From a virus, in IMG/VR virus record IMGVR_UViG_3300025141_000016, positions 62,001 through 126,000 of that record: 64,000 nucleotides of DNA; one strand, given 5' to 3'. Each line of letters starts with the position of its first letter. The first letter of the stretch is position 1. A program made the position numbers and the translations under genes. Below the pieces are notes generated by a model that was given only the letters and a program-made list of their open reading frames with translations, was not told where the DNA came from and made no database searches. Positions 1-64,000 of the stretch are shown piece by piece.

Positions 1-1
1 C

Positions 2-2053
2 ACGGGCTACGTTTACGCCATCCCGATCTGCTTCATCTTCCGACGCAACGACGCGACTACTACCGGTGGCTTTGCGCCGGTAAACAACACCAATGGGGCT
101 CTCGCAGCCACCCATGCGCTCTACACCAACACCAACGGCATCGGGTCCATCCCGGTGGATACGTCCGACCGGCCTGACCGCAACTTCCATGACGCTATCG
201 TCAGGGGGGATCTTCTCGACCTACGGAGGCATGTCTCTCCCGGTGGTGTAGACCTCAAAGCCGAACTGGAATCCCAGATGACGGCGCTGCTTGACGGCAC
301 TACTCGTACCTGGGCCATCGACACCCAAGGGGTCACCGAACTTGGCGGGGGTTCCGGGGATGTGTCCTCGGTTTACCTCGTCTGCAACGAGATCGGAGAC
401 ACAGACACGGTGCGTGGGGAGACGATTGGGACTTGGGACCATATCCGTCGCCGCTTCGGTGACCAGTCAGTCGTGGAACGACGAATCTTCCCGATTATCC
501 CTACCGCTGCCTCTGCTGCCAATCCGGGCCTCTTTATGAACCCCAGTGCAGCGGGGTGGGCACAAGGGTCGGTAATCAACATCGACTTGGACAATCTCGA
601 TGCGACAGGTCTGGGGAACTGGGTTCCTACCGGGGCACCCGATTTCGTGACTAACCTGTGGCCTGTGGGAACCAAGATCACTAACGTCCTGGCGGTCACC
701 CACGATGACGGGAACTATGGGGCTCCCATTTCACAGGACGTAGAGATTGACCTCATTCAAGGGATGGGGACACCCCACATCCAGATCACTTTGGCCGAGA
801 ACATCCTCCAGGCCAACGGTGGGGTCAGTGGGGCAGCCAACTACGACCTATGCCCTCTTGCTGTGGGCACGTCCGCTCGACGCATCTATGTGGAGTTGGA
901 GATCACCTATCCCGTTGGTTCCGGCTCCTCCGCAACCCCCGATGAGGTCATTTCGGCAGACCCGACCGTGACGATCTACCATGGCGCAGGCTTGGAGAAC
1001 GACACTTCCAAGCGACCTACCGATTGGGAAGACCTCATGGACCCGCAGTTCCGTACAGGGAAGCGGGAACTGGGGATGGAGTATGTGGCCAATGATGGGT
1101 TGACTGTTCCAGCTTCGGGGGATCCAATCTCTGACTCGGTGGTGAGCCAGACCGCTCTCCTATTGGAACTCCCTCGACGTTTGAACGGCAACAAGAGTGC
1201 CCTTACGACGGTCACCGAGGTCGGTAATCCTGGCCCTGCCATCAACCATCTGGTGGACGTAACCAGCACTTACTGGGGATCATCTTCCCGGCTCTTGCAA
1301 GTCCAGGCTGGCCTCACGGCAGCCCAGAGCCTCTGCAACATCGAATACTTTGCCCAAGATCCGGTCCCGAACTTCAGTAGCCCTGGCCCGCGCTATCAGG
1401 TCAGTGTTTATTACCGCTCCAATGCCCCCCAGACGGTAGGCGTGCAGGCGGGCGCTCCGGCGAGTATCCCACTTCCTGACCCGCTGACCCTACGTCCCCT
1501 GGTCATGTCTCGTGACCTGTGGACCGATACCGTTTCGGTGGGGTCCGTTGACCTGCCGTACCCCTACAACAACCCGTCCGACCAGATCGCGGTAAACGCA
1601 GACCTGACGACGGGGGGCTCTCCCGCCTTTCCGGGGGAATGGGCCTTGATGAGTCTCGCCAAGATCAGCGTCGGTGACTTCGACGCGGAGACAGGGCTTC
1701 TCAACCTTCACCAGATGGTTCCCGTTGACCCCAACACTGATTTGGCCTTCTCCAACTTGGACTGGGATACGGATTTCCGAGCCCACTACAAGTCTGGGGA
1801 TCCCACCGCTTACCGACCGACTGCTATGGCACAGCCCTTGTCAGGGGTGGCTACCCACAAGGTTTGGTTCCCCTTCCTCGCGCAAGCCACCGTGGACACG
1901 GTGTACTTCCGCAAGGGAGAGGTTCTTCTCGTGGTAGTCAGTCGATACGCCCTATTAGATGGAGACAACGTGGTTCGGTTTACCAGCACCGACAACGAGA
2001 CTTGCGCGGCGGTGTACCGCACTCGTGGTCTTCTCCTGTTGGCCTCGGAGTGA
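2..2053 (+). CDS. Large tail/baseplate-associated structural protein, 5' end outside window
   Basis: The reading frame is open from the first bases of the window, so the start lies upstream; 683 residues are visible. Its N-terminal visible part (YAIPICFIFRRN, later GDLLDLRRHV) matches the same positions of the 1778-residue protein at 10042 (YAIPVCAIFRRN, EDILDLRRGV), so the two are paralogues. The protein is rich in Thr, Ser, Gly and Pro with few Lys, as in phage tail or fibre proteins, and has no catalytic motif I recognise. It is followed after 3 nt by the beta-helix gene. A virion structural role is inferred from context and paralogy; the exact position in the particle is unknown. Confidence 0.85.
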   Translation, partial: TGYVYAIPICFIFRRNDATTTGGFAPVNNTNGALAATHALYTNTNGIGSIPVDTSDRPDRNFHDAIVRGDLLDLRRHVSPGGVDLKAELESQMTALLDGTTRTWAIDTQGVTELGGGSGDVSSVYLVCNEIGDTDTVRGETIGTWDHIRRRFGDQSVVERRIFPIIPTAASAANPGLFMNPSAAGWAQGSVINIDLDNLDATGLGNWVPTGAPDFVTNLWPVGTKITNVLAVTHDDGNYGAPISQDVEIDLIQGMGTPHIQITLAENILQANGGVSGAANYDLCPLAVGTSARRIYVELEITYPVGSGSSATPDEVISADPTVTIYHGAGLENDTSKRPTDWEDLMDPQFRTGKRELGMEYVANDGLTVPASGDPISDSVVSQTALLLELPRRLNGNKSALTTVTEVGNPGPAINHLVDVTSTYWGSSSRLLQVQAGLTAAQSLCNIEYFAQDPVPNFSSPGPRYQVSVYYRSNAPQTVGVQAGAPASIPLPDPLTLRPLVMSRDLWTDTVSVGSVDLPYPYNNPSDQIAVNADLTTGGSPAFPGEWALMSLAKISVGDFDAETGLLNLHQMVPVDPNTDLAFSNLDWDTDFRAHYKSGDPTAYRPTAMAQPLSGVATHKVWFPFLAQATVDTVYFRKGEVLLVVVSRYALLDGDNVVRFTSTDNETCAAVYRTRGLLLLASE

Positions 2054-2056
2054 TCA

Positions 2057-5000
2057 ATGCCTCGTAAAGTAGACCCAGGACAGATTGCCGTTGGAAAGGG
2101 CCTCGCTCCCGAGGGAACCGTCGAGGACAACTCGTTCCGGTATCCCGAGCGAGATGCAGACCCTCTCCGCGTTCATATCCATGACCCCAGCCGCGCCCAC
2201 ATGGCTTCTTCCATTGGGATCGTGGATGAGGCAGATTGCTACATTTCCGATGAGGTCGAAGGCGCACTCCAAGAACTTTGTGGAGGCTACTCCGCAGGAC
2301 GGCTCAACGGACTCATCCGAGGCGGTCTTTTCAATGAGGTCAAGGCTGGGCTTCCCACAGGGGGAACCACACTGACCCTGGAAACCACCACCGAGATTGC
2401 CATCGGGGGACACGTCTTTGACGCGAGTGGGCTGACGATCACGTTGCCTACAGGGGCGAATGACTACTTCGTCTACTGCGACACCTACTCCGGCAGCCCG
2501 GACTATCGCACCCTCCAGTACACCACGGGGGCTCCCCCCCAGGTCGAGAGTGATTCACCCGAGATCGAACATGTGATGCTGGCGAAGATCACTGTCGCAG
2601 GTGGGGTCATTACGGCCTACCAAGACGCTCGTTTCTTCGTGCGGAACCTTGACCGGAAGGTGCTCTACTCCTCTCGTCAAGGCGAGAATGTCGATGCGTG
2701 GTCAGAGGGGTGTTTCGCCACTCTGAACGCGGCGATGTTCTGGATGGAGTTCTATGGGGACACCGGCACCTCCGAGGAGGAGAAAGGAACCATTCTCGTG
2801 CGTGGGCTCCATGAACTGGAAGCTACCTTGGTGGTTCCTTCCGAGCATGTGGAGTTTGTCGGGGATGGTGAAGGAATCATCCGTGCCAAGGCTGGGTTCG
2901 TGGGCTCGCAACTCATCGAGATCCCCAACGCAGTGGATGGTGGGCACGTTTCCTTCCGCAACATCACCTTCCAGACAGATGTGGCTGGTATCCAAGGGAT
3001 CTATGCGGATGGAGTAGGGGATCTGGGGAAGGTCCGTATCGACTCATGCCTTTTCGACATCTACAACGCCAAGACGTTCACGAAGGCTATTGTGCTGCGG
3101 TCTACCGGTCCCCACGGGGTCACGCAGTTCTGGATGAACAACACCATCGTCAACGCCACCATCACTGGGCTGGAGTTGCGCCAACCTCGTCGGGCAGAGG
3201 TGCTTGGGTGTACCTTTGTCGGTCCTGGCTCCGCTGCGGCGGGCATCCAGGGAATCTGGGCCTGGGAGGGCCAGAACCTCGTCATTTCCGGTTGCACGAT
3301 GGAGGATTGGTCCGATGGGATCTTCCTGGCCCAAAGCCTGACGGACGTTCGCATCGAGACAACCCGCATCGAGAAGTGTGCTAACGGCATCAAGTACGAT
3401 GCGGGCGGGATTGGCCAGGACATTCAGATTTCAGATTGCGTCATCGAACTCGATGACAATGACGCGGTAGCGGGCATCTGGATGGATGATGTGAAGCGGG
3501 TTGGGATCTCCAACACTCACATCAGGGCGATCCGAAACAACTGGGGTGGTGGGTTCAACCCCTATGGCATCGTCGTTGGAGCCTTGACTGGAGTCCCTGC
3601 GTCAGCGGCTACCCAACTGGACTTGCAGATCACGGGTTGCTACATCGAGGGGTTCTTGAATGAGGCAGATCCCGATCTCGGGAAGGGAATCTACGTCGCG
3701 GGAACCCCCACTGCTTGGGCGGTGAACACGACCATCACAGGTAACGTGCTGAACGGGAACACCCTGACGGTTTACTATGCGGAGAACACGACCATCACAG
3801 GCAACACCTTTGATGGTCCTTCCGTCGGTCCCAGTGCGGCCCCTCTCATCAATCTGGTGGGAGCATCCCACTCCACCATCACCGGAAACACCGTGCGCGG
3901 AAGGGGAAAATCCACGACCGGTATCTACGTTGGTGAGTTTCTTGCGGACAATACTCCCTCTACGAACGTGACCATTAGCGGGAACACCATCCAGGCCACC
4001 ACCCTTGCAGGTATCGAGTTGGAGAACACGGTCAGCGACTTCACGGTGTCTGACAACACGATTGACCTCTTCCTCGCGGGTGACCCAGCGGCGTATGGGG
4101 GAGCACTTATCGTGCTCTCCAACTCTACTACCGTGAATCCTCCGAGTCGGGGAACGATCACTGGAAACACTGGTTACAGGGCTCAAAACGGAATCCTCGC
4201 CAGAGGAGAGGAGACGAATGAGGGCTCCCACCTGCTGATTGCTCACAACGTCATGGCGAACATCGCCAACGACGCTGCTCTCGTGGCCGATAGCTTTTCT
4301 GGTTCCATTGGCATCGGCATCGAGTGGTACAAGAAGTGTACGATTCAAGGCAACAAGTTGGACGGGATCGGGGCTTCCCCCGGTCTGGCTTTGACGGACG
4401 TACACCCACGTCCCATCCTGGCAGTCGATTGTGAGGTGTTGACCATCGAGTCCAACATGAGCACTGGTTGTATCACGCAAGGAGTTGGGGAAGCCGAGAG
4501 CATCAGCGTCTATACCGTCAACGACACGGTGGGGATCGAGAGATCCAACTTCAACATCGTGGGCAACGTGCTTCAAACGGGGGCGCTTACCGACTCCTTC
4601 GGCATCAACTTCTTGGTGAAGCGCCTCGTTGGGGACAGCCCCATGAGGGTGCGGAATGTCCTGATCGCAGACAATACCATTACGAGAGTGGGGGGGAATC
4701 TCGTAGAGGGCATCCGTGTGGGCCTCTTCAGTTGTGCGGACATGTTTGACCTCACCGTTCGCGACAACATCGTGAACCACTATCTGTTGAGCGGGATTGA
4801 CATTCAGATTATTGCCGATGCCGTAGTAGGTTTTGTGATGCTCGACTCTTTCCGGGTGGTTGGGAACACCCTTCACGGGGCAGACCCCGGAGACAGCTAC
4901 ACACAGCGTTGCCTCTGGGTGAAGGCCGATTCCAGCGCCACGGCGGCGTGCGCTGTTGTGGACGGGAGCGTCAGTTCCAACAAGATCATCGGCGGCTTTG

Positions 5001-7723
5001 ACTTTGGTGTCTACTTGGACTTCAACGGTCTTGGCGGGGTGGGCACCGAACTGGCGGCGGCCAACATCTACGTCAACGACAACGAGATCAGTGAACTGGA
5101 ACTCTCGGTTGGCCAACCCTACACCAATGGGATCTACGTCAGGGGAACGGGAGCCCGAAACGCATGGTGGCCCTCCGGCCTTATCAACTTCCAGATCAGC
5201 CGGAACACCATGAGAAACTGGAATCTGGGCACTCTCTCCCAAGGGATTCGGTGGATCACTGGCGGGATGCCCGTGAACATCCTCAATGTCGATAACAACG
5301 TCATCGTGGGCGAAGGGACGGACTCCTATCCCGCTATCGTGTACTTCTCCGCTGATGCTACATCGGAAGCCTCCGTAGGGGCATGGACGCAAGTCTCGAT
5401 CTCTGGGAACGAGATCATCTCGTCCAAATCGGGGAGTGTGCGGGATGTGGTGGTCATGGACTTCGCTGACTTCCAGTTGGAGAAGTTGAAGGTTGTTTCC
5501 AACACGTTGCAGGCTACCGGGGTCGTGAACCGAGATGGGTACGGCCTTATCGTCAGGTCCGAGTACAAGAACAGCAGCGACAACTCGGTAAGCGACGTTA
5601 TCGTGGACGGGAACGCCATGGTAGGTGGGGTGCTCTTTCACAACTCCGGTGCTTCGCTCTCGGACTGCTCCGTCAGCAACAACCATATCACTTGCGTATC
5701 TGCGGATACGGGCCACAACCCTGTCCGGTTCGACATGGATGGCTTCGGGGTTCAGCCTGTCCTGTTTGGCATCCAAGTCCAGGGGAACACCCTCATCGGG
5801 GGAGCCACTGGTTGCCTGATCAAACCTGTAAGTAGCGTCCAGTATGTGAAGGATGTTGCCATCAAGGACAACATCATTTCCGGGGGCTTCTACTCGGCTT
5901 TCTACCTTGACGCGAGCAACGCCAGCGCCGTGGGTGAGATCCGTAGCTTGTCCGTCTCGGGGAACCAGATTTACACCACTCCGCGTGGGATCATGGCCCA
6001 TGTGTATGAAGCCACCATCGCTGGTTTGACCATCAGGGACAACGAACTCCGCGAAATGGGGGAACAAGGTATCGTCTGCCTCTTGGGTGGCGACAGCGCA
6101 ACTGACTCGGCAGCCAATGTCCTCATCGACGGGAACACCATCTTCAACGTGACGGCAACTTCGGGTGAGCCGGTGATTGAACTTGGGATGCACGTCCCCG
6201 CACCGGGGAACCCTGGTGACGCGAAGAACTTTTCGGTGAGCCGCAACACCATCGCCCAGGTGGGGCCAAGAGACAATGGGCTCACCTACATCTTCGTGGA
6301 CGCGGCTGGCTGGGACAACTCCCACAATGTTCGCATCTGCGACAACAACCTCATGGGCGACCCCAATGAGAAGGACGGGATGAATACGGGCATCTATGTG
6401 GCCGTCGCCCCGGTCAACTTCAATACCCATGTGGATAGGAACCAGATCCAGGCGGCCAGTCGGAAAGGAATCTACATGGCGAGTGGGGGAGACAGCCGCG
6501 TCTGGAGTGTGTCGAACAACAACGTCACGAACATCTCAGATTCCGTGCAGCACGGTGTCCACATCGAGGTTTCGGGCGACCATATTGAGCAGTGGCGCGT
6601 CAACGACAACGTAGTACGCCATGTTCCCGCGTCTGCCGGGTTGTCTTCCACCGAGGGCATCTTCGTGAAGCAGACGGGACAGGCGGGTCAGTGGGTGGAG
6701 GGGTCGATCTCTCGCAACAACATCGACAACTACGGTTACGGTATCCGTGCCGATGCTGACAACCCTACTGCATTTATGAAGCAGATGGCCGTTGACGACA
6801 ACCTCATCGGCGGCCATCGAACGGTGTCTGATCAAAACGTCATCGAAGCCATGATGTATGGCATCCATATCGTCGCCACAGAGTTCCTTTTCCTCATCCC
6901 AACCCTCCCCATCAGTGGCGAGTCCATCTTGGGGTTGAGTGTGTGCCGCAACCAGATCAACTCTCCGGCTATCGGGACAAACAACGACCCTGGTTCGGGG
7001 GTTCTGGTGGTGGGTGGTTTTCTGGCCAACAGTGAAGTCTGTCGGATGGTCAACATTTCTGACAACAAGGTCTACCAGACCGACACCTCGTATGACACGA
7101 AGAGTTCGGGAATCATCACCTATTTCCTGGCAGACAACAATGTTTCCGAAATCTCTGTGGACAGGAACCAGATTCGGAACATCTCCGAGTATGGGGTCTT
7201 CACCATCGGTAGGTGTGCCTGGGATAACGCATCAGCGTGCTCGTTGTGGTCGGTGTCTGGCAACCAAGTTCAGGCGAGTGCTTCCTTTATGACTGACATC
7301 GCGGACAACGATGAGCCTTTCTGCAACATTGGGATTGCTTTCCCTGGAGCGCAAGGCAACGAATCCACGGTGAAGGATGTGCGTGTCGTGGGCAACCAGA
7401 GTGTTGTGTATCTGGCGGGTGAACACTGCAACTACTACTTCGGGCTCGCCAAGGATGATTTACCGGGACCGTCAACAGGTTGGTGGGTTTGCGACAACGA
7501 CGCACGAGGGGGCACACTCACCTATAGCGTCGTGACAGACGGCAAGTGTGGACAGAACGCCGCTTGGCCGTTGGTGAACACTTGGGCGGGCGTAGGTGAG
7601 CCCACTCACAAGACCGTCCATGACAATCGCTGTGAGGACACGGGGAATGACGATAACTGGCTGGCTGGTGTCTCGTGGCAAGGCGCAACCGCCGACAACA
7701 CCCACCATAACAGCAACTACTGA
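2057..7723 (+). CDS. Giant right-handed parallel beta-helix protein (tail fibre/spike candidate)
   Basis: The product has 1888 residues. From about residue 170 almost to the C-terminus it is built of repeating beta-helix rungs with recurrent short units such as ITGNT, VSNN, ISGN and VRDN, the pattern of pectate-lyase/NosD-like right-handed parallel beta-helices. The first roughly 170 residues lack the repeats and could be the particle-attachment domain. No catalytic triad could be identified by eye, so glycan depolymerase activity is possible but not shown. It begins 3 nt after the upstream structural gene, indicating co-transcription. A tail spike or fibre that contacts host surface glycans is the most likely role by family precedent. 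Confidence 0.9.
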   Translation: MPRKVDPGQIAVGKGLAPEGTVEDNSFRYPERDADPLRVHIHDPSRAHMASSIGIVDEADCYISDEVEGALQELCGGYSAGRLNGLIRGGLFNEVKAGLPTGGTTLTLETTTEIAIGGHVFDASGLTITLPTGANDYFVYCDTYSGSPDYRTLQYTTGAPPQVESDSPEIEHVMLAKITVAGGVITAYQDARFFVRNLDRKVLYSSRQGENVDAWSEGCFATLNAAMFWMEFYGDTGTSEEEKGTILVRGLHELEATLVVPSEHVEFVGDGEGIIRAKAGFVGSQLIEIPNAVDGGHVSFRNITFQTDVAGIQGIYADGVGDLGKVRIDSCLFDIYNAKTFTKAIVLRSTGPHGVTQFWMNNTIVNATITGLELRQPRRAEVLGCTFVGPGSAAAGIQGIWAWEGQNLVISGCTMEDWSDGIFLAQSLTDVRIETTRIEKCANGIKYDAGGIGQDIQISDCVIELDDNDAVAGIWMDDVKRVGISNTHIRAIRNNWGGGFNPYGIVVGALTGVPASAATQLDLQITGCYIEGFLNEADPDLGKGIYVAGTPTAWAVNTTITGNVLNGNTLTVYYAENTTITGNTFDGPSVGPSAAPLINLVGASHSTITGNTVRGRGKSTTGIYVGEFLADNTPSTNVTISGNTIQATTLAGIELENTVSDFTVSDNTIDLFLAGDPAAYGGALIVLSNSTTVNPPSRGTITGNTGYRAQNGILARGEETNEGSHLLIAHNVMANIANDAALVADSFSGSIGIGIEWYKKCTIQGNKLDGIGASPGLALTDVHPRPILAVDCEVLTIESNMSTGCITQGVGEAESISVYTVNDTVGIERSNFNIVGNVLQTGALTDSFGINFLVKRLVGDSPMRVRNVLIADNTITRVGGNLVEGIRVGLFSCADMFDLTVRDNIVNHYLLSGIDIQIIADAVVGFVMLDSFRVVGNTLHGADPGDSYTQRCLWVKADSSATAACAVVDGSVSSNKIIGGFDFGVYLDFNGLGGVGTELAAANIYVNDNEISELELSVGQPYTNGIYVRGTGARNAWWPSGLINFQISRNTMRNWNLGTLSQGIRWITGGMPVNILNVDNNVIVGEGTDSYPAIVYFSADATSEASVGAWTQVSISGNEIISSKSGSVRDVVVMDFADFQLEKLKVVSNTLQATGVVNRDGYGLIVRSEYKNSSDNSVSDVIVDGNAMVGGVLFHNSGASLSDCSVSNNHITCVSADTGHNPVRFDMDGFGVQPVLFGIQVQGNTLIGGATGCLIKPVSSVQYVKDVAIKDNIISGGFYSAFYLDASNASAVGEIRSLSVSGNQIYTTPRGIMAHVYEATIAGLTIRDNELREMGEQGIVCLLGGDSATDSAANVLIDGNTIFNVTATSGEPVIELGMHVPAPGNPGDAKNFSVSRNTIAQVGPRDNGLTYIFVDAAGWDNSHNVRICDNNLMGDPNEKDGMNTGIYVAVAPVNFNTHVDRNQIQAASRKGIYMASGGDSRVWSVSNNNVTNISDSVQHGVHIEVSGDHIEQWRVNDNVVRHVPASAGLSSTEGIFVKQTGQAGQWVEGSISRNNIDNYGYGIRADADNPTAFMKQMAVDDNLIGGHRTVSDQNVIEAMMYGIHIVATEFLFLIPTLPISGESILGLSVCRNQINSPAIGTNNDPGSGVLVVGGFLANSEVCRMVNISDNKVYQTDTSYDTKSSGIITYFLADNNVSEISVDRNQIRNISEYGVFTIGRCAWDNASACSLWSVSGNQVQASASFMTDIADNDEPFCNIGIAFPGAQGNESTVKDVRVVGNQSVVYLAGEHCNYYFGLAKDDLPGPSTGWWVCDNDARGGTLTYSVVTDGKCGQNAAWPLVNTWAGVGEPTHKTVHDNRCEDTGNDDNWLAGVSWQGATADNTHHNSNY

Positions 7724-7734
7724 TAGGAGGGGAC

Positions 7735-8628
7735 ATGCTGTCGGTCGAAGAAACAGTCCTGAAATACATCGCCATTCAAGACAAACCCTACGCTGCCGGG
7801 GATCCTCGGCTCACAGGTTGGGAAAAGGAATGGGACGAGGCAGAAGTGACCGCCATCTACAACGGGGTCATCTCCCTCATCCCGGCTGGGGTCACCAAGG
7901 TTTTGGAGATCGGTTGTGGCGACGGCGAGTTGGGGCACCTCTTGGCAGCCGCAAAGCCTGGGGTGCAGTACGAAGGGTTGGAACTCTCTCTGGAGTTGGC
8001 CGAACAGGCAGCGGTGACCCAGAACGCCGTCACCCTCTCTATCGAAGCCGCAAACCTCTGGGAGTATCTGACGGAAGTGGCGGGGGACTGGGACTTCATC
8101 GTATCCGTGCGCTGTCTTTTCGATGACACCGCTTACGTTGGTGACCGTGAACTCATCCAACTGATTGACTCCAAGGCCCCCAAGGGTTTCATCATCGTTG
8201 CCCCAAAAACACGACTGGAACACCCAAGTCTCCAGAGTCGCCTTGCGGGCTATGTGACCTCCAACTCCACTGGGGTCACGGGGTCGTACTTCAACGGAAC
8301 GCCCCCCGCAGCTTTGGATTCCTCGGTCCTCAAAACCGACCTCTCCCACATCAGCATCTTTCGCACCTCTACTACCACCACCACGCCAGTCGCGAACCCA
8401 CGGTGGCAGGTGGTCCAGAATGACAAGTTTGAGGCTGCCCGAGCCCGAGGGAAAGTGTCGGTGGAAGCCGAGAAAGGCGTGGCCTCCACCGTGGACTACA
8501 AGGGCATCGCGAAGACGGGGGGGAGGATTACCGGCACCTCGATCAAAGCGATTGGCACGGCTCCGGCCTCGGCCAAGATCGCAGAGCATCAGGCCAAGCG
8601 GAACTTGAAGCACAGCAAGAAGGAATAG
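7735..8628 (+). CDS. Class I SAM-dependent methyltransferase
   Basis: The 297-residue product carries a clear motif I, VLEIGCGDGELG (residues 56-67), followed by GLELSLELAEQA (motif II region), the SAM-binding core of Rossmann-fold class I methyltransferases. The C-terminal third is unrelated to the fold and ends in a Lys-rich tail. Start ATG is supported by an AGGAGGGG Shine-Dalgarno just upstream. It sits between the beta-helix protein and another structural protein, so its substrate may be a glycan, tail protein or small molecule; DNA methylation is not supported because no DPPY/NPPY-type motif is visible. Fold assignment is confident, substrate unknown. Confidence 0.88.
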   Translation: MLSVEETVLKYIAIQDKPYAAGDPRLTGWEKEWDEAEVTAIYNGVISLIPAGVTKVLEIGCGDGELGHLLAAAKPGVQYEGLELSLELAEQAAVTQNAVTLSIEAANLWEYLTEVAGDWDFIVSVRCLFDDTAYVGDRELIQLIDSKAPKGFIIVAPKTRLEHPSLQSRLAGYVTSNSTGVTGSYFNGTPPAALDSSVLKTDLSHISIFRTSTTTTTPVANPRWQVVQNDKFEAARARGKVSVEAEKGVASTVDYKGIAKTGGRITGTSIKAIGTAPASAKIAEHQAKRNLKHSKKE

Positions 8629-8631
8629 GAC

Positions 8632-9798
8632 ATGCGGATCTTTACTGACATAGCCAGTCACGACACCACGGCGGTTGATCCCGGTGGCCGGATCGTTCGC
8701 ACTGATTCGACACCAGAGTTCGGTTCGTCTACCACGACGAATGGGCAGTTCATCTTTCAGGTGCCGGAAGGGGCCGCTCTTACCATCGACGCAGACTCTT
8801 TCTACTTCCCGCAAGAGGACATCAACTCCATCTCGTCGCGGACGGGTGCCGAGTTCCTTATCCGCTACCCGATGTATGAGCACATCCTCTACAACTTCTA
8901 CTTGGACAACGAAGACCCCGCGACGTTCTCGTTGACGGTCCCGACTCCGCAGCCAACCACCACCAATACCACCCCCGTCCTTCCTACGAGCCTCATACCG
9001 CTGAACAATGCCGCCCCACGCTGCCAGATGGGCCGTGCTGCTGCCGCACCCGTGGGGATGGTGCCGAACTCGATGGCGATCCTTCCTCGGTCAATGACCC
9101 GTGCCTCCCCTGTCTACGGGTCACTCGTTACCGAGGTGATCGACCTCTGGCCTTACAACCCTTTCTACATCGACGTGACGGCTTCACCACCGGCAGCATC
9201 CACGATCTCGATTGCGGGGTTCCCTCTTGCGGCGGTAGCTGGGGTTCGCACTCCGGGTTCCGATAACTACAACAACGCCGCCCCAACGAGTGCCATCGCG
9301 CTTGACATTGTGGCTGCTATCAATGACGGGGCCAACTCGTTCTCGACCTTCGTGCTGGCTACGATTGACCCCGTGGTCAACACCCGAGTCCAGTTGCGAC
9401 CTATCCCATCCACGTCAACGATAGTGACGTTGGGAGCAGCACCCGCTGGCCTGTCCACGGTCGTCAGCCACCCCGGCACCGATGAAGTGATGATGTGGTG
9501 GAAGGTGGCTCGGATGAACACCTCCGCAGATCAGGTATCCGCCAGCCAAGGGCCGTCAGCGGGTGAGAACACCCCTGCTCTCGTGAGCCTGCAAGAAATC
9601 GACCGCGAAGATGCCTCGTTGCTGGTCTACGCGAGCGTAGACGACGGGGTGTCTTGGTATCGCATCCCATATTTGGAGCCCATCGACCTCATCAATGCGG
9701 GGACTGAACTCCGTATTGCTTTTCTCAACACCGGGGAGGACAAGATTTACGTTTTGGGCTTCTGTGTCCTCTTCCCCGACCTCTTGGCCCCCCTCTAA
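8632..9798 (+). CDS. Putative virion structural protein
   Basis: 388 residues, beginning 3 nt after the methyltransferase stop. Composition is rich in Thr, Pro, Ala and Ser with many short beta-prone stretches and no Cys clusters or enzymatic motifs. Position inside the tail block and tight spacing suggest a structural role, for example fibre-associated or adaptor. I do not recognise a named family. Confidence 0.8.
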   Translation: MRIFTDIASHDTTAVDPGGRIVRTDSTPEFGSSTTTNGQFIFQVPEGAALTIDADSFYFPQEDINSISSRTGAEFLIRYPMYEHILYNFYLDNEDPATFSLTVPTPQPTTTNTTPVLPTSLIPLNNAAPRCQMGRAAAAPVGMVPNSMAILPRSMTRASPVYGSLVTEVIDLWPYNPFYIDVTASPPAASTISIAGFPLAAVAGVRTPGSDNYNNAAPTSAIALDIVAAINDGANSFSTFVLATIDPVVNTRVQLRPIPSTSTIVTLGAAPAGLSTVVSHPGTDEVMMWWKVARMNTSADQVSASQGPSAGENTPALVSLQEIDREDASLLVYASVDDGVSWYRIPYLEPIDLINAGTELRIAFLNTGEDKIYVLGFCVLFPDLLAPL

Positions 9799-9801
9799 CC
9801 C

Positions 9802-9969
9802 ATGCGCCACCTCTCTATCCATGACCTCCAAGGGGATACACACCGTCGTTGGGCAGATGCCCGCAAGGGGATGTATCGCCAGATTCTACGGGATCCGTCC
9901 GTTTCGGACCATCAGAAAGAAACGGCACGACGCAAGCTGGCAGAGATTGATGCACCCCGTCGCCGGTAG
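9802..9969 (+). CDS. Small basic hypothetical protein
   Basis: A 55-residue reading frame, MRHLSIHDLQ to APRRR, begins 3 nt after the preceding stop, the same spacing as its neighbours. It is strongly charged with about a dozen Arg/Lys and predicted mainly helical. The tight spacing and lack of overlap with other genes support it being real; no function can be assigned. Confidence 0.6.
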   Translation: MRHLSIHDLQGDTHRRWADARKGMYRQILRDPSVSDHQKETARRKLAEIDAPRRR

Positions 9970-10041
9970 TCCGGCTATGAGCCCTCCGGGGGTAAGGGTG
10001 AGGCACGCCTCGGCTCGGCATCATCTTCGGAGATAAAGATC

Positions 10042-13000
10042 ATGGCACAGGATTTCGGAAGCGGCGTTAGCCGAACCTTGTCGGCACTGGAACGGCAGTT
10101 CCAGACTGTCGTATGGCAAGCATCGAAGCCGCCGCTTGATTCCGAACTCAACCTGATGGCACAGGTTGATTGGGAGCGGGCGGCGAACATCGTGCGCTCC
10201 CAGATGCACTCGGGGTTCCTACTGGACCCCATGGGTGCAGACATGGACTTCGTGACATCCACCGGTTGGTCAAACTGGTTCAAGATGGGACGTACCACCG
10301 CGACAGATGACCACCCGATTATGTGGGCCAATGTGAATGGCTGGGTTCTGCCCATCACAGGGTCGGGAGTCTCGGACGGCGACGAGTCCAACCGTATCAA
10401 TCTCTGGCCACCCCCCTCGACTGATGCCCGCATCGACTTCGTGTTCCTTGAAGTTTGGATGGCGCAGATCGCCCCGAACCCCAGCACCAGCAATAAGCCC
10501 TCTGCGAGTACCATCTACCGCTTCGGAAACACCGAGTATGGTGGGTCCAACGTCACGGATGAGATGGAAGACCCGGCTATCGGGTTTGAGACGACCGAGC
10601 GGTGCCAGTTGCAATACCGTCTCCGTGTCGTCGGAAGCGGCACAGGTCTGGGGGACTCGGTTGACCTCGCCCAATACCCGGATGGTTTGGATGACCCCAA
10701 TGTCGTCGCCCAGGGAGCCATGACGGAAGCCGTTACGGGCTATGCGTGGACGAACATGGGGGATACTTTGAGTGACAAGGGGCTCTGGCGTTCCGGCAAC
10801 GGAGACTCCACGAGCCGCACGGATCTGGGAACGGTGGATGGCTACTCCTATGCCATCCCTGTGTGTGCCATCTTCCGGCGCAACACCAACCCTTTCGTGG
10901 CCGTGACCTCTTCGGGAAATGCCAACCAGAATGGGAGCCTCAACCGCAACCCCACCTCTGCTTCGATTACCACTCCCGTAGAAGCCACGCGCAGCTTCAA
11001 GCCTGTCACCCTCACGGCTGATCTTGCTGCTGACGGTGTGGGCAACATCGCGGTGACCGGACTTTCGGATTCAGGACTCGACAACACGAACATTGATTGG
11101 ACTTCCATGGCCCTCATGCTGGATGACGAGATCATCGTCATCGAAAGCGTGGACGTGTCTGGTGGGACCATCCAGATCGCTGACCCCACAGGGGCCTCGG
11201 CTATCCATGGCCGGGGGCGATTCGGAACCATGGCGGTTCCTCATGTCGCAGGCACCTCGATCCAGTTCTTCAACTTCCGACCTGATGGGCGGTATGCGGA
11301 TGAGATCGCCTCCGAGGACATTCTCGACCTGCGTCGGGGCGTCACCGCAGGGGAATGGTCTTACGAGGATGTGCTGAAGCACAACCTTGGACGGTTGCTT
11401 ACGGGCAACCTACGGACCTCTTACAAGCAAGGGAATGGCACCGACACGCAGGGGCTCCAGATCCTTGAAGTGGACACCTATCTCGGTAAGGGCACGGGAA
11501 CTCTCCCGAACCAGACCGAGCAGTTGGATGGCTTTGACGGCATCCGTACTGTCTTCACGGATGCGGCCACGGTTCAGAATGACGTGTCCCTCCTCTTGTC
11601 TCCGACATCTGGTGGTGGTGGTAGTCCTACTTCCGTGAGTGACTACACCTCGTCTAACGACTGGGAAGCGGCGGCAGGATTCCTCCCCGCTGGGTTCCAA
11701 CCCGACGACCGGGGATGGACAAACGGCACAACCGTTGAACTCTACCTGGGAGGGGCAGCCGGAACCGATGGGGCTCGCGCCACGTCTTCTACAGGCGACA
11801 TGTTCATGCGTTTCGTGTCGCCCCAGGAATACTGGCTGACCCGTGATAGTTGGCCCGGTTTTGCCGGGGGCACGGGACCGTTGCACGGCAACCAGAGCCC
11901 GTTTCTGCTCCGGTTCATTTCCGAGGCTTGGAGCAATCCGGCAGGGCGGGGGGAAAACCCGACCGACCACCCTGGTCCTATGTACCCCCTTCCCGAAACC
12001 AACTTTGAGCGTCCGTTCATCGTTCTCGGTGGCCTCGCCAACACGAACATGAGGGACACTTCCGGTACTACTGTGGTGACCGGGCCGCTGAATGAAATCC
12101 GCTTCCAGAGCGTGGGCTTGGACTTTGACACTGGGGGCCAATGGTGGGATGGCATCGAGATCGAGACCCTATCGTTGACCGGCATCACCAACACCCTCCT
12201 GCACGGGAAACGGAACCTGTACGACTTGCTGACCGCAGGGGGCATTGATCATACCGGCGCATCCTCCGAGTTGTATGTGGTCCTCTCGGGCGATACGACC
12301 AATGGAGGCAACACTGGGTGTTTCCGAGTTGTAGGGGCCGGGGCAACAGCCACGTACACCTCGCGCAACGCATCCACCTCGGATGCCCTCCTCATTGAGC
12401 GGGTGGGCGAAACGGCGGGGGCCTTTGTTACTGGTCGAACCGTCACTGTTGAAGCCCGTACCCAATACATGAACACCGGGGACAGCCCAGGGTCGGCAAC
12501 GGCTTCGGCAGTCATCGTCATTACCGACATTGAGGGTGTTGGGGGTGGGGTCGCGAACCCCTGGCACGGGGATGTGACTACCTTTAGCGCCAGTGATCTC
12601 GTCATCGACACCAGCATCCTCTATGGACCCTCGCGTGGTGCGATGGCCCGAGTGGGCGATGCCTTGTCCCGCTATACGGTTGAGAACCCGGCTGGGGAGA
12701 TCATGCTTCGGGAGGCTCCCGAGGACGTTGATCCTGACTCCACGGCGTTCCGGTCGCGTACCGGAGTCCCCGAGAACGAATACTATTACCCACCCCAGCC
12801 CATCCAGGCATGGAACAGGCTCCCCAGCCTGGGGATGCACTCGCCCGACGCACCTGCTTACGGGAGTGGGCGATACAACTTTGAGACACTTCGGGAATCC
12901 GAGTTGTTCGCGGATGAAGGGTCCAAGACCGTTGTGTTCCGACCCTTCCAGCAAGTGAACATGAGCCTGCCGTTGCGGCTTGCCACAAGCGCCCAGATCG

Positions 13001-15378
13001 GCACCTACACCGCTGGGGGCAACATTGATGGGGGCAATCTCTTTGGGGGGGCCTCCACGCTCAATGTGCTTGCAGTCCCTCCCGAGTACATGCCTCGGTT
13101 TGGTCGGCAGGACATTCCGATTCGCGCAACGGCTGGGACCAGTGGTCCGTATATTGGGCTCAACCATCTCTTTGGGGATTCCGCGACAAGCACCGATAAC
13201 GTCTTCGACATTATCGGCGGCCCCACCACCACTACGACCCTCGGTCTGGTGACCGGGGCAACTTCGGGATTCACCTACGGTGACTACGGCGCAATCACTG
13301 GCACTCTGAACGGGTATCAGGGGCGGCTTTACGAAGACGTGAACGCACGGTCAGCAGACTTGAATAAGCCTCTCCGGGCTATCCAGTTGCCCCCCAACCT
13401 CGGCATCGTCCGGGTTTACGGGGTCTACGACTACCGGGACTATGTGACCGGTGCGAATGGGTCAGCTTGGACCGACAACGGGTTCACGCCGGACACGGGT
13501 GCGGCAGCAGGAACAAACCTCCTTCGCACGGATGCCTCCAAGCAAACCATGTTCATCCTCAAAGGTGGTGCGGAGGATGTGACCGGCAACGCCGGGGACC
13601 ACACCTACATGATCCCAGAGGAGGCCATCGACATTTCGCTGTCGCCTGACTACACCGCAGGGGACACGTTCAACTCGATGGAGTTCGTGGTTGAGATGAC
13701 CGTCTTCGGCTTTGCCCGTGGGTTCATCGACAGCAACAACTACGTCATGCTTCGGGCAGATTCTACCGCCACAGTCCCGTCAGTAGTGTCCACCGTTCGG
13801 ATGATTCTGCCGATGGCGGCTCCGGCTGCTGTTCGTGGCTATTCGGTGTACCTCCGTACCGTCTATCAGGGTGATCCCTACATGACGCGGGATGGGGCGA
13901 CCATTCAGGTTGCGGATTACGAGCATCGGTATGGGCAGGTCGCTGTGGACGATGGCTTCGCGGTCAATGCCCCCCTCCAGCAATACACGACGGATAACCA
14001 GCAGATCCCCGAGATCCCCAATGCTCGGTCTTTGGAGATCCTGGCGAGTGTTGACTTCTGGACCACCCTCGGGACTGGCAAGATGGGCGGCCCCGTCAAT
14101 GCAGGAACCATGACCGATCCCGGCTTCCTGGGAAGTGTGGGGTCACGTCTTCCGGCGACTGCTACGGACAACCCCTACCAGCCCGAAGTGCGTGCTTTCA
14201 CGGCTCCCCAAACGGAATCGGCTCCAGCCGCGCAGATGATTATCCACATCTCGGATAACAGTCTCTTGACGACGGAACTGGTACGGATTGAACGAGCCGT
14301 TGGGCCGACTACCGCTACCGCGATCTTCGCGGGAATAACGTGGGTGGGGGCCAACGCAACCACTTCAGCCGCGAACCTCGCGGGAATGATCAACGCCTCT
14401 GACGTGGCCGGGAGAGTGATTGGAGTAGGGGCTGTGGCGGTTGCCAACGAAGTCCATCTTTTCAGCCTTGTGCCGGGACATACGGGCAACAGTACAATCG
14501 TACTGATCGATCCGGCTACGGGGAATCCGGCCCCCCTTGGGATTTTCCTGCGTCCTCCTGCTCCGATGGGGAAGAAGACGTTTGGTATGCCGATCTTCCG
14601 ATCCCACTTGGTCGGGGGAGAGAATCTTCCCATGAACGCGAATCTCGACTGGAACGCGACCACGCCCGTCAACTTGACGGGCATGACTGACCGACTCCCG
14701 CTGGGCATCTTGGTGAACGACTCTGACTTCATCGGGGAAGACCCCATGCTGGGAGGGAAAGCCTACAACGTGAGTTCAGGTGGGGGCACACAGTCCACTA
14801 CAGAGGTGATTCCGTTTGCCCCCGATGGCGAGGAATATGCTCGCCTCAACGGCAACGCAGGCACCATGGGGATGGCTGATGGGGCGATCCTTGAATACAC
14901 CGCGTACAACGCCGCCAGCGCACACGACGGGACCAAGCAGTTCCGTCTGTACCGGGGCGGTGGTTCGGCCTATGTGTTGGACTCTGTTGCTGGAGGTCCA
15001 GTGGACTTCTCTGTTGGCGGGTTCCCAGAGAACATCGACCCTGTGGTCAAGGGAGCCGTCCTGACGGGACGCGCCTACCTCGTCCGCAACCAAGCTGAAA
15101 CAGCGTTCGCCGGAAATGTGACTCGCTCCTACGGGGACGAGGTGCAGATGGTGGTCGTCACCAGTGCGGTCTACGGAAAGGGTGCTCTCTGTGGAGAGGG
15201 GTACTCCCTCGACGGGATCATCAGCCCGACCGACTACGGCAAGGGGTACTCCGCGTCTGACCGTTACCGGCTGGAAGGGAAACCGCTCGTCAAGGGACGT
15301 GCTGCACTCCCCGACCCGGACATTGAACTCGCTCCGTACCCACCCGAGGATCCGGCAGACGACGATCCTTGCCCGTGA
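10042..15378 (+). CDS. Very large tail/baseplate-associated structural protein (paralogue of the first gene)
   Basis: 1778 residues. The region around residues 265-290 (YAIPVCAIFRRN) and the later EDILDLRRGV segment match the truncated gene at the left edge, so this is a second, longer member of the same family. The rest is low in Lys/Cys and rich in Thr, Gly, Ser and Asn, as in extended tail proteins. Start ATG follows GGAG by about 8 nt. Inferred to be a structural tail or baseplate-periphery component; no enzymatic motif is recognised. Confidence 0.88.
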   Translation: MAQDFGSGVSRTLSALERQFQTVVWQASKPPLDSELNLMAQVDWERAANIVRSQMHSGFLLDPMGADMDFVTSTGWSNWFKMGRTTATDDHPIMWANVNGWVLPITGSGVSDGDESNRINLWPPPSTDARIDFVFLEVWMAQIAPNPSTSNKPSASTIYRFGNTEYGGSNVTDEMEDPAIGFETTERCQLQYRLRVVGSGTGLGDSVDLAQYPDGLDDPNVVAQGAMTEAVTGYAWTNMGDTLSDKGLWRSGNGDSTSRTDLGTVDGYSYAIPVCAIFRRNTNPFVAVTSSGNANQNGSLNRNPTSASITTPVEATRSFKPVTLTADLAADGVGNIAVTGLSDSGLDNTNIDWTSMALMLDDEIIVIESVDVSGGTIQIADPTGASAIHGRGRFGTMAVPHVAGTSIQFFNFRPDGRYADEIASEDILDLRRGVTAGEWSYEDVLKHNLGRLLTGNLRTSYKQGNGTDTQGLQILEVDTYLGKGTGTLPNQTEQLDGFDGIRTVFTDAATVQNDVSLLLSPTSGGGGSPTSVSDYTSSNDWEAAAGFLPAGFQPDDRGWTNGTTVELYLGGAAGTDGARATSSTGDMFMRFVSPQEYWLTRDSWPGFAGGTGPLHGNQSPFLLRFISEAWSNPAGRGENPTDHPGPMYPLPETNFERPFIVLGGLANTNMRDTSGTTVVTGPLNEIRFQSVGLDFDTGGQWWDGIEIETLSLTGITNTLLHGKRNLYDLLTAGGIDHTGASSELYVVLSGDTTNGGNTGCFRVVGAGATATYTSRNASTSDALLIERVGETAGAFVTGRTVTVEARTQYMNTGDSPGSATASAVIVITDIEGVGGGVANPWHGDVTTFSASDLVIDTSILYGPSRGAMARVGDALSRYTVENPAGEIMLREAPEDVDPDSTAFRSRTGVPENEYYYPPQPIQAWNRLPSLGMHSPDAPAYGSGRYNFETLRESELFADEGSKTVVFRPFQQVNMSLPLRLATSAQIGTYTAGGNIDGGNLFGGASTLNVLAVPPEYMPRFGRQDIPIRATAGTSGPYIGLNHLFGDSATSTDNVFDIIGGPTTTTTLGLVTGATSGFTYGDYGAITGTLNGYQGRLYEDVNARSADLNKPLRAIQLPPNLGIVRVYGVYDYRDYVTGANGSAWTDNGFTPDTGAAAGTNLLRTDASKQTMFILKGGAEDVTGNAGDHTYMIPEEAIDISLSPDYTAGDTFNSMEFVVEMTVFGFARGFIDSNNYVMLRADSTATVPSVVSTVRMILPMAAPAAVRGYSVYLRTVYQGDPYMTRDGATIQVADYEHRYGQVAVDDGFAVNAPLQQYTTDNQQIPEIPNARSLEILASVDFWTTLGTGKMGGPVNAGTMTDPGFLGSVGSRLPATATDNPYQPEVRAFTAPQTESAPAAQMIIHISDNSLLTTELVRIERAVGPTTATAIFAGITWVGANATTSAANLAGMINASDVAGRVIGVGAVAVANEVHLFSLVPGHTGNSTIVLIDPATGNPAPLGIFLRPPAPMGKKTFGMPIFRSHLVGGENLPMNANLDWNATTPVNLTGMTDRLPLGILVNDSDFIGEDPMLGGKAYNVSSGGGTQSTTEVIPFAPDGEEYARLNGNAGTMGMADGAILEYTAYNAASAHDGTKQFRLYRGGGSAYVLDSVAGGPVDFSVGGFPENIDPVVKGAVLTGRAYLVRNQAETAFAGNVTRSYGDEVQMVVVTSAVYGKGALCGEGYSLDGIISPTDYGKGYSASDRYRLEGKPLVKGRAALPDPDIELAPYPPEDPADDDPCP

Positions 15379-15386
15379 GGTAGCTG

Positions 15387-15863
15387 ATGGGTAAGCCATC
15401 TCCCAAGCGGGTGGCCTCGGCCTCTGGGTTCTTGTCAGCGTACAAGAAGTGGACTCTCCCACACCTGATGGGGGATTCCCGCTACCGCTCATGGTGGGTG
15501 GACCGTAAGGGCAACCTCATTGAGATGAAAAATGACCCCTCCGGGTTGACCGAGGACACCCTGTTCGCGGCCAACACCGTTCTCTGGAAAGGGGATGCAG
15601 ATGACGGTCAGGGGGACATTCACTTTGAGTACCTGACGGTGAACCGAGATTTGCGAGGTCATGGCGTGGGGTCAGCGGTGTTGAAGGAGATTATCAAGCT
15701 GGCCGACAAGGCGGGTGCGTCCCTCTCACTGGAACCCGATGAGCGCGGTGGCCTCCTCTCTACCTCCCAACTTTTCGCGTGGTATCGAAGACACAACTTT
15801 GAAACGGTCATCCACCCAGAGTGGGGTGAGATTGAGGAGATGCTTATTCGCCAGCCCAGGTAG
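15387..15863 (+). CDS. GNAT-family N-acetyltransferase with N-terminal RVAS tag
   Basis: 158 residues. Residues 82-100 contain YLTVNRDLRGHGVGSAVL, the acetyl-CoA-binding motif A (R/Q-x-x-G-x-G/A) of GNAT enzymes, followed by the usual helix and a WYRRHNFE motif-B-like segment. The extreme N-terminus, KPSPKRVAS, resembles the SPSRVASR tag found on other effector-like proteins in this window. The start is ATG, 8 nt after the upstream stop. The substrate (protein, antibiotic or small amine) cannot be inferred. Confidence 0.87.
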   Translation: MGKPSPKRVASASGFLSAYKKWTLPHLMGDSRYRSWWVDRKGNLIEMKNDPSGLTEDTLFAANTVLWKGDADDGQGDIHFEYLTVNRDLRGHGVGSAVLKEIIKLADKAGASLSLEPDERGGLLSTSQLFAWYRRHNFETVIHPEWGEIEEMLIRQPR

Positions 15864-15900
15864 GCTGCGCGGTAAGGTAGGACGCACCGGAGAGACTCTG

Positions 15901-16683
15901 ATGAACTTGATCGCCTACCGCTCGTCTGTCGTGACCCAAGACACTTACGAAGCCATGCGCCGTCTGGAGATTGCGGCGAAGGATGAGGGGTCTTCTGTCA
16001 TCCAGTACGAGGGGGTCCATCGGAGCAGTTGCTCCTGGCGCGGAGTCGAGGATGAGCCGGGGCCAACCGAACTGCCCCCTCCGTTCTCGATGCGACCAGC
16101 CGGGAGAGAGGTTTATCTCCGTGTCGAAGTGGATGACCCCCTCCGGGGTCTTGCGCTTCTGTGGTCTTTGGCTGTCCCGTTGGGGTTCATGCCCTGGGAC
16201 CGCTATCCGCTCCCCTCTCCTACTTCCCATGTGTTCCACTACCCCGGCCCCTGGTCCTCTGTGGGAGATTTCCTGCACGGGGAAGGGCGTGGACACCTTT
16301 CCTGGCCTTCGATGTGTGTGGCAGCCCAATGCGAGGCTGGAACATGGGAAGGAGATCGCCTCTCCGAGAGGTCGGTCCAAACCCACCTTCACCGGCTCGG
16401 CATCCATTGTGGGCCTGTAGACGGACAGATCGGCACCCTCACCCTCTCCTCATTGAAGGCGTTGGGGCTCGGGGGGATGGGGCTGGAGGAGGCTTTGGAA
16501 GCCTTGACGCGCATGAAAGTCCCGAAGCCCCCAGCCATGGATCGGCAGCGAGGGCATGTCGTGTTGAATGATGTGTCTATGGAAGCCTTTTCATCAGGAG
16601 GCGTTCACACTGTGCGAACGCGCAACGGCTACTCCCTCACAGTGGATGGCCCCGGACGCTTGGTTTTGATGGTAGGTGATTGA
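15901..16683 (+). CDS. Hypothetical protein with peptidoglycan-binding-like domain
   Basis: 260 residues from ATG 15901, chosen because GGAGAG lies about 5 nt upstream; a longer in-frame extension overlaps the GNAT gene and is unlikely. Residues about 163-205 (LHRLGIHCGPVDGQIG, then LSSLKALGL) resemble PG_binding_1, in which G-x-x-D/V-G-x-x-G-x-x-T marks the loop. No catalytic peptidoglycan hydrolase motif is seen. Possible cell-wall or particle-associated function; tentative. Confidence 0.75.
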   Translation: MNLIAYRSSVVTQDTYEAMRRLEIAAKDEGSSVIQYEGVHRSSCSWRGVEDEPGPTELPPPFSMRPAGREVYLRVEVDDPLRGLALLWSLAVPLGFMPWDRYPLPSPTSHVFHYPGPWSSVGDFLHGEGRGHLSWPSMCVAAQCEAGTWEGDRLSERSVQTHLHRLGIHCGPVDGQIGTLTLSSLKALGLGGMGLEEALEALTRMKVPKPPAMDRQRGHVVLNDVSMEAFSSGGVHTVRTRNGYSLTVDGPGRLVLMVGD

Positions 16684-17321
16684 TGGCAAGCCCAACGCTC
16701 TATTTCCCTGAAGGTGTCCCAGCCCACATTCGGCGTATCGTGGACCCAGACCAGATCCACAAGCACGTCCAAGAGGGTCTAAAGGGGCTGGAGAGAGACT
16801 GGAAGTCCTTGGTTGATGAGGCTGCGGAGATCGTCAATGGGGACCGACCTTGGTGGTTGCGGGTTTTCGGGGGCAAGACCGAGGTCAGTCCTGAATGGCT
16901 TGCGGAACGTCTCTACCAGCGTCCCCGCACATGGCCCACAGGCTTGTCGGCAGAGGATAAGGACATGCTTCGCCTCTTGCGGGCAACCCGTGATCTGGGG
17001 TCGCCCTTATCTTTGAAGGCCCCCAACCGCGAGATGCCTCCTCCCGAGGAGGACATGACAAAGGCGTTCAAGATGATGGCGAAGGACACGCGCCTATTCA
17101 TCTCATTCGGCCTGATGAAAGCCTATGAGGCGATGCTCAAAAATGTTGGGAAGGAGATTGAGGGTCTGTGCGAGGGGTTGCTTGGAGAGTCGTGTGAAGA
17201 CGATGCCGTCGATGTGGTCCATGCGGATGTGGATGCGGCCATCAAGACCAACCAGATCCAAGGCATGTCGCGAGACGGCGCACGTCTCCTCCAAGAGTTC
17301 TATCGCCTCGTCTACGTCTAA
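16683..17321 (+). CDS. Hypothetical protein
   Basis: 212 residues from ATG 16683, which overlaps the upstream TGA by one base (TGATG), a junction typical of translational coupling. Predicted mostly alpha-helical and soluble, with charged residues throughout. It precedes the SNF2 ATPase in the same direction. No family recognised. Confidence 0.78.
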   Translation: MASPTLYFPEGVPAHIRRIVDPDQIHKHVQEGLKGLERDWKSLVDEAAEIVNGDRPWWLRVFGGKTEVSPEWLAERLYQRPRTWPTGLSAEDKDMLRLLRATRDLGSPLSLKAPNREMPPPEEDMTKAFKMMAKDTRLFISFGLMKAYEAMLKNVGKEIEGLCEGLLGESCEDDAVDVVHADVDAAIKTNQIQGMSRDGARLLQEFYRLVYV

Positions 17322-17375
17322 TGGGGGGTGGTAGGCACTCTGCGTCGGGTATTCGACGGGGAAGAGGAGTGCCCA

Positions 17376-18959
17376 ATGAACTTGACCGTCCACGAGAAGC
17401 TGAAACGTGTCCGTGAAAAGCCGGACCTCACCCTCCCTCGCCCTCCCTGTCTACGGGAGCACTTGACCCGTCGTGATGGGAGCAAGGTTCCTCTCGTCCT
17501 TCGCCCTTACCAACAGCAAATGGTCCTTCATCTCATGGCGATGATGCGCTTCATCGTTGGGGACGACACGGGACTCGGAAAGACAGTCGAGACGATTGCG
17601 GCTCTCTGCCAGTTGTGGGCACGAGATCCCGACACCAAGGCAGTCGTCCTCACCAAGAAGTCGAGCGTCCCACAGTGGGAGTCCGAGTTTGAGCGTTTCG
17701 CAGAGGGGGTCACGGTCATCATGGCTGTGGGAACGCCCCAGAAGCGTCAGAGAGCCCACGAAGCGTGGGAGAACGCTTCCGGCCCCGCCGTGTTGATCCA
17801 AGGCTACTCCTCGGCTTGCAACGACTTTGGGAGGCTCCAGCACTGGGAGGGGTACATCCTTATCTGTGACGAGGCCACCGTGTTCAAAACCCCCTCAACA
17901 CGGGTCCATAAGGTCTGTCGTCACCTTTCCTCCCAAGCGGCAAGGTGTTGGGGACTGACAGCCACCCTCATCAAGAACAACCTGATGGAAGGGTTTGGGG
18001 TCTACAAGGTGGTTGTCCCAGACCTGTTCGGTATGAGTAAGAACGGCTTTATGAACCACTACTGCATCACGCGGATGCAGCGGGTCGCCAATGGGCGACA
18101 GGTGCCCGTCATTGTGGGCTACCGCCAATCGGACATTGAGAAGTTCCGAGACGTGATTGACCCTTACTACTTGGGGAGGCCCAAGCACGCGGTAGCACAG
18201 GAACTCCCCGTACTGACGACCAAGAACGTGCGCCTGGGGCTCACGAAGTTCCAGTCCGAGAAGTACCAAGAAGCCCTCGGGGGCCTGTTGGAGATGGGGG
18301 ACGGCGATGAGCGCGAGACGACCCCCCTCACGGCTCTGATCTACTGCCAGGAGATCGTGAACCACCCGGCCCTGATCGAGTACCCTGACTACAAGAGCGA
18401 GAAACTTGACGCTCTCCTCGACATGGTGACGGAGGGTGGTGACTTCCATGACGAGAAAGTCATTGTCTTTAGCCGCTTCAAGACCATGGTTGACACCGCT
18501 ATCCCCCACTTGGAAAAGGCTGGGGTCAAGTGCGTTCGGGTCACGGGTGATGAAGACTCGGCCCAGCGCAAGGCTGCGATGGAGGCGTTTCAGAACCCAG
18601 ACGACCCCACCCGAGTCATCTGGATCACGATGGCTGGTGGGGACGCGATCAATCTCCAGGCAGCGAAGGCGCTCATCTTCTATGACACCCCCTGGAGTGC
18701 AGGAGATTACCTCCAGATTCTCGGGCGCATGATCCGCATTGGGTCAGACCATGACTCCGTGTACGCTGTCCACCTCGTCTGTCGAGACACCATTGACGAG
18801 CGGGTCCAAGAGGTCAGGCGCAAGAAGATGAGATTGATTGAGCAGGTCTTGGGTGAGCGGGTGCGGGGACACAAGGGAGAGGACGTGGTGTTCAATGCTG
18901 GCTCCGAGATCCGTGACGTTTTCGATGCGATGGTACAGGACGCTCGCCGCAGGGTTTGA
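17376..18959 (+). CDS. SNF2-family DNA-dependent ATPase/helicase-like protein
   Basis: 527 residues from ATG 17376, preceded by GAGGAG; an upstream GTG would add 16 unconserved residues. Helicase motifs are all present: Q-like RPYQQQMV, motif I DDTGLGKT (63-70), motif II DEAT (165-168), motif III GLTAT, motif V/VI region ITMAGGDAINLQ and QILGRMIRIGS. The order and the DEAT/GLTAT residues match superfamily 2 SNF2/SWI2 proteins. Known roles of the family are ATP-driven DNA translocation and protein displacement; in phages it typically accompanies replication or recombination genes. It is followed by a promoter-like element. Confidence 0.92.
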   Translation: MNLTVHEKLKRVREKPDLTLPRPPCLREHLTRRDGSKVPLVLRPYQQQMVLHLMAMMRFIVGDDTGLGKTVETIAALCQLWARDPDTKAVVLTKKSSVPQWESEFERFAEGVTVIMAVGTPQKRQRAHEAWENASGPAVLIQGYSSACNDFGRLQHWEGYILICDEATVFKTPSTRVHKVCRHLSSQAARCWGLTATLIKNNLMEGFGVYKVVVPDLFGMSKNGFMNHYCITRMQRVANGRQVPVIVGYRQSDIEKFRDVIDPYYLGRPKHAVAQELPVLTTKNVRLGLTKFQSEKYQEALGGLLEMGDGDERETTPLTALIYCQEIVNHPALIEYPDYKSEKLDALLDMVTEGGDFHDEKVIVFSRFKTMVDTAIPHLEKAGVKCVRVTGDEDSAQRKAAMEAFQNPDDPTRVIWITMAGGDAINLQAAKALIFYDTPWSAGDYLQILGRMIRIGSDHDSVYAVHLVCRDTIDERVQEVRRKKMRLIEQVLGERVRGHKGEDVVFNAGSEIRDVFDAMVQDARRRV

Positions 18960-18962
18960 AGG

Positions 18963-18998
18963 AGGGGGGTTCAACTCCCCCTCTGTTCCAGTAGAGGG
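18963..18998 (+). promoter_or_regulatory. Promoter-like element, variant of the TTCAACTC/GTATA family
   Basis: GGGGGGTTCAACTC followed 13 nt later by GTAGAG. It has the same G-run and left half as the seven canonical elements, but the spacing is one base shorter and the right half diverged. It lies in the only sizeable gap before the HTH gene at 19026. Promoter function is inferred. Confidence 0.5.
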
Positions 18999-19025
18999 GG
19001 GGAACCCCAAAGGAAGGAGCCTGAC

Positions 19026-19622
19026 ATGGGACAGCGAGGAAGGAAGCGTATCGAGGACAAGCACCCGGAACTGCTGGAGATGTTGGGCGTTCAGTCTGAC
19101 AAGGAACTCGCGGAGCAGTTCGGTTGCACGCCGGTCACCATCGGGAACGCCCGCCGTCGAGCAGGGCTCCCGTACCACCGAAGTCCGAGGACTCGGAGCA
19201 TCATCCATGGGATGAAGGAGGCCGAGAAGGATCTCCATATGGTCGTCGTTCCCCACCGCCTTACGGTTCGGGAGAGCGGCGAGGAACGTGTGGATGTGCT
19301 TCACGGCCATGACGGCGTTCGCGTCTACCATAAGGATGCGGTGGACTACCGGATCACGATGGGGATGACCGAAGACCTCCCTCACTTCCATTCGTGGGAT
19401 GAGTGCAAGAAATACCTGACCGAAGAACCGGGAGCCTTCCGCCCCTGTCTTCTCGACCTCTACATCGCTCGTCAGGTTTTCTCTTCGTCCTTTTCGGAGC
19501 CGTACTCTATTGCCCCGGACCCCACCGAGACGAAGGCCCTGGACAAGATTCGGGCAGCGGCAAAGGCAAACAAGCCGGTTCGATTGAGTGCCTCCGAGGT
19601 GCAGGCGCTCGTGAGGGTGTGA
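19026..19622 (+). CDS. Helix-turn-helix DNA-binding-like protein
   Basis: 198 residues. Residues about 24-47 (SDKELAEQFG then CTPVTIGNARRRAGLP) fit a helix-turn-helix of the Trp-repressor/homeodomain-like type, preceded by a basic N-terminus (GQRGRKR). The rest has no recognised fold. GGAAGGAG precedes the ATG. It follows a promoter-like element and is translationally coupled (TGATG) to the next gene. A transcription-regulatory or replication-initiation role is possible but unproven. Confidence 0.8.
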   Translation: MGQRGRKRIEDKHPELLEMLGVQSDKELAEQFGCTPVTIGNARRRAGLPYHRSPRTRSIIHGMKEAEKDLHMVVVPHRLTVRESGEERVDVLHGHDGVRVYHKDAVDYRITMGMTEDLPHFHSWDECKKYLTEEPGAFRPCLLDLYIARQVFSSSFSEPYSIAPDPTETKALDKIRAAAKANKPVRLSASEVQALVRV

Positions 19623-19966
19623 TGTTTGAGCAGGATGCTGCCCGTCTCATTCGTGAGGCGGGCTGGAAGATTGTCCTCGGCCCCTTCTACAACACCAACC
19701 TCAGTCCGAAGGGTGTCCATGTCTGGTCCATCAAGTCGGTCCTCTCCAAGCAAGACCTCACAGCCCGAGGGATCAAGGCGACCAAGGCTTCCCCTCCGGG
19801 CTCCCAGAGGACCGTTCGGTTCCGAGGGGTGGTGGAAGATGGGGTACTGGTGTCTGTGGAGCATCTGACGAGTAGCGGGCGCAAGAAGCTGTCCCGTGGG
19901 GGTCCACGTCGGAAACGGCGCAGGACCAAGCCAAAGGGGGGTACTTCATTGGTGGAAGTCGGGTAA
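19622..19966 (+). CDS. Small basic hypothetical protein
   Basis: 114 residues from ATG 19622, overlapping the upstream TGA by one base; longer in-frame versions overlap the HTH gene. The C-terminus is a strongly basic tract (KKLSRGGPRRKRRR) suggestive of nucleic-acid binding. No recognised domain. Confidence 0.75.
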   Translation: MFEQDAARLIREAGWKIVLGPFYNTNLSPKGVHVWSIKSVLSKQDLTARGIKATKASPPGSQRTVRFRGVVEDGVLVSVEHLTSSGRKKLSRGGPRRKRRRTKPKGGTSLVEVG

Positions 19967-20016
19967 CGAGAGGTGAGAGGAAACATGCGACCACCATCCG
20001 ACAAGCGAGGGGAACG

Positions 20017-20781
20017 ATGAGCACGCCTGACCCCGAGTGTTCCGAGTGCCATGGCACGGGACTCGTAGAACGGGATCCCACGCCCCCGCATCCTCCCTCT
20101 TTCTCACGGTGTGAGTGTGTCCTTCGCCAAGACATTCTGGCCAACGTCGAGCGTGGGATGACGGGTCTCTCCAGAGCCCCCGTCATTTCGGGGTCCGCGT
20201 TGGTGGGGCAGCACACCAACAACCTCTGGGTCACGGCTGACGATGATTTCTTGTCCCATCTCCGTCATGTGGCGGTGAGGCGACCAGCAACATGGTTGTT
20301 TCGCGTGGTGTCAGATGCGGAACTTGTGACTGCATGGCTCGCATCCATAGCCCTCAAAGGCGGCGAGATCATCGACCCCGATGCGTATATGGTGTCCACC
20401 AAGTACCTCACGGTCCCCGACCTTGTGGAGCCACCCGACCTCGTGGTTATCCGTATGGGGATCAAGGTGGCACGCAACGCGGCTGCATCCGAAGTGCTGG
20501 CCGAAGCATTGAACACGCGGCTCCATGCAGGTAAGCCGACGTGGTTGTGGGATGGCCCGATGCAGCCCCTTACGGTGGGGCACCTGTTCCACTCCCCCGA
20601 GGTTGAACGAGCACTGAATGGTTGGACGCGCCTGCGATCCCTTGCCCCCTCTACTTCGTCGGAAGGTGGGGGAGGGGAGGAGTCTGGGGGCACCCCGGAA
20701 CCCGGTGAGTTGGCCCCCCAACGGGAAACCACCAAGCCAGGATGGATGACCAACAAGACATTCCGAGGAAGTGACTCGTGA
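20017..20781 (+). CDS. Zn-ribbon protein, helicase-loader-like (DnaC position)
   Basis: 254 residues. The N-terminus has CSECHGTG and, about 20 residues on, CEC, a treble-clef/zinc-ribbon arrangement seen at the start of phage DnaC-like helicase loaders. A P-loop (Walker A) is not visible, although the hydrophobic segment DLVVIRMG could be a decayed Walker B strand. It directly precedes and overlaps (GTGA) the DnaB-like helicase gene, the standard place for a loader. Function is inferred from context and the zinc module. Confidence 0.8.
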   Translation: MSTPDPECSECHGTGLVERDPTPPHPPSFSRCECVLRQDILANVERGMTGLSRAPVISGSALVGQHTNNLWVTADDDFLSHLRHVAVRRPATWLFRVVSDAELVTAWLASIALKGGEIIDPDAYMVSTKYLTVPDLVEPPDLVVIRMGIKVARNAAASEVLAEALNTRLHAGKPTWLWDGPMQPLTVGHLFHSPEVERALNGWTRLRSLAPSTSSEGGGGEESGGTPEPGELAPQRETTKPGWMTNKTFRGSDS

Positions 20782-22256
20782 AGGTCTTGCTCCGCTCTAC
20801 ATTTCTGGACGGTCCTTCCGACGATGGTGACCTCTTTCTTCGGAACGCCCAGGCGCTTCGGGACAGCGGGCTGGGCTTTGAACTGGAAGAGGATGGGGTC
20901 ATCTGGTCCTACATCCAAGACTTCATCGCGCAGCACCACCACGTTCCTGCATCCTCCACTCTCCGGGGGCACTTTGAGCGGGTGAACCAAATACCGGTCA
21001 CTGACCGGCTCGACACCCTCTGCATAGAGCGACCTCGCACCCAAGGCGATTACCGTCAACTTCTCGACTCACGGGTGGAGGATCGCCGGATTCGGATTGT
21101 GGGGGAGGTGCTGCGGGAAGCCGCACGGATCGTGGACACTGGGGTCACCATCAAGGAAGGGCGCGAGGAGCGTATTCTCCGAGGCCCTGCTCATGCTGTG
21201 CGGTATGTCCTCGACAGGAGCCATGAGGTCATCACGCCTGTCACGGGAGTGCGGCTCTCTGGGGACGTGACCTCCGACGGGGACTCCTTTGTGAAGGAGT
21301 ATGAGCGTGTTGAGGCCGATCCCCTGGCGGGGATCGGGCAGTTCACGGGCATCCGGCAGATGGACGAAACGCTCAAAGGCGCGAAGCGGGGAGAACTGTG
21401 GACTCACGCTGCCTTCACAGGGGGCATGAAGTCCACGTTGGCGATGAACTGGCATTACAACCAAGCTGTCTACTACCGCCACTCCTCGGTCCTCTATTCA
21501 TTGGAGATGCCCTACCAGCAGGTACGCCGCATCTTGTACGCCATGCACTCCGGGCACGAGAAGTTCGCAGAGGTGCGGAAGACCCTCGGCATAGGGAGGA
21601 GTCTCGACTACGCCAAGATCCGCGACGGGGAGTTGAGCGAGGCAGGGAAGACCTTTTTGGTGAAGCATGTGGTCCCTGACTTCAATGACCCTGCCAACAC
21701 CTATGGGCACATCCACATCGAGGTGGCTGACCCCGACAAGTCCGACTTCACGATCAATGACCTACGGACTCGCAGCGAACTCCTCTACACCAAAGACCCA
21801 GCGATTCAGATGCTCACCATCGACCATGCGGGGCTCATGCAGTCGAGGGGGAAGTACCGCTCGACAACGGAACGACTGAATGAGGTGCTGCGTGACCTCA
21901 AACGCCTCTCCATGTCCTTCAACCGGGGCATGGGGATCGCTGTCGTTGCGTTGTTCCAGATCAGCCGAGAGGGATACAAGTCTGCTGTGAAGTCAGGTGG
22001 GCGGTACAACTTGACTCACCTCTCCTACGCCAACGAGGCGGAACGGTCGTCGGACGTGGTGACCGCAGCCTGGGTGGACACGGAACTCATGGAGTCAAAC
22101 CTCGTGAAGTTCCAGTGCTTGAAGTCACGGGACAACGCTCCTTTTGAGGACTTCTACTCGGGTGTCTTATGGCCATCCCGACGTATCTTCACCACGACGG
22201 ACGTGACCCCACAGCAAGCCCAACGGGTCGGCGCTGAAATCGACTTGGACATTTGA
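20778..22256 (+). CDS. DnaB-like replicative helicase
   Basis: 492 residues, GTG start within a 4-bp GTGA overlap. The RecA-like domain contains a P-loop, AAFTGGMKST (211-220), the post-Walker segment VLYSLEMP typical of DnaB/RadA (usually SLEM), a Walker B strand MLTIDHAGLM, and VVALFQISREG corresponding to the DnaB VIALSQLSR motif 4 region. This supports a hexameric 5'-3' replicative helicase. The N-terminal 180 residues are poorly conserved. Neighbours (loader-like, primase Zn protein, DNA polymerase) make a replisome operon. Confidence 0.92.
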   Translation: MKVLLRSTFLDGPSDDGDLFLRNAQALRDSGLGFELEEDGVIWSYIQDFIAQHHHVPASSTLRGHFERVNQIPVTDRLDTLCIERPRTQGDYRQLLDSRVEDRRIRIVGEVLREAARIVDTGVTIKEGREERILRGPAHAVRYVLDRSHEVITPVTGVRLSGDVTSDGDSFVKEYERVEADPLAGIGQFTGIRQMDETLKGAKRGELWTHAAFTGGMKSTLAMNWHYNQAVYYRHSSVLYSLEMPYQQVRRILYAMHSGHEKFAEVRKTLGIGRSLDYAKIRDGELSEAGKTFLVKHVVPDFNDPANTYGHIHIEVADPDKSDFTINDLRTRSELLYTKDPAIQMLTIDHAGLMQSRGKYRSTTERLNEVLRDLKRLSMSFNRGMGIAVVALFQISREGYKSAVKSGGRYNLTHLSYANEAERSSDVVTAAWVDTELMESNLVKFQCLKSRDNAPFEDFYSGVLWPSRRIFTTTDVTPQQAQRVGAEIDLDI

Positions 22257-22257
22257 G

Positions 22258-22860
22258 GTGGGCAGGGCGAAGCAAGCAGCCGACCGTATCCGAGAGGAAA
22301 TCCCCATCGTTCAGGTGTTGGTGGACTATGGGTACATGGTTCATCCTGATGGCGGGGACAGAGAGCAACAGTTCTCGTGTGACCTCCATGGCGACGGGAT
22401 GGACACCAAACCATCGGCGCGGGTGTACCCGGACTCGGCCTCCTTCCACTGTTTCGCCTGTGGTCGAAGTCGTGATGCCATTACCTTGGTGCGGGAAAAG
22501 GAAGGGATTGACTTCTGGCCTGCCGTGAAGGCGTTGGAGGGGCGCTATGGGCTCCCCTCCCTTCCCTGGACTGCTTCCCTGGAGGAACCCAAGGACAAGA
22601 CGTTACGCAAGGTGAGTGAGGCTTTGGCAGGCACCCAACAGACCGCCGAAGAAGTCCTCCGACGGGTGGAGCGGCTGGTCGATTCTTTGTGCCGGGAGAG
22701 AGCCTGTACTCCCGACCAGTGTGCGGCTCTGTGGGAGGCCCATGATCGGGTGTCTCTCCTATTGGAGAAAGAGGCTGCCCCCGAGAAGACGGCCAAGGAG
22801 GCCGCCCTCCGTGTATTGGCCCATGTGCGGATGGTCATGGGGGTAGGAGAAACCCGGTAA
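22258..22860 (+). CDS. DnaG-type CHC2 zinc-finger protein (primase fragment)
   Basis: 200 residues from GTG 22258. Residues 41-68 carry C-x2-H ... C-x2-C (CDLH, CFACG) within the FHCFACGRSRDAI context, the zinc-binding domain of DnaG primases that recognises template DNA. The TOPRIM/RNA-polymerase domain is absent; the remaining about 110 residues are helical and unrecognised. Located between helicase and polymerase. It may act with another catalytic subunit outside the window or with the host primase. Confidence 0.85.
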   Translation: MGRAKQAADRIREEIPIVQVLVDYGYMVHPDGGDREQQFSCDLHGDGMDTKPSARVYPDSASFHCFACGRSRDAITLVREKEGIDFWPAVKALEGRYGLPSLPWTASLEEPKDKTLRKVSEALAGTQQTAEEVLRRVERLVDSLCRERACTPDQCAALWEAHDRVSLLLEKEAAPEKTAKEAALRVLAHVRMVMGVGETR

Positions 22861-22890
22861 ACGGGTACACGTCCCAAAGGAGATTGCCTC

Positions 22891-25671
22891 ATGGACATTC
22901 TGGAACAGTTCCGTGACCTCAACCGTCCCCCTGTCGGGCAGAAGCCATGGATGAAGGGTGTGGACCTGCGGTTGGCTACCCGTGAGGATCTTGACACTAT
23001 CGCCCAGGAGTGCATCGAAGCAGGGATCTTTGGCCTGGACTTGGAGACTACCGGGTTGGACCAGAGGTCTTTCCCTTCCCAATCGGGACGCAGAGAGACG
23101 GTGGACAAGATCGTGGGCTACTGCATCGCCCCTTCCACGGAAAAGGGGTGGTACATCCCTGTCCGGCATCGGGATGAGGGCTCCCACGCGAACGTGCCCC
23201 CACGGCTCCTCGCAGAGTTGATCAGCAAGATTCAGGCGGGGGGCGCGGTCGCCGTCTTCCACAATGCCAAGTTCGACGTGAAGTTCCTTCAACATGAACC
23301 CGCTGGAAGGGCTGGAGAGTGGGATGACTACTCGCTCTGGGAGGACACCCAGATCCTCGCTTATGTCCGCAACACGCGGGAGCGAAGGAAGAGTTTGAAG
23401 GTGCTGTCCAAGAGGGAACTGGACCGGGAGATGATTGAGTTGGAGGAGTTGTTTCCCTCCGAGATGGTCAAGGCCAAGAAGCTGGATTTCTCGACGCTTG
23501 ACCCCACCTGGGAGCCCGTCGTCTGGTATGCCGCCGCTGATGCGGTGAACACCCTGGCCCTCTACCAGATCCTCCACCCGGAGGTGGTTGAAAAGGATGA
23601 ATACGGCCTCCAACAGAAGAACATCTACCGGTTGGAGAAAGCCTGCTTGGTGGCAACCATCTGGATGGAAGATTGCCGCATCCACATCGACCGGGATCGC
23701 CTCTCCGACCTCATTCGTCTGGGACAACAGGAGTGGTGGAACTGTCTTACCGAGGTCTACGCCGAAGCCTCGGATCTGTTGGAGAGGGACGTGCGACCCT
23801 CGTGGTTCAAAACCATGGGGGATTCGTTTGATCCCACGGTGATGGAGCCCCATTACATGGCAGTCCGTGAGGAAGCCATGGTAGGCACCACCGACAAATC
23901 TCTCCCCACAACGGAACGGTCAGTCCCCAGGTTGGATGACCCCAAGCGCCAGGAGTCCGTCGAGTTCCCCGCCGCCTACGACGTGACCATCCCAGCCAGC
24001 CTGGGTCTGATGCTTCGGGAAATAGGGGTCCGGGGACTCACCACCACCGAGAAGTCGGGTCAGATCAAGACAGCGAAGGATGAGTTGGAGAGGGTCATTG
24101 ATGAAGCGGGGGCACAGTTCCCCTTCATGGCCAAGATCAAGAGGTTTCGGCAGGTTGCCAAGGCCCTCGGCACCAATCTGTTCCCGATCTACTGGGACAC
24201 CACTCCCGAACGCTCCCCCGATGGCTGTGTCTGGGCCAACTTCAACGGGCAGAAAGTGGATACGGGGCGCTTTTCCACCCCCACCCCACGGGAGAAACGC
24301 AAAGAGTTCTTTCACGGGCAGGTGCGGTGGAATGTCCACAGCACGACCGCCACCTATGACAAGTCGATGCCCGAGTGTGCGCGGAGGCAACGAGAGTGCA
24401 TTACAGCGCGGCCAGGACATATCCTCTTTGCCATCGACTACTCTGGGGTCGAGTTACGGATCGTCACCTGCTTGTCCGGGGAACCAAAGTGGCTCACCGA
24501 GTTCTTCCGCTGTTCTGGGTGTGAGCACACCTTTGAGCGTGGGACGTTACCTCCCCCTTTCTGCCCGGAGTGTGGGTCCGACAAGATCGGTGATCTCCAC
24601 TCTCTGACTGCCCTTGGGGTCTTCGGGGAGGGCATCCGTGGCACCCCCGAGTTCAAGCAGCGTCGGCAGGAAGCGAAGGCTCTGAACTTTGCCATGTGCT
24701 ATGGCGGGGGTGGCTTGGCAGCCCAACGGGCTGTCGGTGTGAGTAAGGATGAGGGCTGGCGTATCAAGAACCAGTTTGATGCGACGTACCGTTCCCTACA
24801 GCGGTGGTGGAGGAGCCAGGAAGCCCTGGTCAAGAAGCGGAAGTACGTCGTTACCGCCTACGGGCGGAAGTACCCGTTGCCTGACATAGCCCATGAGTTG
24901 GGGGGCTTCCGTGCCAAGGCCAAACGCAACGCCGTGAACGGCCCCGTGCAGGGAACCAGTGCCGACATAATGAAGCTGGCGATGGCGAAACTCCACAAAG
25001 AGTTCAAGGAGCGGGGGTGGCTACGGCGCGTGATGATGGTCATTACCATCCATGATGAACTCGTGTTTGAGATTGAGGAGGGGCTGGGAGGGGAGGCCGT
25101 TGAGGTCATTGAAAGGATCATGGTCCATGAAGCAACAGCGGCATTGAAGTGGCCTGTCCCCCTCAAAGTTGATGTGGAGTTCGGAGAGGACTGGACTGTC
25201 CCCTTCAACCTCACCGAGATGATGTGGAACAAGGGAGGGGGAGCATGGGATGAACGGTGGGTCAAGGCGTTCCCTGTCCAATACCAGCACTACCTCTCTT
25301 GTGGTGGGGCTCCTGTTGACGGCGCTTCCGTAGCCGTTGCTGCTCCCACCGTCCCTACCGTCCCTACCGTTACCGTCCCTACCGTCCCTACCGAACTGGT
25401 GGTGGAGGATGCCAACATCGACTTGGATATGACGGAGGACATTCCCACCCGCCCCGTGGAAATGAACGGGGACTCTTACGTCTTCCGGGTGAGCAACGCA
25501 TTGATGACCCCGGATAATGCGGAACGGTTGGCACGGGTTGTCGTCCGCTGTATCGGTAAAGGGGTAGACACCCTCCAGATCAAGGATGAAAGGGACAACG
25601 ATCTCCTCGGAGGCCCCATCCGGGTAGCCTACGAGGAGTTCAGGGTGATCGCTGACTACGAGGGGCTATGA
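22891..25671 (+). CDS. Family A DNA polymerase with 3'-5' exonuclease and inserted zinc ribbon
   Basis: 926 residues. The exonuclease domain has ExoI FGLDLETTG (D50, E52), ExoII VFHNAKFDV and ExoIII YAAADAVNT. The polymerase domain has motif A DYSGVELR (D516), motif B RRQEAKALNFAMCYGG with the catalytic K, F and Y spaced as in Pol I, and motif C IHDELVF (H721-D722-E723). Between motif A and motif B sits C-x2-C-x13-C-x2-C (C541, C544, C558, C561), a zinc ribbon absent from E. coli Pol I. A VPT-repeat linker joins a C-terminal extension of about 85 residues. GGAG precedes the ATG. It is the phage replicative polymerase. Confidence 0.95.
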   Translation: MDILEQFRDLNRPPVGQKPWMKGVDLRLATREDLDTIAQECIEAGIFGLDLETTGLDQRSFPSQSGRRETVDKIVGYCIAPSTEKGWYIPVRHRDEGSHANVPPRLLAELISKIQAGGAVAVFHNAKFDVKFLQHEPAGRAGEWDDYSLWEDTQILAYVRNTRERRKSLKVLSKRELDREMIELEELFPSEMVKAKKLDFSTLDPTWEPVVWYAAADAVNTLALYQILHPEVVEKDEYGLQQKNIYRLEKACLVATIWMEDCRIHIDRDRLSDLIRLGQQEWWNCLTEVYAEASDLLERDVRPSWFKTMGDSFDPTVMEPHYMAVREEAMVGTTDKSLPTTERSVPRLDDPKRQESVEFPAAYDVTIPASLGLMLREIGVRGLTTTEKSGQIKTAKDELERVIDEAGAQFPFMAKIKRFRQVAKALGTNLFPIYWDTTPERSPDGCVWANFNGQKVDTGRFSTPTPREKRKEFFHGQVRWNVHSTTATYDKSMPECARRQRECITARPGHILFAIDYSGVELRIVTCLSGEPKWLTEFFRCSGCEHTFERGTLPPPFCPECGSDKIGDLHSLTALGVFGEGIRGTPEFKQRRQEAKALNFAMCYGGGGLAAQRAVGVSKDEGWRIKNQFDATYRSLQRWWRSQEALVKKRKYVVTAYGRKYPLPDIAHELGGFRAKAKRNAVNGPVQGTSADIMKLAMAKLHKEFKERGWLRRVMMVITIHDELVFEIEEGLGGEAVEVIERIMVHEATAALKWPVPLKVDVEFGEDWTVPFNLTEMMWNKGGGAWDERWVKAFPVQYQHYLSCGGAPVDGASVAVAAPTVPTVPTVTVPTVPTELVVEDANIDLDMTEDIPTRPVEMNGDSYVFRVSNALMTPDNAERLARVVVRCIGKGVDTLQIKDERDNDLLGGPIRVAYEEFRVIADYEGL
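25348..25393 (+). repeat. In-frame tandem repeat encoding a VPT linker
   Basis: The 9-base unit ACCGTCCCT recurs almost perfectly within the polymerase gene, with one ACCGTT interruption, encoding repeated Val-Pro-Thr. It separates the polymerase core from the C-terminal extension and looks like a flexible linker that may vary in copy number. Confidence 0.85.
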
Positions 25672-25982
25672 TGGACACCGAAGGAAGCACGGACGATCAG
25701 ATCCTCCAGCGGCTTACTTCTTTGACCGAGGCCGTAGGAGAGATTCTTCTGTGGGCGCGGGAGGTCGAGAAAGCTGGAGCAGTCCCGAAAGGAACACTCC
25801 ACCGAGCCCGCATCGCCCTCCAACGAGAGCAGGTCCAAGAACGTCTCGCATCCTGTCGGGAGGTGTTGGAGGCGTTGGAGGGGCACGATGTTCCGGCTAT
25901 CCGCCGCAGGTTGGTGAGTACCATTATGACATTGGAGGCCAGGGCCGAGGTTTTGGCGCAGGAGGTACAGACCAATGGGTAA
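25668..25982 (+). CDS. Small helical hypothetical protein
   Basis: 104 residues; ATG lies in a 4-bp ATGA overlap with the polymerase stop, implying translational coupling. Leu/Glu/Arg-rich with probable coiled-coil or helical-bundle structure. No recognised family. Confidence 0.75.
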   Translation: MMDTEGSTDDQILQRLTSLTEAVGEILLWAREVEKAGAVPKGTLHRARIALQREQVQERLASCREVLEALEGHDVPAIRRRLVSTIMTLEARAEVLAQEVQTNG

Positions 25983-26283
25983 GAGAAGCATGTGTCCACT
26001 TGAAGTGGATGGGAAGGAATACCGGTGTGCTAACGAGGCGATCTGGCCGCCGATTGAGATTGAGGTCTATGGCCCCACCGCCGAGCACGTCCGCTACATC
26101 GTGTCGGATGTGAAATACCAACGGATCAAGACGTGGGAAAAGCTGTGCGGGCTCCGGCAAATGGAGGCAACCAAGTGCTTGAAGTGTCCCTTGGTTACCC
26201 ATGAGGGGGAGCCTCTGGCCAAGCGTTCGGCTGGATACCCTGTCTACGCTGTCTCCCTTTCCAAGAACCCCCAGAACCGTTGA
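25975..26283 (+). CDS. Small Cys-containing hypothetical protein
   Basis: 102 residues overlapping the previous gene by 8 nt. Contains CPLEVDG, C at residue 18 and CLKCP, which could bind one zinc. Not recognised otherwise. Confidence 0.7.
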   Translation: MGKRSMCPLEVDGKEYRCANEAIWPPIEIEVYGPTAEHVRYIVSDVKYQRIKTWEKLCGLRQMEATKCLKCPLVTHEGEPLAKRSAGYPVYAVSLSKNPQNR

Positions 26284-26352
26284 AGGGGGTCGCGGAGGTA
26301 GCAAACTTGGGTAGGTTGCCCATATCCACTCCCTATAAGAGAGGGGAAACCC

Positions 26353-26895
26353 ATGAGTAACATCTTCATCACCGACCAAGACCCCCGTGAGTGTGCTGAC
26401 ATTCTTTCGGACCAGCACATCCGTTCCCAACTGGGCACGACCGCCCGAACCCTGGTCGCGGCTCTGCGGGAGCGTGGAATCACAGGACCAATGCTTCCCC
26501 CCACCAAGATGGAGTCTCCTTTCAGCCAGTGGGCGGCAAAGGGCTGGGACAACTTTATGTGGCTTTCCTTCCACGGGATCGCTTTGACCGAGGAGTACCA
26601 TCGTCGCTTTGATGCCATCCCCCCAACGAGCGCCCCCGTCTTGGTGGCAGGGCAGATAGGGCATCTCATGTCGGGTGGGGTCTTCGACTTTCCAATGAAC
26701 TGGCCGTGGTCTGACGCGGCCAAGAGGCACGCCAAGTCGGGGAGTGTGTTCTCGGCCTACCAAAATGCGCTGCGGGACAAGTACGAGACATGGTGTGAGG
26801 AGGGAGAGATGCCCACTTGGACCAATGCCTACCCCCCTTCCTGGCTGGCGGATACCGGTGAAGTCTTGCTCTGGACAGACGACCTTTCTTCATAG
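26353..26895 (+). CDS. Conserved phage protein of unknown function (IFITDQDP family)
   Basis: 180 residues. The start NIFITDQDPRECADIL, then SDQHIRSQL, the WAAKGWDNFMWLSFHG segment and the EEYHRRF segment follow the layout of a family common in large phages (N-terminal I-[FY]-x-x-D-x-D-P, central W-x-x-x-S/G-x-x-N-x-x-W-L, then EY-x-x-R). I recognise the pattern but know no demonstrated function. GAGGGGAAACCC lies upstream of the ATG. Confidence 0.8.
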   Translation: MSNIFITDQDPRECADILSDQHIRSQLGTTARTLVAALRERGITGPMLPPTKMESPFSQWAAKGWDNFMWLSFHGIALTEEYHRRFDAIPPTSAPVLVAGQIGHLMSGGVFDFPMNWPWSDAAKRHAKSGSVFSAYQNALRDKYETWCEEGEMPTWTNAYPPSWLADTGEVLLWTDDLSS

Positions 26896-26896
26896 G

Positions 26897-26926
26897 CGGT
26901 AGGGCGGCTATACAACCGGTAGGGCG
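26897..26926 (+). promoter_or_regulatory. Direct-repeat operator/promoter candidate
   Basis: CGGTAGGGCG occurs at 26897-26906 and again at 26917-26926, start to start 20 bp, about two helical turns, with TATACA between the copies (26909-26914). The pair sits in the 44-bp gap just before the TTG-started gene at 26940. This could be a -10 region flanked by operator half-sites. Inferred only. Confidence 0.4.
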
Positions 26927-26939
26927 ACGGAGGTTTGCC

Positions 26940-27266
26940 TTGCGGGCTTACACCAAGACTGTTCCTGTTCGGGTTGAGGTGGACGTTTCCCACGTTCGCC
27001 CCCAGAACCCAGTAGTAGAGGATTCTCCTCTGGTGTCTCTGCGTGCGCGGATTTCTCTGTCGGTGGACGTTGCGGGTTTCCGGCAACCGCTTTGGGTGAA
27101 TGCGGAGATCCAACTCTCCCCCAACCAACCACCCAAACTCGTGTGGATGGACCCCATCTATGGGAACATCACGGGCTTCCAGAGCAAACAAGCCCTGGTC
27201 CCCTTCAGGGATGCCCTGATGATGGCTGTCAACGGCACCCGGTTGAAGATCCTGGGTGTGGAATGA
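26940..27266 (+). CDS. Small hypothetical protein
   Basis: 108 residues from TTG 26940, chosen because ACGGAGG lies 6-7 nt upstream and no in-frame ATG fits. Predicted mixed beta structure (VPVRVEVDVSHV, RISLSVDVAGF). It overlaps the next gene by 4 nt. No family recognised. Confidence 0.7.
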   Translation: MRAYTKTVPVRVEVDVSHVRPQNPVVEDSPLVSLRARISLSVDVAGFRQPLWVNAEIQLSPNQPPKLVWMDPIYGNITGFQSKQALVPFRDALMMAVNGTRLKILGVE

Positions 27267-29305
27267 ATCTGCCGTGCCCCCATCGGGTCATGCTCCGCTT
27301 CGCTTCTCTCACTGTCGAGGAGTTTGAGGGGAGGGTCGGGAGAAAAGACCACCTCACCAGATGGGAGGAAGGAACGATCCCTACCTCTGAAGCCCTGAAA
27401 ATCGAACCCCCACGCCGATACCATGGACGTAGGGAGTGGAATGAGCGAGGGGGGGAGCGGTACTTCGGCAACTACCCGGAGGCCAAATGGAACGAGTTTC
27501 TGGAGGACATACGCAAGAACGGGATCAAGACCCCCCTCTGGATCTTGGTAGACCCCGGCAAGGAGCCGTTGCTCATGGAAGGTAACCATCGGGTGCAGGC
27601 AGCGGCACAGTTGGGGTTGCGCGAGGTGCCGGTCACCATCAAGTATTACGGCTTGGCTGAAGAAGATGGGTTGGCTGCGCCTTCGGTCAGGAGAACCATC
27701 AAGCACCAAGACCCCGAGCGAGTCCGGGCGGCTAACCAGTGTTCTCCCCATCGGGTTGCACTCCGATATGCGGGGCTCTTTGAGCCTCCCCCCATGGTGT
27801 TGAAGGCGGTGACGGACTGGGCACAGTCTATGTGGGCTGGGCACGCACTGGCTCTGATGGACAAGACCCTTGATGGCCCCAAAGACGACAGTGGGGCGCG
27901 GATACGCAAGATGGAAGCCCTGTCTGACCGGAGGGCACTGAAAGATGCGTTGGAGAAAGCGTGGGACAAGCAGCGGATGATCCGCATCCCGGTGAACCCC
28001 CGGTACGACGTGGCGGTCAAAGCCCCCTCCGATGAAGACGATTTCGGCTACGCCCGAGCCTTTTACGAACTTGTCAGGAAGAAACAACGGGTGCAGTTCC
28101 CACGGATGCCTGGGGAGTACGCCCGCGACTCCGAGTGGGATGATTGGTACGGGGATCGCTACCCCCTGGACCACATAGCAGGCATCATCTCGACAGAGAT
28201 CGCTGAAGGACTACAGGAGTACGCCAAGCGGCAGGAATCCTCCAGTGAGGTGCGACGGCGGCATCTCAAGCCCGAGCACCTTGTGGAACTCTCACTCGTC
28301 CGACGGGAAGCCCGGAAGCACACCTCTCGGGCCAAGTCGTACAAGACCAAGGCTGCGACGGTGATCCCAGTTGATCTCACAGGCTGGAAGTACCTCAATG
28401 AAGTTCCCGCCAGCGAGGGTGACCTCAACGTCGCTGATTGGCAGGCATTGATGAAAACACGCCTGGAAGCTGCGAACTTCACTTCCTTCAAGTGCATCTT
28501 GTGGTTCAAGGCCCATAAGCGTCGAGGGGGTCAATGGTCCCCAGGCAGGATGAAGATGGAGTTGGATCTCTGGTCCACCAGCGTCTACGACCTGAAGTCG
28601 TTTCGGAGGGGGATGCAGCGTATTGCATCCATCGCCAAGCACGAGTGCATCCATCTGGGGCAAGATGCCCTGCGAATCGCCAAGGGGTTGAATGAGGATG
28701 CGGGGCTTCCTTCGCGTGACCTCCGCGAGCCTGGGGTGAACCCGAGCGGGACGCGCATAGACTCATGGTCAAGCAAGCGCATCCCCCACCCCAAGCGAGA
28801 TGTGGAGTTCTACACACGGCTGTCGGATGAGGTGTTGCGATTCAAGGAGGAAGTGCGGTCAGTGGCGAAGCCCCTACGCCGTAAGTTCTTCAAGGACTGG
28901 CTGGACCGCCGTCAGTTCTTCACGGCGAACAAGCGGAACCAGGGCAAGTGGCAGAAACTCGTTGGAGAGTTCTGGGCGGCCTTGGGGCGCGAGGGGATTG
29001 AGATCCCGAAAGCCCCACGCGCCAAGACCAAGCAAGAGGAAGGGACTGTGGTGTGGGTTGAGCCCGTGGGAAACAGCAACCTCTATGAGCCCCAATGGGC
29101 CATCATCCTTGAATACCTGGGCAAAAGCAGTTGGACGGAGACTGATCCCCTGACTGGTGAAGAACGAAGCCCACATCGGTACTCCCTGCAAGGGTTGAAA
29201 AAGTACATCGGGGATTGGAACGACACCGAGTTGAACCTCGACCGCACCCCACCACCACGGGTAGTGCAGCAACTTCAACGTGCCCTGCGCGGGAGTGTGG
29301 ACTGA
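27263..29305 (+). CDS. ParB-like nuclease-domain protein with HExxH metallopeptidase-like region
   Basis: 680 residues from ATG 27263 (ATGA overlap). Residues about 45-130 resemble the ParB/sulfiredoxin fold, with the signature LLMEGNHRVQAAAQLG (103-118; family G-x-HR-x-x-A). A tag-like CSPHRVALRYA follows at 160-170, and PCPHRVMLRFA at 5-14, both similar to the RVASRY motif of other proteins here. Far downstream, KHECIHLG (H460-E-x-x-H464) is an HExxH zinc-peptidase motif. The C-terminal region is unrecognised. It may be a multi-module host-takeover or DNA-processing protein; the enzymatic roles are unproven. Confidence 0.82.
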   Translation: MNLPCPHRVMLRFASLTVEEFEGRVGRKDHLTRWEEGTIPTSEALKIEPPRRYHGRREWNERGGERYFGNYPEAKWNEFLEDIRKNGIKTPLWILVDPGKEPLLMEGNHRVQAAAQLGLREVPVTIKYYGLAEEDGLAAPSVRRTIKHQDPERVRAANQCSPHRVALRYAGLFEPPPMVLKAVTDWAQSMWAGHALALMDKTLDGPKDDSGARIRKMEALSDRRALKDALEKAWDKQRMIRIPVNPRYDVAVKAPSDEDDFGYARAFYELVRKKQRVQFPRMPGEYARDSEWDDWYGDRYPLDHIAGIISTEIAEGLQEYAKRQESSSEVRRRHLKPEHLVELSLVRREARKHTSRAKSYKTKAATVIPVDLTGWKYLNEVPASEGDLNVADWQALMKTRLEAANFTSFKCILWFKAHKRRGGQWSPGRMKMELDLWSTSVYDLKSFRRGMQRIASIAKHECIHLGQDALRIAKGLNEDAGLPSRDLREPGVNPSGTRIDSWSSKRIPHPKRDVEFYTRLSDEVLRFKEEVRSVAKPLRRKFFKDWLDRRQFFTANKRNQGKWQKLVGEFWAALGREGIEIPKAPRAKTKQEEGTVVWVEPVGNSNLYEPQWAIILEYLGKSSWTETDPLTGEERSPHRYSLQGLKKYIGDWNDTELNLDRTPPPRVVQQLQRALRGSVD

Positions 29306-30399
29306 TGGGAAGAAAACGCATGACATGGAAGCAAGGGGCCTCCCTATCTATCGGGGACCGCACGATGCCCCTGGAAGCTGACCAGACAGCAGATGTGTCC
29401 TACGACCATCCCTTGATCGGGAGCACCATCGAGGTGTCGTGCATCGCTGGGGGCACCCTCAAAGACCTCCGAGGAAAGAAAGCCCAGGTGCTTGGGGTCA
29501 TCGCCCGGTTTGGGCAGGATGTGGGATACAAGGTGGATGTTGACGGGGTTACCCGGCACGGATCTACCAAAGACTTCTTTCTCGACCGTTGCGTGGTCGA
29601 GGACGCGCAGCCCCCAACCGCTACTTCGGCGGCTCTCCGCGAAGGGCTCTCCCATTGGGGTCAACAACGGGACTACTGGCACACTGACACCAGCGGTCTT
29701 GAAGCCCTCTGCTTTGATCTGGCCTCGGTGACCCCACGCGCTGCCGTCGAGGCTCATGGGTGGGGGTGGCAGTTCTCTGTCCCAGCCCCGATGCCAGGAG
29801 AGTTCGGGGTGGTTGTCTGTCCCGCCGCTCTCCATGAGAACTTTTGGACCACGACCGCCATGGTCTACCCCTACCGCGCCATCGTTGAAGAGGAACGGCT
29901 CCCCAATGAGGGCGCTGTCCTCTCCATGCCCTTCATTGATGATCACTGGGCACGAGTGTTCTCGTGGACGTATGCGGTTGCGACAAAGATGGCAGCCGAG
30001 GGGTTCCCGTGGGAACAGGCTGCTCGTGGAATCAAAGCCCGAGCGACAGCAACGGCCCAGGTTCTTGTCCCCCTGGTCAGCCGCACCCTTCAACGCGCCC
30101 TGGATGTTCGCTATGAGGTCACGGGGGAGCGGCCTTACGTTTCCGCCGTGTCAGCGGGGTTTTCAGTGGTGCGGCTCAAAGCAGGGACGGTTGGGCTGAC
30201 AGAGCCCCCCACTGACCGGCGACCATACACCGTCATGTCAATCTCGCCCTCGGTCGCCAAAGATCCCGAGTATCTGGAACAGTGTGTCATCCATGAGTGT
30301 GTCCACATCGCTGTGGCCTCGGAGGGGGGCGACCCCCACGGTCCCCTATTCATCGAGGTTTCCGAGAAGATGGGGTTGAAACCTGAACATAGGGATTGA
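29305..30399 (+). CDS. SprT-like zinc metalloprotease-domain protein
   Basis: 364 residues from ATG 29305 (one-base overlap with TGA). The C-terminus contains VIHECVHIAV (H330-E-x-x-H334) followed by DPHGPLF, giving the third zinc ligand in the HExxH...H arrangement of SprT/wss1-type proteases. The N-terminal part has an SH3-like stretch (GSTIEVSCIAGG, KAQVLGVIARFG). SprT-type proteases act on DNA-protein complexes in cells; here a role in replication or host-protein degradation is inferred. Confidence 0.82.
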   Translation: MGRKRMTWKQGASLSIGDRTMPLEADQTADVSYDHPLIGSTIEVSCIAGGTLKDLRGKKAQVLGVIARFGQDVGYKVDVDGVTRHGSTKDFFLDRCVVEDAQPPTATSAALREGLSHWGQQRDYWHTDTSGLEALCFDLASVTPRAAVEAHGWGWQFSVPAPMPGEFGVVVCPAALHENFWTTTAMVYPYRAIVEEERLPNEGAVLSMPFIDDHWARVFSWTYAVATKMAAEGFPWEQAARGIKARATATAQVLVPLVSRTLQRALDVRYEVTGERPYVSAVSAGFSVVRLKAGTVGLTEPPTDRRPYTVMSISPSVAKDPEYLEQCVIHECVHIAVASEGGDPHGPLFIEVSEKMGLKPEHRD

Positions 30400-30410
30400 G
30401 GGGGGTGGGG

Positions 30411-30432
30411 GGTTGCCCCCATCTCCGTAAGA
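30411..30432 (+). promoter_or_regulatory. Partial promoter-like element (ATCTCCGTAA)
   Basis: A G-run followed by GGTTGCCCCC and ATCTCCGTAAGAGG resembles the right half of the repeated promoter-like element but lacks the TTCAACTC half at the standard spacing. It lies in the gap before the gene at 30458. A GGGTCC/GGACCC inverted repeat immediately downstream encloses the Shine-Dalgarno region. Confidence 0.35.
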
Positions 30433-30457
30433 GGGTCCAGACGAAAGGACGGACCCC

Positions 30458-31822
30458 ATGAAGATCGCCATCGTTTCGGCCCGGAAGCATTGTAAGAGCC
30501 ACATCACTGCTCTACGCAGGGATGGCTATGATGTTCGCTGCTTGGGGGCCTCCCCAACCAAGATCCCCCCGTCCTACGAGGTGGTGGTCATGCGAACGTC
30601 CTCTTGTTCCCATGGGGGATCCGCTACGGTTCTCTCGTGGTCACGGGAGACAGGTCGTCCTCTCATCGTCCACGATGGGTTATCCAGCATCCGGCGTGAC
30701 CTAAAGGCCCTGAACGGCCAAAACGGGGCTCCGATCCCCTCCCCCCGGATACCTCGCTCCCCGGCAAAGGTGCGTAAGGATCTGATGGAGTGGACTGCCA
30801 CCCTTCGACTAACGCACCCTGATTGGTCCCGCTGGAAAGCGGAAGCGACCCTTCAAGAGACGTTACGAGCGCAGATACCCGATGTAGGCTCCGAGTGTTT
30901 GGGAATGATTCCGCAAGTGCTGGATGAGTTCTTTGAGTGCTTGGAGCCTATTCCCCCCACCCCCCCAACACCCACGTCAAAGGAACAAGCACCAATGCTG
31001 ACTCCACCGACCCCACGCGGTCCTTTCCCCCACGAAGCCAAATGGGCAACCCTCTACACGGCCCCCAAGTTGGAGGGGGCGTTCCATGAGGCATCCCACA
31101 TCATTGAAGGGCTGACGGACAACAAGAAGAAGAAGTTTGCTCGCCTCTACTTGGCGTGTGAGTCGCCGGGAGTGCGGGAGGGCGACTACACCGCATTGGC
31201 GAAGGTTTCCCCCACACCGTCCAGAAAGTCGATCTTCGCCGGGAAGCCCCTCACCTACACGGCGTTCGTCTATCTCCTGTACCCCAAAAACCACGCAGCG
31301 AAAAAGCGTACTTTCTTCCTCACCTACCGGCACCTGACCGGCAAGGGAATGGATACCCGCATCCCTGATGCGGTGTCGTGGTTCCTGGGTCACCCCGAGC
31401 CCGTCAAGGCTGTGGCTGCTGTCAAGGGCGAGGCTACCAAGGCCCGGACGGTATCAGCAGAGACGCGGCGTGCCGAGCGGGACACTGTTCGCAGCGTCGG
31501 CCCCCAGGATCTCGGGGCCTCCCGTTCCTTGCGGGTCCAGGGGACCGAAGACGTGCCCAGGCCCCCCTCGGATACTCTCGCTGCCGAGGTCAAAGAACAC
31601 GCTGACTTCATCCTCTCGATGGTGGAGGAGATCGACACCTTGAAGGGTGCGGTGGCTGGGTTGCAGCAGGAGTTGACGGAGGGTCTGGTGGACCTTGGCA
31701 AGACGCTCCGCGAGGGATCCGTGGCTCCCCCCCAGACCGACCCGTTCGCCAGCCTGGAGAGCCTGAAAGAACGTCTCCGTGACTTCGGCTTCCGGGGCAC
31801 CCTGACCCTCACCATTGAGTGA
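30458..31822 (+). CDS. Hypothetical protein with DUF2325-like N-terminus and coiled-coil C-terminus
   Basis: 454 residues. The first about 75 residues (MKIAIVSARKHCKSHITAL, VVVMRTSSCSHGG) alternate beta strands and helices like the small Rossmann-like DUF2325 domain. A Pro-rich linker follows near residue 165-190. The end (residues about 375-430) is Leu/Glu-rich and likely coiled coil. AAAGGACGG precedes the ATG. Function unknown. Confidence 0.75.
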   Translation: MKIAIVSARKHCKSHITALRRDGYDVRCLGASPTKIPPSYEVVVMRTSSCSHGGSATVLSWSRETGRPLIVHDGLSSIRRDLKALNGQNGAPIPSPRIPRSPAKVRKDLMEWTATLRLTHPDWSRWKAEATLQETLRAQIPDVGSECLGMIPQVLDEFFECLEPIPPTPPTPTSKEQAPMLTPPTPRGPFPHEAKWATLYTAPKLEGAFHEASHIIEGLTDNKKKKFARLYLACESPGVREGDYTALAKVSPTPSRKSIFAGKPLTYTAFVYLLYPKNHAAKKRTFFLTYRHLTGKGMDTRIPDAVSWFLGHPEPVKAVAAVKGEATKARTVSAETRRAERDTVRSVGPQDLGASRSLRVQGTEDVPRPPSDTLAAEVKEHADFILSMVEEIDTLKGAVAGLQQELTEGLVDLGKTLREGSVAPPQTDPFASLESLKERLRDFGFRGTLTLTIE

Positions 31823-31902
31823 CCGTCCCGCTTCTCGACAAGGAGAAAGATGGAGGCGGCGGGTAGGGTGCCTTGGAAGCCCCCAACGGGAGGAGAACCC
31901 TA

Positions 31903-32307
31903 ATGCCCAGAGGCAAGATCAAACGAATCGCCAATACCGAGCAGAAGTTCGGTGCCAATGCCGAATACTTGTTCCTCAAAGTCCAAGCGGATTGGGACGC
32001 GGACGCGGAGGAGTACCTGCTCCTCACCGACCATGAGTATGACGAGGCCCTGGAGCGTTCGGGCAAGAACCCCGAAGACCTCCCCAGACTTTCACGCGGG
32101 GAGTTCACTCGGGTAGACAACACCCAGCGCAAGTTCGGTGCCGACTCCTACTACGTCGCCATCCGGGTGAAGCCCGAGGGAGGCGGCAAGTGGGCCACTC
32201 TCCTGTTCACCGAGGAAGGGCTCGACCGCATCCGCGAGCGCGTCCAGAAGAACGCCGAAGACATTGAGGCAAACAGGGAAAGCTGGTTGGCCGACCTGTT
32301 CGATTGA
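31903..32307 (+). CDS. Small hypothetical protein with internal duplication
   Basis: 134 residues from ATG 31903 (GGGAGGAG upstream). Two related segments, IANTEQKFGANAEYLFLKV and VDNTQRKFGADSYYVAIRV, indicate an internal duplication of about 60 residues. It is the last gene before a strong terminator. No family recognised. Confidence 0.78.
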   Translation: MPRGKIKRIANTEQKFGANAEYLFLKVQADWDADAEEYLLLTDHEYDEALERSGKNPEDLPRLSRGEFTRVDNTQRKFGADSYYVAIRVKPEGGGKWATLLFTEEGLDRIRERVQKNAEDIEANRESWLADLFD

Positions 32308-32330
32308 GTCAGACTCCCCCCGAGGATAAG

Positions 32331-32367
32331 AGAAAAGCCCCGACCGGACTCCGGTCGGGGCTTTTCT
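32331..32367. terminator. Strong bidirectional intrinsic terminator
   Basis: A perfect 17-bp inverted repeat, arms AGAAAAGCCCCGACCGG and its complement around a 3-base ACT loop, ends in a T-run on both strands. It closes the replication-region transcription units. Confidence 0.92.
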
Positions 32368-32421
32368 AATGGGGGGTGGGGTAGACAGATCAACGGGTAC
32401 ATCAAATACGGAGAGGTGGAA

Positions 32422-32730
32422 ATGAGCCAGAAGTCGAAGTGGGTGGAAACCTCTTATTTGGTAGGGGGTGAAGAGATCGTCCTCCCCCTCCGATGCTGCA
32501 TCGAGGCCCGGAAGAACCGTATCCGCACCATCCTTCAACAGTACAACGAGGCTCGGGACGAGTGGGGAAAGGTGTTCCAGAGCCAGTGGGTAGCTTCCCC
32601 CAACGCACACCGAGTCCGTGGGAGCCAACTGGATGAAGCGGCCTTCGTGATCGCGGATACGATTGAGGACGTGGTGGGAGAAGAGGTGCTACAGAACCTT
32701 GGTCGCGGACACAAGATCAGCGCCGGGTAG
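32422..32730 (+). CDS. Small hypothetical protein
   Basis: 102 residues from ATG 32422, preferred over GTG 32416 because GGAGAGG sits 5 nt upstream of the ATG. Helical, soluble. Its 3' end overlaps the convergent leftward gene by 14 nt. No function assigned. Confidence 0.68.
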   Translation: MSQKSKWVETSYLVGGEEIVLPLRCCIEARKNRIRTILQQYNEARDEWGKVFQSQWVASPNAHRVRGSQLDEAAFVIADTIEDVVGEEVLQNLGRGHKISAG

Positions 32731-32926
32731 CAGCCAGCAACTCCACACAAACCTTGTACCCTTCCTTTGTGGAGTCACCGCTCTCGGCCATGCAGTCCAT
32801 GACCGCGTAGCGGAACTCGTCCTGGGGACGTACATACAGGCAGTACCACACCACCATCGCTACGAGGACAAGGATGAAGGGCACCACCGTATCCTTCATG
32901 TTTTCCATCAAGTCAGTCTTTGTCAT
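32717..32926 (-). CDS. Small single-pass membrane protein
   Basis: 69 residues: charged N-terminus, one hydrophobic segment (VVPFILVLVAMVVWYCLYV, residues 14-32) and a polar C-terminus with three Cys (one of them inside the hydrophobic segment). Driven by its own leftward promoter-like element only about 20 nt upstream. Could be a holin-like, antiholin or exclusion protein of a leftward membrane cassette. Confidence 0.75.
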   Translation of the reverse strand: MTKTDLMENMKDTVVPFILVLVAMVVWYCLYVRPQDEFRYAVMDCMAESGDSTKEGYKVCVELLAATRR

Positions 32927-32942
32927 GTCAACACCTCCGACC

Positions 32943-32976
32943 CCTATACGGAGATAGGGGGGCGAGTTGAACCCCC
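32943..32976 (-). promoter_or_regulatory. Promoter-like element, canonical copy on minus strand
   Basis: Read leftward: GGGGGTTCAACTC, 7 nt, TATCTCCGTATAGG, identical in layout to the rightward copies. It is oriented towards the small membrane-protein gene, whose start is about 20 nt away, showing that orientation follows the gene. Confidence 0.7.
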
Positions 32977-33028
32977 GTCGCCCAGGTTTTTTCAGAAAAC
33001 CTCTCGGACGACAGATGGGGCTGACCCC

Positions 33029-33421
33029 TTACTTCAAGGCCCCGCTCACGAGTGCCTTGAAGAAGATGGCCCCAAAGGTGCCCACGAGTTTTCCAGCCTT
33101 GGTGGCAGCCTGTCGAGCCGACTTCCGTTGCTGGCACTCGGCGTTCTGGAGGAGAGCGACGGCATCGCTCGCTGTCCGGGGGTTTGCCCAGTCAATGTCA
33201 GCGGGCTCCCCTCGTAGGAGTTTGTTGACCTCACGCTTGGCGACCTTGACCCCCTCGGGACCGAGTTCTTCCACGGCATCGGCCATGAGCGAGAACACGA
33301 GTTTCTTCGTGGGGTCATCAGCATCGGTGGCGAGATCGGAGAGTTCTTTCTCGGCCTTGGAGACAGCGGCGGCTCCGAGGATGGGGATGAGTGCTTCCAG
33401 GGTGTTGGCTATGTCGGACAT
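33029..33421 (-). CDS. Hypothetical helical protein of the leftward cassette
   Basis: 130 residues, mostly Ala/Lys/Glu-rich helices, with a hydrophobic Gly-containing C-terminus (GTFGAIFFKALVSGALK) that could associate with membrane. It starts 3 nt after the lipoprotein gene and is probably co-transcribed with it. No family recognised. Confidence 0.75.
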   Translation of the reverse strand: MSDIANTLEALIPILGAAAVSKAEKELSDLATDADDPTKKLVFSLMADAVEELGPEGVKVAKREVNKLLRGEPADIDWANPRTASDAVALLQNAECQQRKSARQAATKAGKLVGTFGAIFFKALVSGALK

Positions 33422-33424
33422 GGG

Positions 33425-33823
33425 CTAATCCTCCTCGGTGGCGGAATCAATGTCAGATTCGGTGGGCGCTGCGGGCAGCGGGCACATGGGGGAGGGAATG
33501 GCGGGGGGTAGCCCAGCGGGCTCCACTTCAACGAGCCCACCATTGTAGAGGCTCATCTGCTTGTGCCACTCATGGCGGTACTCGACCGTCAGCACATAGT
33601 CGGCGGCTTCTTCGCACTTCACTTCGTTGAACTGCGGTCCCTCTGCATCGGATTCGCAAGTACAGTGTTCCTCGATGAAGCCGCGTAGGTACTTCGCTTG
33701 CTGGACGGCCCAGTTGTCGTACTGGTTGATTTCGGCCTGATAGGTGTTGGCATCACGCAGTACATAGCGGTGACCACAACCTCCCAGGAGAGTGAAAAGG
33801 AGGAGGATGGTGAGGTTTTTCAT
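33425..33823 (-). CDS. Putative lipoprotein
   Basis: 132 residues with a short positively charged N-terminus, hydrophobic core and lipobox (MKNLTILLLFTLLGGCG), so the mature protein should be lipidated on Cys16. The rest is acidic, with CTCES and a Pro-rich tail. Phage lipoproteins serve as outer spanins or superinfection-exclusion factors; neither is proven here. A TATAGT -10-like sequence lies about 30 nt upstream on the minus strand. Confidence 0.8.
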   Translation of the reverse strand: MKNLTILLLFTLLGGCGHRYVLRDANTYQAEINQYDNWAVQQAKYLRGFIEEHCTCESDAEGPQFNEVKCEEAADYVLTVEYRHEWHKQMSLYNGGLVEVEPAGLPPAIPSPMCPLPAAPTESDIDSATEED

Positions 33824-33960
33824 GTGGGATCTCCTGTAGTTGCATCGAGGGGGACTATACCGGGCAACGAGAGTTTTGCGGCGAAGAAAGGCGGAACGGG
33901 GGTGTGGTATCCCACCACCCCGCTGATCCCGCTGGTCCTAAATGTGACTTTTTTCGTTTG

Positions 33961-33995
33961 GGGGGGGGTTCAACTCGCCCCCCTATCTCCGTATG
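33961..33995 (+). promoter_or_regulatory. Promoter-like element, canonical copy
   Basis: G-run, TTCAACTC (33969-33976), 7 nt GCCCCCC, then TATCTCCGTAT (33984-33994). Lies about 50 nt upstream of the kinase gene start. Confidence 0.7.
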
Positions 33996-34041
33996 GGGGT
34001 GAACCGCGTGACCCATGCCCCGTAGGGGGCCAGGAGCATCT

Positions 34042-34500
34042 GTGATTATCTCCCCCGATTCCTACCTTTTCACCGAGGACGGCACTTATCTTTGGTCGGT
34101 GCCTCGCGTCAAGGCGGCGTGGAACTCTGCCCGTACAGAGTTCCAGCGCGTCCTTTCGTGGCCGGTCAAGCCCTCCAAGGTCGTGCTCCTCATGGGGATG
34201 CCTGCCAGTGGTAAGTCCACTTGGCTCGCAGAGCACGAGGATGAGACGGTCCTCTACTTCGATGCTTGCCTTGACCTTCCGTGGAAGCGGGAGCCGTTCA
34301 TCAAGCAGGCTCGCGCTATGGGCATCTCTGTCGAGGTCGTGTGGTTCTGCACCCCTTTGGAGGTGTGCATCGAGCGCAACGCGGCACGGTCCCCAGACCG
34401 CCAAGTACCGGCAGACGTAATCCGAGCGATGGCTCGGAAGATCGCTTCCTCCCCTCCCACGGAAGGCGAAGGATTCGCCCTTATCCGCTGGGAGGGCTGA
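34042..34500 (+). CDS. P-loop kinase (polynucleotide-kinase/zeta-like)
   Basis: 152 residues from GTG 34042, chosen because CAGGAG lies 6 nt upstream; ATG 34015 lacks a Shine-Dalgarno. Walker A GMPASGKST (52-60), then LYFDACL and a WFCTPLEVCIERNAARS segment with the Arg-rich lid typical of small P-loop kinases that phosphorylate nucleic-acid 5' ends or small molecules. Downstream of a promoter-like element. The substrate is uncertain. Confidence 0.85.
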   Translation: MIISPDSYLFTEDGTYLWSVPRVKAAWNSARTEFQRVLSWPVKPSKVVLLMGMPASGKSTWLAEHEDETVLYFDACLDLPWKREPFIKQARAMGISVEVVWFCTPLEVCIERNAARSPDRQVPADVIRAMARKIASSPPTEGEGFALIRWEG

Positions 34501-34513
34501 CTTTCTTTCCCCA

Positions 34514-34548
34514 GGGGGGTTCAACTACCCCTGGTATCTCCGTATAGG
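34514..34548 (+). promoter_or_regulatory. Promoter-like element, canonical copy
   Basis: GGGGGG, TTCAACTA (34520-34527), 7 nt CCCCTGG, TATCTCCGTATAGG (34535-34548). About 70 nt upstream of the next start, with a hairpin in the leader. Confidence 0.72.
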
Positions 34549-34583
34549 AGTGAGGCCCAAGCCTCCCTTCCCTTTTCCCACGA

Positions 34584-34598
34584 GCCCGACTGACGGGC
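34584..34598 (+). promoter_or_regulatory. Leader hairpin with ACTGA loop
   Basis: GCCCG-ACTGA-CGGGC forms a perfect 5-bp stem with an AYYGA pentaloop, 19 nt before the ATG and just before TGGAGA. The same hairpin sequence precedes the gene at 54941. Possible translational operator. Confidence 0.5.
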
Positions 34599-34616
34599 CA
34601 ATGGAGACAAGACATT

Positions 34617-35747
34617 ATGGCTATCACCTACCGTAACCCCACCAACTACGACGGCACCCCCAAGCCCACCTACGAGGGGTGCGTCCTGTCCACTCACGTT
34701 GAGCGGGACCGGCGCATCATGTCCGACGTATGGGCAGATTGCTTCTATGCCGAAGTCTGGACCGGGACCGAGGTCATCGAAGTGAGTTTGGGCGCGAACC
34801 ATGTCTCTAATGGTGTGGACAACGCGGACACAGATGCGACCGATGAGGTCAAGGTGCTGGTCGCTGCGTGGCGCGAGGCCAAGGCCGAAGCGGCTCGATT
34901 GGAATGGGAAGCCAAGGCTCCCGAGCGTGAGGCGGCTCGCATCAAGGCCGAAGCAGCGGCAACGAAGAAGGCCGTCCGCGAAGCCAAGGCATACCTCAAT
35001 GACCCCACCAAAGGCGACCGGGTAGTGGTTGCACGTCGGCGTGGACGCAACGCCCCTCCCAAGGGAACCGAGGGCGAGGTCTTCTGGACTGGCACCAGTG
35101 GTGATTTCGGAACCCCCCGCGTTGGCTTCAAGGATGATGCAGGTGAAACCCACTGGACCACCGCAGGCAACTGCGATGTAGTCCTGCCGGGTCTTGCCGC
35201 TGGCGAAACCCCTTCCGAGGGATGGGTGGCCTACGCTGACCGCATTCGCGGAGAGCGCAAGGTTGCGGGTGACAAGATCACCGCTGATAGGAAGACCAAG
35301 GCCGAGGCTGACCTCGCCACCCTCCCAGCGATAGGCACCTGGGTCTGCTTGAAGGACGATCAAGCTGTCATCGGCAAGGTGTTCTGGCGGGGCATCACCA
35401 AGAAGGGCCAAGGTCAGGCTCGCATCGGATTCAAAATCCGCAAAAAGGACCGGGATGCTTCCTGGGCTGGGATCGGTGAGTTCGTTGTTCTGACCGGCGA
35501 CCCTCGCAAGAGGGGTGTGCCTGTGGCGGCGTTGGATGCGGTCAAGCCGGACCCCACCAACACCTACGCGGACCCCGCTCCTGTGGTCGAGGCCCCCCTT
35601 CCTCTCGCTCACCTTCCTGCTCCTTTCAACAAGATTGTGGGCGTGGACGGTGAGGGGACCGCCTATGGCGAGCATGGCGAAGTCATCGTCACGCTGACCC
35701 CCGACGCTGCATCCCAGATTGCGGCACTGTTGAGAGGTGTCGCATGA
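34617..35747 (+). CDS. Hypothetical protein with two SH3/KOW-like segments and a shared C-terminal module
   Basis: 376 residues. After an Ala/Glu/Arg-rich helical stretch (residues about 80-125) come two similar beta-rich segments, KGDRVVVARRRGR...GEVFWTG and GTWVCLKDDQ...GKVFWRG, resembling SH3/KOW barrels. The last about 50 residues (LPAPFNKIVGVDGEGT ... GEVIVTLTPDAASQI) recur at the C-termini of the proteins at 50212 and 51978. The module is likely an interaction or targeting domain. Function unknown. Confidence 0.82.
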   Translation: MAITYRNPTNYDGTPKPTYEGCVLSTHVERDRRIMSDVWADCFYAEVWTGTEVIEVSLGANHVSNGVDNADTDATDEVKVLVAAWREAKAEAARLEWEAKAPEREAARIKAEAAATKKAVREAKAYLNDPTKGDRVVVARRRGRNAPPKGTEGEVFWTGTSGDFGTPRVGFKDDAGETHWTTAGNCDVVLPGLAAGETPSEGWVAYADRIRGERKVAGDKITADRKTKAEADLATLPAIGTWVCLKDDQAVIGKVFWRGITKKGQGQARIGFKIRKKDRDASWAGIGEFVVLTGDPRKRGVPVAALDAVKPDPTNTYADPAPVVEAPLPLAHLPAPFNKIVGVDGEGTAYGEHGEVIVTLTPDAASQIAALLRGVA

Positions 35748-35932
35748 TCCTCCGACACTTGGCGGCGTTCCTTCACCGTGCTCGATGTGACCGACAGGTG
35801 CTTATCCCCATGCTCGACAAGTTGTCAGAGCAGGAGCAACAAGCCCTGTGGCGACTTCTCCAGAATGTCGAGGCCGATGCGAAACAGGCGGGTGCCCGTG
35901 AGGGTGCCCGCCAACCGTGGAGGCACATGTGA
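35744..35932 (+). CDS. Small hypothetical protein
   Basis: 62 residues, ATG in an ATGA overlap with the preceding stop. Helical and charged (LSEQEQQALWRLLQNVEADA). Coupled to both neighbours. No function assigned. Confidence 0.6.
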   Translation: MILRHLAAFLHRARCDRQVLIPMLDKLSEQEQQALWRLLQNVEADAKQAGAREGARQPWRHM

Positions 35933-36231
35933 GTATGATTATCACTGTGAAAACCCAGGCTGCTGGAGCCCTCCCTCGGACGTGTTCGGGAGAAATGCTC
36001 GGTGTCAGACGGGGGATGGGGAGGCTTTTCCTCCTGACAAACCCGTATGGACACTGCCATCGCGAGGGCAAGCCCCCCATGCGGCTTGCCTTGGTGGACG
36101 ACCACAATCAGACCATCTACATCTGGTACTGCGACAAGGCCCCGCGTTGGGCACAGAAGATGCTGGACTCCTACAACACCCGCACGGGGCGGGCCTCCGA
36201 GGCCCCACCCATCGGAGAGCACCATGAGTAA
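35929..36231 (+). CDS. Small hypothetical protein
   Basis: 100 residues from GTG 35929, with GTGGAGG 6 nt upstream; ATG 35935 is the alternative. Mixed structure, no recognised family. Confidence 0.6.
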   Translation: MSMIITVKTQAAGALPRTCSGEMLGVRRGMGRLFLLTNPYGHCHREGKPPMRLALVDDHNQTIYIWYCDKAPRWAQKMLDSYNTRTGRASEAPPIGEHHE

Positions 36232-37096
36232 GATTGACGATCTCATCGAAGGTTGGGCCAAGGGCATGAAGTCCTCGGTTCGTGAAGACCCAGACAAGCC
36301 CCTGGAAGGCTTTGAGGAGTGGACCCTGGACGGGAGCAAGCCCAAGATGGCTTTTGTGCCCGCAGAGTGCCTTGACCCTGCCGACATGTGCGCGAAGGAC
36401 ACGCTGGATGGCCAGCACTGGACTCTCCAGGGACAACCCTTGGAAGCTGCTCATGCCGTTCGTGAGGCTGTCCTCGCCAAGACGGGTCGGCGCTTGAAGG
36501 TGGACTCATGGAAGCCTGTTGCAGCAAAGGTGTTGGGGGTCTCCCGGCTGTTCGCAAAGCGGTGGAAGGGAGTCCTCGATGCTGGCATCGAAGCGGGCTT
36601 GTTTCGTATTGACGACGAGACTCTTTCCTTCCCCATCCTCGTGGCCTTGGACCCCGAGCCTGACATGACCGAGGAAGAGGTCGAGGAGATCGCCACTGGC
36701 ATGTTCGGGTGTCCCCCGAAACCAGAGGTCGAGGATGCCTACATCTACACCCCTCCCGAGAACTGGAACCCCCCTCACACCCTACCGGAGTGTGGGCACA
36801 TGTCCTTTGGGACCAAAGAGGAGCACGAAGCCGCCCACGCCGAGGGGAAGTGCTGCGCCAACTGGAAGCAGGGAACCGTCAACTGGCAGGTGAAGGGGTT
36901 GCACACCCCGGTTCCCCTGAACCGAAGGCGAACGGTCGAAAAGGACGAAGGCTCTGGCTGGCCTGGGCTGTGCTGTGACTCCGAAACGGGGCTCTACATC
37001 GGGGGCCTCGGTAACAACTGCCGCCATTACCACGAAGGACCGGAACGGTGCGTGGTCCATGGGCGGAAGAAAGGGGCCAAGCGCAAGAAGAAATAG
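36224..37096 (+). CDS. Cys/His-rich hypothetical protein
   Basis: 290 residues from ATG 36224 (GGAGAG upstream), overlapping the previous gene by 8 nt. The N-terminal half is helical; the C-terminal half has several Cys and His (LPECGHMSFG, GKCCANW, GLCCDSETG, NNCRHYHEG), probably binding zinc, and ends in a Lys/Arg tract. No family recognised. Confidence 0.75.
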   Translation: MSKIDDLIEGWAKGMKSSVREDPDKPLEGFEEWTLDGSKPKMAFVPAECLDPADMCAKDTLDGQHWTLQGQPLEAAHAVREAVLAKTGRRLKVDSWKPVAAKVLGVSRLFAKRWKGVLDAGIEAGLFRIDDETLSFPILVALDPEPDMTEEEVEEIATGMFGCPPKPEVEDAYIYTPPENWNPPHTLPECGHMSFGTKEEHEAAHAEGKCCANWKQGTVNWQVKGLHTPVPLNRRRTVEKDEGSGWPGLCCDSETGLYIGGLGNNCRHYHEGPERCVVHGRKKGAKRKKK

Positions 37097-37118
37097 GTGC
37101 GGTAGCACCACCATCATG

Positions 37119-37180
37119 GAGAGGGCCGATAGGCGCTCGCTGCCTTTTGTGGCGGTAGAGCGGCTATCGGCCCTTTCTCT
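37119..37180 (+). terminator. Long inverted repeat: terminator or structured leader
   Basis: GGGCCGATAG pairs perfectly with CTATCGGCCC about 30 nt later, with an inner GCTCGCTGCC/GGCGGTAGAGC stem. It ends in TTTCTCT, so it may terminate the accessory operon or act as leader of the baseplate operon that begins 19 nt further on. Part of it (GGCGGTAGAGCGGCTAT) matches the element at 26895 almost exactly. Confidence 0.6.
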
Positions 37181-37198
37181 GTACGGAGGTCAAGCCCT

Positions 37199-38377
37199 TT
37201 GAGCACCGAAGTCCAAATCGGGTTTCCATGCCCCCACCTCATCGTTGAGGAACCCGTCCCTCTCGGGGAAGATCGTAGGTCGCTGGAGCCCAAGGCCCCT
37301 GTGGCTAACGTGGGAAGTGTTCGCATCCTCATAGACGATGCGCTCTACGTCCCTTCCTCGGGGTTGTATTCCCAAGCACTGCTGCAAGCTGCGCCTGGGC
37401 CTTACCGGATTGAGCGGTGTGTTGGGGTCAAAGGCCCCAACGCTAACGTGCTTACGGTGACGGCATCGGGAGGGACTGTGGAGGTTGCCCTGCCCGTGGG
37501 GAACCGCATCAAGGTGGCCTCCCTGGTGAAGACCTTGAAGCTGGGCGCTCTCAATGATCTTGTCACCATCACTTCCCGCAACGGAGCCATCGCTTTCGGG
37601 GACAGCCAGACCACCGGGGCCAAGTCCTTCATCCGAGTCGAGGGGAAAGGGACAGAGGCTCTGGGCTTCTCCCAACTCGGGGCTCGTGGAGTAGAACTCT
37701 ACCCTGCCTGGGAACTGGTCGCTCGCGAGGGCGTGTACCCAAGCGCCACACCACGCGGTTTGCTTCCCGTCCCTGTTCGATACCCCAGGTTCCGTAAGGC
37801 TGTCCGAGGCAACCCAGACATAAAGGTGACCTACAGCGCGATGCCAGAACGGTGCCCACGGTGTCAGGCTACTTACGTCGAGAATGATTACCGGTTCGAT
37901 CTGGAGGGGGCGGTTATCACCGTCCAGAACGAAGACCTCCTGTACCAAATGTGCCTAAAAGCACTCTTGACCCTCCGAGGGTCCAACCCCTATCACCCGG
38001 CCTATGGCTCACGGATCATGTCGCGGGTGGGCAGGAAACGGATGGCGGCTTCGGCGGCTCTGATCCAAGAGGACGTAATGAGTTGCTTGTCTCGTGTTCA
38101 AAGCGTCCAGAAGCAGCAAAGCCAGTACCAGCAGGTCAAGGACCGGGAACGGCTCTACAAGGTCAGCGGGGTTTCCTTGCGGCCAGCCGTGAGTGACCCC
38201 ACGGTGATTCTCCTCGACGTGGCCGTCACCAACGGGACCAACACCCCTGTCACCCTCAACATCGTTTACTCGGCTCCGGGGGCTATTGCTCTGGCAGGGT
38301 CTAACGGACAGTCCCTTGGGCTGGAAACGTCAGGTATGTCGCGGTCGCAATCTCAACGCTTCTTGCTGGACGGGTAG
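37199..38377 (+). CDS. Baseplate wedge protein, gp25-like
   Basis: 392 residues from TTG 37199 (GGAGG upstream). Around residues 255-285, LLTLRGSNPYHPAYGSRI fits the gp25/GPW signature (L-x-T-x-x-G-S-N/R-x-x-x-P-x-Y-G-S) of contractile-tail baseplate wedges. CPRCQATYVEND nearby could bind metal. It precedes the J-like protein, the usual gp25-J order in myoviruses. The protein is longer than typical gp25 (about 130 aa), so it carries extra N- and C-terminal domains. Confidence 0.82.
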   Translation: MSTEVQIGFPCPHLIVEEPVPLGEDRRSLEPKAPVANVGSVRILIDDALYVPSSGLYSQALLQAAPGPYRIERCVGVKGPNANVLTVTASGGTVEVALPVGNRIKVASLVKTLKLGALNDLVTITSRNGAIAFGDSQTTGAKSFIRVEGKGTEALGFSQLGARGVELYPAWELVAREGVYPSATPRGLLPVPVRYPRFRKAVRGNPDIKVTYSAMPERCPRCQATYVENDYRFDLEGAVITVQNEDLLYQMCLKALLTLRGSNPYHPAYGSRIMSRVGRKRMAASAALIQEDVMSCLSRVQSVQKQQSQYQQVKDRERLYKVSGVSLRPAVSDPTVILLDVAVTNGTNTPVTLNIVYSAPGAIALAGSNGQSLGLETSGMSRSQSQRFLLDG

Positions 38378-38386
38378 AGGTAGTAC

Positions 38387-41300
38387 ATGTCCGACACTCC
38401 ACAAGTCTATGGTCCAGACGGCACCCTCCGCGAGACGGTCGTGTTCAGCACCACTGTCCTCACTCGGTTCTTTACGGGTGTGGTCCCCCCCAGTGCTGTC
38501 GAGGTGCAGGTATCTATCAATGGGAGCGGCTTCTCCTCGGACGAAACCCTCGCTCAATGGGGGGACGGTTCATGGGTGGTGCCCAACCCTTCCTATGAGC
38601 CCGATGGGCTGATTCTTTTGGAGGGTGAGAACACCGTTGAAGTGAGAGCCATCCTCCCCAGCGGGACGACCACAGGATCGGCAACTATGACGGTGAGGCT
38701 CGTCACCTCTGCGGACCTTGGAGTGGTAGTAGCTGCTCCCACCAACATCTCGGTGGTCCAACTAAACAATGCGGTTGTGGTCCAGGCCGAGGCCCCCGAG
38801 GACGATAACTTCACGGGGATGAACTACTACGCCTCGATTTACGCAGGGGGTGGGATCACAGGGTACACCCGGATCAATGTCGAGCGTATCGCAGAGGGCG
38901 CTATCACCCAGGAAACCTCCGAGTTTGCTTCGGAGACTGCCGAGTTTGCGGTCAGGGTTGATGCCAACAACGAGCCTGTTGCCGACCCGCTCTACTTCCG
39001 GCTGATGGCTCTCCAAGAAGACGAGGACGAAGCTGTCCTCCAGAGTGACCTTGATGAGCGGTATGAAGTTCCCGAAGAAGCCAGGACCATCCGACTGAAG
39101 TCCACCATGTCGCAGGTTCGGGAAGTGACGGCATACCAGTTCACCCATAACAGGCGGTCGGATCCGACTTCCACACCGGCCACAGTACGGGTCAGTTCTT
39201 TCTCCAACATGGACTCGGGCGACCCCCTTTACTATGTGGTGACTGCCGTTTTCTACGACACCGCCCAGGCCCTTGAATACGAGTCTGCTTTCTCTCCCGA
39301 GGTGGTGGGGAGCCCTGAACTGGTCACTACGGCTCTGGGAGCGATCCCCGCAGTCAATCGCCAGAGCATCGTCCGAGAGTTCATCACGGCCATCTTTAGG
39401 TCCAACCCCCAGATCAAGGTCGAGGTGGGGAGTGTCCTGCGAGACACGGTGATTGACCCGTTCTCATCAGAGAGCGAGAGGGTTCGGTTCCTCCTCGACT
39501 TCTATCACCGAGCACGGACTCCAACCCTCCTCCTCCAGATCGATGACCCCAGCGGATCTGGTACAAGCGTGGCGGTAGCTGACAGCGCCTACAAGCTGGG
39601 CCTCAAATCGGCGCTCTACATTGACTCGTCCCAGCAAGTCCAAGACTTGATCGACTCGGCTTTTGGGGCCTACGCGAGCAACCTCGGGATCCGTCGCCGG
39701 ACAGGAGCCGCTTCCCAAGGGGAAGTGCTGTTCTACACGTCCAAGAAGCCTTCCTCTTCCCTGGTGATCCCGTTGGGGACAACAGTGAGTGGAGGGGGAG
39801 TCTCCTTCATAACGACGCGGGAAGCCACCATCGCCTCTGCCACCATCGCCAGCTACTACAACCCTGTCACCGGGAACTACCAGATTTCGGTGCCCGTCAA
39901 CGCAGGAACCACGGGGTCTTCCACCAACGTCGGGATTGGGCAGATCAAGCAGATCGCCTCATCCGTGACTGGTTCTTTCAGCGTGACCAACTTGGCCGCG
40001 ATGGTGGGGGGACAGGATGCAGAATCCAACCTCGCGCTAACAGCCCGTATCCAGAATCGCCTTGCATCTGTCGATTCGGGGACGGCCCGAGGGTATCTCC
40101 AAACGGCTGCTGATGTACCCGGTGTGGTCAAGGCTAATGTCGTTGCTTCCGGGGATCTCCTCATGCAGCGGGACATAAACGACTCGGGGGTCCACAAGGG
40201 CGGCAAGGTAGATGTGTGGATTCAGGGCAGCAACGAGGTGACCATCACGGACACCTTTGCCTTCACCTTTGAGATAGCCCAGGACATTCAGTTTGAGGTT
40301 GTGGGGGCAGTCACCGACTACACTTTCCGTGCGCTGGACTCGACGTTGAGTGACAGTGACCCCATCGTGGAGATGCTGGACGATGCTGCTGTCGGCTACG
40401 AGTTCCGAAACGCCTCCACAGGGGAGGTCTTTGACCTTACTGGGGTCACCATCACCGCCTACAACACCATCCAGTTGGACACGGATCTTGCCCAACCAGC
40501 CGTAGACTTGACCGACGTGCTGTTGGGGTCGTACCGCCGACGGGTCGGAAGTGAGTTCATTCTCCCACGCCAACCTGTCAGTTCGATCACCGCCGTCGTT
40601 GGGACTGTGGCGGGAACTCTCCCCGAAACCGCTTACCTCTTGGTGCATCCTGATGCGCCCCTCGACATTGGGCGCTCCTCTCTTGCCACCGATTACCTCC
40701 AGATCATTGGGTACACCGATGATGATGGCGAGACTGTTCCCAGTGGGGACACCATCACTATCACCGACGAGGAACACGTCCTTATCGGTCAGTACCCCGA
40801 ATATGTGGACAACCTGGGGGCCAACTACTTGACCATCGTGGTCATGTCCTCGGATGGGCTCACTACCTACGCTGGACCAAACGACCCCGGTGGCAACCCC
40901 GACTACACCATCTCACTGGGAACACAGACCACAGCGGTATCCCTCACGCGAACGGAAGCCAGCACCATCCCGAATGGGGCGACTGTACTGGTGTCTTACT
41001 CGCATGATGAGAACTTCACGGCTACCTACACCACCAACCTGATCGTTGCCCTTACCCAGAACGCGGTGGATGAGGACAAGCACGTCACCGCTGATGTGGT
41101 CGTCAAGGAAGCAATCGAGGTTCCTCTGGACCTCGATTCCACCATCATCTTGATTCGGGGCAGGGACCAAGCAACGGTAGACACAAGCCTCCGCACCAAC
41201 CTCGCCAACTTCTTTGCCAATCTCCGTCTCGGAGATCCGGTACGTCAGTCAGACATTATCGACGTGATAGAGCAGACAGACGGGGTGTCCTATGTAGTCG

Positions 41301-41851
41301 TGCCTCTGACCAAGATGGTTCGGCAAGAGGGATCTACCGTCGTGCGGGAGGTCATCTCCACCGACACTGTGACCGAGAGCACCCTGGTCACGAGCCTGAC
41401 AACCAATACGGCGGTGGTGTTCCTCCTCAAAGAAGAACTGTCGGCAGCTACCACGGATGGGGGAGGCCCGGAAGGATCCTTCAAGTCCGTCTTCCAAGAC
41501 GACGTTGCGCTGACCCTACTGGATGAAGGGTCCACCTTGGCTTCGTTGGGGTCAGCCGTAGGGTATGTCTATATCCTCGGGTCCGAGGGGCGTTCCATCG
41601 AGGGTATCTCGGACGATGCGACACTTTACGCGGAAGGCTTCGTCACGCCAACAGCCGCCGAAGCCCGTCGGGTGGAACTCACGGCCAACCGTGTTCTCGT
41701 CTCCGTCGAGGCAGGAGATTCCCCCGTGGAGCACACCTACGCGGTGACCTATGTCGTAGGGGAAGACACCGGAGCCAAGAACATTGACCCGGATGAGGCC
41801 GAGTATTGCTCGGAGGGCACCTTTGTCCTCACCTATGACGAGGACCAGTAG
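38387..41851 (+). CDS. Baseplate J-like protein
   Basis: 1154 residues. Around residues 545-590 it has the baseplate J signature: SNLALTARIQNRLASVDSGT, then RGYLQTAADVPGV, followed by beta-rich repeats. A second typical segment occurs near residue 925 (ATVDTSLRTNLANFFANL, then LGDPVRQSDIIDVIEQTDGV). This gp6/gp47/J family connects wedges and the central hub. Larger than P2 gpJ (about 300 aa), consistent with a big myovirus baseplate. Confidence 0.88.
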   Translation: MSDTPQVYGPDGTLRETVVFSTTVLTRFFTGVVPPSAVEVQVSINGSGFSSDETLAQWGDGSWVVPNPSYEPDGLILLEGENTVEVRAILPSGTTTGSATMTVRLVTSADLGVVVAAPTNISVVQLNNAVVVQAEAPEDDNFTGMNYYASIYAGGGITGYTRINVERIAEGAITQETSEFASETAEFAVRVDANNEPVADPLYFRLMALQEDEDEAVLQSDLDERYEVPEEARTIRLKSTMSQVREVTAYQFTHNRRSDPTSTPATVRVSSFSNMDSGDPLYYVVTAVFYDTAQALEYESAFSPEVVGSPELVTTALGAIPAVNRQSIVREFITAIFRSNPQIKVEVGSVLRDTVIDPFSSESERVRFLLDFYHRARTPTLLLQIDDPSGSGTSVAVADSAYKLGLKSALYIDSSQQVQDLIDSAFGAYASNLGIRRRTGAASQGEVLFYTSKKPSSSLVIPLGTTVSGGGVSFITTREATIASATIASYYNPVTGNYQISVPVNAGTTGSSTNVGIGQIKQIASSVTGSFSVTNLAAMVGGQDAESNLALTARIQNRLASVDSGTARGYLQTAADVPGVVKANVVASGDLLMQRDINDSGVHKGGKVDVWIQGSNEVTITDTFAFTFEIAQDIQFEVVGAVTDYTFRALDSTLSDSDPIVEMLDDAAVGYEFRNASTGEVFDLTGVTITAYNTIQLDTDLAQPAVDLTDVLLGSYRRRVGSEFILPRQPVSSITAVVGTVAGTLPETAYLLVHPDAPLDIGRSSLATDYLQIIGYTDDDGETVPSGDTITITDEEHVLIGQYPEYVDNLGANYLTIVVMSSDGLTTYAGPNDPGGNPDYTISLGTQTTAVSLTRTEASTIPNGATVLVSYSHDENFTATYTTNLIVALTQNAVDEDKHVTADVVVKEAIEVPLDLDSTIILIRGRDQATVDTSLRTNLANFFANLRLGDPVRQSDIIDVIEQTDGVSYVVVPLTKMVRQEGSTVVREVISTDTVTESTLVTSLTTNTAVVFLLKEELSAATTDGGGPEGSFKSVFQDDVALTLLDEGSTLASLGSAVGYVYILGSEGRSIEGISDDATLYAEGFVTPTAAEARRVELTANRVLVSVEAGDSPVEHTYAVTYVVGEDTGAKNIDPDEAEYCSEGTFVLTYDEDQ

Positions 41852-41853
41852 AG

Positions 41854-42156
41854 GTGGAGAAATCACCCTTACAATCCAAGAAGTTCCTCGCCTTCCTGCT
41901 CTCCGAGGTGACGTGGAAGATCATCATCATCGTCTGCGTGGTGAAACTCATTGATGACGCGGAAGGGGGACCACTCCTCCTCCACTGGGTCATGCTCACC
42001 GCAGTTCTCATCGCAGGGTTCATCGAGGCAGGATTCATTGGAGGACAAGCGTGGCTCGACAAGTACGTCCGTCTCGCCAAGATCACCACGGAGGCGGCAA
42101 CAGGAGCACCATCCCCCGACCCAGACCCAGAGGGTGCTGGCTCCAGTGATCGGTAG
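41854..42156 (+). CDS. Two-transmembrane protein, holin candidate
   Basis: 100 residues from GTG 41854. Two hydrophobic segments (WKIIIIVCVVKLI and WVMLTAVLIAGFIEAGFIGG) and a polar Asp/Pro-rich tail. It directly precedes the M23 endolysin, the standard holin-endolysin order. Class II-like holin topology is inferred. Confidence 0.75.
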   Translation: MEKSPLQSKKFLAFLLSEVTWKIIIIVCVVKLIDDAEGGPLLLHWVMLTAVLIAGFIEAGFIGGQAWLDKYVRLAKITTEAATGAPSPDPDPEGAGSSDR

Positions 42157-42179
42157 GTTCAACTATAGGAAGGTGAGTA

Positions 42180-42854
42180 GTGGCGAAGGCACTGTTGAAG
42201 GTTGGGTCGCAAGGCCCCAGCGTGAAGGAAGCCCAAAAACTGTTGGGTGTGGGAGCCGACGGCATCTTCGGCCCGAAGACCGAGGCTGCCACTAAAGCCT
42301 TCCAGAAGAAGCACGGGCTCACCGAGGATGGGATCATCGGACCCGCGACGTGGAAGGCCCTTGACCCCACCCCTGCCGTTGCGCCGCCGGACCCTCTCCT
42401 CTCGGGACCAGCCCTGGTGCTCCCGATCTCTCCGAGTCGGAAGCCGTACCTGACTGTGGGGTCACCGTATGGGCCTCGGACCTCTCCCATCACTGGGAAG
42501 GAGTCGTTTCACAGCGGGATCGACATCGGTGCCGCACAGGGAACACCCCTCATCGCTATCGGGTCGGGCCTCGTCGGCAAGGTCCAAGAACTCCATGCGG
42601 TCAACGGGAACGCAGTCTTCCTCGATGTGGACGGTTACCGAGTCTGCTACCTCCATCTCTACGAGATTCATGTGTCCGAGGGTGAGGCAGTCGTTGTCGG
42701 TCAGACCATCGGTTTGGTAGGCACCACCGGGCAAAGCACTGGACCCCACCTCCACCTGACCATCTATGACCCCAGCGGAAACCGTATCGATCCGGCCACG
42801 CTGTACCCAGCCGAATGGCTCCGCAACCGTCAGGGCGAACCTCTCTTGGGATAA
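42180..42854 (+). CDS. Endolysin: PG_binding_1 plus M23 metallopeptidase
   Basis: 224 residues from GTG 42180 (AGGAAGG upstream). Residues 5-60 form a peptidoglycan-binding repeat (GADGIFGPKTEAATKAFQ). The M23/LAS domain has all zinc ligands: HSGID (H111, D115) and HLHL (H190, H192). Such enzymes cleave peptide cross-bridges of peptidoglycan. No signal peptide, so a holin is needed, which fits its upstream neighbour. Tail-associated lysozyme is the less likely alternative. Confidence 0.92.
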   Translation: MAKALLKVGSQGPSVKEAQKLLGVGADGIFGPKTEAATKAFQKKHGLTEDGIIGPATWKALDPTPAVAPPDPLLSGPALVLPISPSRKPYLTVGSPYGPRTSPITGKESFHSGIDIGAAQGTPLIAIGSGLVGKVQELHAVNGNAVFLDVDGYRVCYLHLYEIHVSEGEAVVVGQTIGLVGTTGQSTGPHLHLTIYDPSGNRIDPATLYPAEWLRNRQGEPLLG

Positions 42855-42905
42855 GGGCGGTGCAGTACCTACCCTATTGATCCCCGAGGACAGGAGAGAT
42901 CGAAG

Positions 42906-43835
42906 ATGCCCACAAAGAAAGAGATTGAGATGGTCCATCTCGTTCAGAGCATCATCGAGAAGCCCGAAATGAGGAGATACCTAAAGAAGCACTACCAAAA
43001 GTCCATCGGGGAGGGGGCACACCCACACACGGGTTTTTGCAGCATGGCTTCGGATGCGCTGCGCCGTATTCTTGGGGGCCAAGTCCGGGGATTCTCGGGC
43101 TACAAACTGTGCCGCGTGGTGCATGAAGGTGAGCCCCACTATTACCTCACCACCCCTTCGGGAGAGGTGCTTGACCCCACGAGTTCCCAGTTCAAGAAAC
43201 GACCTCCTTATGATCGAGGGCGGGGAGTAGGGTTGCCCACCCCCAGTCGCATCCCTGGAACTGATGTTCAATCTCCTACACAGGGGGCGCGGGCAATCAT
43301 GGAGCACCGACGCAGATCCTCATCCTCTGGCCGGTATCCACCCTATCGAGGTCAGGGGGGTAGGAGAAGTATTATGAACCCTGACCGCTCGGCTCTCATC
43401 CGATTGGCCTCGGCGTTACCTGTCGGGAACGCAGACAGGAAGACCATCCTTACGGGGTTGACCTCCAGCCCATTGAGGACACGCCAAGCAGGGCGGGTTC
43501 CTTCCAACGCCCCAAAGCAAGTGAAGCAAGTGGCGAAGGCTTGGGTCCAGAGTGCCATCAAGGCAGGTGAGGAAGTGATCGCAGAGGAAGGGGAAACCGG
43601 GGCCGAGGCCAAGGGCACCCGTGGGTTCTGGAAGGACCGCCTCTATGTGTATGTTGAGGACTCCGACAAGGGTCCGCGCTGGGTCGTGGGGGACAACTAC
43701 GACCGAGCCACGAACATGATCTACTACCCCGATTCTGATGAGTGGTACTCGATGCCCAGCTATGGGTCAGAAAGGCTCATGCGCGGGGGTTTCCAAAACG
43801 CCTTGGGCAGCGCCGAGATCATCTGGACGGGCTGA
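42906..43835 (+). CDS. Cys-protease-like module fused to a DRSALIRLAS-tagged module
   Basis: 309 residues. The first module contains GFCSMASDALRRILGG (C45), HYYLTTPSGEVLDPT (H78, D90), a Cys-His-Asp layout like papain-fold/transglutaminase-like phage proteins. At residue 157 a second module begins with MNPDRSALIRLASALPVG, a motif also found at the N-terminus of the protein at 59011. An internal GGAG Shine-Dalgarno at 43363 precedes that Met, so a second, shorter product is likely. Fold assignments are tentative. Confidence 0.75.
   Translation: MPTKKEIEMVHLVQSIIEKPEMRRYLKKHYQKSIGEGAHPHTGFCSMASDALRRILGGQVRGFSGYKLCRVVHEGEPHYYLTTPSGEVLDPTSSQFKKRPPYDRGRGVGLPTPSRIPGTDVQSPTQGARAIMEHRRRSSSSGRYPPYRGQGGRRSIMNPDRSALIRLASALPVGNADRKTILTGLTSSPLRTRQAGRVPSNAPKQVKQVAKAWVQSAIKAGEEVIAEEGETGAEAKGTRGFWKDRLYVYVEDSDKGPRWVVGDNYDRATNMIYYPDSDEWYSMPSYGSERLMRGGFQNALGSAEIIWTG
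43374..43835 (+). CDS. Probable internal-start product (DRSALIRLAS module)
   Basis: In-frame ATG 43374 lies 7 nt after GGAG (TAGGAGAAGTATTATG), a better ribosome site than many true starts here. The resulting 153-residue protein would start exactly at the conserved tag, as in the protein at 59011. The C-terminal half (FWKDRLYVYVEDSDKG) is unrecognised. Confidence 0.5.
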   Translation: MNPDRSALIRLASALPVGNADRKTILTGLTSSPLRTRQAGRVPSNAPKQVKQVAKAWVQSAIKAGEEVIAEEGETGAEAKGTRGFWKDRLYVYVEDSDKGPRWVVGDNYDRATNMIYYPDSDEWYSMPSYGSERLMRGGFQNALGSAEIIWTG

Positions 43836-44166
43836 CCCTCGGGTCATCCGGTCCCAGGCCACGGCACCACTTGGAGTCGGATTGCGCCCACTTGGTCCTG
43901 GCCGTACCTCGCTTACCTTTCTTCAACGCTCGCTCTGCCTTCATCGCGTCGGAGCGTCCCTCATAGGGTCCGTACACGGCACGGATCACCCACGGTCGGT
44001 GCTTGCTGGTGTACTTCCCCCCACCCACGATCTCTCCGTTGTGTTGGCGAAGCCGACGAGCCACGTCGGTCGTACAGCCGACGTAGTGGAACCCAGGCAG
44101 CGGGTGACCCCGTTTGCCGACCCTGCGTTCAAGGGACTGAATGACGTAGACCCAGTATTCGGCCAT
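43819..44166 (-). CDS. GIY-YIG endonuclease-like protein
   Basis: 115 residues, start chosen at MAEYWVYVIQS because GGAGG lies 5 nt upstream. It has YWVYVIQS, FHYVGCTTDVARRLRQHN, Tyr/Arg catalytic positions and a late Glu (AERALKKG), matching the UvrC/YhbQ-like GIY-YIG superfamily. Convergent with, and overlapping by 17 nt, the previous gene. It may be a free-standing (homing-type) or host-DNA nuclease. Confidence 0.85.
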   Translation of the reverse strand: MAEYWVYVIQSLERRVGKRGHPLPGFHYVGCTTDVARRLRQHNGEIVGGGKYTSKHRPWVIRAVYGPYEGRSDAMKAERALKKGKRGTARTKWAQSDSKWCRGLGPDDPRVSPSR

Positions 44167-44187
44167 CACTACCTCCGGTCGGGAGTC

Positions 44188-44195
44188 TATACCCC
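44188..44195 (+). promoter_or_regulatory. TATACCCC box upstream of the effector gene
   Basis: TATACCCC lies about 30 nt before the GTG start at 44220. The same octamer occurs before the genes starting at 46630/46691 and 58054 at similar distance, suggesting a second promoter class. No -35 match is evident. Confidence 0.35.
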
Positions 44196-44219
44196 TCCTC
44201 CCCACAGAGGACCGTACCC

Positions 44220-45092
44220 GTGAACCACCCATCCCCCAGCCGTGTGGCCTCCCGCTGGATCAAAGCAGCCCCCGCCGTGGATCTTGATCCACGGAAGGTC
44301 TACTACCACGGGACACCCTCGGAGAAGGCGGGGAAGTCCATCCTCCGCTCTGGCATCGAACCGCCTGACCTTTCGACCCGCAAGGGTCCGCTTCGCCCTG
44401 TGGGCGGCAAGGTGTACCTGACTGACAAACTCTCCTATGGGGTCATCTACGCTCTCGGGGGGGCCGTGGCAGGACACGAGTATCCTGAGCGGCATTGGCA
44501 GGGCAGCGAGTGGGGATACCTGTTCGTGGTGCCGGGGAAGGCTCTCAAAGAAGTCCAGCCCGATGAAGATTCCGTGGGAGAGATGATCTCAAACTCGACT
44601 GGTCCCGGCTGGCTTGATGACTTGGCCGAAGAAATCCTTACGAAGAAACACCCAGCAGAACCCGAGCCTATCGCATTGTCCTATTCGTTCGACTTCGACA
44701 GCGACTTGAATGACAAGGCCAAAGAGCAGTTCTTTTCAGACACGGGGATTGACCCCAGTACGTTCGACTACCACGACGACCGAATCACCCTTGAAGGTTG
44801 GTTTTGGGACGAGGGTTCTTCCTACAACGAGGACTGGTTTTGGGAATATGAGCAAGGGAACCTGTACGACCTCGTGATGGACGGTGACTATGCCGCCTGG
44901 GCTGAAGCCGGAAAGATCCTACTTGGTGAGATGGACTCCGAACAGGAGTTGGAGTTGATCTCATTGGGGGCACACATCGCCCATGAAGGGAAGATCACCC
45001 CGACCGAGTGCTGGAAGATCCACAAGAGCAAGGCACCCCTGTTGAAGAAGAACGGGTCCAACTTCTTTCAGGTTGCGGAGCGGTGCCGATGA
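44220..45092 (+). CDS. ADP-ribosyltransferase-like protein with N-terminal RVASRW tag
   Basis: 290 residues from GTG 44220. N-terminus is SPSRVASRWIKAAP. Residues about 32-85 have KVYYHGTPSEKAGKSILRSG, then KVYLTDKLSYGVIYALGG, the H-x-T ... Y layout of the DarT/KptA/PARP-like ADP-ribosyltransferase fold; the third catalytic Glu is not assigned. The C-terminal half is acidic and unrecognised. It overlaps the next gene by 4 nt (ATGA). Probably modifies host proteins or nucleic acids; inferred. Confidence 0.78.
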   Translation: MNHPSPSRVASRWIKAAPAVDLDPRKVYYHGTPSEKAGKSILRSGIEPPDLSTRKGPLRPVGGKVYLTDKLSYGVIYALGGAVAGHEYPERHWQGSEWGYLFVVPGKALKEVQPDEDSVGEMISNSTGPGWLDDLAEEILTKKHPAEPEPIALSYSFDFDSDLNDKAKEQFFSDTGIDPSTFDYHDDRITLEGWFWDEGSSYNEDWFWEYEQGNLYDLVMDGDYAAWAEAGKILLGEMDSEQELELISLGAHIAHEGKITPTECWKIHKSKAPLLKKNGSNFFQVAERCR

Positions 45093-45574
45093 CCAAGCCT
45101 TCCCCCAGCCGTGTAGCCTCCCGTTACCGAGAGGCCGCGATCACCTTTCGGGATGAGAGTTCGCCCCGTGTGCAGTACGCCCGACGGTTCTCACTGTGTG
45201 ACTCGGAAGCAGACCCACCCCGCAAGCGTGAGTACCTGTTCACGGATGAGTACCGAACCCACAACCGCAAGACATACAAGCGGTTGAAGAAGCCGGTGCT
45301 GGAGAGCCGTGGGGTCACCGACCCTTGCGACGTTGCCTACATCGACTACGGCGGGGGCGGGAAAGACCTGTATCTTCATCTGGTGATCACGCGAGAAGAC
45401 CACCGAGGGAAAGGGCTCGCCACAAGGCTACTCAAAGAGTTCTACTCCAAGAAGGTGCCCAAGGGAGCGGTTGTGCGCTGGGGTCGCATTATGAACCCAA
45501 CCAGCATGGCTCTGTTTGAGAAGATGAAGAAAGCACGCCCCGATGTGGTTCACATGGGCGGCAAGTTCTACTGA
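45089..45574 (+). CDS. GNAT-family acetyltransferase with N-terminal RVASRY tag
   Basis: 161 residues from ATG 45089 (ATGA overlap). The N-terminus SPSRVASRYREAA is the tag; residues 92-120 (DLYLHLVITREDHRGKGLATRL) carry GNAT motif A (RGKGLA). The whole protein aligns by eye with the middle module of the 620-residue protein at 47482, including DSEADPP versus DSEAGDP and the AYIDY/AFLDY strand. It is thus a free-standing version of that module. Confidence 0.85.
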   Translation: MTKPSPSRVASRYREAAITFRDESSPRVQYARRFSLCDSEADPPRKREYLFTDEYRTHNRKTYKRLKKPVLESRGVTDPCDVAYIDYGGGGKDLYLHLVITREDHRGKGLATRLLKEFYSKKVPKGAVVRWGRIMNPTSMALFEKMKKARPDVVHMGGKFY

Positions 45575-46488
45575 CTTGCTCGTAGTCGCCATTCCCCTGC
45601 TACCTCGCGGATGAGGCGCAGCATCCTGGCGATGAGGTTGGGGTTGGACTTGGTGAGTCGCGCAATCTCGGACTTCCGGTAGCCCTGGACCATCAGGCCA
45701 ACGCACTCATGGGAGAGGGTGGCGCACATCCCTCGTTCGGTGGCCCGACTCCCGACCATGGTCATCAGCCCATCCGTGAGGGTTTGGAGGTCTGTCTCGT
45801 CTTCCTGGGAGGGGCCGACTATGGCTATGTCTGCACCCGCAACGTCCTCTATTACATCATCGAGCCCTGGGACTCCGAAGACCTCGTTGCGCTCCAGGCG
45901 AGAGTACCGACGACGGTAGTTGGATACGATGCACCCACACACCATGTGGACATAGTGCCCGAAGGAACTCTTGCGGGGGTCAAAAGGGCACTTCCCACCA
46001 TTCCGCACAAGTAGGCCCTTGTAAATCTCTTGCAGCACATCGTCCGGGTCGTAGCCGTACTTGATGACGCGCCGACCGTATCCCGCATAGAACAGTTTTC
46101 GGACCTCGTGTCCCCGCTTCTCCAAGTCAATCCCCAAGGGGGCAACGGGAGCCTCAATGGAGAGGACACGGCTGGTGCGGATCATCGCCTTGGGTTTGAC
46201 AACCGTGAGGTCAGGACGATTCTTGAAAAGCCGGAGGGTGTCAATCGCAGGCTCGGGGGGCCGATAGGTTCCCTGGCGGAAGTAGCGATCAAAAGTGACC
46301 TTGGGATCACGGTGATGAGATCGAGGCTTGGGGTCTTGGTTGACCAACGCCATGATGGTCTGTCGAGCGGAGGGGTATCTCACCGATCCGTTGGGCCACG
46401 AGACGAGAAAACCATTGGTATCGGCCAACACGCGATGACCCCCATGTTCTGTGCGTGCGTAAAAGGTTCCCTCTGTCCTCATCAACAT
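45568..46488 (-). CDS. RNA polymerase sigma-factor-like protein
   Basis: 306 residues on the minus strand, GAGGAGG upstream of ATG 46488. Residues about 125-200 resemble sigma-70 region 2: GYDPDDVLQEIYKGLL then FDPRKSSFGHYVHMVCG and CIVSNYRRRYSRLE, matching the -10 recognition/melting helices of ECF and T4 gp55-like sigmas. Residues 258-300 (GYRKSEIARLTKSNPNLIARML) look like a region 4 helix-turn-helix. The N-terminal 100 residues are unrecognised. It could redirect host RNA polymerase to phage promoters such as the repeated element described here. Confidence 0.75.
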   Translation of the reverse strand: MLMRTEGTFYARTEHGGHRVLADTNGFLVSWPNGSVRYPSARQTIMALVNQDPKPRSHHRDPKVTFDRYFRQGTYRPPEPAIDTLRLFKNRPDLTVVKPKAMIRTSRVLSIEAPVAPLGIDLEKRGHEVRKLFYAGYGRRVIKYGYDPDDVLQEIYKGLLVRNGGKCPFDPRKSSFGHYVHMVCGCIVSNYRRRYSRLERNEVFGVPGLDDVIEDVAGADIAIVGPSQEDETDLQTLTDGLMTMVGSRATERGMCATLSHECVGLMVQGYRKSEIARLTKSNPNLIARMLRLIREVAGEWRLRASQ

Positions 46489-46597
46489 ACGATCTTCCTC
46501 CTCATCAGCGTAGATAGTGGTATCACAGTACCGACTTCCAGGGAAACCTTACCCCCTCATACAAGCCCTCAAAGGGGCGATGTGTCGATAGTGGTCT

Positions 46598-46605
46598 TAT
46601 ACCCC
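46598..46605 (+). promoter_or_regulatory. TATACCCC box in the divergent gap
   Basis: TATACCCC is followed directly by a CCTCTGC/GCAGAGAGG inverted repeat. The box lies between the leftward sigma-like gene and the rightward gene at 46691. Confidence 0.35.
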
Positions 46606-46629
46606 TCTGCGGGCAGAGAGGTGCGGACC

Positions 46630-46698
46630 ATGTGCGCGAAATGCAGTAACGTACTGATCGGTTCCTGGCTTCCTGTTGGGGTACACCGATATGTATGA
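46630..46698 (+). CDS. Possible 22-residue leader peptide
   Basis: ATG 46630 opens a 22-codon frame (MCAKCSNVLIGSWLPVGVHR...) that ends in TGA overlapping the start of the next gene, with AGAGG about 8 nt upstream. A CxxC occurs near the start. It may couple translation to the following gene, which lacks its own clear Shine-Dalgarno. Could be chance. Confidence 0.35.
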   Translation: MCAKCSNVLIGSWLPVGVHRYV

Positions 46699-47479
46699 GA
46701 AAAACGCCGGAATCAAGGAATGGATGGGGTGGATGGCACAGCCTCTTTCCGTCATCCTGAAAGGGCACAAAGACCTCATCTACGGACCCGTGGATGGCCT
46801 GATGGATGAAGTGATCCGTCAGATCGCTCCCCAGATTGTGAAGGCCATTGGAGAACGAGAGATCGATGAGGACGTGGAGGAGTTTCTGGAAGGTGCCCAG
46901 GAAGGCCGTTTCGATGCCCTTTCAGGCTACCTTGCTGACCCTGACCTCACGGCCCCCGACGATGAACAGGCGGGTTACGACTGGGGGTTTTCTCATGCCG
47001 AGGAATGGAAGGGAAAGACTCTCCCCACCGCTGTCGAGCGAAAGGTGGTGCAGGAGCAGATCAAGGAGTTCCGAAGCCGTGTCACAGAAGAAGTGGTCAT
47101 TGACCTCATGGAAAAGACATGGCACGCCCTATCACCCTCCCACACCATCAAGGCCATCATCAGGGCCGTCAAGAAGCATGGTTGGAAACTCGGTATCGGG
47201 TTTGTGCTCTTTGAGATCGTTGAGCACGCCCTCTTGCCAGCCGTGATGATCAAGCTGACGGGCAACCCCCACTGGGCTATTTTGGGCACCCTCCCCATCG
47301 GTGAGATCATCTACGCCATCGCCATGCGTGTGTTGGGCAGGGCAGACAAGAACTTGGACAAGTTGGACGAGGACGGTCACTTGGATTGGTATGAGGCCAA
47401 GTACGGCCCGGTGAGACTGGCCTCCCAACGTCGCCCTTCGTGTGAGCAAGTCGCATACCGCTACTGCACAGGGAGGTAG
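46691..47479 (+). CDS. Membrane-associated hypothetical protein with C-terminal RVA-type tag
   Basis: 262 residues from ATG 46691. Mostly helical with two hydrophobic segments near residues 170-215 (GIGFVLFEIVEHALLPAVMI and WAILGTLPIGEIIYAIAM). It ends in SCEQVAYRYCTGR, a variant of the RVASRY motif, so the tag is at the C-terminus here. Function unknown; adjacent to the modular 620-residue protein. Confidence 0.78.
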   Translation: MYEKNAGIKEWMGWMAQPLSVILKGHKDLIYGPVDGLMDEVIRQIAPQIVKAIGEREIDEDVEEFLEGAQEGRFDALSGYLADPDLTAPDDEQAGYDWGFSHAEEWKGKTLPTAVERKVVQEQIKEFRSRVTEEVVIDLMEKTWHALSPSHTIKAIIRAVKKHGWKLGIGFVLFEIVEHALLPAVMIKLTGNPHWAILGTLPIGEIIYAIAMRVLGRADKNLDKLDEDGHLDWYEAKYGPVRLASQRRPSCEQVAYRYCTGR

Positions 47480-47481
47480 CC

Positions 47482-49344
47482 ATGAGCAGTTGCCCCATTC
47501 GGTCACAGGCATACGGCGGCCTCCCTTCCGTCGGGGGCTTCGGATCCATCATGGAGTTCGGAGTCGGGCTTGGGACCATCTTTGAGGCCGCTCATTGTCT
47601 ACTTGGCTCCCTCGGCAAGAATCTGGGGAGAGAGGATGACTGGGTGGCGATGCTCGGTGTCGAGAAAGGCCATCTGAACGAGGAAGCTGGGATCATCAAG
47701 GACGCCCTCCGTGAGTATGCTCGACCTGTCTACCGCGAGCAGATGCTCGACTTCTCCCAGTACAAGCCCGAGTGGCAGGAGAGGATGCGGGAGTCTGCGG
47801 AGAGGCAGGTCGAGGACATTCAACAGGCTGGACCCAAGTTGGCCTCTCTCGCCAAGGGTAGGGCATCGGCTTTTGTGGAAAATCTGGAAACGGAGGATGC
47901 CCCTGTCGAGTGGGTGAACACCGTTGAGGCCACCTACCTCATGGTGATCGCGTTGGCCGAGGCTGCGGTGAAGGCCGTGAATGACTGGCCCGACTCTATG
48001 GGGAACCCCTTTGCGGACCCCAAGGTGACCCGAGCCGCTGGGCTCATGGAAAAGCATCTCGCGGCTCTGTTCCGATGGGGATCCTCCCAGCGGGTTGCGC
48101 GTCGATACGCTTCCCAGAAGTTCCAGTGGACGCGCTCTCCCCTCTCCTACAACGTGAGCGGGACTGCGAAGCGGCTCGGACTCCTCGACTCGGAAGCAGG
48201 TGACCCCGATGAGTGGGAGACTTACTTCGCGGAAACCCAAAAGGAACTCCGCAAGAAGAACCGCCAGCGGTACAAAAAGCCTCGGTACGAAACAATCCCT
48301 GGTGCGGAACCTGGGACGGTTGCCTTCCTCGACTACCACGAGTTCCCAAACTACTACGGGGACGGGAAACTCTACCTTTACCTCGACTATGTATCGACTC
48401 GGCATGACCGGCTCGGTCAGGGGCACGCTCGGAAGCTGTTTGAGGAGATGCTGCGGAAGCACGGCAAGGACTCCCACTACGATTTCGGACGCATCGCGCA
48501 CAAGGCGGTCTACAAGATTTTCCGCGACTGGCAGTCGCGGGGGATCAACGTCCGGGGAAAGAACTGGGGCGGCTACACCGACGAGGAAGTCGGCCTCCGA
48601 AGCGCCTCTGCCGTCCGGGTCGTTGCTCGCTTTGAAAATCTCCGAAAAACAGACCGGCACACCGTCTACCACGGGACAGGCATCGGCCAACTCCCCCAGT
48701 TGATCAATGGGTTTGATGCAACCAAGATGAAAGGCCGAAGCTACAACACGCGCCCCCACAAAGGGATGTTTGTCTCACCCGACCTTGCCACTGCAAAGAA
48801 GTTCGGTCAGGTGATCCTTGAACTGGAAATCCCCGCCCGTTTCCTGCATGGGCGCGATTGGGCCGGAAAACCCTTACACCCCAAACTACAAGAGGAAGCG
48901 GAAGGGATGTTCCCCGAGTCGTTCCGCCCCGACCTCTCTTACATGCTGGAAGCCGGGGAACCACAGGCATTGGTTCTTGGCCTCGTTTCGCCCAGGCAGA
49001 TCCGCCGCGTGCTTTATGACGGGAAATGGTACTCCCGTAAAGACTTCCTCGCCCTCGACTGGGAAGACCTCAAAACCCCTCGCCGTCGCCCTATGCGCGA
49101 TCTCGGAGTGGATGTTTCTGATCCCAGCCTTTCGTGGGAGGACTTCATAGAAGCCAGCGCAACTCTCTTTGAGTCACCCGTCGCCCGCATCCAAAAAGTG
49201 CTTGGTCGTTGGGTGGAGCAAGGGAAGAACGCCCGCTGGGTGGCGAAGCAGCTTGAAGTGGTGTGGGAACCTCTCACCGCTCGTCGCTATGCCGAACGAT
49301 TCTTCGGGACGCAAGACAGGGAGGCACAGAGGGGGATGCCGTGA
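47482..49344 (+). CDS. Three-module protein: helical domain - GNAT - ADP-ribosyltransferase-like, joined by RVA tags
   Basis: 620 residues (GGGAGG upstream). Residues 1-200 helical; then QRVARRYAS (204-210); a GNAT-like module (to about 370; LYLYLDYV, RHDRLGQGHARKL) paralogous to the protein at 45089; then AVRVVARF (about 378); then an ADP-ribosyltransferase-like module starting TVYHGTG (H397) with GMFVSPDLATAKKFG and a late GEPQAL Glu, similar to the protein at 44220. The C-terminus has ARRYAERF. Each tag sits at a module boundary. Looks like a polyprotein of host-takeover enzymes; processing is hypothetical. Confidence 0.82.
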   Translation: MSSCPIRSQAYGGLPSVGGFGSIMEFGVGLGTIFEAAHCLLGSLGKNLGREDDWVAMLGVEKGHLNEEAGIIKDALREYARPVYREQMLDFSQYKPEWQERMRESAERQVEDIQQAGPKLASLAKGRASAFVENLETEDAPVEWVNTVEATYLMVIALAEAAVKAVNDWPDSMGNPFADPKVTRAAGLMEKHLAALFRWGSSQRVARRYASQKFQWTRSPLSYNVSGTAKRLGLLDSEAGDPDEWETYFAETQKELRKKNRQRYKKPRYETIPGAEPGTVAFLDYHEFPNYYGDGKLYLYLDYVSTRHDRLGQGHARKLFEEMLRKHGKDSHYDFGRIAHKAVYKIFRDWQSRGINVRGKNWGGYTDEEVGLRSASAVRVVARFENLRKTDRHTVYHGTGIGQLPQLINGFDATKMKGRSYNTRPHKGMFVSPDLATAKKFGQVILELEIPARFLHGRDWAGKPLHPKLQEEAEGMFPESFRPDLSYMLEAGEPQALVLGLVSPRQIRRVLYDGKWYSRKDFLALDWEDLKTPRRRPMRDLGVDVSDPSLSWEDFIEASATLFESPVARIQKVLGRWVEQGKNARWVAKQLEVVWEPLTARRYAERFFGTQDREAQRGMP

Positions 49345-49406
49345 ACTGGGTGGCGGCCAACTTCAATCAGTACCGGAAGTTTCTGACCTGCTGACTCACC
49401 GGGCGG

Positions 49407-49439
49407 AACCTAACCTCCCAATAAAAAGGTAGGTTTTTC
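49407..49439 (+). terminator. Intrinsic terminator candidate
   Basis: AACCTAACC pairs with GGTAGGTT (one bulge) around an A/T-rich loop and is followed by a T-run (TTTTTCTT). It lies just after the effector cluster and just before a promoter-like element. Confidence 0.55.
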
Positions 49440-49446
49440 TTCTGGA

Positions 49447-49481
49447 GGGGGGTTCAACTCGGGCCGGTATCTCCGTATAGG
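49447..49481 (+). promoter_or_regulatory. Promoter-like element, canonical copy
   Basis: G-run, TTCAACTC (49453-49460), 7 nt GGGCCGG, TATCTCCGTATAGG (49468-49481). The spacer sequence differs from other copies but its length is the same. Confidence 0.75.
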
Positions 49482-49525
49482 CGTGAACCGTAGGGTGACC
49501 TACGCTCTTTACTCACCCCTTCCAT

Positions 49526-49540
49526 GCTCCATTGAGGAGC
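49526..49540 (+). promoter_or_regulatory. Leader hairpin with ATTGA loop
   Basis: GCTCC-ATTGA-GGAGC, perfect 5-bp stem with an AYYGA loop, immediately before the CGGAG Shine-Dalgarno of the next gene. Confidence 0.5.
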
Positions 49541-49553
49541 CCCGGAGATCGTC

Positions 49554-49766
49554 ATGGGCCGCAAAATCCGCCGTCAACGTGCCAAGGGCAAACGGGCTGA
49601 CCGTATCCACGCCAGCATCAAGGCCCAGCGTGGGCTCGACAGGGCTGAACACTTCGCCAAGGGTGGCGATCTCGTTCAGTATTGGGGTGGACCCAAGACG
49701 GTGACGCGAAACCGCAAGCGGGATGCGTCCCGTAATGCGTGTCGCGTCACCGTGAAGGACTACTAA
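49554..49766 (+). CDS. Small highly basic protein
   Basis: 70 residues with about one quarter Arg/Lys (GRKIRRQRAKGKRADR). CGGAG lies 7 nt before ATG. Likely nucleic-acid binding or a small ribosome-like protein; no family recognised. First gene after a promoter-like element. Confidence 0.7.
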   Translation: MGRKIRRQRAKGKRADRIHASIKAQRGLDRAEHFAKGGDLVQYWGGPKTVTRNRKRDASRNACRVTVKDY

Positions 49767-49780
49767 CCCCGGAGTCTTCT

Positions 49781-50167
49781 ATGTCCCCCACCACCGAAAT
49801 CAGTATCGCCTTCCTTCGCCGCATCTATGCCAAGGGAAGTCTCTCGATAACCGAGGCGGTGACCGCTTTTGATGACCGGTGGGGTGCCCTCCCCGAAGGG
49901 GGTGGCACCCTCAACTACCATCTCCAGTTCTCGCTGGCTCACTACCTGGGGGAACTGCCTTCCTACTCGCACCTGTCCCCCACAGTCCTCGTCGCTGCCC
50001 CCACCACGGACAAGCAACGCGAGGTGTTGAAGGTGTGGGAGGAAGGCACCGATGGCGGCAACCTCCCTGCCGACTTCGATTGGACCACCTACGAGTCTAT
50101 CCCTTACCGCTTCGCTCCAGGCTGGCGGCGACGGTACAAGACGATTGAGCCCTGTCCTTCCTGCTGA
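49781..50167 (+). CDS. Small hypothetical protein
   Basis: 128 residues from ATG 49781 (CCGGAG upstream); a longer frame from 49739 overlaps the previous gene and lacks a ribosome site. Mixed helix/strand, ends in CPSC. No family recognised. Confidence 0.72.
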   Translation: MSPTTEISIAFLRRIYAKGSLSITEAVTAFDDRWGALPEGGGTLNYHLQFSLAHYLGELPSYSHLSPTVLVAAPTTDKQREVLKVWEEGTDGGNLPADFDWTTYESIPYRFAPGWRRRYKTIEPCPSC

Positions 50168-50183
50168 CCTTTTGACCCCCGGA

Positions 50184-50198
50184 CTCGCACCGAGCGAG
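50184..50198 (+). promoter_or_regulatory. Leader hairpin with ACCGA loop
   Basis: CTCGC-ACCGA-GCGAG, perfect 5-bp stem with AYYGA loop, a few bases before the GGAG preceding GTG 50212. Confidence 0.5.
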
Positions 50199-50211
50199 CA
50201 TGGAGAGTTTC

Positions 50212-50718
50212 GTGGATACCAACGTCCTTCGCGGTGCGAAAATCCTTGCCATTGAGGGCATGGCCCCTTCCTCGGAAACCGTCACCCTTACGACCGACCG
50301 AGGGGTGCTGCGTCTGCACCACCATCAGGATTGCTGTGAATCCGTGGCGGTGGAAGACGTGACCGGTGACCCTGCCGACTTGATCGGTGCGATCATCCGT
50401 GACTTCCGCGAAGACACCAAGGACCACCCTGACACCAGTGAGTCCTGGGTCCAGATGTGGACGTTCTACAACATCGTGACGGACAAGGCTGATGCCCAGA
50501 TCCGTTGGTGCGGGGCCAGCAACGGCTACTACAGCATCTCTGTGAGCATGGAGTGGGAGACTACCCTTCCCCCCATCTCCAAGTGCCTGCCGCCCCCCTT
50601 CGCCGGGATCCGCAGGATTGACGAAGACGGCACCGCCCGGAACTACCAGGGCGACGTGCTCGTCACCCTCCCCCCAGAGTCGGTGAACAACATCCTCTCT
50701 GCCTATGACCTCTCGTGA
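50212..50718 (+). CDS. DUF7448-like protein with shared C-terminal module
   Basis: 168 residues from GTG 50212, preferred over ATG 50200 because GGAG lies 7 nt upstream. Residues about 25-60 (VTLTTDRGVLRLHHHQDCCE then VAVEDVTGDPADLIG) have the QDCCE...ED...GD...DL signature of a small phage/bacterial family I know as DUF7448. The last about 45 residues (LPPPFAGIRRIDEDGT, GDVLVTLPPESVNNI) are the module also at the C-termini of the proteins at 34617 and 51978. Function unknown. Confidence 0.78.
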   Translation: MDTNVLRGAKILAIEGMAPSSETVTLTTDRGVLRLHHHQDCCESVAVEDVTGDPADLIGAIIRDFREDTKDHPDTSESWVQMWTFYNIVTDKADAQIRWCGASNGYYSISVSMEWETTLPPISKCLPPPFAGIRRIDEDGTARNYQGDVLVTLPPESVNNILSAYDLS

Positions 50719-50729
50719 TGGAGCCTCCC

Positions 50730-51500
50730 ATGACTGACCCCAAGCCCCGCTTGTCCGTCGCTCCATTGAACGAGGATCGACTCCGGCAGTACGTCCTCGA
50801 CATTCTGTCGGGTCAGGTGCTCACGAGCGACCAAGTTCGTGCTCGGGACATAGGCATGGTCTTCATGCCTCTGATCATGGGAGCCCTGTCTCCCCCGGAC
50901 GAGGTGATCGTCAAACACATGGGGAGTGCGACTCCCCCCGAAACCCTCGACGGGGATCCCCCCAAGCCGGAACATCCTGGCTACCCAGAGGGAGTAGGGG
51001 AACCTCCCACCAAACCTGTCCTGGGCAAGATCAATCCCCAGATCCTCTCTGACCTTGATTGGGGGGAGACTACGGAGATCGAGGTGAATGAAGCCAAGGC
51101 CATCGTGGAGGCCGGAAACTCCCGGCTGGTTCGGGAGTGGGACGCAGCCCTGATGGCGTGGGAACGCGCAATCGAGGCCGAGGGGAAGGTCCGTTGTGAG
51201 ATAGACGCGACCCATGAAGCTGCAATCGAGGCGTGGAAGGCCAAACTGGCCGTCCACACGGATCGCCAAGCCGAACGCCAATCTGCCCACGACGAGTGGG
51301 TGGCCCGTTTCGATGTGGTCTTTGACGAGTGGCGGAACAACATCGCCGTCGTCGCGGGCAACATGAAGGACACCTTTCCCCGGTCGATCAACGGCTACCC
51401 CATGTTCCATGCTATCGCACTCATCGGCCATGACGACTGGAAGCGCATCCGTGCTGCCGTCATCCGTGAACAAGATCGCGCCAAGACCTTGGAGGTCTGA
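50730..51500 (+). CDS. Hypothetical protein with coiled-coil region
   Basis: 256 residues from ATG 50730 (GGAG 7 nt upstream; earlier in-frame GTG and ATG lack one). A Pro/Glu-rich linker (residues about 75-100) separates an N-terminal helical part from a long Ala/Glu/Trp helical stretch (AIVEAGNSRLVREWDAALMA) likely to be coiled coil. Coupled to the next gene by TGATG. No family recognised. Confidence 0.75.
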   Translation: MTDPKPRLSVAPLNEDRLRQYVLDILSGQVLTSDQVRARDIGMVFMPLIMGALSPPDEVIVKHMGSATPPETLDGDPPKPEHPGYPEGVGEPPTKPVLGKINPQILSDLDWGETTEIEVNEAKAIVEAGNSRLVREWDAALMAWERAIEAEGKVRCEIDATHEAAIEAWKAKLAVHTDRQAERQSAHDEWVARFDVVFDEWRNNIAVVAGNMKDTFPRSINGYPMFHAIALIGHDDWKRIRAAVIREQDRAKTLEV

Positions 51501-51877
51501 TGTACGTCCGAGAAATCGAGCATGAGGATGGGTCAGTAACGGTCGAGAAATACACCCCTGGGAGCCCCCAGGAAGCCATGGCAGCTTTCAGCGACCTCTG
51601 GGCGATGGAATCCACCCATGGCCCCTACACCATATCAACGGTCTTTCTTGCGCTTGGCCCGTGCCCTTATGAGACGATGGTGTTTGTCGGGGATTCCAAT
51701 GCCGACAGAGAGATGGACCGCTACAGCACCCGAGCAGGAGCGATCAAGGGGCACCACCGGATCTCGTGTAAGTGGCGGGACATTTTCACGGCTAACCTTG
51801 CCCTGTTGGGGGAGGGTTTCTGGCTTCCTGTTGGAGAAGATTCTGCGGAGAAAACACCCACCACCGCTGAACTTTAG
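51500..51877 (+). CDS. Small hypothetical protein
   Basis: 125 residues; ATG overlaps the upstream TGA by one base. Mixed alpha/beta, no recognised family. Confidence 0.7.
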   Translation: MYVREIEHEDGSVTVEKYTPGSPQEAMAAFSDLWAMESTHGPYTISTVFLALGPCPYETMVFVGDSNADREMDRYSTRAGAIKGHHRISCKWRDIFTANLALLGEGFWLPVGEDSAEKTPTTAEL

Positions 51878-51884
51878 TGCCCCA

Positions 51885-51919
51885 GGGGGGTTCAACTCGC
51901 CCCCCTATCTCCGTATAGG
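51885..51919 (+). promoter_or_regulatory. Promoter-like element, canonical copy
   Basis: GGGGGG, TTCAACTC (51891-51898), 7 nt GCCCCCC, TATCTCCGTATAGG (51906-51919). A TATACCC box follows at 51935. Confidence 0.78.
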
Positions 51920-51950
51920 AGTGAGGCCCCCATCTATACCCTTTTCCAGC

Positions 51951-51965
51951 CCTGCATCGAGCAGG
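51951..51965 (+). promoter_or_regulatory. Leader hairpin with ATCGA loop
   Basis: CCTGC-ATCGA-GCAGG, perfect 5-bp stem with AYYGA loop, directly before CAAGGAG. Confidence 0.5.
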
Positions 51966-51977
51966 CAAGGAGCCCCT

Positions 51978-52469
51978 ATGACCTACCGAAATGTCGAGTA
52001 TCCCGAGGCTGTTGCCGCAGCTAATGAGGGACTTCCCTTCACGATTTGCTGGGAGTTCTCTGGTGCCAATGGCAAGAACAAATCCGGCACGTCCGACAAG
52101 TTCTGGCTGATTGAGCGCACCTGCAAAAACGGTGAGGTGTACCGACGGTTCGGCAAGAAAGGAGCCAACGGCCAGCGTCAACTGATTCCGAGTGTCGCGA
52201 GCGGGCTGCTCCAAGGTCGGGGAAAGGAAAAAAAGGGGTACGTCCTCTCCTTCGCTTCCGTTGTCGCTCCCGCTGGGCAGTCCGACCACCCCGACCCGAG
52301 GGTAAGGCCCCTGATCTCCAAGATGCTCCCTGCCCCTTTCTGCCACATCCGCATGGTCCATGAGGCACCGATTGGGACATGGAACGCCTATGACAGCGAA
52401 GGGAACGTCGTGGTCACCCTGGCTGCGGACACGGCAGCAGAAATCATCGCAACCTACACGCTGGCATAG
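51978..52469 (+). CDS. WGR-like domain protein with shared C-terminal module
   Basis: 163 residues from ATG 51978 (AAGGAG upstream). Residues about 36-90 (SDKFWLIERTCKNGEVYRRF then GKKGANGQRQ ... KKGYVLSF) follow the WGR layout (K-F/Y-W ... x-R-x-G-x-x-G ... KGY), with the signature Trp replaced by Arg. WGR domains bind nucleic acid ends in PARPs and bacterial MolR-like proteins. The C-terminus carries the LPAPF...VTL module. It lies 8 nt before the DNA ligase, suggesting cooperation at DNA breaks. Confidence 0.75.
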   Translation: MTYRNVEYPEAVAAANEGLPFTICWEFSGANGKNKSGTSDKFWLIERTCKNGEVYRRFGKKGANGQRQLIPSVASGLLQGRGKEKKGYVLSFASVVAPAGQSDHPDPRVRPLISKMLPAPFCHIRMVHEAPIGTWNAYDSEGNVVVTLAADTAAEIIATYTLA

Positions 52470-52477
52470 GAGCAAGC

Positions 52478-54526
52478 ATGTCCAAGAATCTCGACACCCT
52501 TGCTCTGGCCCAGCGTCTTCGTGAAGCCTCCGCTGCCTACTACAGCGGGGGCAAGCCCTCTATGTCCGATGCCGAGTTCGATGCACTGGAAGCCGACCTC
52601 CGCAAGCGTGACCCCAAGCATCCTGCGCTCGCAGAGGTGGGTGCGCCTCCGTCCTCCGGCTGGCCCAAGGTCACCCATCCCATCACCATGGGATCGCTGG
52701 CGAAGGTTCAGAACAATGCCGAGTTGGACTCCTGGGTCACCCCTCTTGTCCGCAACAGCAGAATCGGGGGATGGAACTCTAATGGGTCCAAACTCCGCGA
52801 AGGGAACCAGGGCTGGTGCGTCACCGAGAAGATGGACGGGATTTCCGTTCTCCTGACATACACGGACGGTGTTCTTGTCCGAGCCGCCACCCGTGGTGAC
52901 GGAACCACGGGGGAAGACATTACGCGCAACGTGCGAGTAATGAAGGGTGTCCCGGCCACGCTGCCAACGCTCCCTCGTGGGGACGTTCATATCCGTGGCG
53001 AGATCATCTGCAAGAAGTCCGACTTTCTCCGAGAGTTCGCGGCAGATGGGTACAGCAACCCCCGCAACACGGCTTCGGGAACCTCCAAGCGTCATAGCGG
53101 ATGGCAGAAGTGCCGCCACCTGACGGTCTACGCCTACAACCTGTTCGGAGCCGGTGTCCCTGCCGATGCCGACAAGCGCACTTCGGAGATGATTACCCTG
53201 GCGAAATGGGGGTTCAATGTCCCCTGGACCGAGGCGACCGCGTTTGAGGGAGGTGGGGGAACCACCTCGACCGACCGTATCCAGGCTTTCCACGACCTCT
53301 ACACCAGCGGTAAGCGTGAGTCGCGAGACTACGAGATAGACGGTCTGGTGGTGGAGGTGAACGACACGGCTTCCCGCGAATCCCTTGGCACGACCCCAGA
53401 TGGTATGCGTCCGAAAGGCGCAGTGGCGTACAAGTTCCCGCATGAAGCCCAGCAGACCACCCTGCGAAACATTCGTTGGCAGGTCGGCACGACGGGTCGC
53501 GTGACCCCTGTGGCCGAGTTCGATGCTGTGGACCTTGCGGGCGCGTCGGTCAAACAGGCCAGCCTCCACAACCTCGCCAACATCGAGAAGTTGACTAACG
53601 GTGCTGGGTTCATGGAGAACGCCACCATCCTCGTATCTCGGCGCAACGACGTAATCCCTTATGTCGAGGCGTTGCTGTCCCAGCATCCCCAGGAAGATGA
53701 GTTTGAGGCACCCCACGACTGCCCCGAGTGTGGGTTCGACTTGGCGATGGACGGGGAATACCTCGTCTGCGGTAACGGAGGCGACGGCCCAGGTGATCTG
53801 GGGTGCCCCGCACAAATCCTTGGTGGTATCCGACGCTGGATCAAGAAGATCGGTGTGCTCCACTTCGGGGACCGGCTCATTGAAGCGGTTGTCGAGGCAG
53901 GGATGGTCAAGACCATCCCCGACCTTTATCGGCTGGACGAACAAGCGATGGCTGCGCTTTCGCTCAACGGTCGTCGTGTCGGTGGGGCTGCAAAGCGGGC
54001 TCTGGGTTCACTTCATGCTCACAAGACCCTCCCCCTCGATACCTTCGTGGGATCGTTGGGCATCCCGTTGTGTGGTCGCCGCATGGTGGGGATGCTCATG
54101 GATGCTGGTATCTGTGACCTCAACATGCTGTCCGAGGCTACCGAGGCCCAACTGGCTCTCGCCCCTGGATTCGGCGTGGACAAGGCCAGGGCATTCCGGG
54201 TCGGGTTCGATGAGTGCAGGGACACCATCATTGGCCTGTACGCCGTCGGAGTCACCGTGGCTCCCCCCCAGCCCAAGACCGCTACCTCGGGGGTCCTCTC
54301 CGGTGTGTCCGTCTGCATGACAGGCTTCCGTGACAAGTCCATGGAGAACGCCATCAGTGCTGCCGGGGGGACTGTGAAGTCCAGCGTCAGCAAGGCTCTC
54401 GGATTGTTGGTCGCCAAAGACCCCAACAGCACGTCGGGGAAGGCGAAGAAAGCGCGGTCCCACGGCATCGAGGTCATTGACCCAGCCGAGATGTGGACAC
54501 GCCTGGGGGGTCAGGCCCAGCCTTGA
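52478..54526 (+). CDS. ligA: NAD-dependent DNA ligase
   Basis: 682 residues, full length for bacterial LigA. Adenylation motif I KMDG (K118-G121) with RGDGTTGEDIT downstream, OB-fold segment, a four-Cys zinc finger (CPECGFD, VCGNGG, GCPAQ), helix-hairpin-helix repeats (APGFGVDKARAF) and a C-terminal BRCT domain (GVSVCMTGFRDKSMENAIS). All catalytic features appear intact. It seals nicks during phage replication using NAD+. Large phages often encode such ligases. Confidence 0.96.
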   Translation: MSKNLDTLALAQRLREASAAYYSGGKPSMSDAEFDALEADLRKRDPKHPALAEVGAPPSSGWPKVTHPITMGSLAKVQNNAELDSWVTPLVRNSRIGGWNSNGSKLREGNQGWCVTEKMDGISVLLTYTDGVLVRAATRGDGTTGEDITRNVRVMKGVPATLPTLPRGDVHIRGEIICKKSDFLREFAADGYSNPRNTASGTSKRHSGWQKCRHLTVYAYNLFGAGVPADADKRTSEMITLAKWGFNVPWTEATAFEGGGGTTSTDRIQAFHDLYTSGKRESRDYEIDGLVVEVNDTASRESLGTTPDGMRPKGAVAYKFPHEAQQTTLRNIRWQVGTTGRVTPVAEFDAVDLAGASVKQASLHNLANIEKLTNGAGFMENATILVSRRNDVIPYVEALLSQHPQEDEFEAPHDCPECGFDLAMDGEYLVCGNGGDGPGDLGCPAQILGGIRRWIKKIGVLHFGDRLIEAVVEAGMVKTIPDLYRLDEQAMAALSLNGRRVGGAAKRALGSLHAHKTLPLDTFVGSLGIPLCGRRMVGMLMDAGICDLNMLSEATEAQLALAPGFGVDKARAFRVGFDECRDTIIGLYAVGVTVAPPQPKTATSGVLSGVSVCMTGFRDKSMENAISAAGGTVKSSVSKALGLLVAKDPNSTSGKAKKARSHGIEVIDPAEMWTRLGGQAQP

Positions 54527-54556
54527 TCTCCGTAACTGCCCACATAGGAGGCAATC

Positions 54557-54847
54557 ATGTTGACATTCGCACGGGGTGACCCGTACACGGTGACGTTAGC
54601 CGTCACGAAATGCGGGATCCGAATGGAGAGCCCCGCCGTCCTACCCGGCGCAAAACTGACAGCCGAGGAAAGGGCCACGTTGCTCGACCATGGCTGGAAG
54701 ATGCACGAGGGGTTGTACTACCACCCCAACGGTGTGCGGAGCGGCTACTTCCACCGGCTGAAAGCACGTTCCAAGGCAGCAGCCAAGGCCCGTGAGGCCG
54801 AGGCCACCGAGGTTGAGGGCACCCCTCCCGAGGAAGATGGGTCATAA
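54557..54847 (+). CDS. Small hypothetical protein
   Basis: 96 residues, AGGAGG upstream. N-terminal part beta-rich, C-terminal Ala/Glu/Lys-rich helix. ATCTCCGTAA, a fragment of the promoter-like element, occurs just upstream at 54525-54534. No family recognised. Confidence 0.7.
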   Translation: MLTFARGDPYTVTLAVTKCGIRMESPAVLPGAKLTAEERATLLDHGWKMHEGLYYHPNGVRSGYFHRLKARSKAAAKAREAEATEVEGTPPEEDGS

Positions 54848-54856
54848 AAAGGCCCA

Positions 54857-54892
54857 GGGGGGGTTCAACTCCCCCACCTATCTCCGTATAGA
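54857..54892 (+). promoter_or_regulatory. Promoter-like element, canonical copy
   Basis: GGGGGGG, TTCAACTC (54864-54871), 7 nt CCCCACC, TATCTCCGTATAGA (54879-54892). Confidence 0.75.
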
Positions 54893-54911
54893 ACCGCATC
54901 CTTTTCCCTGT

Positions 54912-54926
54912 GCCCGACTGACGGGC
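54912..54926 (+). promoter_or_regulatory. Leader hairpin with ACTGA loop
   Basis: GCCCG-ACTGA-CGGGC, identical to the hairpin at 34584, followed by CCAACTGGAG before ATG 54941. Flanking bases are also similar (CCTTTTCCC upstream), so the whole leader is shared. Confidence 0.55.
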
Positions 54927-54940
54927 CAACTGGAGAAACC

Positions 54941-55309
54941 ATGACCCGAGAAACCACCATCATCGAGCGCGGGACCGCTGCTCGTCGTCTCGTGGAGTCT
55001 GTCGATGAGCGTCGGCGTGAACGCGCCAACCGCATCGACGTGATCAACGCCACCGAGCGAGGGGACCGCCTCATCGCTACCGTCCGGTCGGAAGACAAGG
55101 CGAAGACCTACAACACCGTGATCTCCCTCGACGTGAGGGGACGGCGAGGTTGGGTGCGCTGTGACTGTGATGACAACCACCGACGGAACTTGCCCTGCAA
55201 GCACTCTGTTGCTGTTGCCAACCGCTACCGCGCTACGAAGCGCGAGGAACTTCTACGGCTCCGGGGGGATGCCGCCACCCAGGACACTCCAACCCCGGAA
55301 AAACCATGA
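54941..55309 (+). CDS. SWIM zinc-finger protein
   Basis: 122 residues. WVRCDCDDNH ... LPCKHSVAVA gives the CxC...CxH SWIM signature (C74, C76, C86, H88), a small zinc module that binds DNA or protein. The N-terminus is basic and helical. Coupled to the next gene by ATGA. Part of a promoter-led accessory operon. Confidence 0.85.
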   Translation: MTRETTIIERGTAARRLVESVDERRRERANRIDVINATERGDRLIATVRSEDKAKTYNTVISLDVRGRRGWVRCDCDDNHRRNLPCKHSVAVANRYRATKREELLRLRGDAATQDTPTPEKP

Positions 55310-55593
55310 TCCTCCAACGAGAATGGCTGTTGGCCCGCTTCGACTTCTACCGTTGCCCCAACAGCGAACGCATCTCGGCCTGTGTCAAAGACAGCACCGA
55401 TGACAAGCTGATGTGTGGCTGTGGGCAAGTCAACCCCATCGTCAAGGAAAGAGGCTACAGCGAGCCAATAACCAGTGGAATAGTCCACCATTGGGTGCGT
55501 GATCTCTCTCCTGCATCCGTAGACGAGTTCATGGTCTGGAGGGAGAAATGGGTCCAACTCATCAAATCCCGCCGTGGTGGGGGTGTGCGATGA
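55306..55593 (+). CDS. Small hypothetical protein
   Basis: 95 residues, ATGA overlap with the SWIM gene. Contains CPNSERISAC and MCGCGQ, so may bind zinc. No family recognised. Confidence 0.68.
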   Translation: MILQREWLLARFDFYRCPNSERISACVKDSTDDKLMCGCGQVNPIVKERGYSEPITSGIVHHWVRDLSPASVDEFMVWREKWVQLIKSRRGGGVR

Positions 55594-55883
55594 GAATGCT
55601 CCTACAACAAGCCCCTCGGATTCGCCTCGCCATTCTCTGCGAGGTGTGCGGGGAGGATGCTCCCAGCCTGAACGGGCTGGTGGAGGAAGACCAAGACGGC
55701 GCTCTCACGGCGAGGGCTTGGAAAGCCGAGAACGACGCTACCGAGATCGAATACCTCGTCTGGTTGGTCGCCAACGGTCATTGTCCTGCTTGCCACGGCA
55801 AGCGGTGGGGAGGCCAAACCCCCGATGACGTGATCACCAAATGGATGGCCCACTACAAACGGACCCGCACGGAGGGCATCTGA
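55590..55883 (+). CDS. Small zinc-ribbon-like protein
   Basis: 97 residues from ATG 55590 (ATGA overlap). LCEVCGED near the start and HCPACHGKRWGG near the end form a possible zinc ribbon. Last gene before the structured RNA. Confidence 0.7.
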   Translation: MRMLLQQAPRIRLAILCEVCGEDAPSLNGLVEEDQDGALTARAWKAENDATEIEYLVWLVANGHCPACHGKRWGGQTPDDVITKWMAHYKRTRTEGI

Positions 55884-55908
55884 CCTTTTTCACCTCTCCC
55901 GATAAGGG

Positions 55909-55942
55909 AGGGGGGTCAACTCCTGGCTCGGTCGAGTAAGGG
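55909..55942 (+). promoter_or_regulatory. Promoter-like element, variant, upstream of the structured RNA
   Basis: GGGGGG, GTCAACTC (55915-55922), then GAGTAAGG (55934-55941), one base shorter in spacing than canonical copies. An inverted repeat CTCTCCC/GGGAGGG lies just upstream and may terminate the preceding operon. Confidence 0.5.
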
Positions 55943-56695
55943 GGGCCAAGAGTTCTTTTACATCTCAAACGAATCTCAACACGCCTTTCGGGGCGTGGCA
56001 GAGTGAACCCTTGCTGACGGGTTCCCAAACCGATGTACCCTTGCCGGGTCGTTGGCTCCCTCGGGAGATAGGCAGAACCCCGATTGGGAAGGTGGCCTTC
56101 ACAGGTCATGCCGCCCAATCTGTGAGGGGGGACGAGTTATGCGGTGTGGAAACCGCGAGAACCGTCCAGTGTCCCGGCGCATGAGCCGACGTTCCACCGT
56201 CGGAGTGCTGCAAAGGGAAGTCCCGTACTTGTCGGTTCAACGGGACAACGGTTGCAGGGCACAAACCATGACGAAAGTCTTGGGAAGGGGGTCGTTCCCC
56301 AGAATCGGACTGCTGAATGCAGAAGCCTCTCTGGTCATCGGGGCAACTTGGTGGCCGTCCCGAAAGGGGGCAACTGGCGATCTTCCCAAGGGATCAAAGG
56401 TTGTCGTGTGAAGGGTTGGGGAAGGTACACTCCACAACCCGGAGCGCAGAATGTAGGCAGCAGTATCGCGTGCTGTTCCGTCGTAGGAGACTGCGAAGAA
56501 CAGGGAGGAACGCTGTGAACCGTTTTACTTACGGGTGTTCACACTCCTAACCCGAGAGGGGACAGGCTCAAAAGGCTTGGAGGTCACGGCATGGGAGCAG
56601 GCCGATGTGCTGCTTGTTTGTTCCCTTATGAGGGGGTCATCCGAAAGGGTGGCCCCCTCCCCCTTTCACAGTCGCCCGAGAGGGCGACTTTTTTT
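55943..56695 (+). ncRNA. Large structured non-coding RNA (GOLLD/ROOL-type candidate)
   Basis: About 750 nt without a plausible gene: all reading frames are short, overlapping and have no Shine-Dalgarno or family resemblance. Many stems can be read directly, for example ACGCC/GGCGT (55981/55992), GAACCC/GGGTTC (56005/56019), GATTGGG/CCCAATC (56082/56114), GGACG/CGTCC (56130/56163) enclosing GCGGT/ACCGC, CCGACG/CGTCGG (56186/56198), GGGTTG/CAACCC (56413/56435), CAGCA/TGCTG (56458/56471), GTGAAC/GTTCAC (56515/56537), GAGGGGG/CCCCCTC (56630/56653). Three stems are closed by GAAA tetraloops (56273, 56362, 56643). It has a promoter-like element in front and a perfect terminator behind. Length, density and phage context fit the ornate GOLLD/ROOL RNAs; family membership is not verified. 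Confidence 0.75.
56670..56695 (+). terminator. Intrinsic terminator of the structured RNA
   Basis: AGTCGCCC-GAGA-GGGCGACT followed by six T: perfect 8-bp stem, GNRA loop, T-run. Marks the RNA 3' end. Confidence 0.9.
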
Positions 56696-56701
56696 CGTCC
56701 A

Positions 56702-56737
56702 GGGGGGGTTCAACTCGCCCCGGTATCTCCGTATAAG
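56702..56737 (+). promoter_or_regulatory. Promoter-like element, canonical copy
   Basis: GGGGGGG, TTCAACTC (56709-56716), 7 nt GCCCCGG, TATCTCCGTATAAG (56724-56737); only about 20 nt from the phosphatase start. Confidence 0.75.
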
Positions 56738-56757
56738 CGCGGAGGCATTGGATACAC

Positions 56758-57528
56758 ATGACCCGAACAATAATCATTGGCGACGTTCACGGAATGTTGC
56801 CCGAACTGGAAAGCCTCTTGGGGCGACTCCAACCTACGACGGACGACGAGGTTGTCTTTGTCGGTGACCTCGTGGACAAAGGCCCCGATAGCGTTGGGGT
56901 GGTCCGGCGAGTGCGCGAACTGGCCGACACGGTGCCTGTGGTGCTCGTAGAGGGCAACCACGAGGACAAGCACCGACGGTTCCGTAAGAACCTGACCGTG
57001 CGGCCCGAAGTGGCTGCGGGTCAAGCCGAGCGGCAACCTGAACTGGCTACCATCACGGAAGGCTTGTCCGAAGAAGACGTGGCTTTCCTCGACGGTGCGG
57101 TCATGTTCCACCGAGTCCCCGACCATGGGGTGCTCGTGGTTCACGGTGGCATCCCTGGCGATATGGTCGAGTTCCCAGCCACCCCCGAGGAAGCCGCTGC
57201 GTTGACAGGCAAGGCCAAGAGAGCACTGTCCAAGACCCTGCGGACACGCTACCTTTCGGGAGAGACTGGCAAGTTTCTCCAGTTGGGCAAAGAGGGACCG
57301 GAAGACCCGTTCTGGGCCGGGGTCTGGGATGGGCGGTTCGGGCACGTTGTCTTCGGGCACGAGCCTTTCCTGGCTGGTCCCGCATTGTTCCCCCACGCTA
57401 CTGGTGTGGATACGGGAGCGGTGTTCGGTGGATCGTTGACGGCCTTGGTCATTGACGATGCGGGTGAGCGGTCCTTCGTGTCCGTCCCCAGCCGTCCAAT
57501 GGCTCCTTTCCGCTTCATGCTGACATAG
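56758..57528 (+). CDS. PPP-family metallophosphatase (serine/threonine phosphatase or ApaH-like)
   Basis: 256 residues. All calcineurin-like motifs are present: GDVHG (8-12), GDLVDKGPDS, GNHED (66-70), VVHGG and a late GHEP. The arrangement matches the lambda phosphatase/bacterial PrpA/ApaH group with two metal ions. Substrate may be phosphoprotein or dinucleoside polyphosphates. GCGGAGG precedes ATG; own promoter-like element and terminator, so monocistronic. Confidence 0.93.
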   Translation: MTRTIIIGDVHGMLPELESLLGRLQPTTDDEVVFVGDLVDKGPDSVGVVRRVRELADTVPVVLVEGNHEDKHRRFRKNLTVRPEVAAGQAERQPELATITEGLSEEDVAFLDGAVMFHRVPDHGVLVVHGGIPGDMVEFPATPEEAAALTGKAKRALSKTLRTRYLSGETGKFLQLGKEGPEDPFWAGVWDGRFGHVVFGHEPFLAGPALFPHATGVDTGAVFGGSLTALVIDDAGERSFVSVPSRPMAPFRFMLT

Positions 57529-57544
57529 AGGGTCACTGACCCCC

Positions 57545-57571
57545 AGCCCTCCCTCCGGGGAGGGCTTTTGT
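57545..57571 (+). terminator. Intrinsic terminator
   Basis: GCCCTCCC-TCCG-GGGAGGGC then TTTTG, directly after the phosphatase gene. Confidence 0.88.
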
Positions 57572-57575
57572 TGTA

Positions 57576-57971
57576 TCAACCCCAAAAACCCCGCTCCTCC
57601 AGCACATCGAACCAATGCGGTTCGGGCTGGGGGGGCGGGGTTTTTCTCGTTTGGGCTCCCGGTTTCCACCAGTCAGGGTCATCCAAGTTCGTGATGAGGT
57701 CGTAAAGTTCGACCGGGAGTTCCGCCAGGGCTCCTTCCTCAAACCATTCACCATCGTTGCGAGTGCCCCGATGGCGCATGGCACGGTGAATGCCGTGTTC
57801 CCGGTGACCCTGGTCGGGAGCGTGCAGGATCAGACGGAAGCGATGGGGGCACGCGGTCTGTAGTTGCTTCAATCTTCGGTGAACATCCTTTGACCTTCCC
57901 ACCTTCACAGCGCCCGTAGTGTCCATCTGAATGATATAGAGGTCTTGGCCTCGATTTAGGATTTGGGACAC
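57576..57971 (-). CDS. T5orf172/MUG113-type GIY-YIG-like protein
   Basis: 131 residues from GTG at 57971, favoured by GAGGA 5 nt upstream; an upstream GTG (58031) would add 20 unconserved residues without a ribosome site. Contains DLYIIQMDTTGAVKVGRS, DVHRRLKQLQTACPHRF, EHGIHRAM and GEWFEEG, the order of conserved blocks in the T5orf172 domain (GIY-YIG superfamily). Probable nuclease or DNA-binding function. Confidence 0.82.
   Translation of the reverse strand: MSQILNRGQDLYIIQMDTTGAVKVGRSKDVHRRLKQLQTACPHRFRLILHAPDQGHREHGIHRAMRHRGTRNDGEWFEEGALAELPVELYDLITNLDDPDWWKPGAQTRKTPPPQPEPHWFDVLEERGFWG
57584..57646 (-). terminator. Terminator overlapping the 3' end of the GIY-YIG-like gene
   Basis: AAAAACCCCGC and GCGGGGTTTTT flank about 40 nt containing an inner CGAACC/GGTTCG stem. 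Leftward transcripts end in GCGGGGTTTTT, so the terminator lies inside the last codons of the gene. Confidence 0.6.
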
Positions 57972-58018
57972 AGGTTCCTCGATACCGGGGTGGGCGCATC
58001 TGGGGTCGGTGGCTTCGC

Positions 58019-58026
58019 TATACCCC
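58019..58026 (+). promoter_or_regulatory. TATACCCC box
   Basis: Third copy of TATACCCC, about 28 nt before ATG 58054, with TTAGGAG between. Confidence 0.35.
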
Positions 58027-58053
58027 TTCACCAGTGATTAGGAGATTGTCCCG

Positions 58054-58356
58054 ATGACCGAAAGTAGCCCCGATGGATGGCACAGAGCACTGACCTGGGG
58101 GAAGGACGTTCTTGTTATTCTCGTCTTCCCTGTGCTCATCTGGACCGTCAAGCTGGAGATCGGGAACGCGGAGCGGGACATGCTTATCGCCCAATCGGAT
58201 GCGGAAATCTCACGGTTAGAGGAACGCATAGGCGAGATGAAGGACATTGATGACCGAGTTCAAGAGAACGCCCTCCAGTTAGCCCGCTTGGAAGGCAAGC
58301 TGGACACTGCAAATGGGAGATTGGATGAAATCCGCAACTTGCTTCTCGACAGGTAA
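58054..58356 (+). CDS. N-terminal membrane-anchored coiled-coil protein
   Basis: 100 residues: hydrophobic segment VLVILVFPVLIWTVKL (19-34) followed by a long heptad-like Glu/Arg/Leu helix. TTAGGAG upstream of ATG. The layout resembles inner-membrane spanin or holin-associated proteins. Overlaps the following membrane gene by 32 nt in another frame, as in Rz/Rz1 pairs. Confidence 0.75.
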   Translation: MTESSPDGWHRALTWGKDVLVILVFPVLIWTVKLEIGNAERDMLIAQSDAEISRLEERIGEMKDIDDRVQENALQLARLEGKLDTANGRLDEIRNLLLDR

Positions 58357-58609
58357 GGTATGCGCTGCGTGCCTTGTGGTCGTCACCATCCTGACTGCGA
58401 CCAACTTCTACAAGTTGTGGGTGTGCCATGCGCCAGCGGCAGCGAACGCCACCGAGCCTGTGCCTGAACCACCGCAGGAAGTTGACCCCACACAGCAGTT
58501 AGACCGGAAGATGGACCAACAGACTCAACTCCTGTTGGAGATTCATCAAGACATGGATGAGGTCAACTCCAACCTCAACGAGATTCAAGTCATCCTCAAA
58601 GATGAGTGA
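58325..58609 (+). CDS. Small membrane protein overlapping the preceding gene
   Basis: 94 residues from ATG 58325, with GGGAG 4-5 nt upstream. Hydrophobic segment VCAACLVVVTILTATNFY (about 12-29) with several Cys, a Pro-rich linker and a C-terminal coiled coil (LLLEIHQDMDEVNSNLNEIQ). The Cys context does not form a clean lipobox. Likely partner of the upstream protein in lysis or membrane modulation. Confidence 0.7.
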   Translation: MKSATCFSTGKVCAACLVVVTILTATNFYKLWVCHAPAAANATEPVPEPPQEVDPTQQLDRKMDQQTQLLLEIHQDMDEVNSNLNEIQVILKDE

Positions 58610-58639
58610 CCGGGTACGGTGTGACTCGGAGGCATAATC

Positions 58640-58957
58640 ATGCAAACCCCTACGACCGAAGCAACCCCCACGAACCCCACTCCCACCACCGAAAACGGTA
58701 GTGAGAATGGATCTTACGGCGAACTCGCACCAGAAGTGCTCAACGCTGTGACCCAACTCCGTGCCCGTAGCGAGGCCCTTGTGGCCGAGGTCGGTAGGAT
58801 GGAGATCCACAAGGCCGCTCTCACCCGTGAGGCTGTCGAGATCAACCAAAAGGCGCAGAGTCTTCTCCAACAGGAAGCCCAGCGTCTCGGAATCCCCAAC
58901 GGAACCTCGTGGCGGCTCACCCCCGAGGGAACCGCGATGGCTGTCGAGGACCGGTAG
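58640..58957 (+). CDS. Small coiled-coil protein
   Basis: 105 residues, CGGAGG upstream. Thr/Pro-rich N-terminus (25 residues), then a helical Ala/Glu/Leu-rich stretch likely to be coiled coil. Possible scaffolding or accessory protein; unassigned. Confidence 0.72.
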   Translation: MQTPTTEATPTNPTPTTENGSENGSYGELAPEVLNAVTQLRARSEALVAEVGRMEIHKAALTREAVEINQKAQSLLQQEAQRLGIPNGTSWRLTPEGTAMAVEDR

Positions 58958-59010
58958 GCTGACTATCGCTCCACAGGGGTATCAAGACCCTTCGTCGGGG
59001 AGGACCAGCT

Positions 59011-59739
59011 ATGTCCCGCACCTTTACTGCCGCTGACCGTTCTGCTCTCATCCGCCTTGCTTCCACACTCCCCGTGGGAAGCAAGGAACGGAAGGCTATC
59101 CTCCGTGGGTTGGTCAAGGTCGAGGCCAAGACTGCCAAGACCGCCATGGCCTTCAAGCTCCCCCATTTCCCCATCAAGGGAAAGGGGGACAAGGTGGTGG
59201 TGATGAAGCCTTTTGAGGCTGGGACGGAACCCTACGCGGGGGGGATGGTGCAAGGCCGTAAGATCAAAATGCGTCCCGGCAGCGTTCCAAACGGGTTCGT
59301 CATCGACATGATCAAGGGCTACAAGTCGAACCCATCATCTGCCATGATGGACCAACTCGGTCCCGCTGCGTGGCAGAACGATGAGCCTGACCAGTACCTT
59401 ATCAACTTCGGCGGCATGAAGGTTTACGTCACCGAAGATGACTGGAGAGACAAGAAAGTCATGGCTGTGCCGCCTCCGAAGGAATGGAGCACAAGCCTGC
59501 TCAAAGCATCCCAAGATGATCTCATGGAAGTCTTACGGGAGGAGATGGGGGTAGCTAATGACTACTCCTCCCGCACCCTGTGGCTTCACAACCCCAAAGA
59601 GGTCGCGAAAAAGTGGGATGAAGCCCACGGGCGGGGAGCATGGGGCAAGTTGTTGGTGGACAACCTCGTTCGCCAGTTGGGCGGTGAGTTTGAGGCCGAC
59701 GTTATGAAGTTCATTCGGGAAGAAGCCCGGAGCATGTAA
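59011..59739 (+). CDS. DRSALIRLAS-tagged hypothetical protein
   Basis: 242 residues starting MSRTFTAADRSALIRLASTL, the same motif as at residue 157 of the protein at 42906 (including PVG and RKxIL shortly after). The rest is mixed alpha/beta with no recognised catalytic motif. GAGGA lies upstream of ATG. The tag suggests shared processing or packaging with other virion or injected proteins. Confidence 0.78.
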   Translation: MSRTFTAADRSALIRLASTLPVGSKERKAILRGLVKVEAKTAKTAMAFKLPHFPIKGKGDKVVVMKPFEAGTEPYAGGMVQGRKIKMRPGSVPNGFVIDMIKGYKSNPSSAMMDQLGPAAWQNDEPDQYLINFGGMKVYVTEDDWRDKKVMAVPPPKEWSTSLLKASQDDLMEVLREEMGVANDYSSRTLWLHNPKEVAKKWDEAHGRGAWGKLLVDNLVRQLGGEFEADVMKFIREEARSM

Positions 59740-59796
59740 GGCTGGTCCGGTATCTGGCCTATGGTTCCCGACCAGTATGACTGACGGGAGCCAACC

Positions 59797-61896
59797 ATGA
59801 CGACAGGGTGGGAACCAGTTGACGGCACATTCCCTTGGCCTCCGGCCAACGGTACGGCCATGTCTGCGTTCCACAGTTCGGATACCGACATTCGTTGGGA
59901 CGATCCCTCTACCCTCATCACAGGCCCCACCACTCCCTCTACACGGGCTACGGTGTCGGTCACGGTGGCGGGGATTCCTGACGTACTCACCGCCGCTACA
60001 GCGTCCTTTACAGTGGTCGGGGCTCCCATCACGGCAGGGGACACCATCGAGGTAGGTGGGGTTGTCGTGACTGCCGTTGCCGGTGTGCCTGGGGTGGACG
60101 AGTTCGACGGTTCCTCTGGTGTGGTGGCGACCGTTGCCACCAACATCGCTGCTGCCCTCAACGATGGCAGCGTCGGAGGATGGGGTATCGCCACCGCCGA
60201 GGCTGCACTCGGGGTCATCACCCTTACCGCAGGAACGGCAGGCGAGGCTGCAAACAGCACGACTCTTTCGTCGGACTCGGCTCTCATCACCGCATCTGGG
60301 AGCACGTTCTCTGGTGGTGCTGACCCCGACACCCTTACCATCGGGGGCGAGGTGCTGTCAGCGGTTACCACACGCACAGCGGGGGGCATGGACTTCGCAG
60401 TTGGCCCCTCCAACTTTGACACTGCCCAGAGCATCACCGATGCGATCAACGACTCGGACAACACGTTGGGGTTCATCAGCGCCACCGTATCGGGTGACAT
60501 AGTGCTCATCGCCGCGTTCCTCGACGGGACGATGGGCGATGGGATCATCATCTCGACCACCAATACGACCGCCCTGGTGACCAGTGACTCGCAGACCACC
60601 GGGGGAGAGGGAGTTGCCTGCACTGGGAAGTCCAATACCGTGTGGGAGATCCTTGGGGTCAACGTCTACCGGTCGGACACTGGGGAGCGAGGCCCCTATT
60701 TCCGGGTGAACAGCATCCCTGTGATGACCAACTTCTACCGGGATCGCACCGATGTTGTGGAAGTGACCGGCGAGGGGATCGCTTGGGCTACGGGGTGGGT
60801 CTTCCGAGGGAGTGCGCCGAACCAGCCCAATGTGTGGCGGCTCCGGGTCAAAAACCATGAGATGGTCAAGCGAACCGGGAACGCGGTTGCGGCTGACTCC
60901 TCCTTCGATGTGGAGGTTTACATCGACGGAGCACGGGTGCCGGTTGCCCAGGTATCGGGGTCAGTGGGGGAGATCACTCTCGACACCATGCCTGTTTGGA
61001 ACCAAGGCACGGATTCGTGGGATGAGTTCACGGCCCCCACAGACACCAGTTCGGTGACGGTCAGCTACTTCTGGAAGCGTGGGAACAAGCTGGTCAACAC
61101 CCTCGACAAACGCTCCAAGGTCTTCTATCGACTCACCACCGTTGCCATCGACACGTCGAGCACGACGGGCTTGATCGAGACACCGATGGGGTACTCGGAA
61201 CCCATCTCTCCGATGAACAGCGAGAAGATGGACTACATCTGGCGTGAGGCCATCCGGCGCAACCGCTGGATTCTGGAGCAGGGGGGCGAGAGGGTCAAGT
61301 TGTTCATCCGGCGTATCACTGGGGTCAAGTGCGACTGCATCTGGGATCCCAGGCTGGAGGAATACTCCCAGCAACCCCTGAACTCTTGCGTGAAGTGCTA
61401 TGGCACTGGCTGGCGCGGGGGGTACGAAGGCCCCATCGACATTATCGTCGGACCAGACGACACCGAACGGCGAGTGACGCAGACGGCCAATGGACGGCAG
61501 TTGCAGCATCAGTACGAGGTCTGGATTGGACCGACCCCCACGGTCAGCCAACGGGACTTCATCGTCAAGCAGAACGGCGAACGCTACAGCATTGGGCCTA
61601 CCCGCCGCACCCAGGTCCGTGGGGTCATCCTCCAACAGTCCTTCCAGATCGGCTACCTCGACACCACCGACATTCGGTACAAGGTGCCGATGGGCCAGTT
61701 GGAACGACTGCCTTGGCCCCAGACTCGGTACACTCGACCGGAAGACGCGCCCTGCAAGACCGCTGAACCGTATCCGGTGGGGTACGACTACCAAGCATCC
61801 CCCATGGGGACAGAGGTCAACAAGATCGATGATGCTCGTGAGCAGCGGGGTCGGACTCCCGTGTGGGCCAACATCACTTATGGCGGGGGTGGGTAA
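59797..61896 (+). CDS. Virion structural protein with zinc-ribbon
   Basis: 699 residues. Beta-rich Thr/Gly/Ala N-terminal 300 residues resembling bacterial Ig-like/tail repeats; later KCDCIWDP ... NSCVKCYGTGW forms a four-Cys zinc ribbon (about residues 510-537), followed by a mixed domain. The leader (GACTGACGGGAGCCAAC) resembles the hairpin leaders at 34584 and 54912. A head-tail or tail structural role is inferred. Confidence 0.82.
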   Translation: MTTGWEPVDGTFPWPPANGTAMSAFHSSDTDIRWDDPSTLITGPTTPSTRATVSVTVAGIPDVLTAATASFTVVGAPITAGDTIEVGGVVVTAVAGVPGVDEFDGSSGVVATVATNIAAALNDGSVGGWGIATAEAALGVITLTAGTAGEAANSTTLSSDSALITASGSTFSGGADPDTLTIGGEVLSAVTTRTAGGMDFAVGPSNFDTAQSITDAINDSDNTLGFISATVSGDIVLIAAFLDGTMGDGIIISTTNTTALVTSDSQTTGGEGVACTGKSNTVWEILGVNVYRSDTGERGPYFRVNSIPVMTNFYRDRTDVVEVTGEGIAWATGWVFRGSAPNQPNVWRLRVKNHEMVKRTGNAVAADSSFDVEVYIDGARVPVAQVSGSVGEITLDTMPVWNQGTDSWDEFTAPTDTSSVTVSYFWKRGNKLVNTLDKRSKVFYRLTTVAIDTSSTTGLIETPMGYSEPISPMNSEKMDYIWREAIRRNRWILEQGGERVKLFIRRITGVKCDCIWDPRLEEYSQQPLNSCVKCYGTGWRGGYEGPIDIIVGPDDTERRVTQTANGRQLQHQYEVWIGPTPTVSQRDFIVKQNGERYSIGPTRRTQVRGVILQQSFQIGYLDTTDIRYKVPMGQLERLPWPQTRYTRPEDAPCKTAEPYPVGYDYQASPMGTEVNKIDDAREQRGRTPVWANITYGGGG

Positions 61897-62474
61897 TGCC
61901 AGCGCCAAGGCTGTTCCACACTACATCATGGAGGGAAGCTGAAAAGGCGTTGAAGACAGGCAAGATCACCAGCATCTCTCCCTTCATCTCCTTGTCCGAG
62001 AAGCCCCTGTTCGGGGGAGACATTCGCCACGGCGACGTGGCTCTGGTCCTCGATGCGGGTGGGATCAAAGGTCAACTGGTCAAGGTGGAGTACACCGAGC
62101 GTTGGGCCGAAGCCAACCCCGAGCAGACTTCCTACATCGCAGGCGAGGGGTGGCGAGAGCAGTTCACTTACCCAGAGGACTGCGTTGACGAGGAAGGCTG
62201 GGAAGACGACGAGTGCATGGAACGGGCGTACCACGAGGCCGAGGTTGACTCTTTCCTTTGGAAATCCGACGAAGCTGAATGGCTCACGAAGCGGGAGGGC
62301 GCTCCTCTCTCTGTAGGCGGGGCAATCACGGGGCTTCTCGTCCCCGATGAGCGCAGCAAGGGACACGCGGAATCACTCATGGGGGGTCTTGGGCTGGACT
62401 TGCCGGTATTCATAGGGAGAGGAGCGTCGGCTGTGCGTGTTGCAAAGCGGTTTCTTCTGGGAGATGCCGCATGA
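61896..62474 (+). CDS. ADP-ribosyltransferase-like protein with C-terminal RVAKRF tag
   Basis: 192 residues from ATG 61896 (one-base overlap with TAA). RLFHTTSWREAEKALKTGKI, FISLSEKPL and later EAEWLTKREGAPL resemble a phage family with an H-T-T ... S ... E pattern related to the KptA/DarT ADP-ribosyltransferase fold. The C-terminus ends SAVRVAKRFLLGDAA, the tag in a C-terminal position. Coupled to the next gene by ATGA. Confidence 0.76.
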   Translation: MPAPRLFHTTSWREAEKALKTGKITSISPFISLSEKPLFGGDIRHGDVALVLDAGGIKGQLVKVEYTERWAEANPEQTSYIAGEGWREQFTYPEDCVDEEGWEDDECMERAYHEAEVDSFLWKSDEAEWLTKREGAPLSVGGAITGLLVPDERSKGHAESLMGGLGLDLPVFIGRGASAVRVAKRFLLGDAA

Positions 62475-62767
62475 CTGCTACTGAAATCCTGAACCAACTC
62501 CAGCAACACAACCCCGAGGCGCTGCTCTTGGAGCCCCGCGAGGTCTACGACAAGGCTCTGGTTGGGGTCACGAACACCCCTGACGACCATTGGCCGCGCA
62601 CTAACGGCATCTGGGTAGCGGTGTATGACGAGGAACTGTGCCTGGAAGCCATCATGGAATGGCATGAGTGTGGTTACAGCGATGCCGCTGACTGGTTCGG
62701 CCACAACACTTCCGGGGCATGGGCTGGGGAGGGCACTCCGACGTTCCGCTCACACGGCGAGGAATGA
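62471..62767 (+). CDS. Conserved small phage protein of unknown function
   Basis: 98 residues. LLEPREVYDKALVGVTN, then HWPRTNGIWVAVYDEELC and TSGAWAGEGTPTF match the conserved blocks of a small phage family I recognise (REP/RETYD-ALVG ... VAVYDEE ... GAWxGEGTPTF) with no known function. A short hairpin (CGCCCC...GGGGCG) follows the gene. Confidence 0.8.
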   Translation: MTATEILNQLQQHNPEALLLEPREVYDKALVGVTNTPDDHWPRTNGIWVAVYDEELCLEAIMEWHECGYSDAADWFGHNTSGAWAGEGTPTFRSHGEE

Positions 62768-62829
62768 CCCAGAGCGCCCCCCTCGGGGCGGTACTTCCTT
62801 TATGGGAAGGTAGGGTGGCAGGAGTGTGA

Positions 62830-64000
62830 ATGGAATCCCTACCCAAAATGCAGGCCGTTGTAGATCGGCTTCATATAGACGGGGTGTTGTGGCCTCACAT
62901 GGATGTGTATTTCGACTACCAGCGGGTTCCCGCAAAGTTGAAGGATCATGCCGCATGGTGGGTGTATAGAGGCTCGCACAAAGATATGCTGTTCAAGGCT
63001 TGGCGTGCGCTCCCCCCAGAACAGAAGGAAGCCCTCGACATCGCCAACGAAGCCGCCCATCAAGGATCTACGCTGACCCTCTACCGAACCCCCACCGGAA
63101 CAGAGCACACCGATCATGCAGGGGCCTCCTTCACGACGGACAAGAGCTTGTGGGGCGACGAAGGCTACGCGGTGCGTGTGCCCGTGGGTGATGTGTTGAT
63201 CTCCTACAAGACTCCGGGCTTCGAGGACATCTTCAACAACCAACGATACGGGCACGAGAAGGAGGTCATCCTCAAACCGACCGCATCAGCCGCTCGGGTC
63301 GCTTCCCGGTACATTCGGGCAGGTGGGTCGTTTCCTGCTATGCAATCCGCTGTGGACCGGCTCTACAATGAGGGTGTCATCGACTACCCCATCGAGGTCC
63401 GGTACTTCGGCCCCAGTGGTAGTGGGAACGTCGAGATTCAACTCCTCAAAGACGGTCGCCCCGGTGACTACGCTGGTCACTTCTTCACGTCCAAGCACGC
63501 GGATGGGTGGGAATCTCCGAGCACCTTGCGGGGGATCTCCGATCCATGCTTGAAGGCATACCGTAAGGTGCGGCGCAAGAACAAAGGCGCAGGTCTATGG
63601 TCAGTCCAATGGGCTTTCCTGAAGGACAAGGCCCTGTGGGGTCACGGGCTTGGCAAGATGGCCTACGAACAGATCCTCAAAGACGCGGGCAAGTTTGGGG
63701 CTGTCGTGTTCCCTGCATGGTGCGCCACAGGAGGGTCCACTACTCCGATGGCACAGCGAGTGTGGGACTCCGTAGGGAAACGCCATAGCACCGAAGGGGT
63801 GGTTGTCATCCCCAAGAACCTCCGGGTCGCTTCGACGGTAGGCGTTGCGACTCGGTACGCGAACCGCACACTCACCCAACAGACCCAACGGCTGGAGAGT
63901 GCCGTCACAGCCTTCATGGACGCTCTGCGGGAAACGGGGCGAGCCATCGGAGGGTGGAGGCGCAAGCCAATGCCCCCAGGCACCCCGGCTGCTATGCGGG
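62830..64000 (+). CDS. ADP-ribosyltransferase-like plus GNAT-like multimodule protein, 3' end outside window
   Basis: At least 390 residues from ATG 62830, open to the window edge. The first module has LYRTPTG (R), ASFTTDKSLW (S/T-F-T-T) and HEKEVIL (E-x-E), the R-S-ExE triad of chelatase-type ADP-ribosyltransferases such as phage Alt/ModA. Then ASAARVASRYIRAGG (R156), a GNAT-like module with WGHGLGKMAYEQIL, and a second tag (LRVASTVGVATRYAN, about 330). Module order is ART-tag-GNAT-tag. The C-terminal part is cut off. Confidence 0.8.
   Translation, partial: MESLPKMQAVVDRLHIDGVLWPHMDVYFDYQRVPAKLKDHAAWWVYRGSHKDMLFKAWRALPPEQKEALDIANEAAHQGSTLTLYRTPTGTEHTDHAGASFTTDKSLWGDEGYAVRVPVGDVLISYKTPGFEDIFNNQRYGHEKEVILKPTASAARVASRYIRAGGSFPAMQSAVDRLYNEGVIDYPIEVRYFGPSGSGNVEIQLLKDGRPGDYAGHFFTSKHADGWESPSTLRGISDPCLKAYRKVRRKNKGAGLWSVQWAFLKDKALWGHGLGKMAYEQILKDAGKFGAVVFPAWCATGGSTTPMAQRVWDSVGKRHSTEGVVVIPKNLRVASTVGVATRYANRTLTQQTQRLESAVTAFMDALRETGRAIGGWRRKPMPPGTPAAMR

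Follow-up and report, generated by a model that had tools for sequence, protein, structure and literature searches.

To our knowledge, only a handful of very large structured RNAs have been described in bacteria and phages, and the role of two of them, GOLLD and ROOL, is unsolved. GOLLD and ROOL are phage RNAs that are often found near tRNA islands and form cages without protein, and in GOLLD the 3' region is universally conserved and the 5' region is divergent (PMC12286853). The OLE and ARRPOF RNAs form homodimers, and raiA was found to be a monomer in the same study as the GOLLD and ROOL cages (PMC12286853). Long non-coding RNAs have also been reported in individual phages. The most abundant transcript of ICP1, about 800 nt long, is non-coding and was likened to GOLLD in length only (PMC7567579), and the lncRNAs of phage K have been placed near tRNA genes (PMC9241854).

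The DNA examined here (the window) is a stretch of 64,000 nucleotides that corresponds to positions 62001–126000 of a 297,104-base virus record (IMG/VR record IMGVR_UViG_3300025141_000016; G000 below). It encodes a DNA polymerase, a DnaB-type helicase, an NAD-dependent DNA ligase and a baseplate protein, and the nearest INPHARED match to the DNA polymerase of this record was in LR745208, a 485-kb uncultured phage. A short motif, SA(A/V)RVA.R(Y/F) or similar, recurs in several proteins without family matches (at 62427 and 63286 on the + strand, and in the ORF at 47482–49344), and a guess would be that it marks virion proteins for processing or sorting. No credible gene was found between 55883, where an ORF ends, and 56758, where a metallophosphatase gene starts with ATG. 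The original prediction had placed a giant structured RNA gene here, and the following elements were identified.

55952–56695, + strand: predicted whole RNA gene, from conserved blocks in four records and the terminator; the 5' boundary is set by the first conserved block
55952–55962, + strand: GTTCTTTTACA, a block ahead of the core that three of the four homologues share; candidate 5' end or promoter element
55980–55997, + strand: CACGCC-UUUCGG-GGCGUG hairpin of the window copy, within the variable 5' segment (fold of the window sequence)
56670–56695, + strand: intrinsic terminator, an 8-bp hairpin (56670–56689) followed by a T run
56709–56734, + strand: copy of a dispersed element ahead of the next gene; it lies between the RNA and the transcription unit of the phosphatase

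GTTCTTTTACA has a single site in the window when up to one mismatch is allowed, and is the sole conserved upstream block, the remainder of the first ~50 nt (55952–56005) differing among the homologues. A scan for sigma-70 promoters found none, and the promoter-like element that had been proposed was thus not recovered; the proposed terminator is present as the hairpin at 56670–56689 plus its T run. Among the four homologues, the hairpin at 56670 was found in the window copy only, and in the copy at locus L027 a T run lies directly 3' of the last conserved hairpin, H32.

The element at 56709 is one of about 20 copies of TTCAACTC-N7-TATCTCCGTAT in G000, mostly 5–72 nt ahead of a possible gene start, where none would be expected by chance. 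Within the window, copies are located at 32946–32971 on the − strand and at 33969, 34520, 49453, 51891, 54864 and 56709 on the + strand. The element appears to be a promoter or leader element specific to the phage.

Related virus records were recruited via the phosphatase and then searched for the RNA itself, and viral contigs were scanned with five DNA patterns for additional homologues. Three further IMG/VR records were found to carry homologues with 80–86% identity over about 650 nt. The copy in record G001 is 82% identical to the window RNA over about 710 nt, that in G003 is 81% identical over about 655 nt, and the third, found by the pattern scan at locus L027 in record G008, shares 84% identity. 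In the viral contigs the five patterns recovered three true relatives only, the other matches being a chance word of 15–17 bases, and a pattern match among genome contigs (L056) was rejected as chance. Searches with blastn against INPHARED phages and PLSDB plasmids gave nothing significant. Covariance models were built from the central domain (R1) and the 3' domain (R2) of the RNA, and found no additional member in 25 records (R1) or in 75 records (R2; the same 25 and 50 more). A weak second R1 match in G000 (G000:C1:210716-210830, locus L206; 19 bits, E = 0.003 under a rough calibration) was taken as probably chance, because R2 had no match nearby. As none of these searches yielded members beyond the four, all of which come from viral metagenome records, the RNA family is rare or limited to a narrow phage group within the data reached.

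The gene neighbourhoods differ at all four copies, and no partner gene is common to the four loci. The RNA is tens of kilobases away from the phosphatase gene in both G001 and G003. At L027 it adjoins a tRNA-Asn gene on the opposite strand, and a tRNA-Ala gene is located about 3 kb from the G003 copy; no tRNA gene was found within 8 kb in G001, and none in the window. Two identical copies of GGTTCGGGTTCGACCCCCGGCA are located upstream of the RNA in L027 (record G008; 6553–6574 and 6640–6661), and resemble the T arm and 3' end of a tRNA. No full tRNA was called there, and these copies are possibly decayed or split tRNA genes. Upstream of the RNA, genes for small SWIM zinc-finger proteins that share 34% identity were found two genes away in the window (54941–55309) and as the next gene in G001 (L022; 4657–5064, − strand). 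No SWIM gene was found near the G003 and L027 copies, and the SWIM protein is a weak lead as a partner of the RNA.

The dense self-complementarity claimed for this stretch was borne out when it was folded, and its stems are backed by covariation in the homologues. The minimum free energy of 55943–56695 is −338.6 kcal/mol, with z = −5.5 on the + strand versus −2.3 on the − strand (20 shuffles each). RNAalifold analysis of the four-sequence alignment predicted 199 base pairs in 32 helices, and 98.4% of alignment cells pair under this consensus structure. Compensatory double changes were found at 40 pairs, compared with 17.8 ± 2.6 in letter shuffles and 1–5 when partners were slid. Because RNAalifold favours covarying pairs, 60 column-shuffled alignments were re-folded, and these gave 6.6 ± 2.3 double-change pairs (maximum 14) against the 40 in the real core. 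The consensus energy of the real core was −268.1 kcal/mol versus −162.8 ± 7.6 kcal/mol in the column shuffles (z about −14), and the opposite strand of the alignment folds much worse (−185). In H13, for example, the window has GUCCCGU/ACGGGAC where G001 and G003 have UCCUCGG/CUGAGGA; in the inner part of H24, UCGUAG/CUGCGA of the window is replaced by UGGUAU/GUGCCG in G003 and by UCCUUG/CAGGGA in L027. Unpaired columns are 73% conserved versus 65% for paired columns. The alignment indicates that the RNA is under selection for an elaborate fold, which is arranged as follows.

56009–56659, + strand: conserved structured core, H2 to H32 (RNAalifold structure and covariation)
56009–56259, + strand: 5' domain, closed by H2 (56009–56014 with 56254–56259) and holding H3–H13; double changes in H5–H10, H12 and H13
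56309–56464, + strand: central domain, closed by H16 (56309–56315 with 56458–56464) and holding H17–H23; double changes in H16, H18, H20, H21 and H23, and covariance model R1
56473–56625, + strand: 3' domain with H24 (56473–56503), the H26 multiloop (56512–56518 with 56584–56590) and H31 (56593–56625); double changes in H24, H27, H30 and H31, and covariance model R2
56630–56659, + strand: H32, a GAAA-capped 13-bp hairpin at the 3' end of the conserved RNA (read from the sequence)

Conservation extends over nearly the complete length of the RNA, with the core (56009–56659) conserved throughout. The H32 stem is GAGGGGG..CCCCCUC in the window and G001 and GGGCGGG..CCCGCCC in G003 and L027. Three GAAA tetraloops, as originally described, are present in hairpins at 56266–56283, 56359–56368 and 56630–56659. 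GNRA caps are found on H18, H19 and H24 in all four homologues and on H14 and H29 in three, and the loop of H5 is UUCG or CUCG on a hand reading of the sequences. In the region of H26 (56512–56518, 56520–56544 and 56584–56590), the conserved GUGAAC can pair with GUUCAC nearby, or its GUGA part can pair with UCAC on the 3' side of H26. All four copies retain both options, which may represent an alternative fold.

Candidate tertiary contacts were sought among the unpaired stretches.

56232–56308, + strand: pseudoknot candidate, L13 (56232–56238) with linker J15/16 (56302–56308), 7 bp in four of four copies
56146–56197, + strand: kissing-loop candidate, L9 GUGGAA (56146–56151) with L12 UUCCAC (56192–56197)

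The L13–J15/16 pairing is the longest conserved complement among the unpaired stretches, a length matched in 3 of 300 sets of shuffled columns; its changes are one-sided only, with no compensatory double changes. L9 and L12 can form 6 bp in two sequences and share an invariant 4-bp part in all four, without covariation. A conserved 10-bp pairing of alignment columns 300–309 with 404–413 competes with H14 and H21, and also has no double changes. GUAC in L23 was the only palindromic loop of note and, as the frequency of such loops is not above chance, they were not used as evidence of symmetric kissing.

When the window RNA was compared with Rfam 15 (4,227 models) at E up to 10, no meaningful match was found. 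A cmscan of all four copies detected the tRNA in L027 and no match of the RNA to an Rfam 15 family, and weak matches to TCV_H5, HCV 5BSL1, BjrC68 and sobemo_FSE were below gathering scores and mostly on single hairpins. The GOLLD model (RF02032) gave no match in G000, G001, G003 and G008 at E up to 10, in a search with no GOLLD-bearing phage as positive control, and the ROOL model (RF03087) gave none in the same four records at E up to 10, with the control genomes silent too. GOLLD was not found above the cut-off in 50 other phage records, and neither ARAGORN nor Rfam identified a tmRNA. In the literature, mostly outside subscription journals, no named family was found to fit.

As Rfam 15, the direct models, INPHARED and PLSDB were all without a match, the RNA is not supported as a GOLLD or ROOL member. 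Of the original prediction of a giant RNA of the GOLLD/ROOL class, the large ornate structured RNA gene stands, and the absence of an Rfam, GOLLD or ROOL match makes it better described as a new class than as a new member. The RNA is similar to GOLLD in being phage-encoded, in its scale of 650–850 nt, in its many stems, conserved loops and loop-linker and loop-loop pairings, and in that some copies are near tRNA genes, as for the L027 copy here (PMC12286853). However, it has no match to the model and is conserved over nearly its full length, not just in the 3' half. With ROOL, which is often near tRNA islands, it shares a phage or prophage setting, a length of about 600 nt and an intertwined ornate fold (PMC12286853), but it again lacks a model match and the helices differ as far as the models tell. 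GOLLD, ROOL and OLE are organised by contacts of the same kinds as the GNRA loops, the candidate loop-linker pseudoknot and the loop-loop complementarity described here. OLE, ARRPOF and raiA are also large ornate bacterial RNAs, but no Rfam match was found here, which is telling only for those that have their own Rfam model. The RNAs of ICP1 and phage K are alike in being long, non-coding and from lytic phages; however, R1 and R2 had no match in the ICP1 genome, and the new RNA has no blastn similarity to INPHARED phages. The RNA very probably represents a well-supported family of large structured phage RNAs that is absent from Rfam 15, and the window copy is the first described example of this family, from a huge-phage lineage. 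Covariation supports the fold, which fits no catalogued family, so a new kind of giant phage RNA is probable.

Several other explanations were weighed. A fast-evolving or mis-called protein gene would account for the open frames, up to 124 codons long, on the + strand of the window, one of which stays open to a similar length in G001. However, gaps of one and two bases occur at several places in the homologue alignment, stops are present in all three + frames over the core in every homologue, the substitutions are spread over the codon positions, as in the 36/34/41 between the window and G001, a Pfam search with three candidate ORFs gave no match, and the covariation far exceeds that in shuffles. 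The indels, the stops and the lack of codon-position bias or a Pfam match rule out a protein-coding reading, which is refuted for practical purposes, and the claim that the stretch is non-coding holds, with neither codon-like substitution nor a protein family match found. It is very unlikely that the RNA is a cis-acting element, either a leader of the phosphatase mRNA or a structure at a replication origin. It does precede the phosphatase gene in the window, but is set apart from it by the terminator and by a separate gene-start element; a phosphatase leader is ruled out by the phosphatase's own upstream element together with the unlinked, distant RNA in G001 and G003. A large, compact RNA found in a different genomic place in each record could also be a self-splicing intron, another ribozyme or the guide RNA of a mobile element, but this is hardly credible, as Rfam gave no match with models that cover group I and II introns, RNase P and HEARO, all four copies are intergenic with no split gene seen, and no adjoining nuclease or reverse transcriptase gene was present in the ORF lists read. 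The size, phage setting, tRNA neighbour at one copy and variable 5' end would be in keeping with a true but divergent GOLLD or ROOL RNA that escaped the models. This is highly improbable, given the lack of a match to Rfam 15 or to the GOLLD and ROOL models (run with no phage positive control) and given that in GOLLD the 3' region is conserved and the 5' region divergent (PMC12286853), whereas nearly the whole length is conserved here.

The explanation preferred as a whole, and considered reasonably likely, is that a stand-alone RNA gene acts in trans as a compact, possibly homo-oligomeric structural RNA. Its own terminator, the upstream element of the next gene and the neighbours that differ in each record were counted in favour of a stand-alone RNA, and, as its position varies between genomes and no neighbour or host gene is constant, it is probably trans-acting. 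In this view, a huge-phage lineage carries a gene for a large non-coding RNA, highly structured and of several domains, which would accumulate during infection and act in trans as a finished RNA. It may form a compact particle, with pseudoknot, kissing-loop and GNRA/A-minor contacts holding it together, and have a structural role, possibly as a homo-oligomer, like GOLLD, ROOL and OLE. The particle could serve as a scaffold, sequester tRNAs, ribosomes or host factors, or protect a cargo. A trans-acting, compact and possibly self-assembling RNA particle made during infection is rated at somewhat under an even chance, and a new class of RNA-only homo-oligomer (cage, ring or bundle), encoded by huge phages and unrelated in sequence to GOLLD, ROOL and OLE, is a tentative proposal on the doubtful side. 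Counted against the particle were the lack of double changes in the pseudoknot and kissing loop, palindromic loops at chance level, a directly adjoining tRNA gene at only one of the four copies and the monomeric state of raiA (PMC12286853). The main rival, nearly as likely as the particle, is a monomeric trans-acting RNA that would bind host or phage proteins or ribosomes, as an RNP scaffold or as a decoy against host defence or degradation. The same structural evidence applies to it, a SWIM zinc-finger gene is upstream near two of the four copies, and raiA and OLE show that large bacterial RNAs may be monomeric or protein-binding (PMC12286853). However, the four loci share no partner gene, and the conserved GNRA and loop-loop features suggest RNA–RNA contacts.

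An independent family with a clean consensus structure provides a second route to the question of what GOLLD and ROOL do. The new RNA is ready for transcription and cryo-EM, which would test RNA-only assembly as a general phage strategy, and its discovery suggests that giant RNAs in huge phages escape present covariance models. If it does form an RNA-only homo-oligomer, RNA nano-assemblies would have arisen independently several times in phages.
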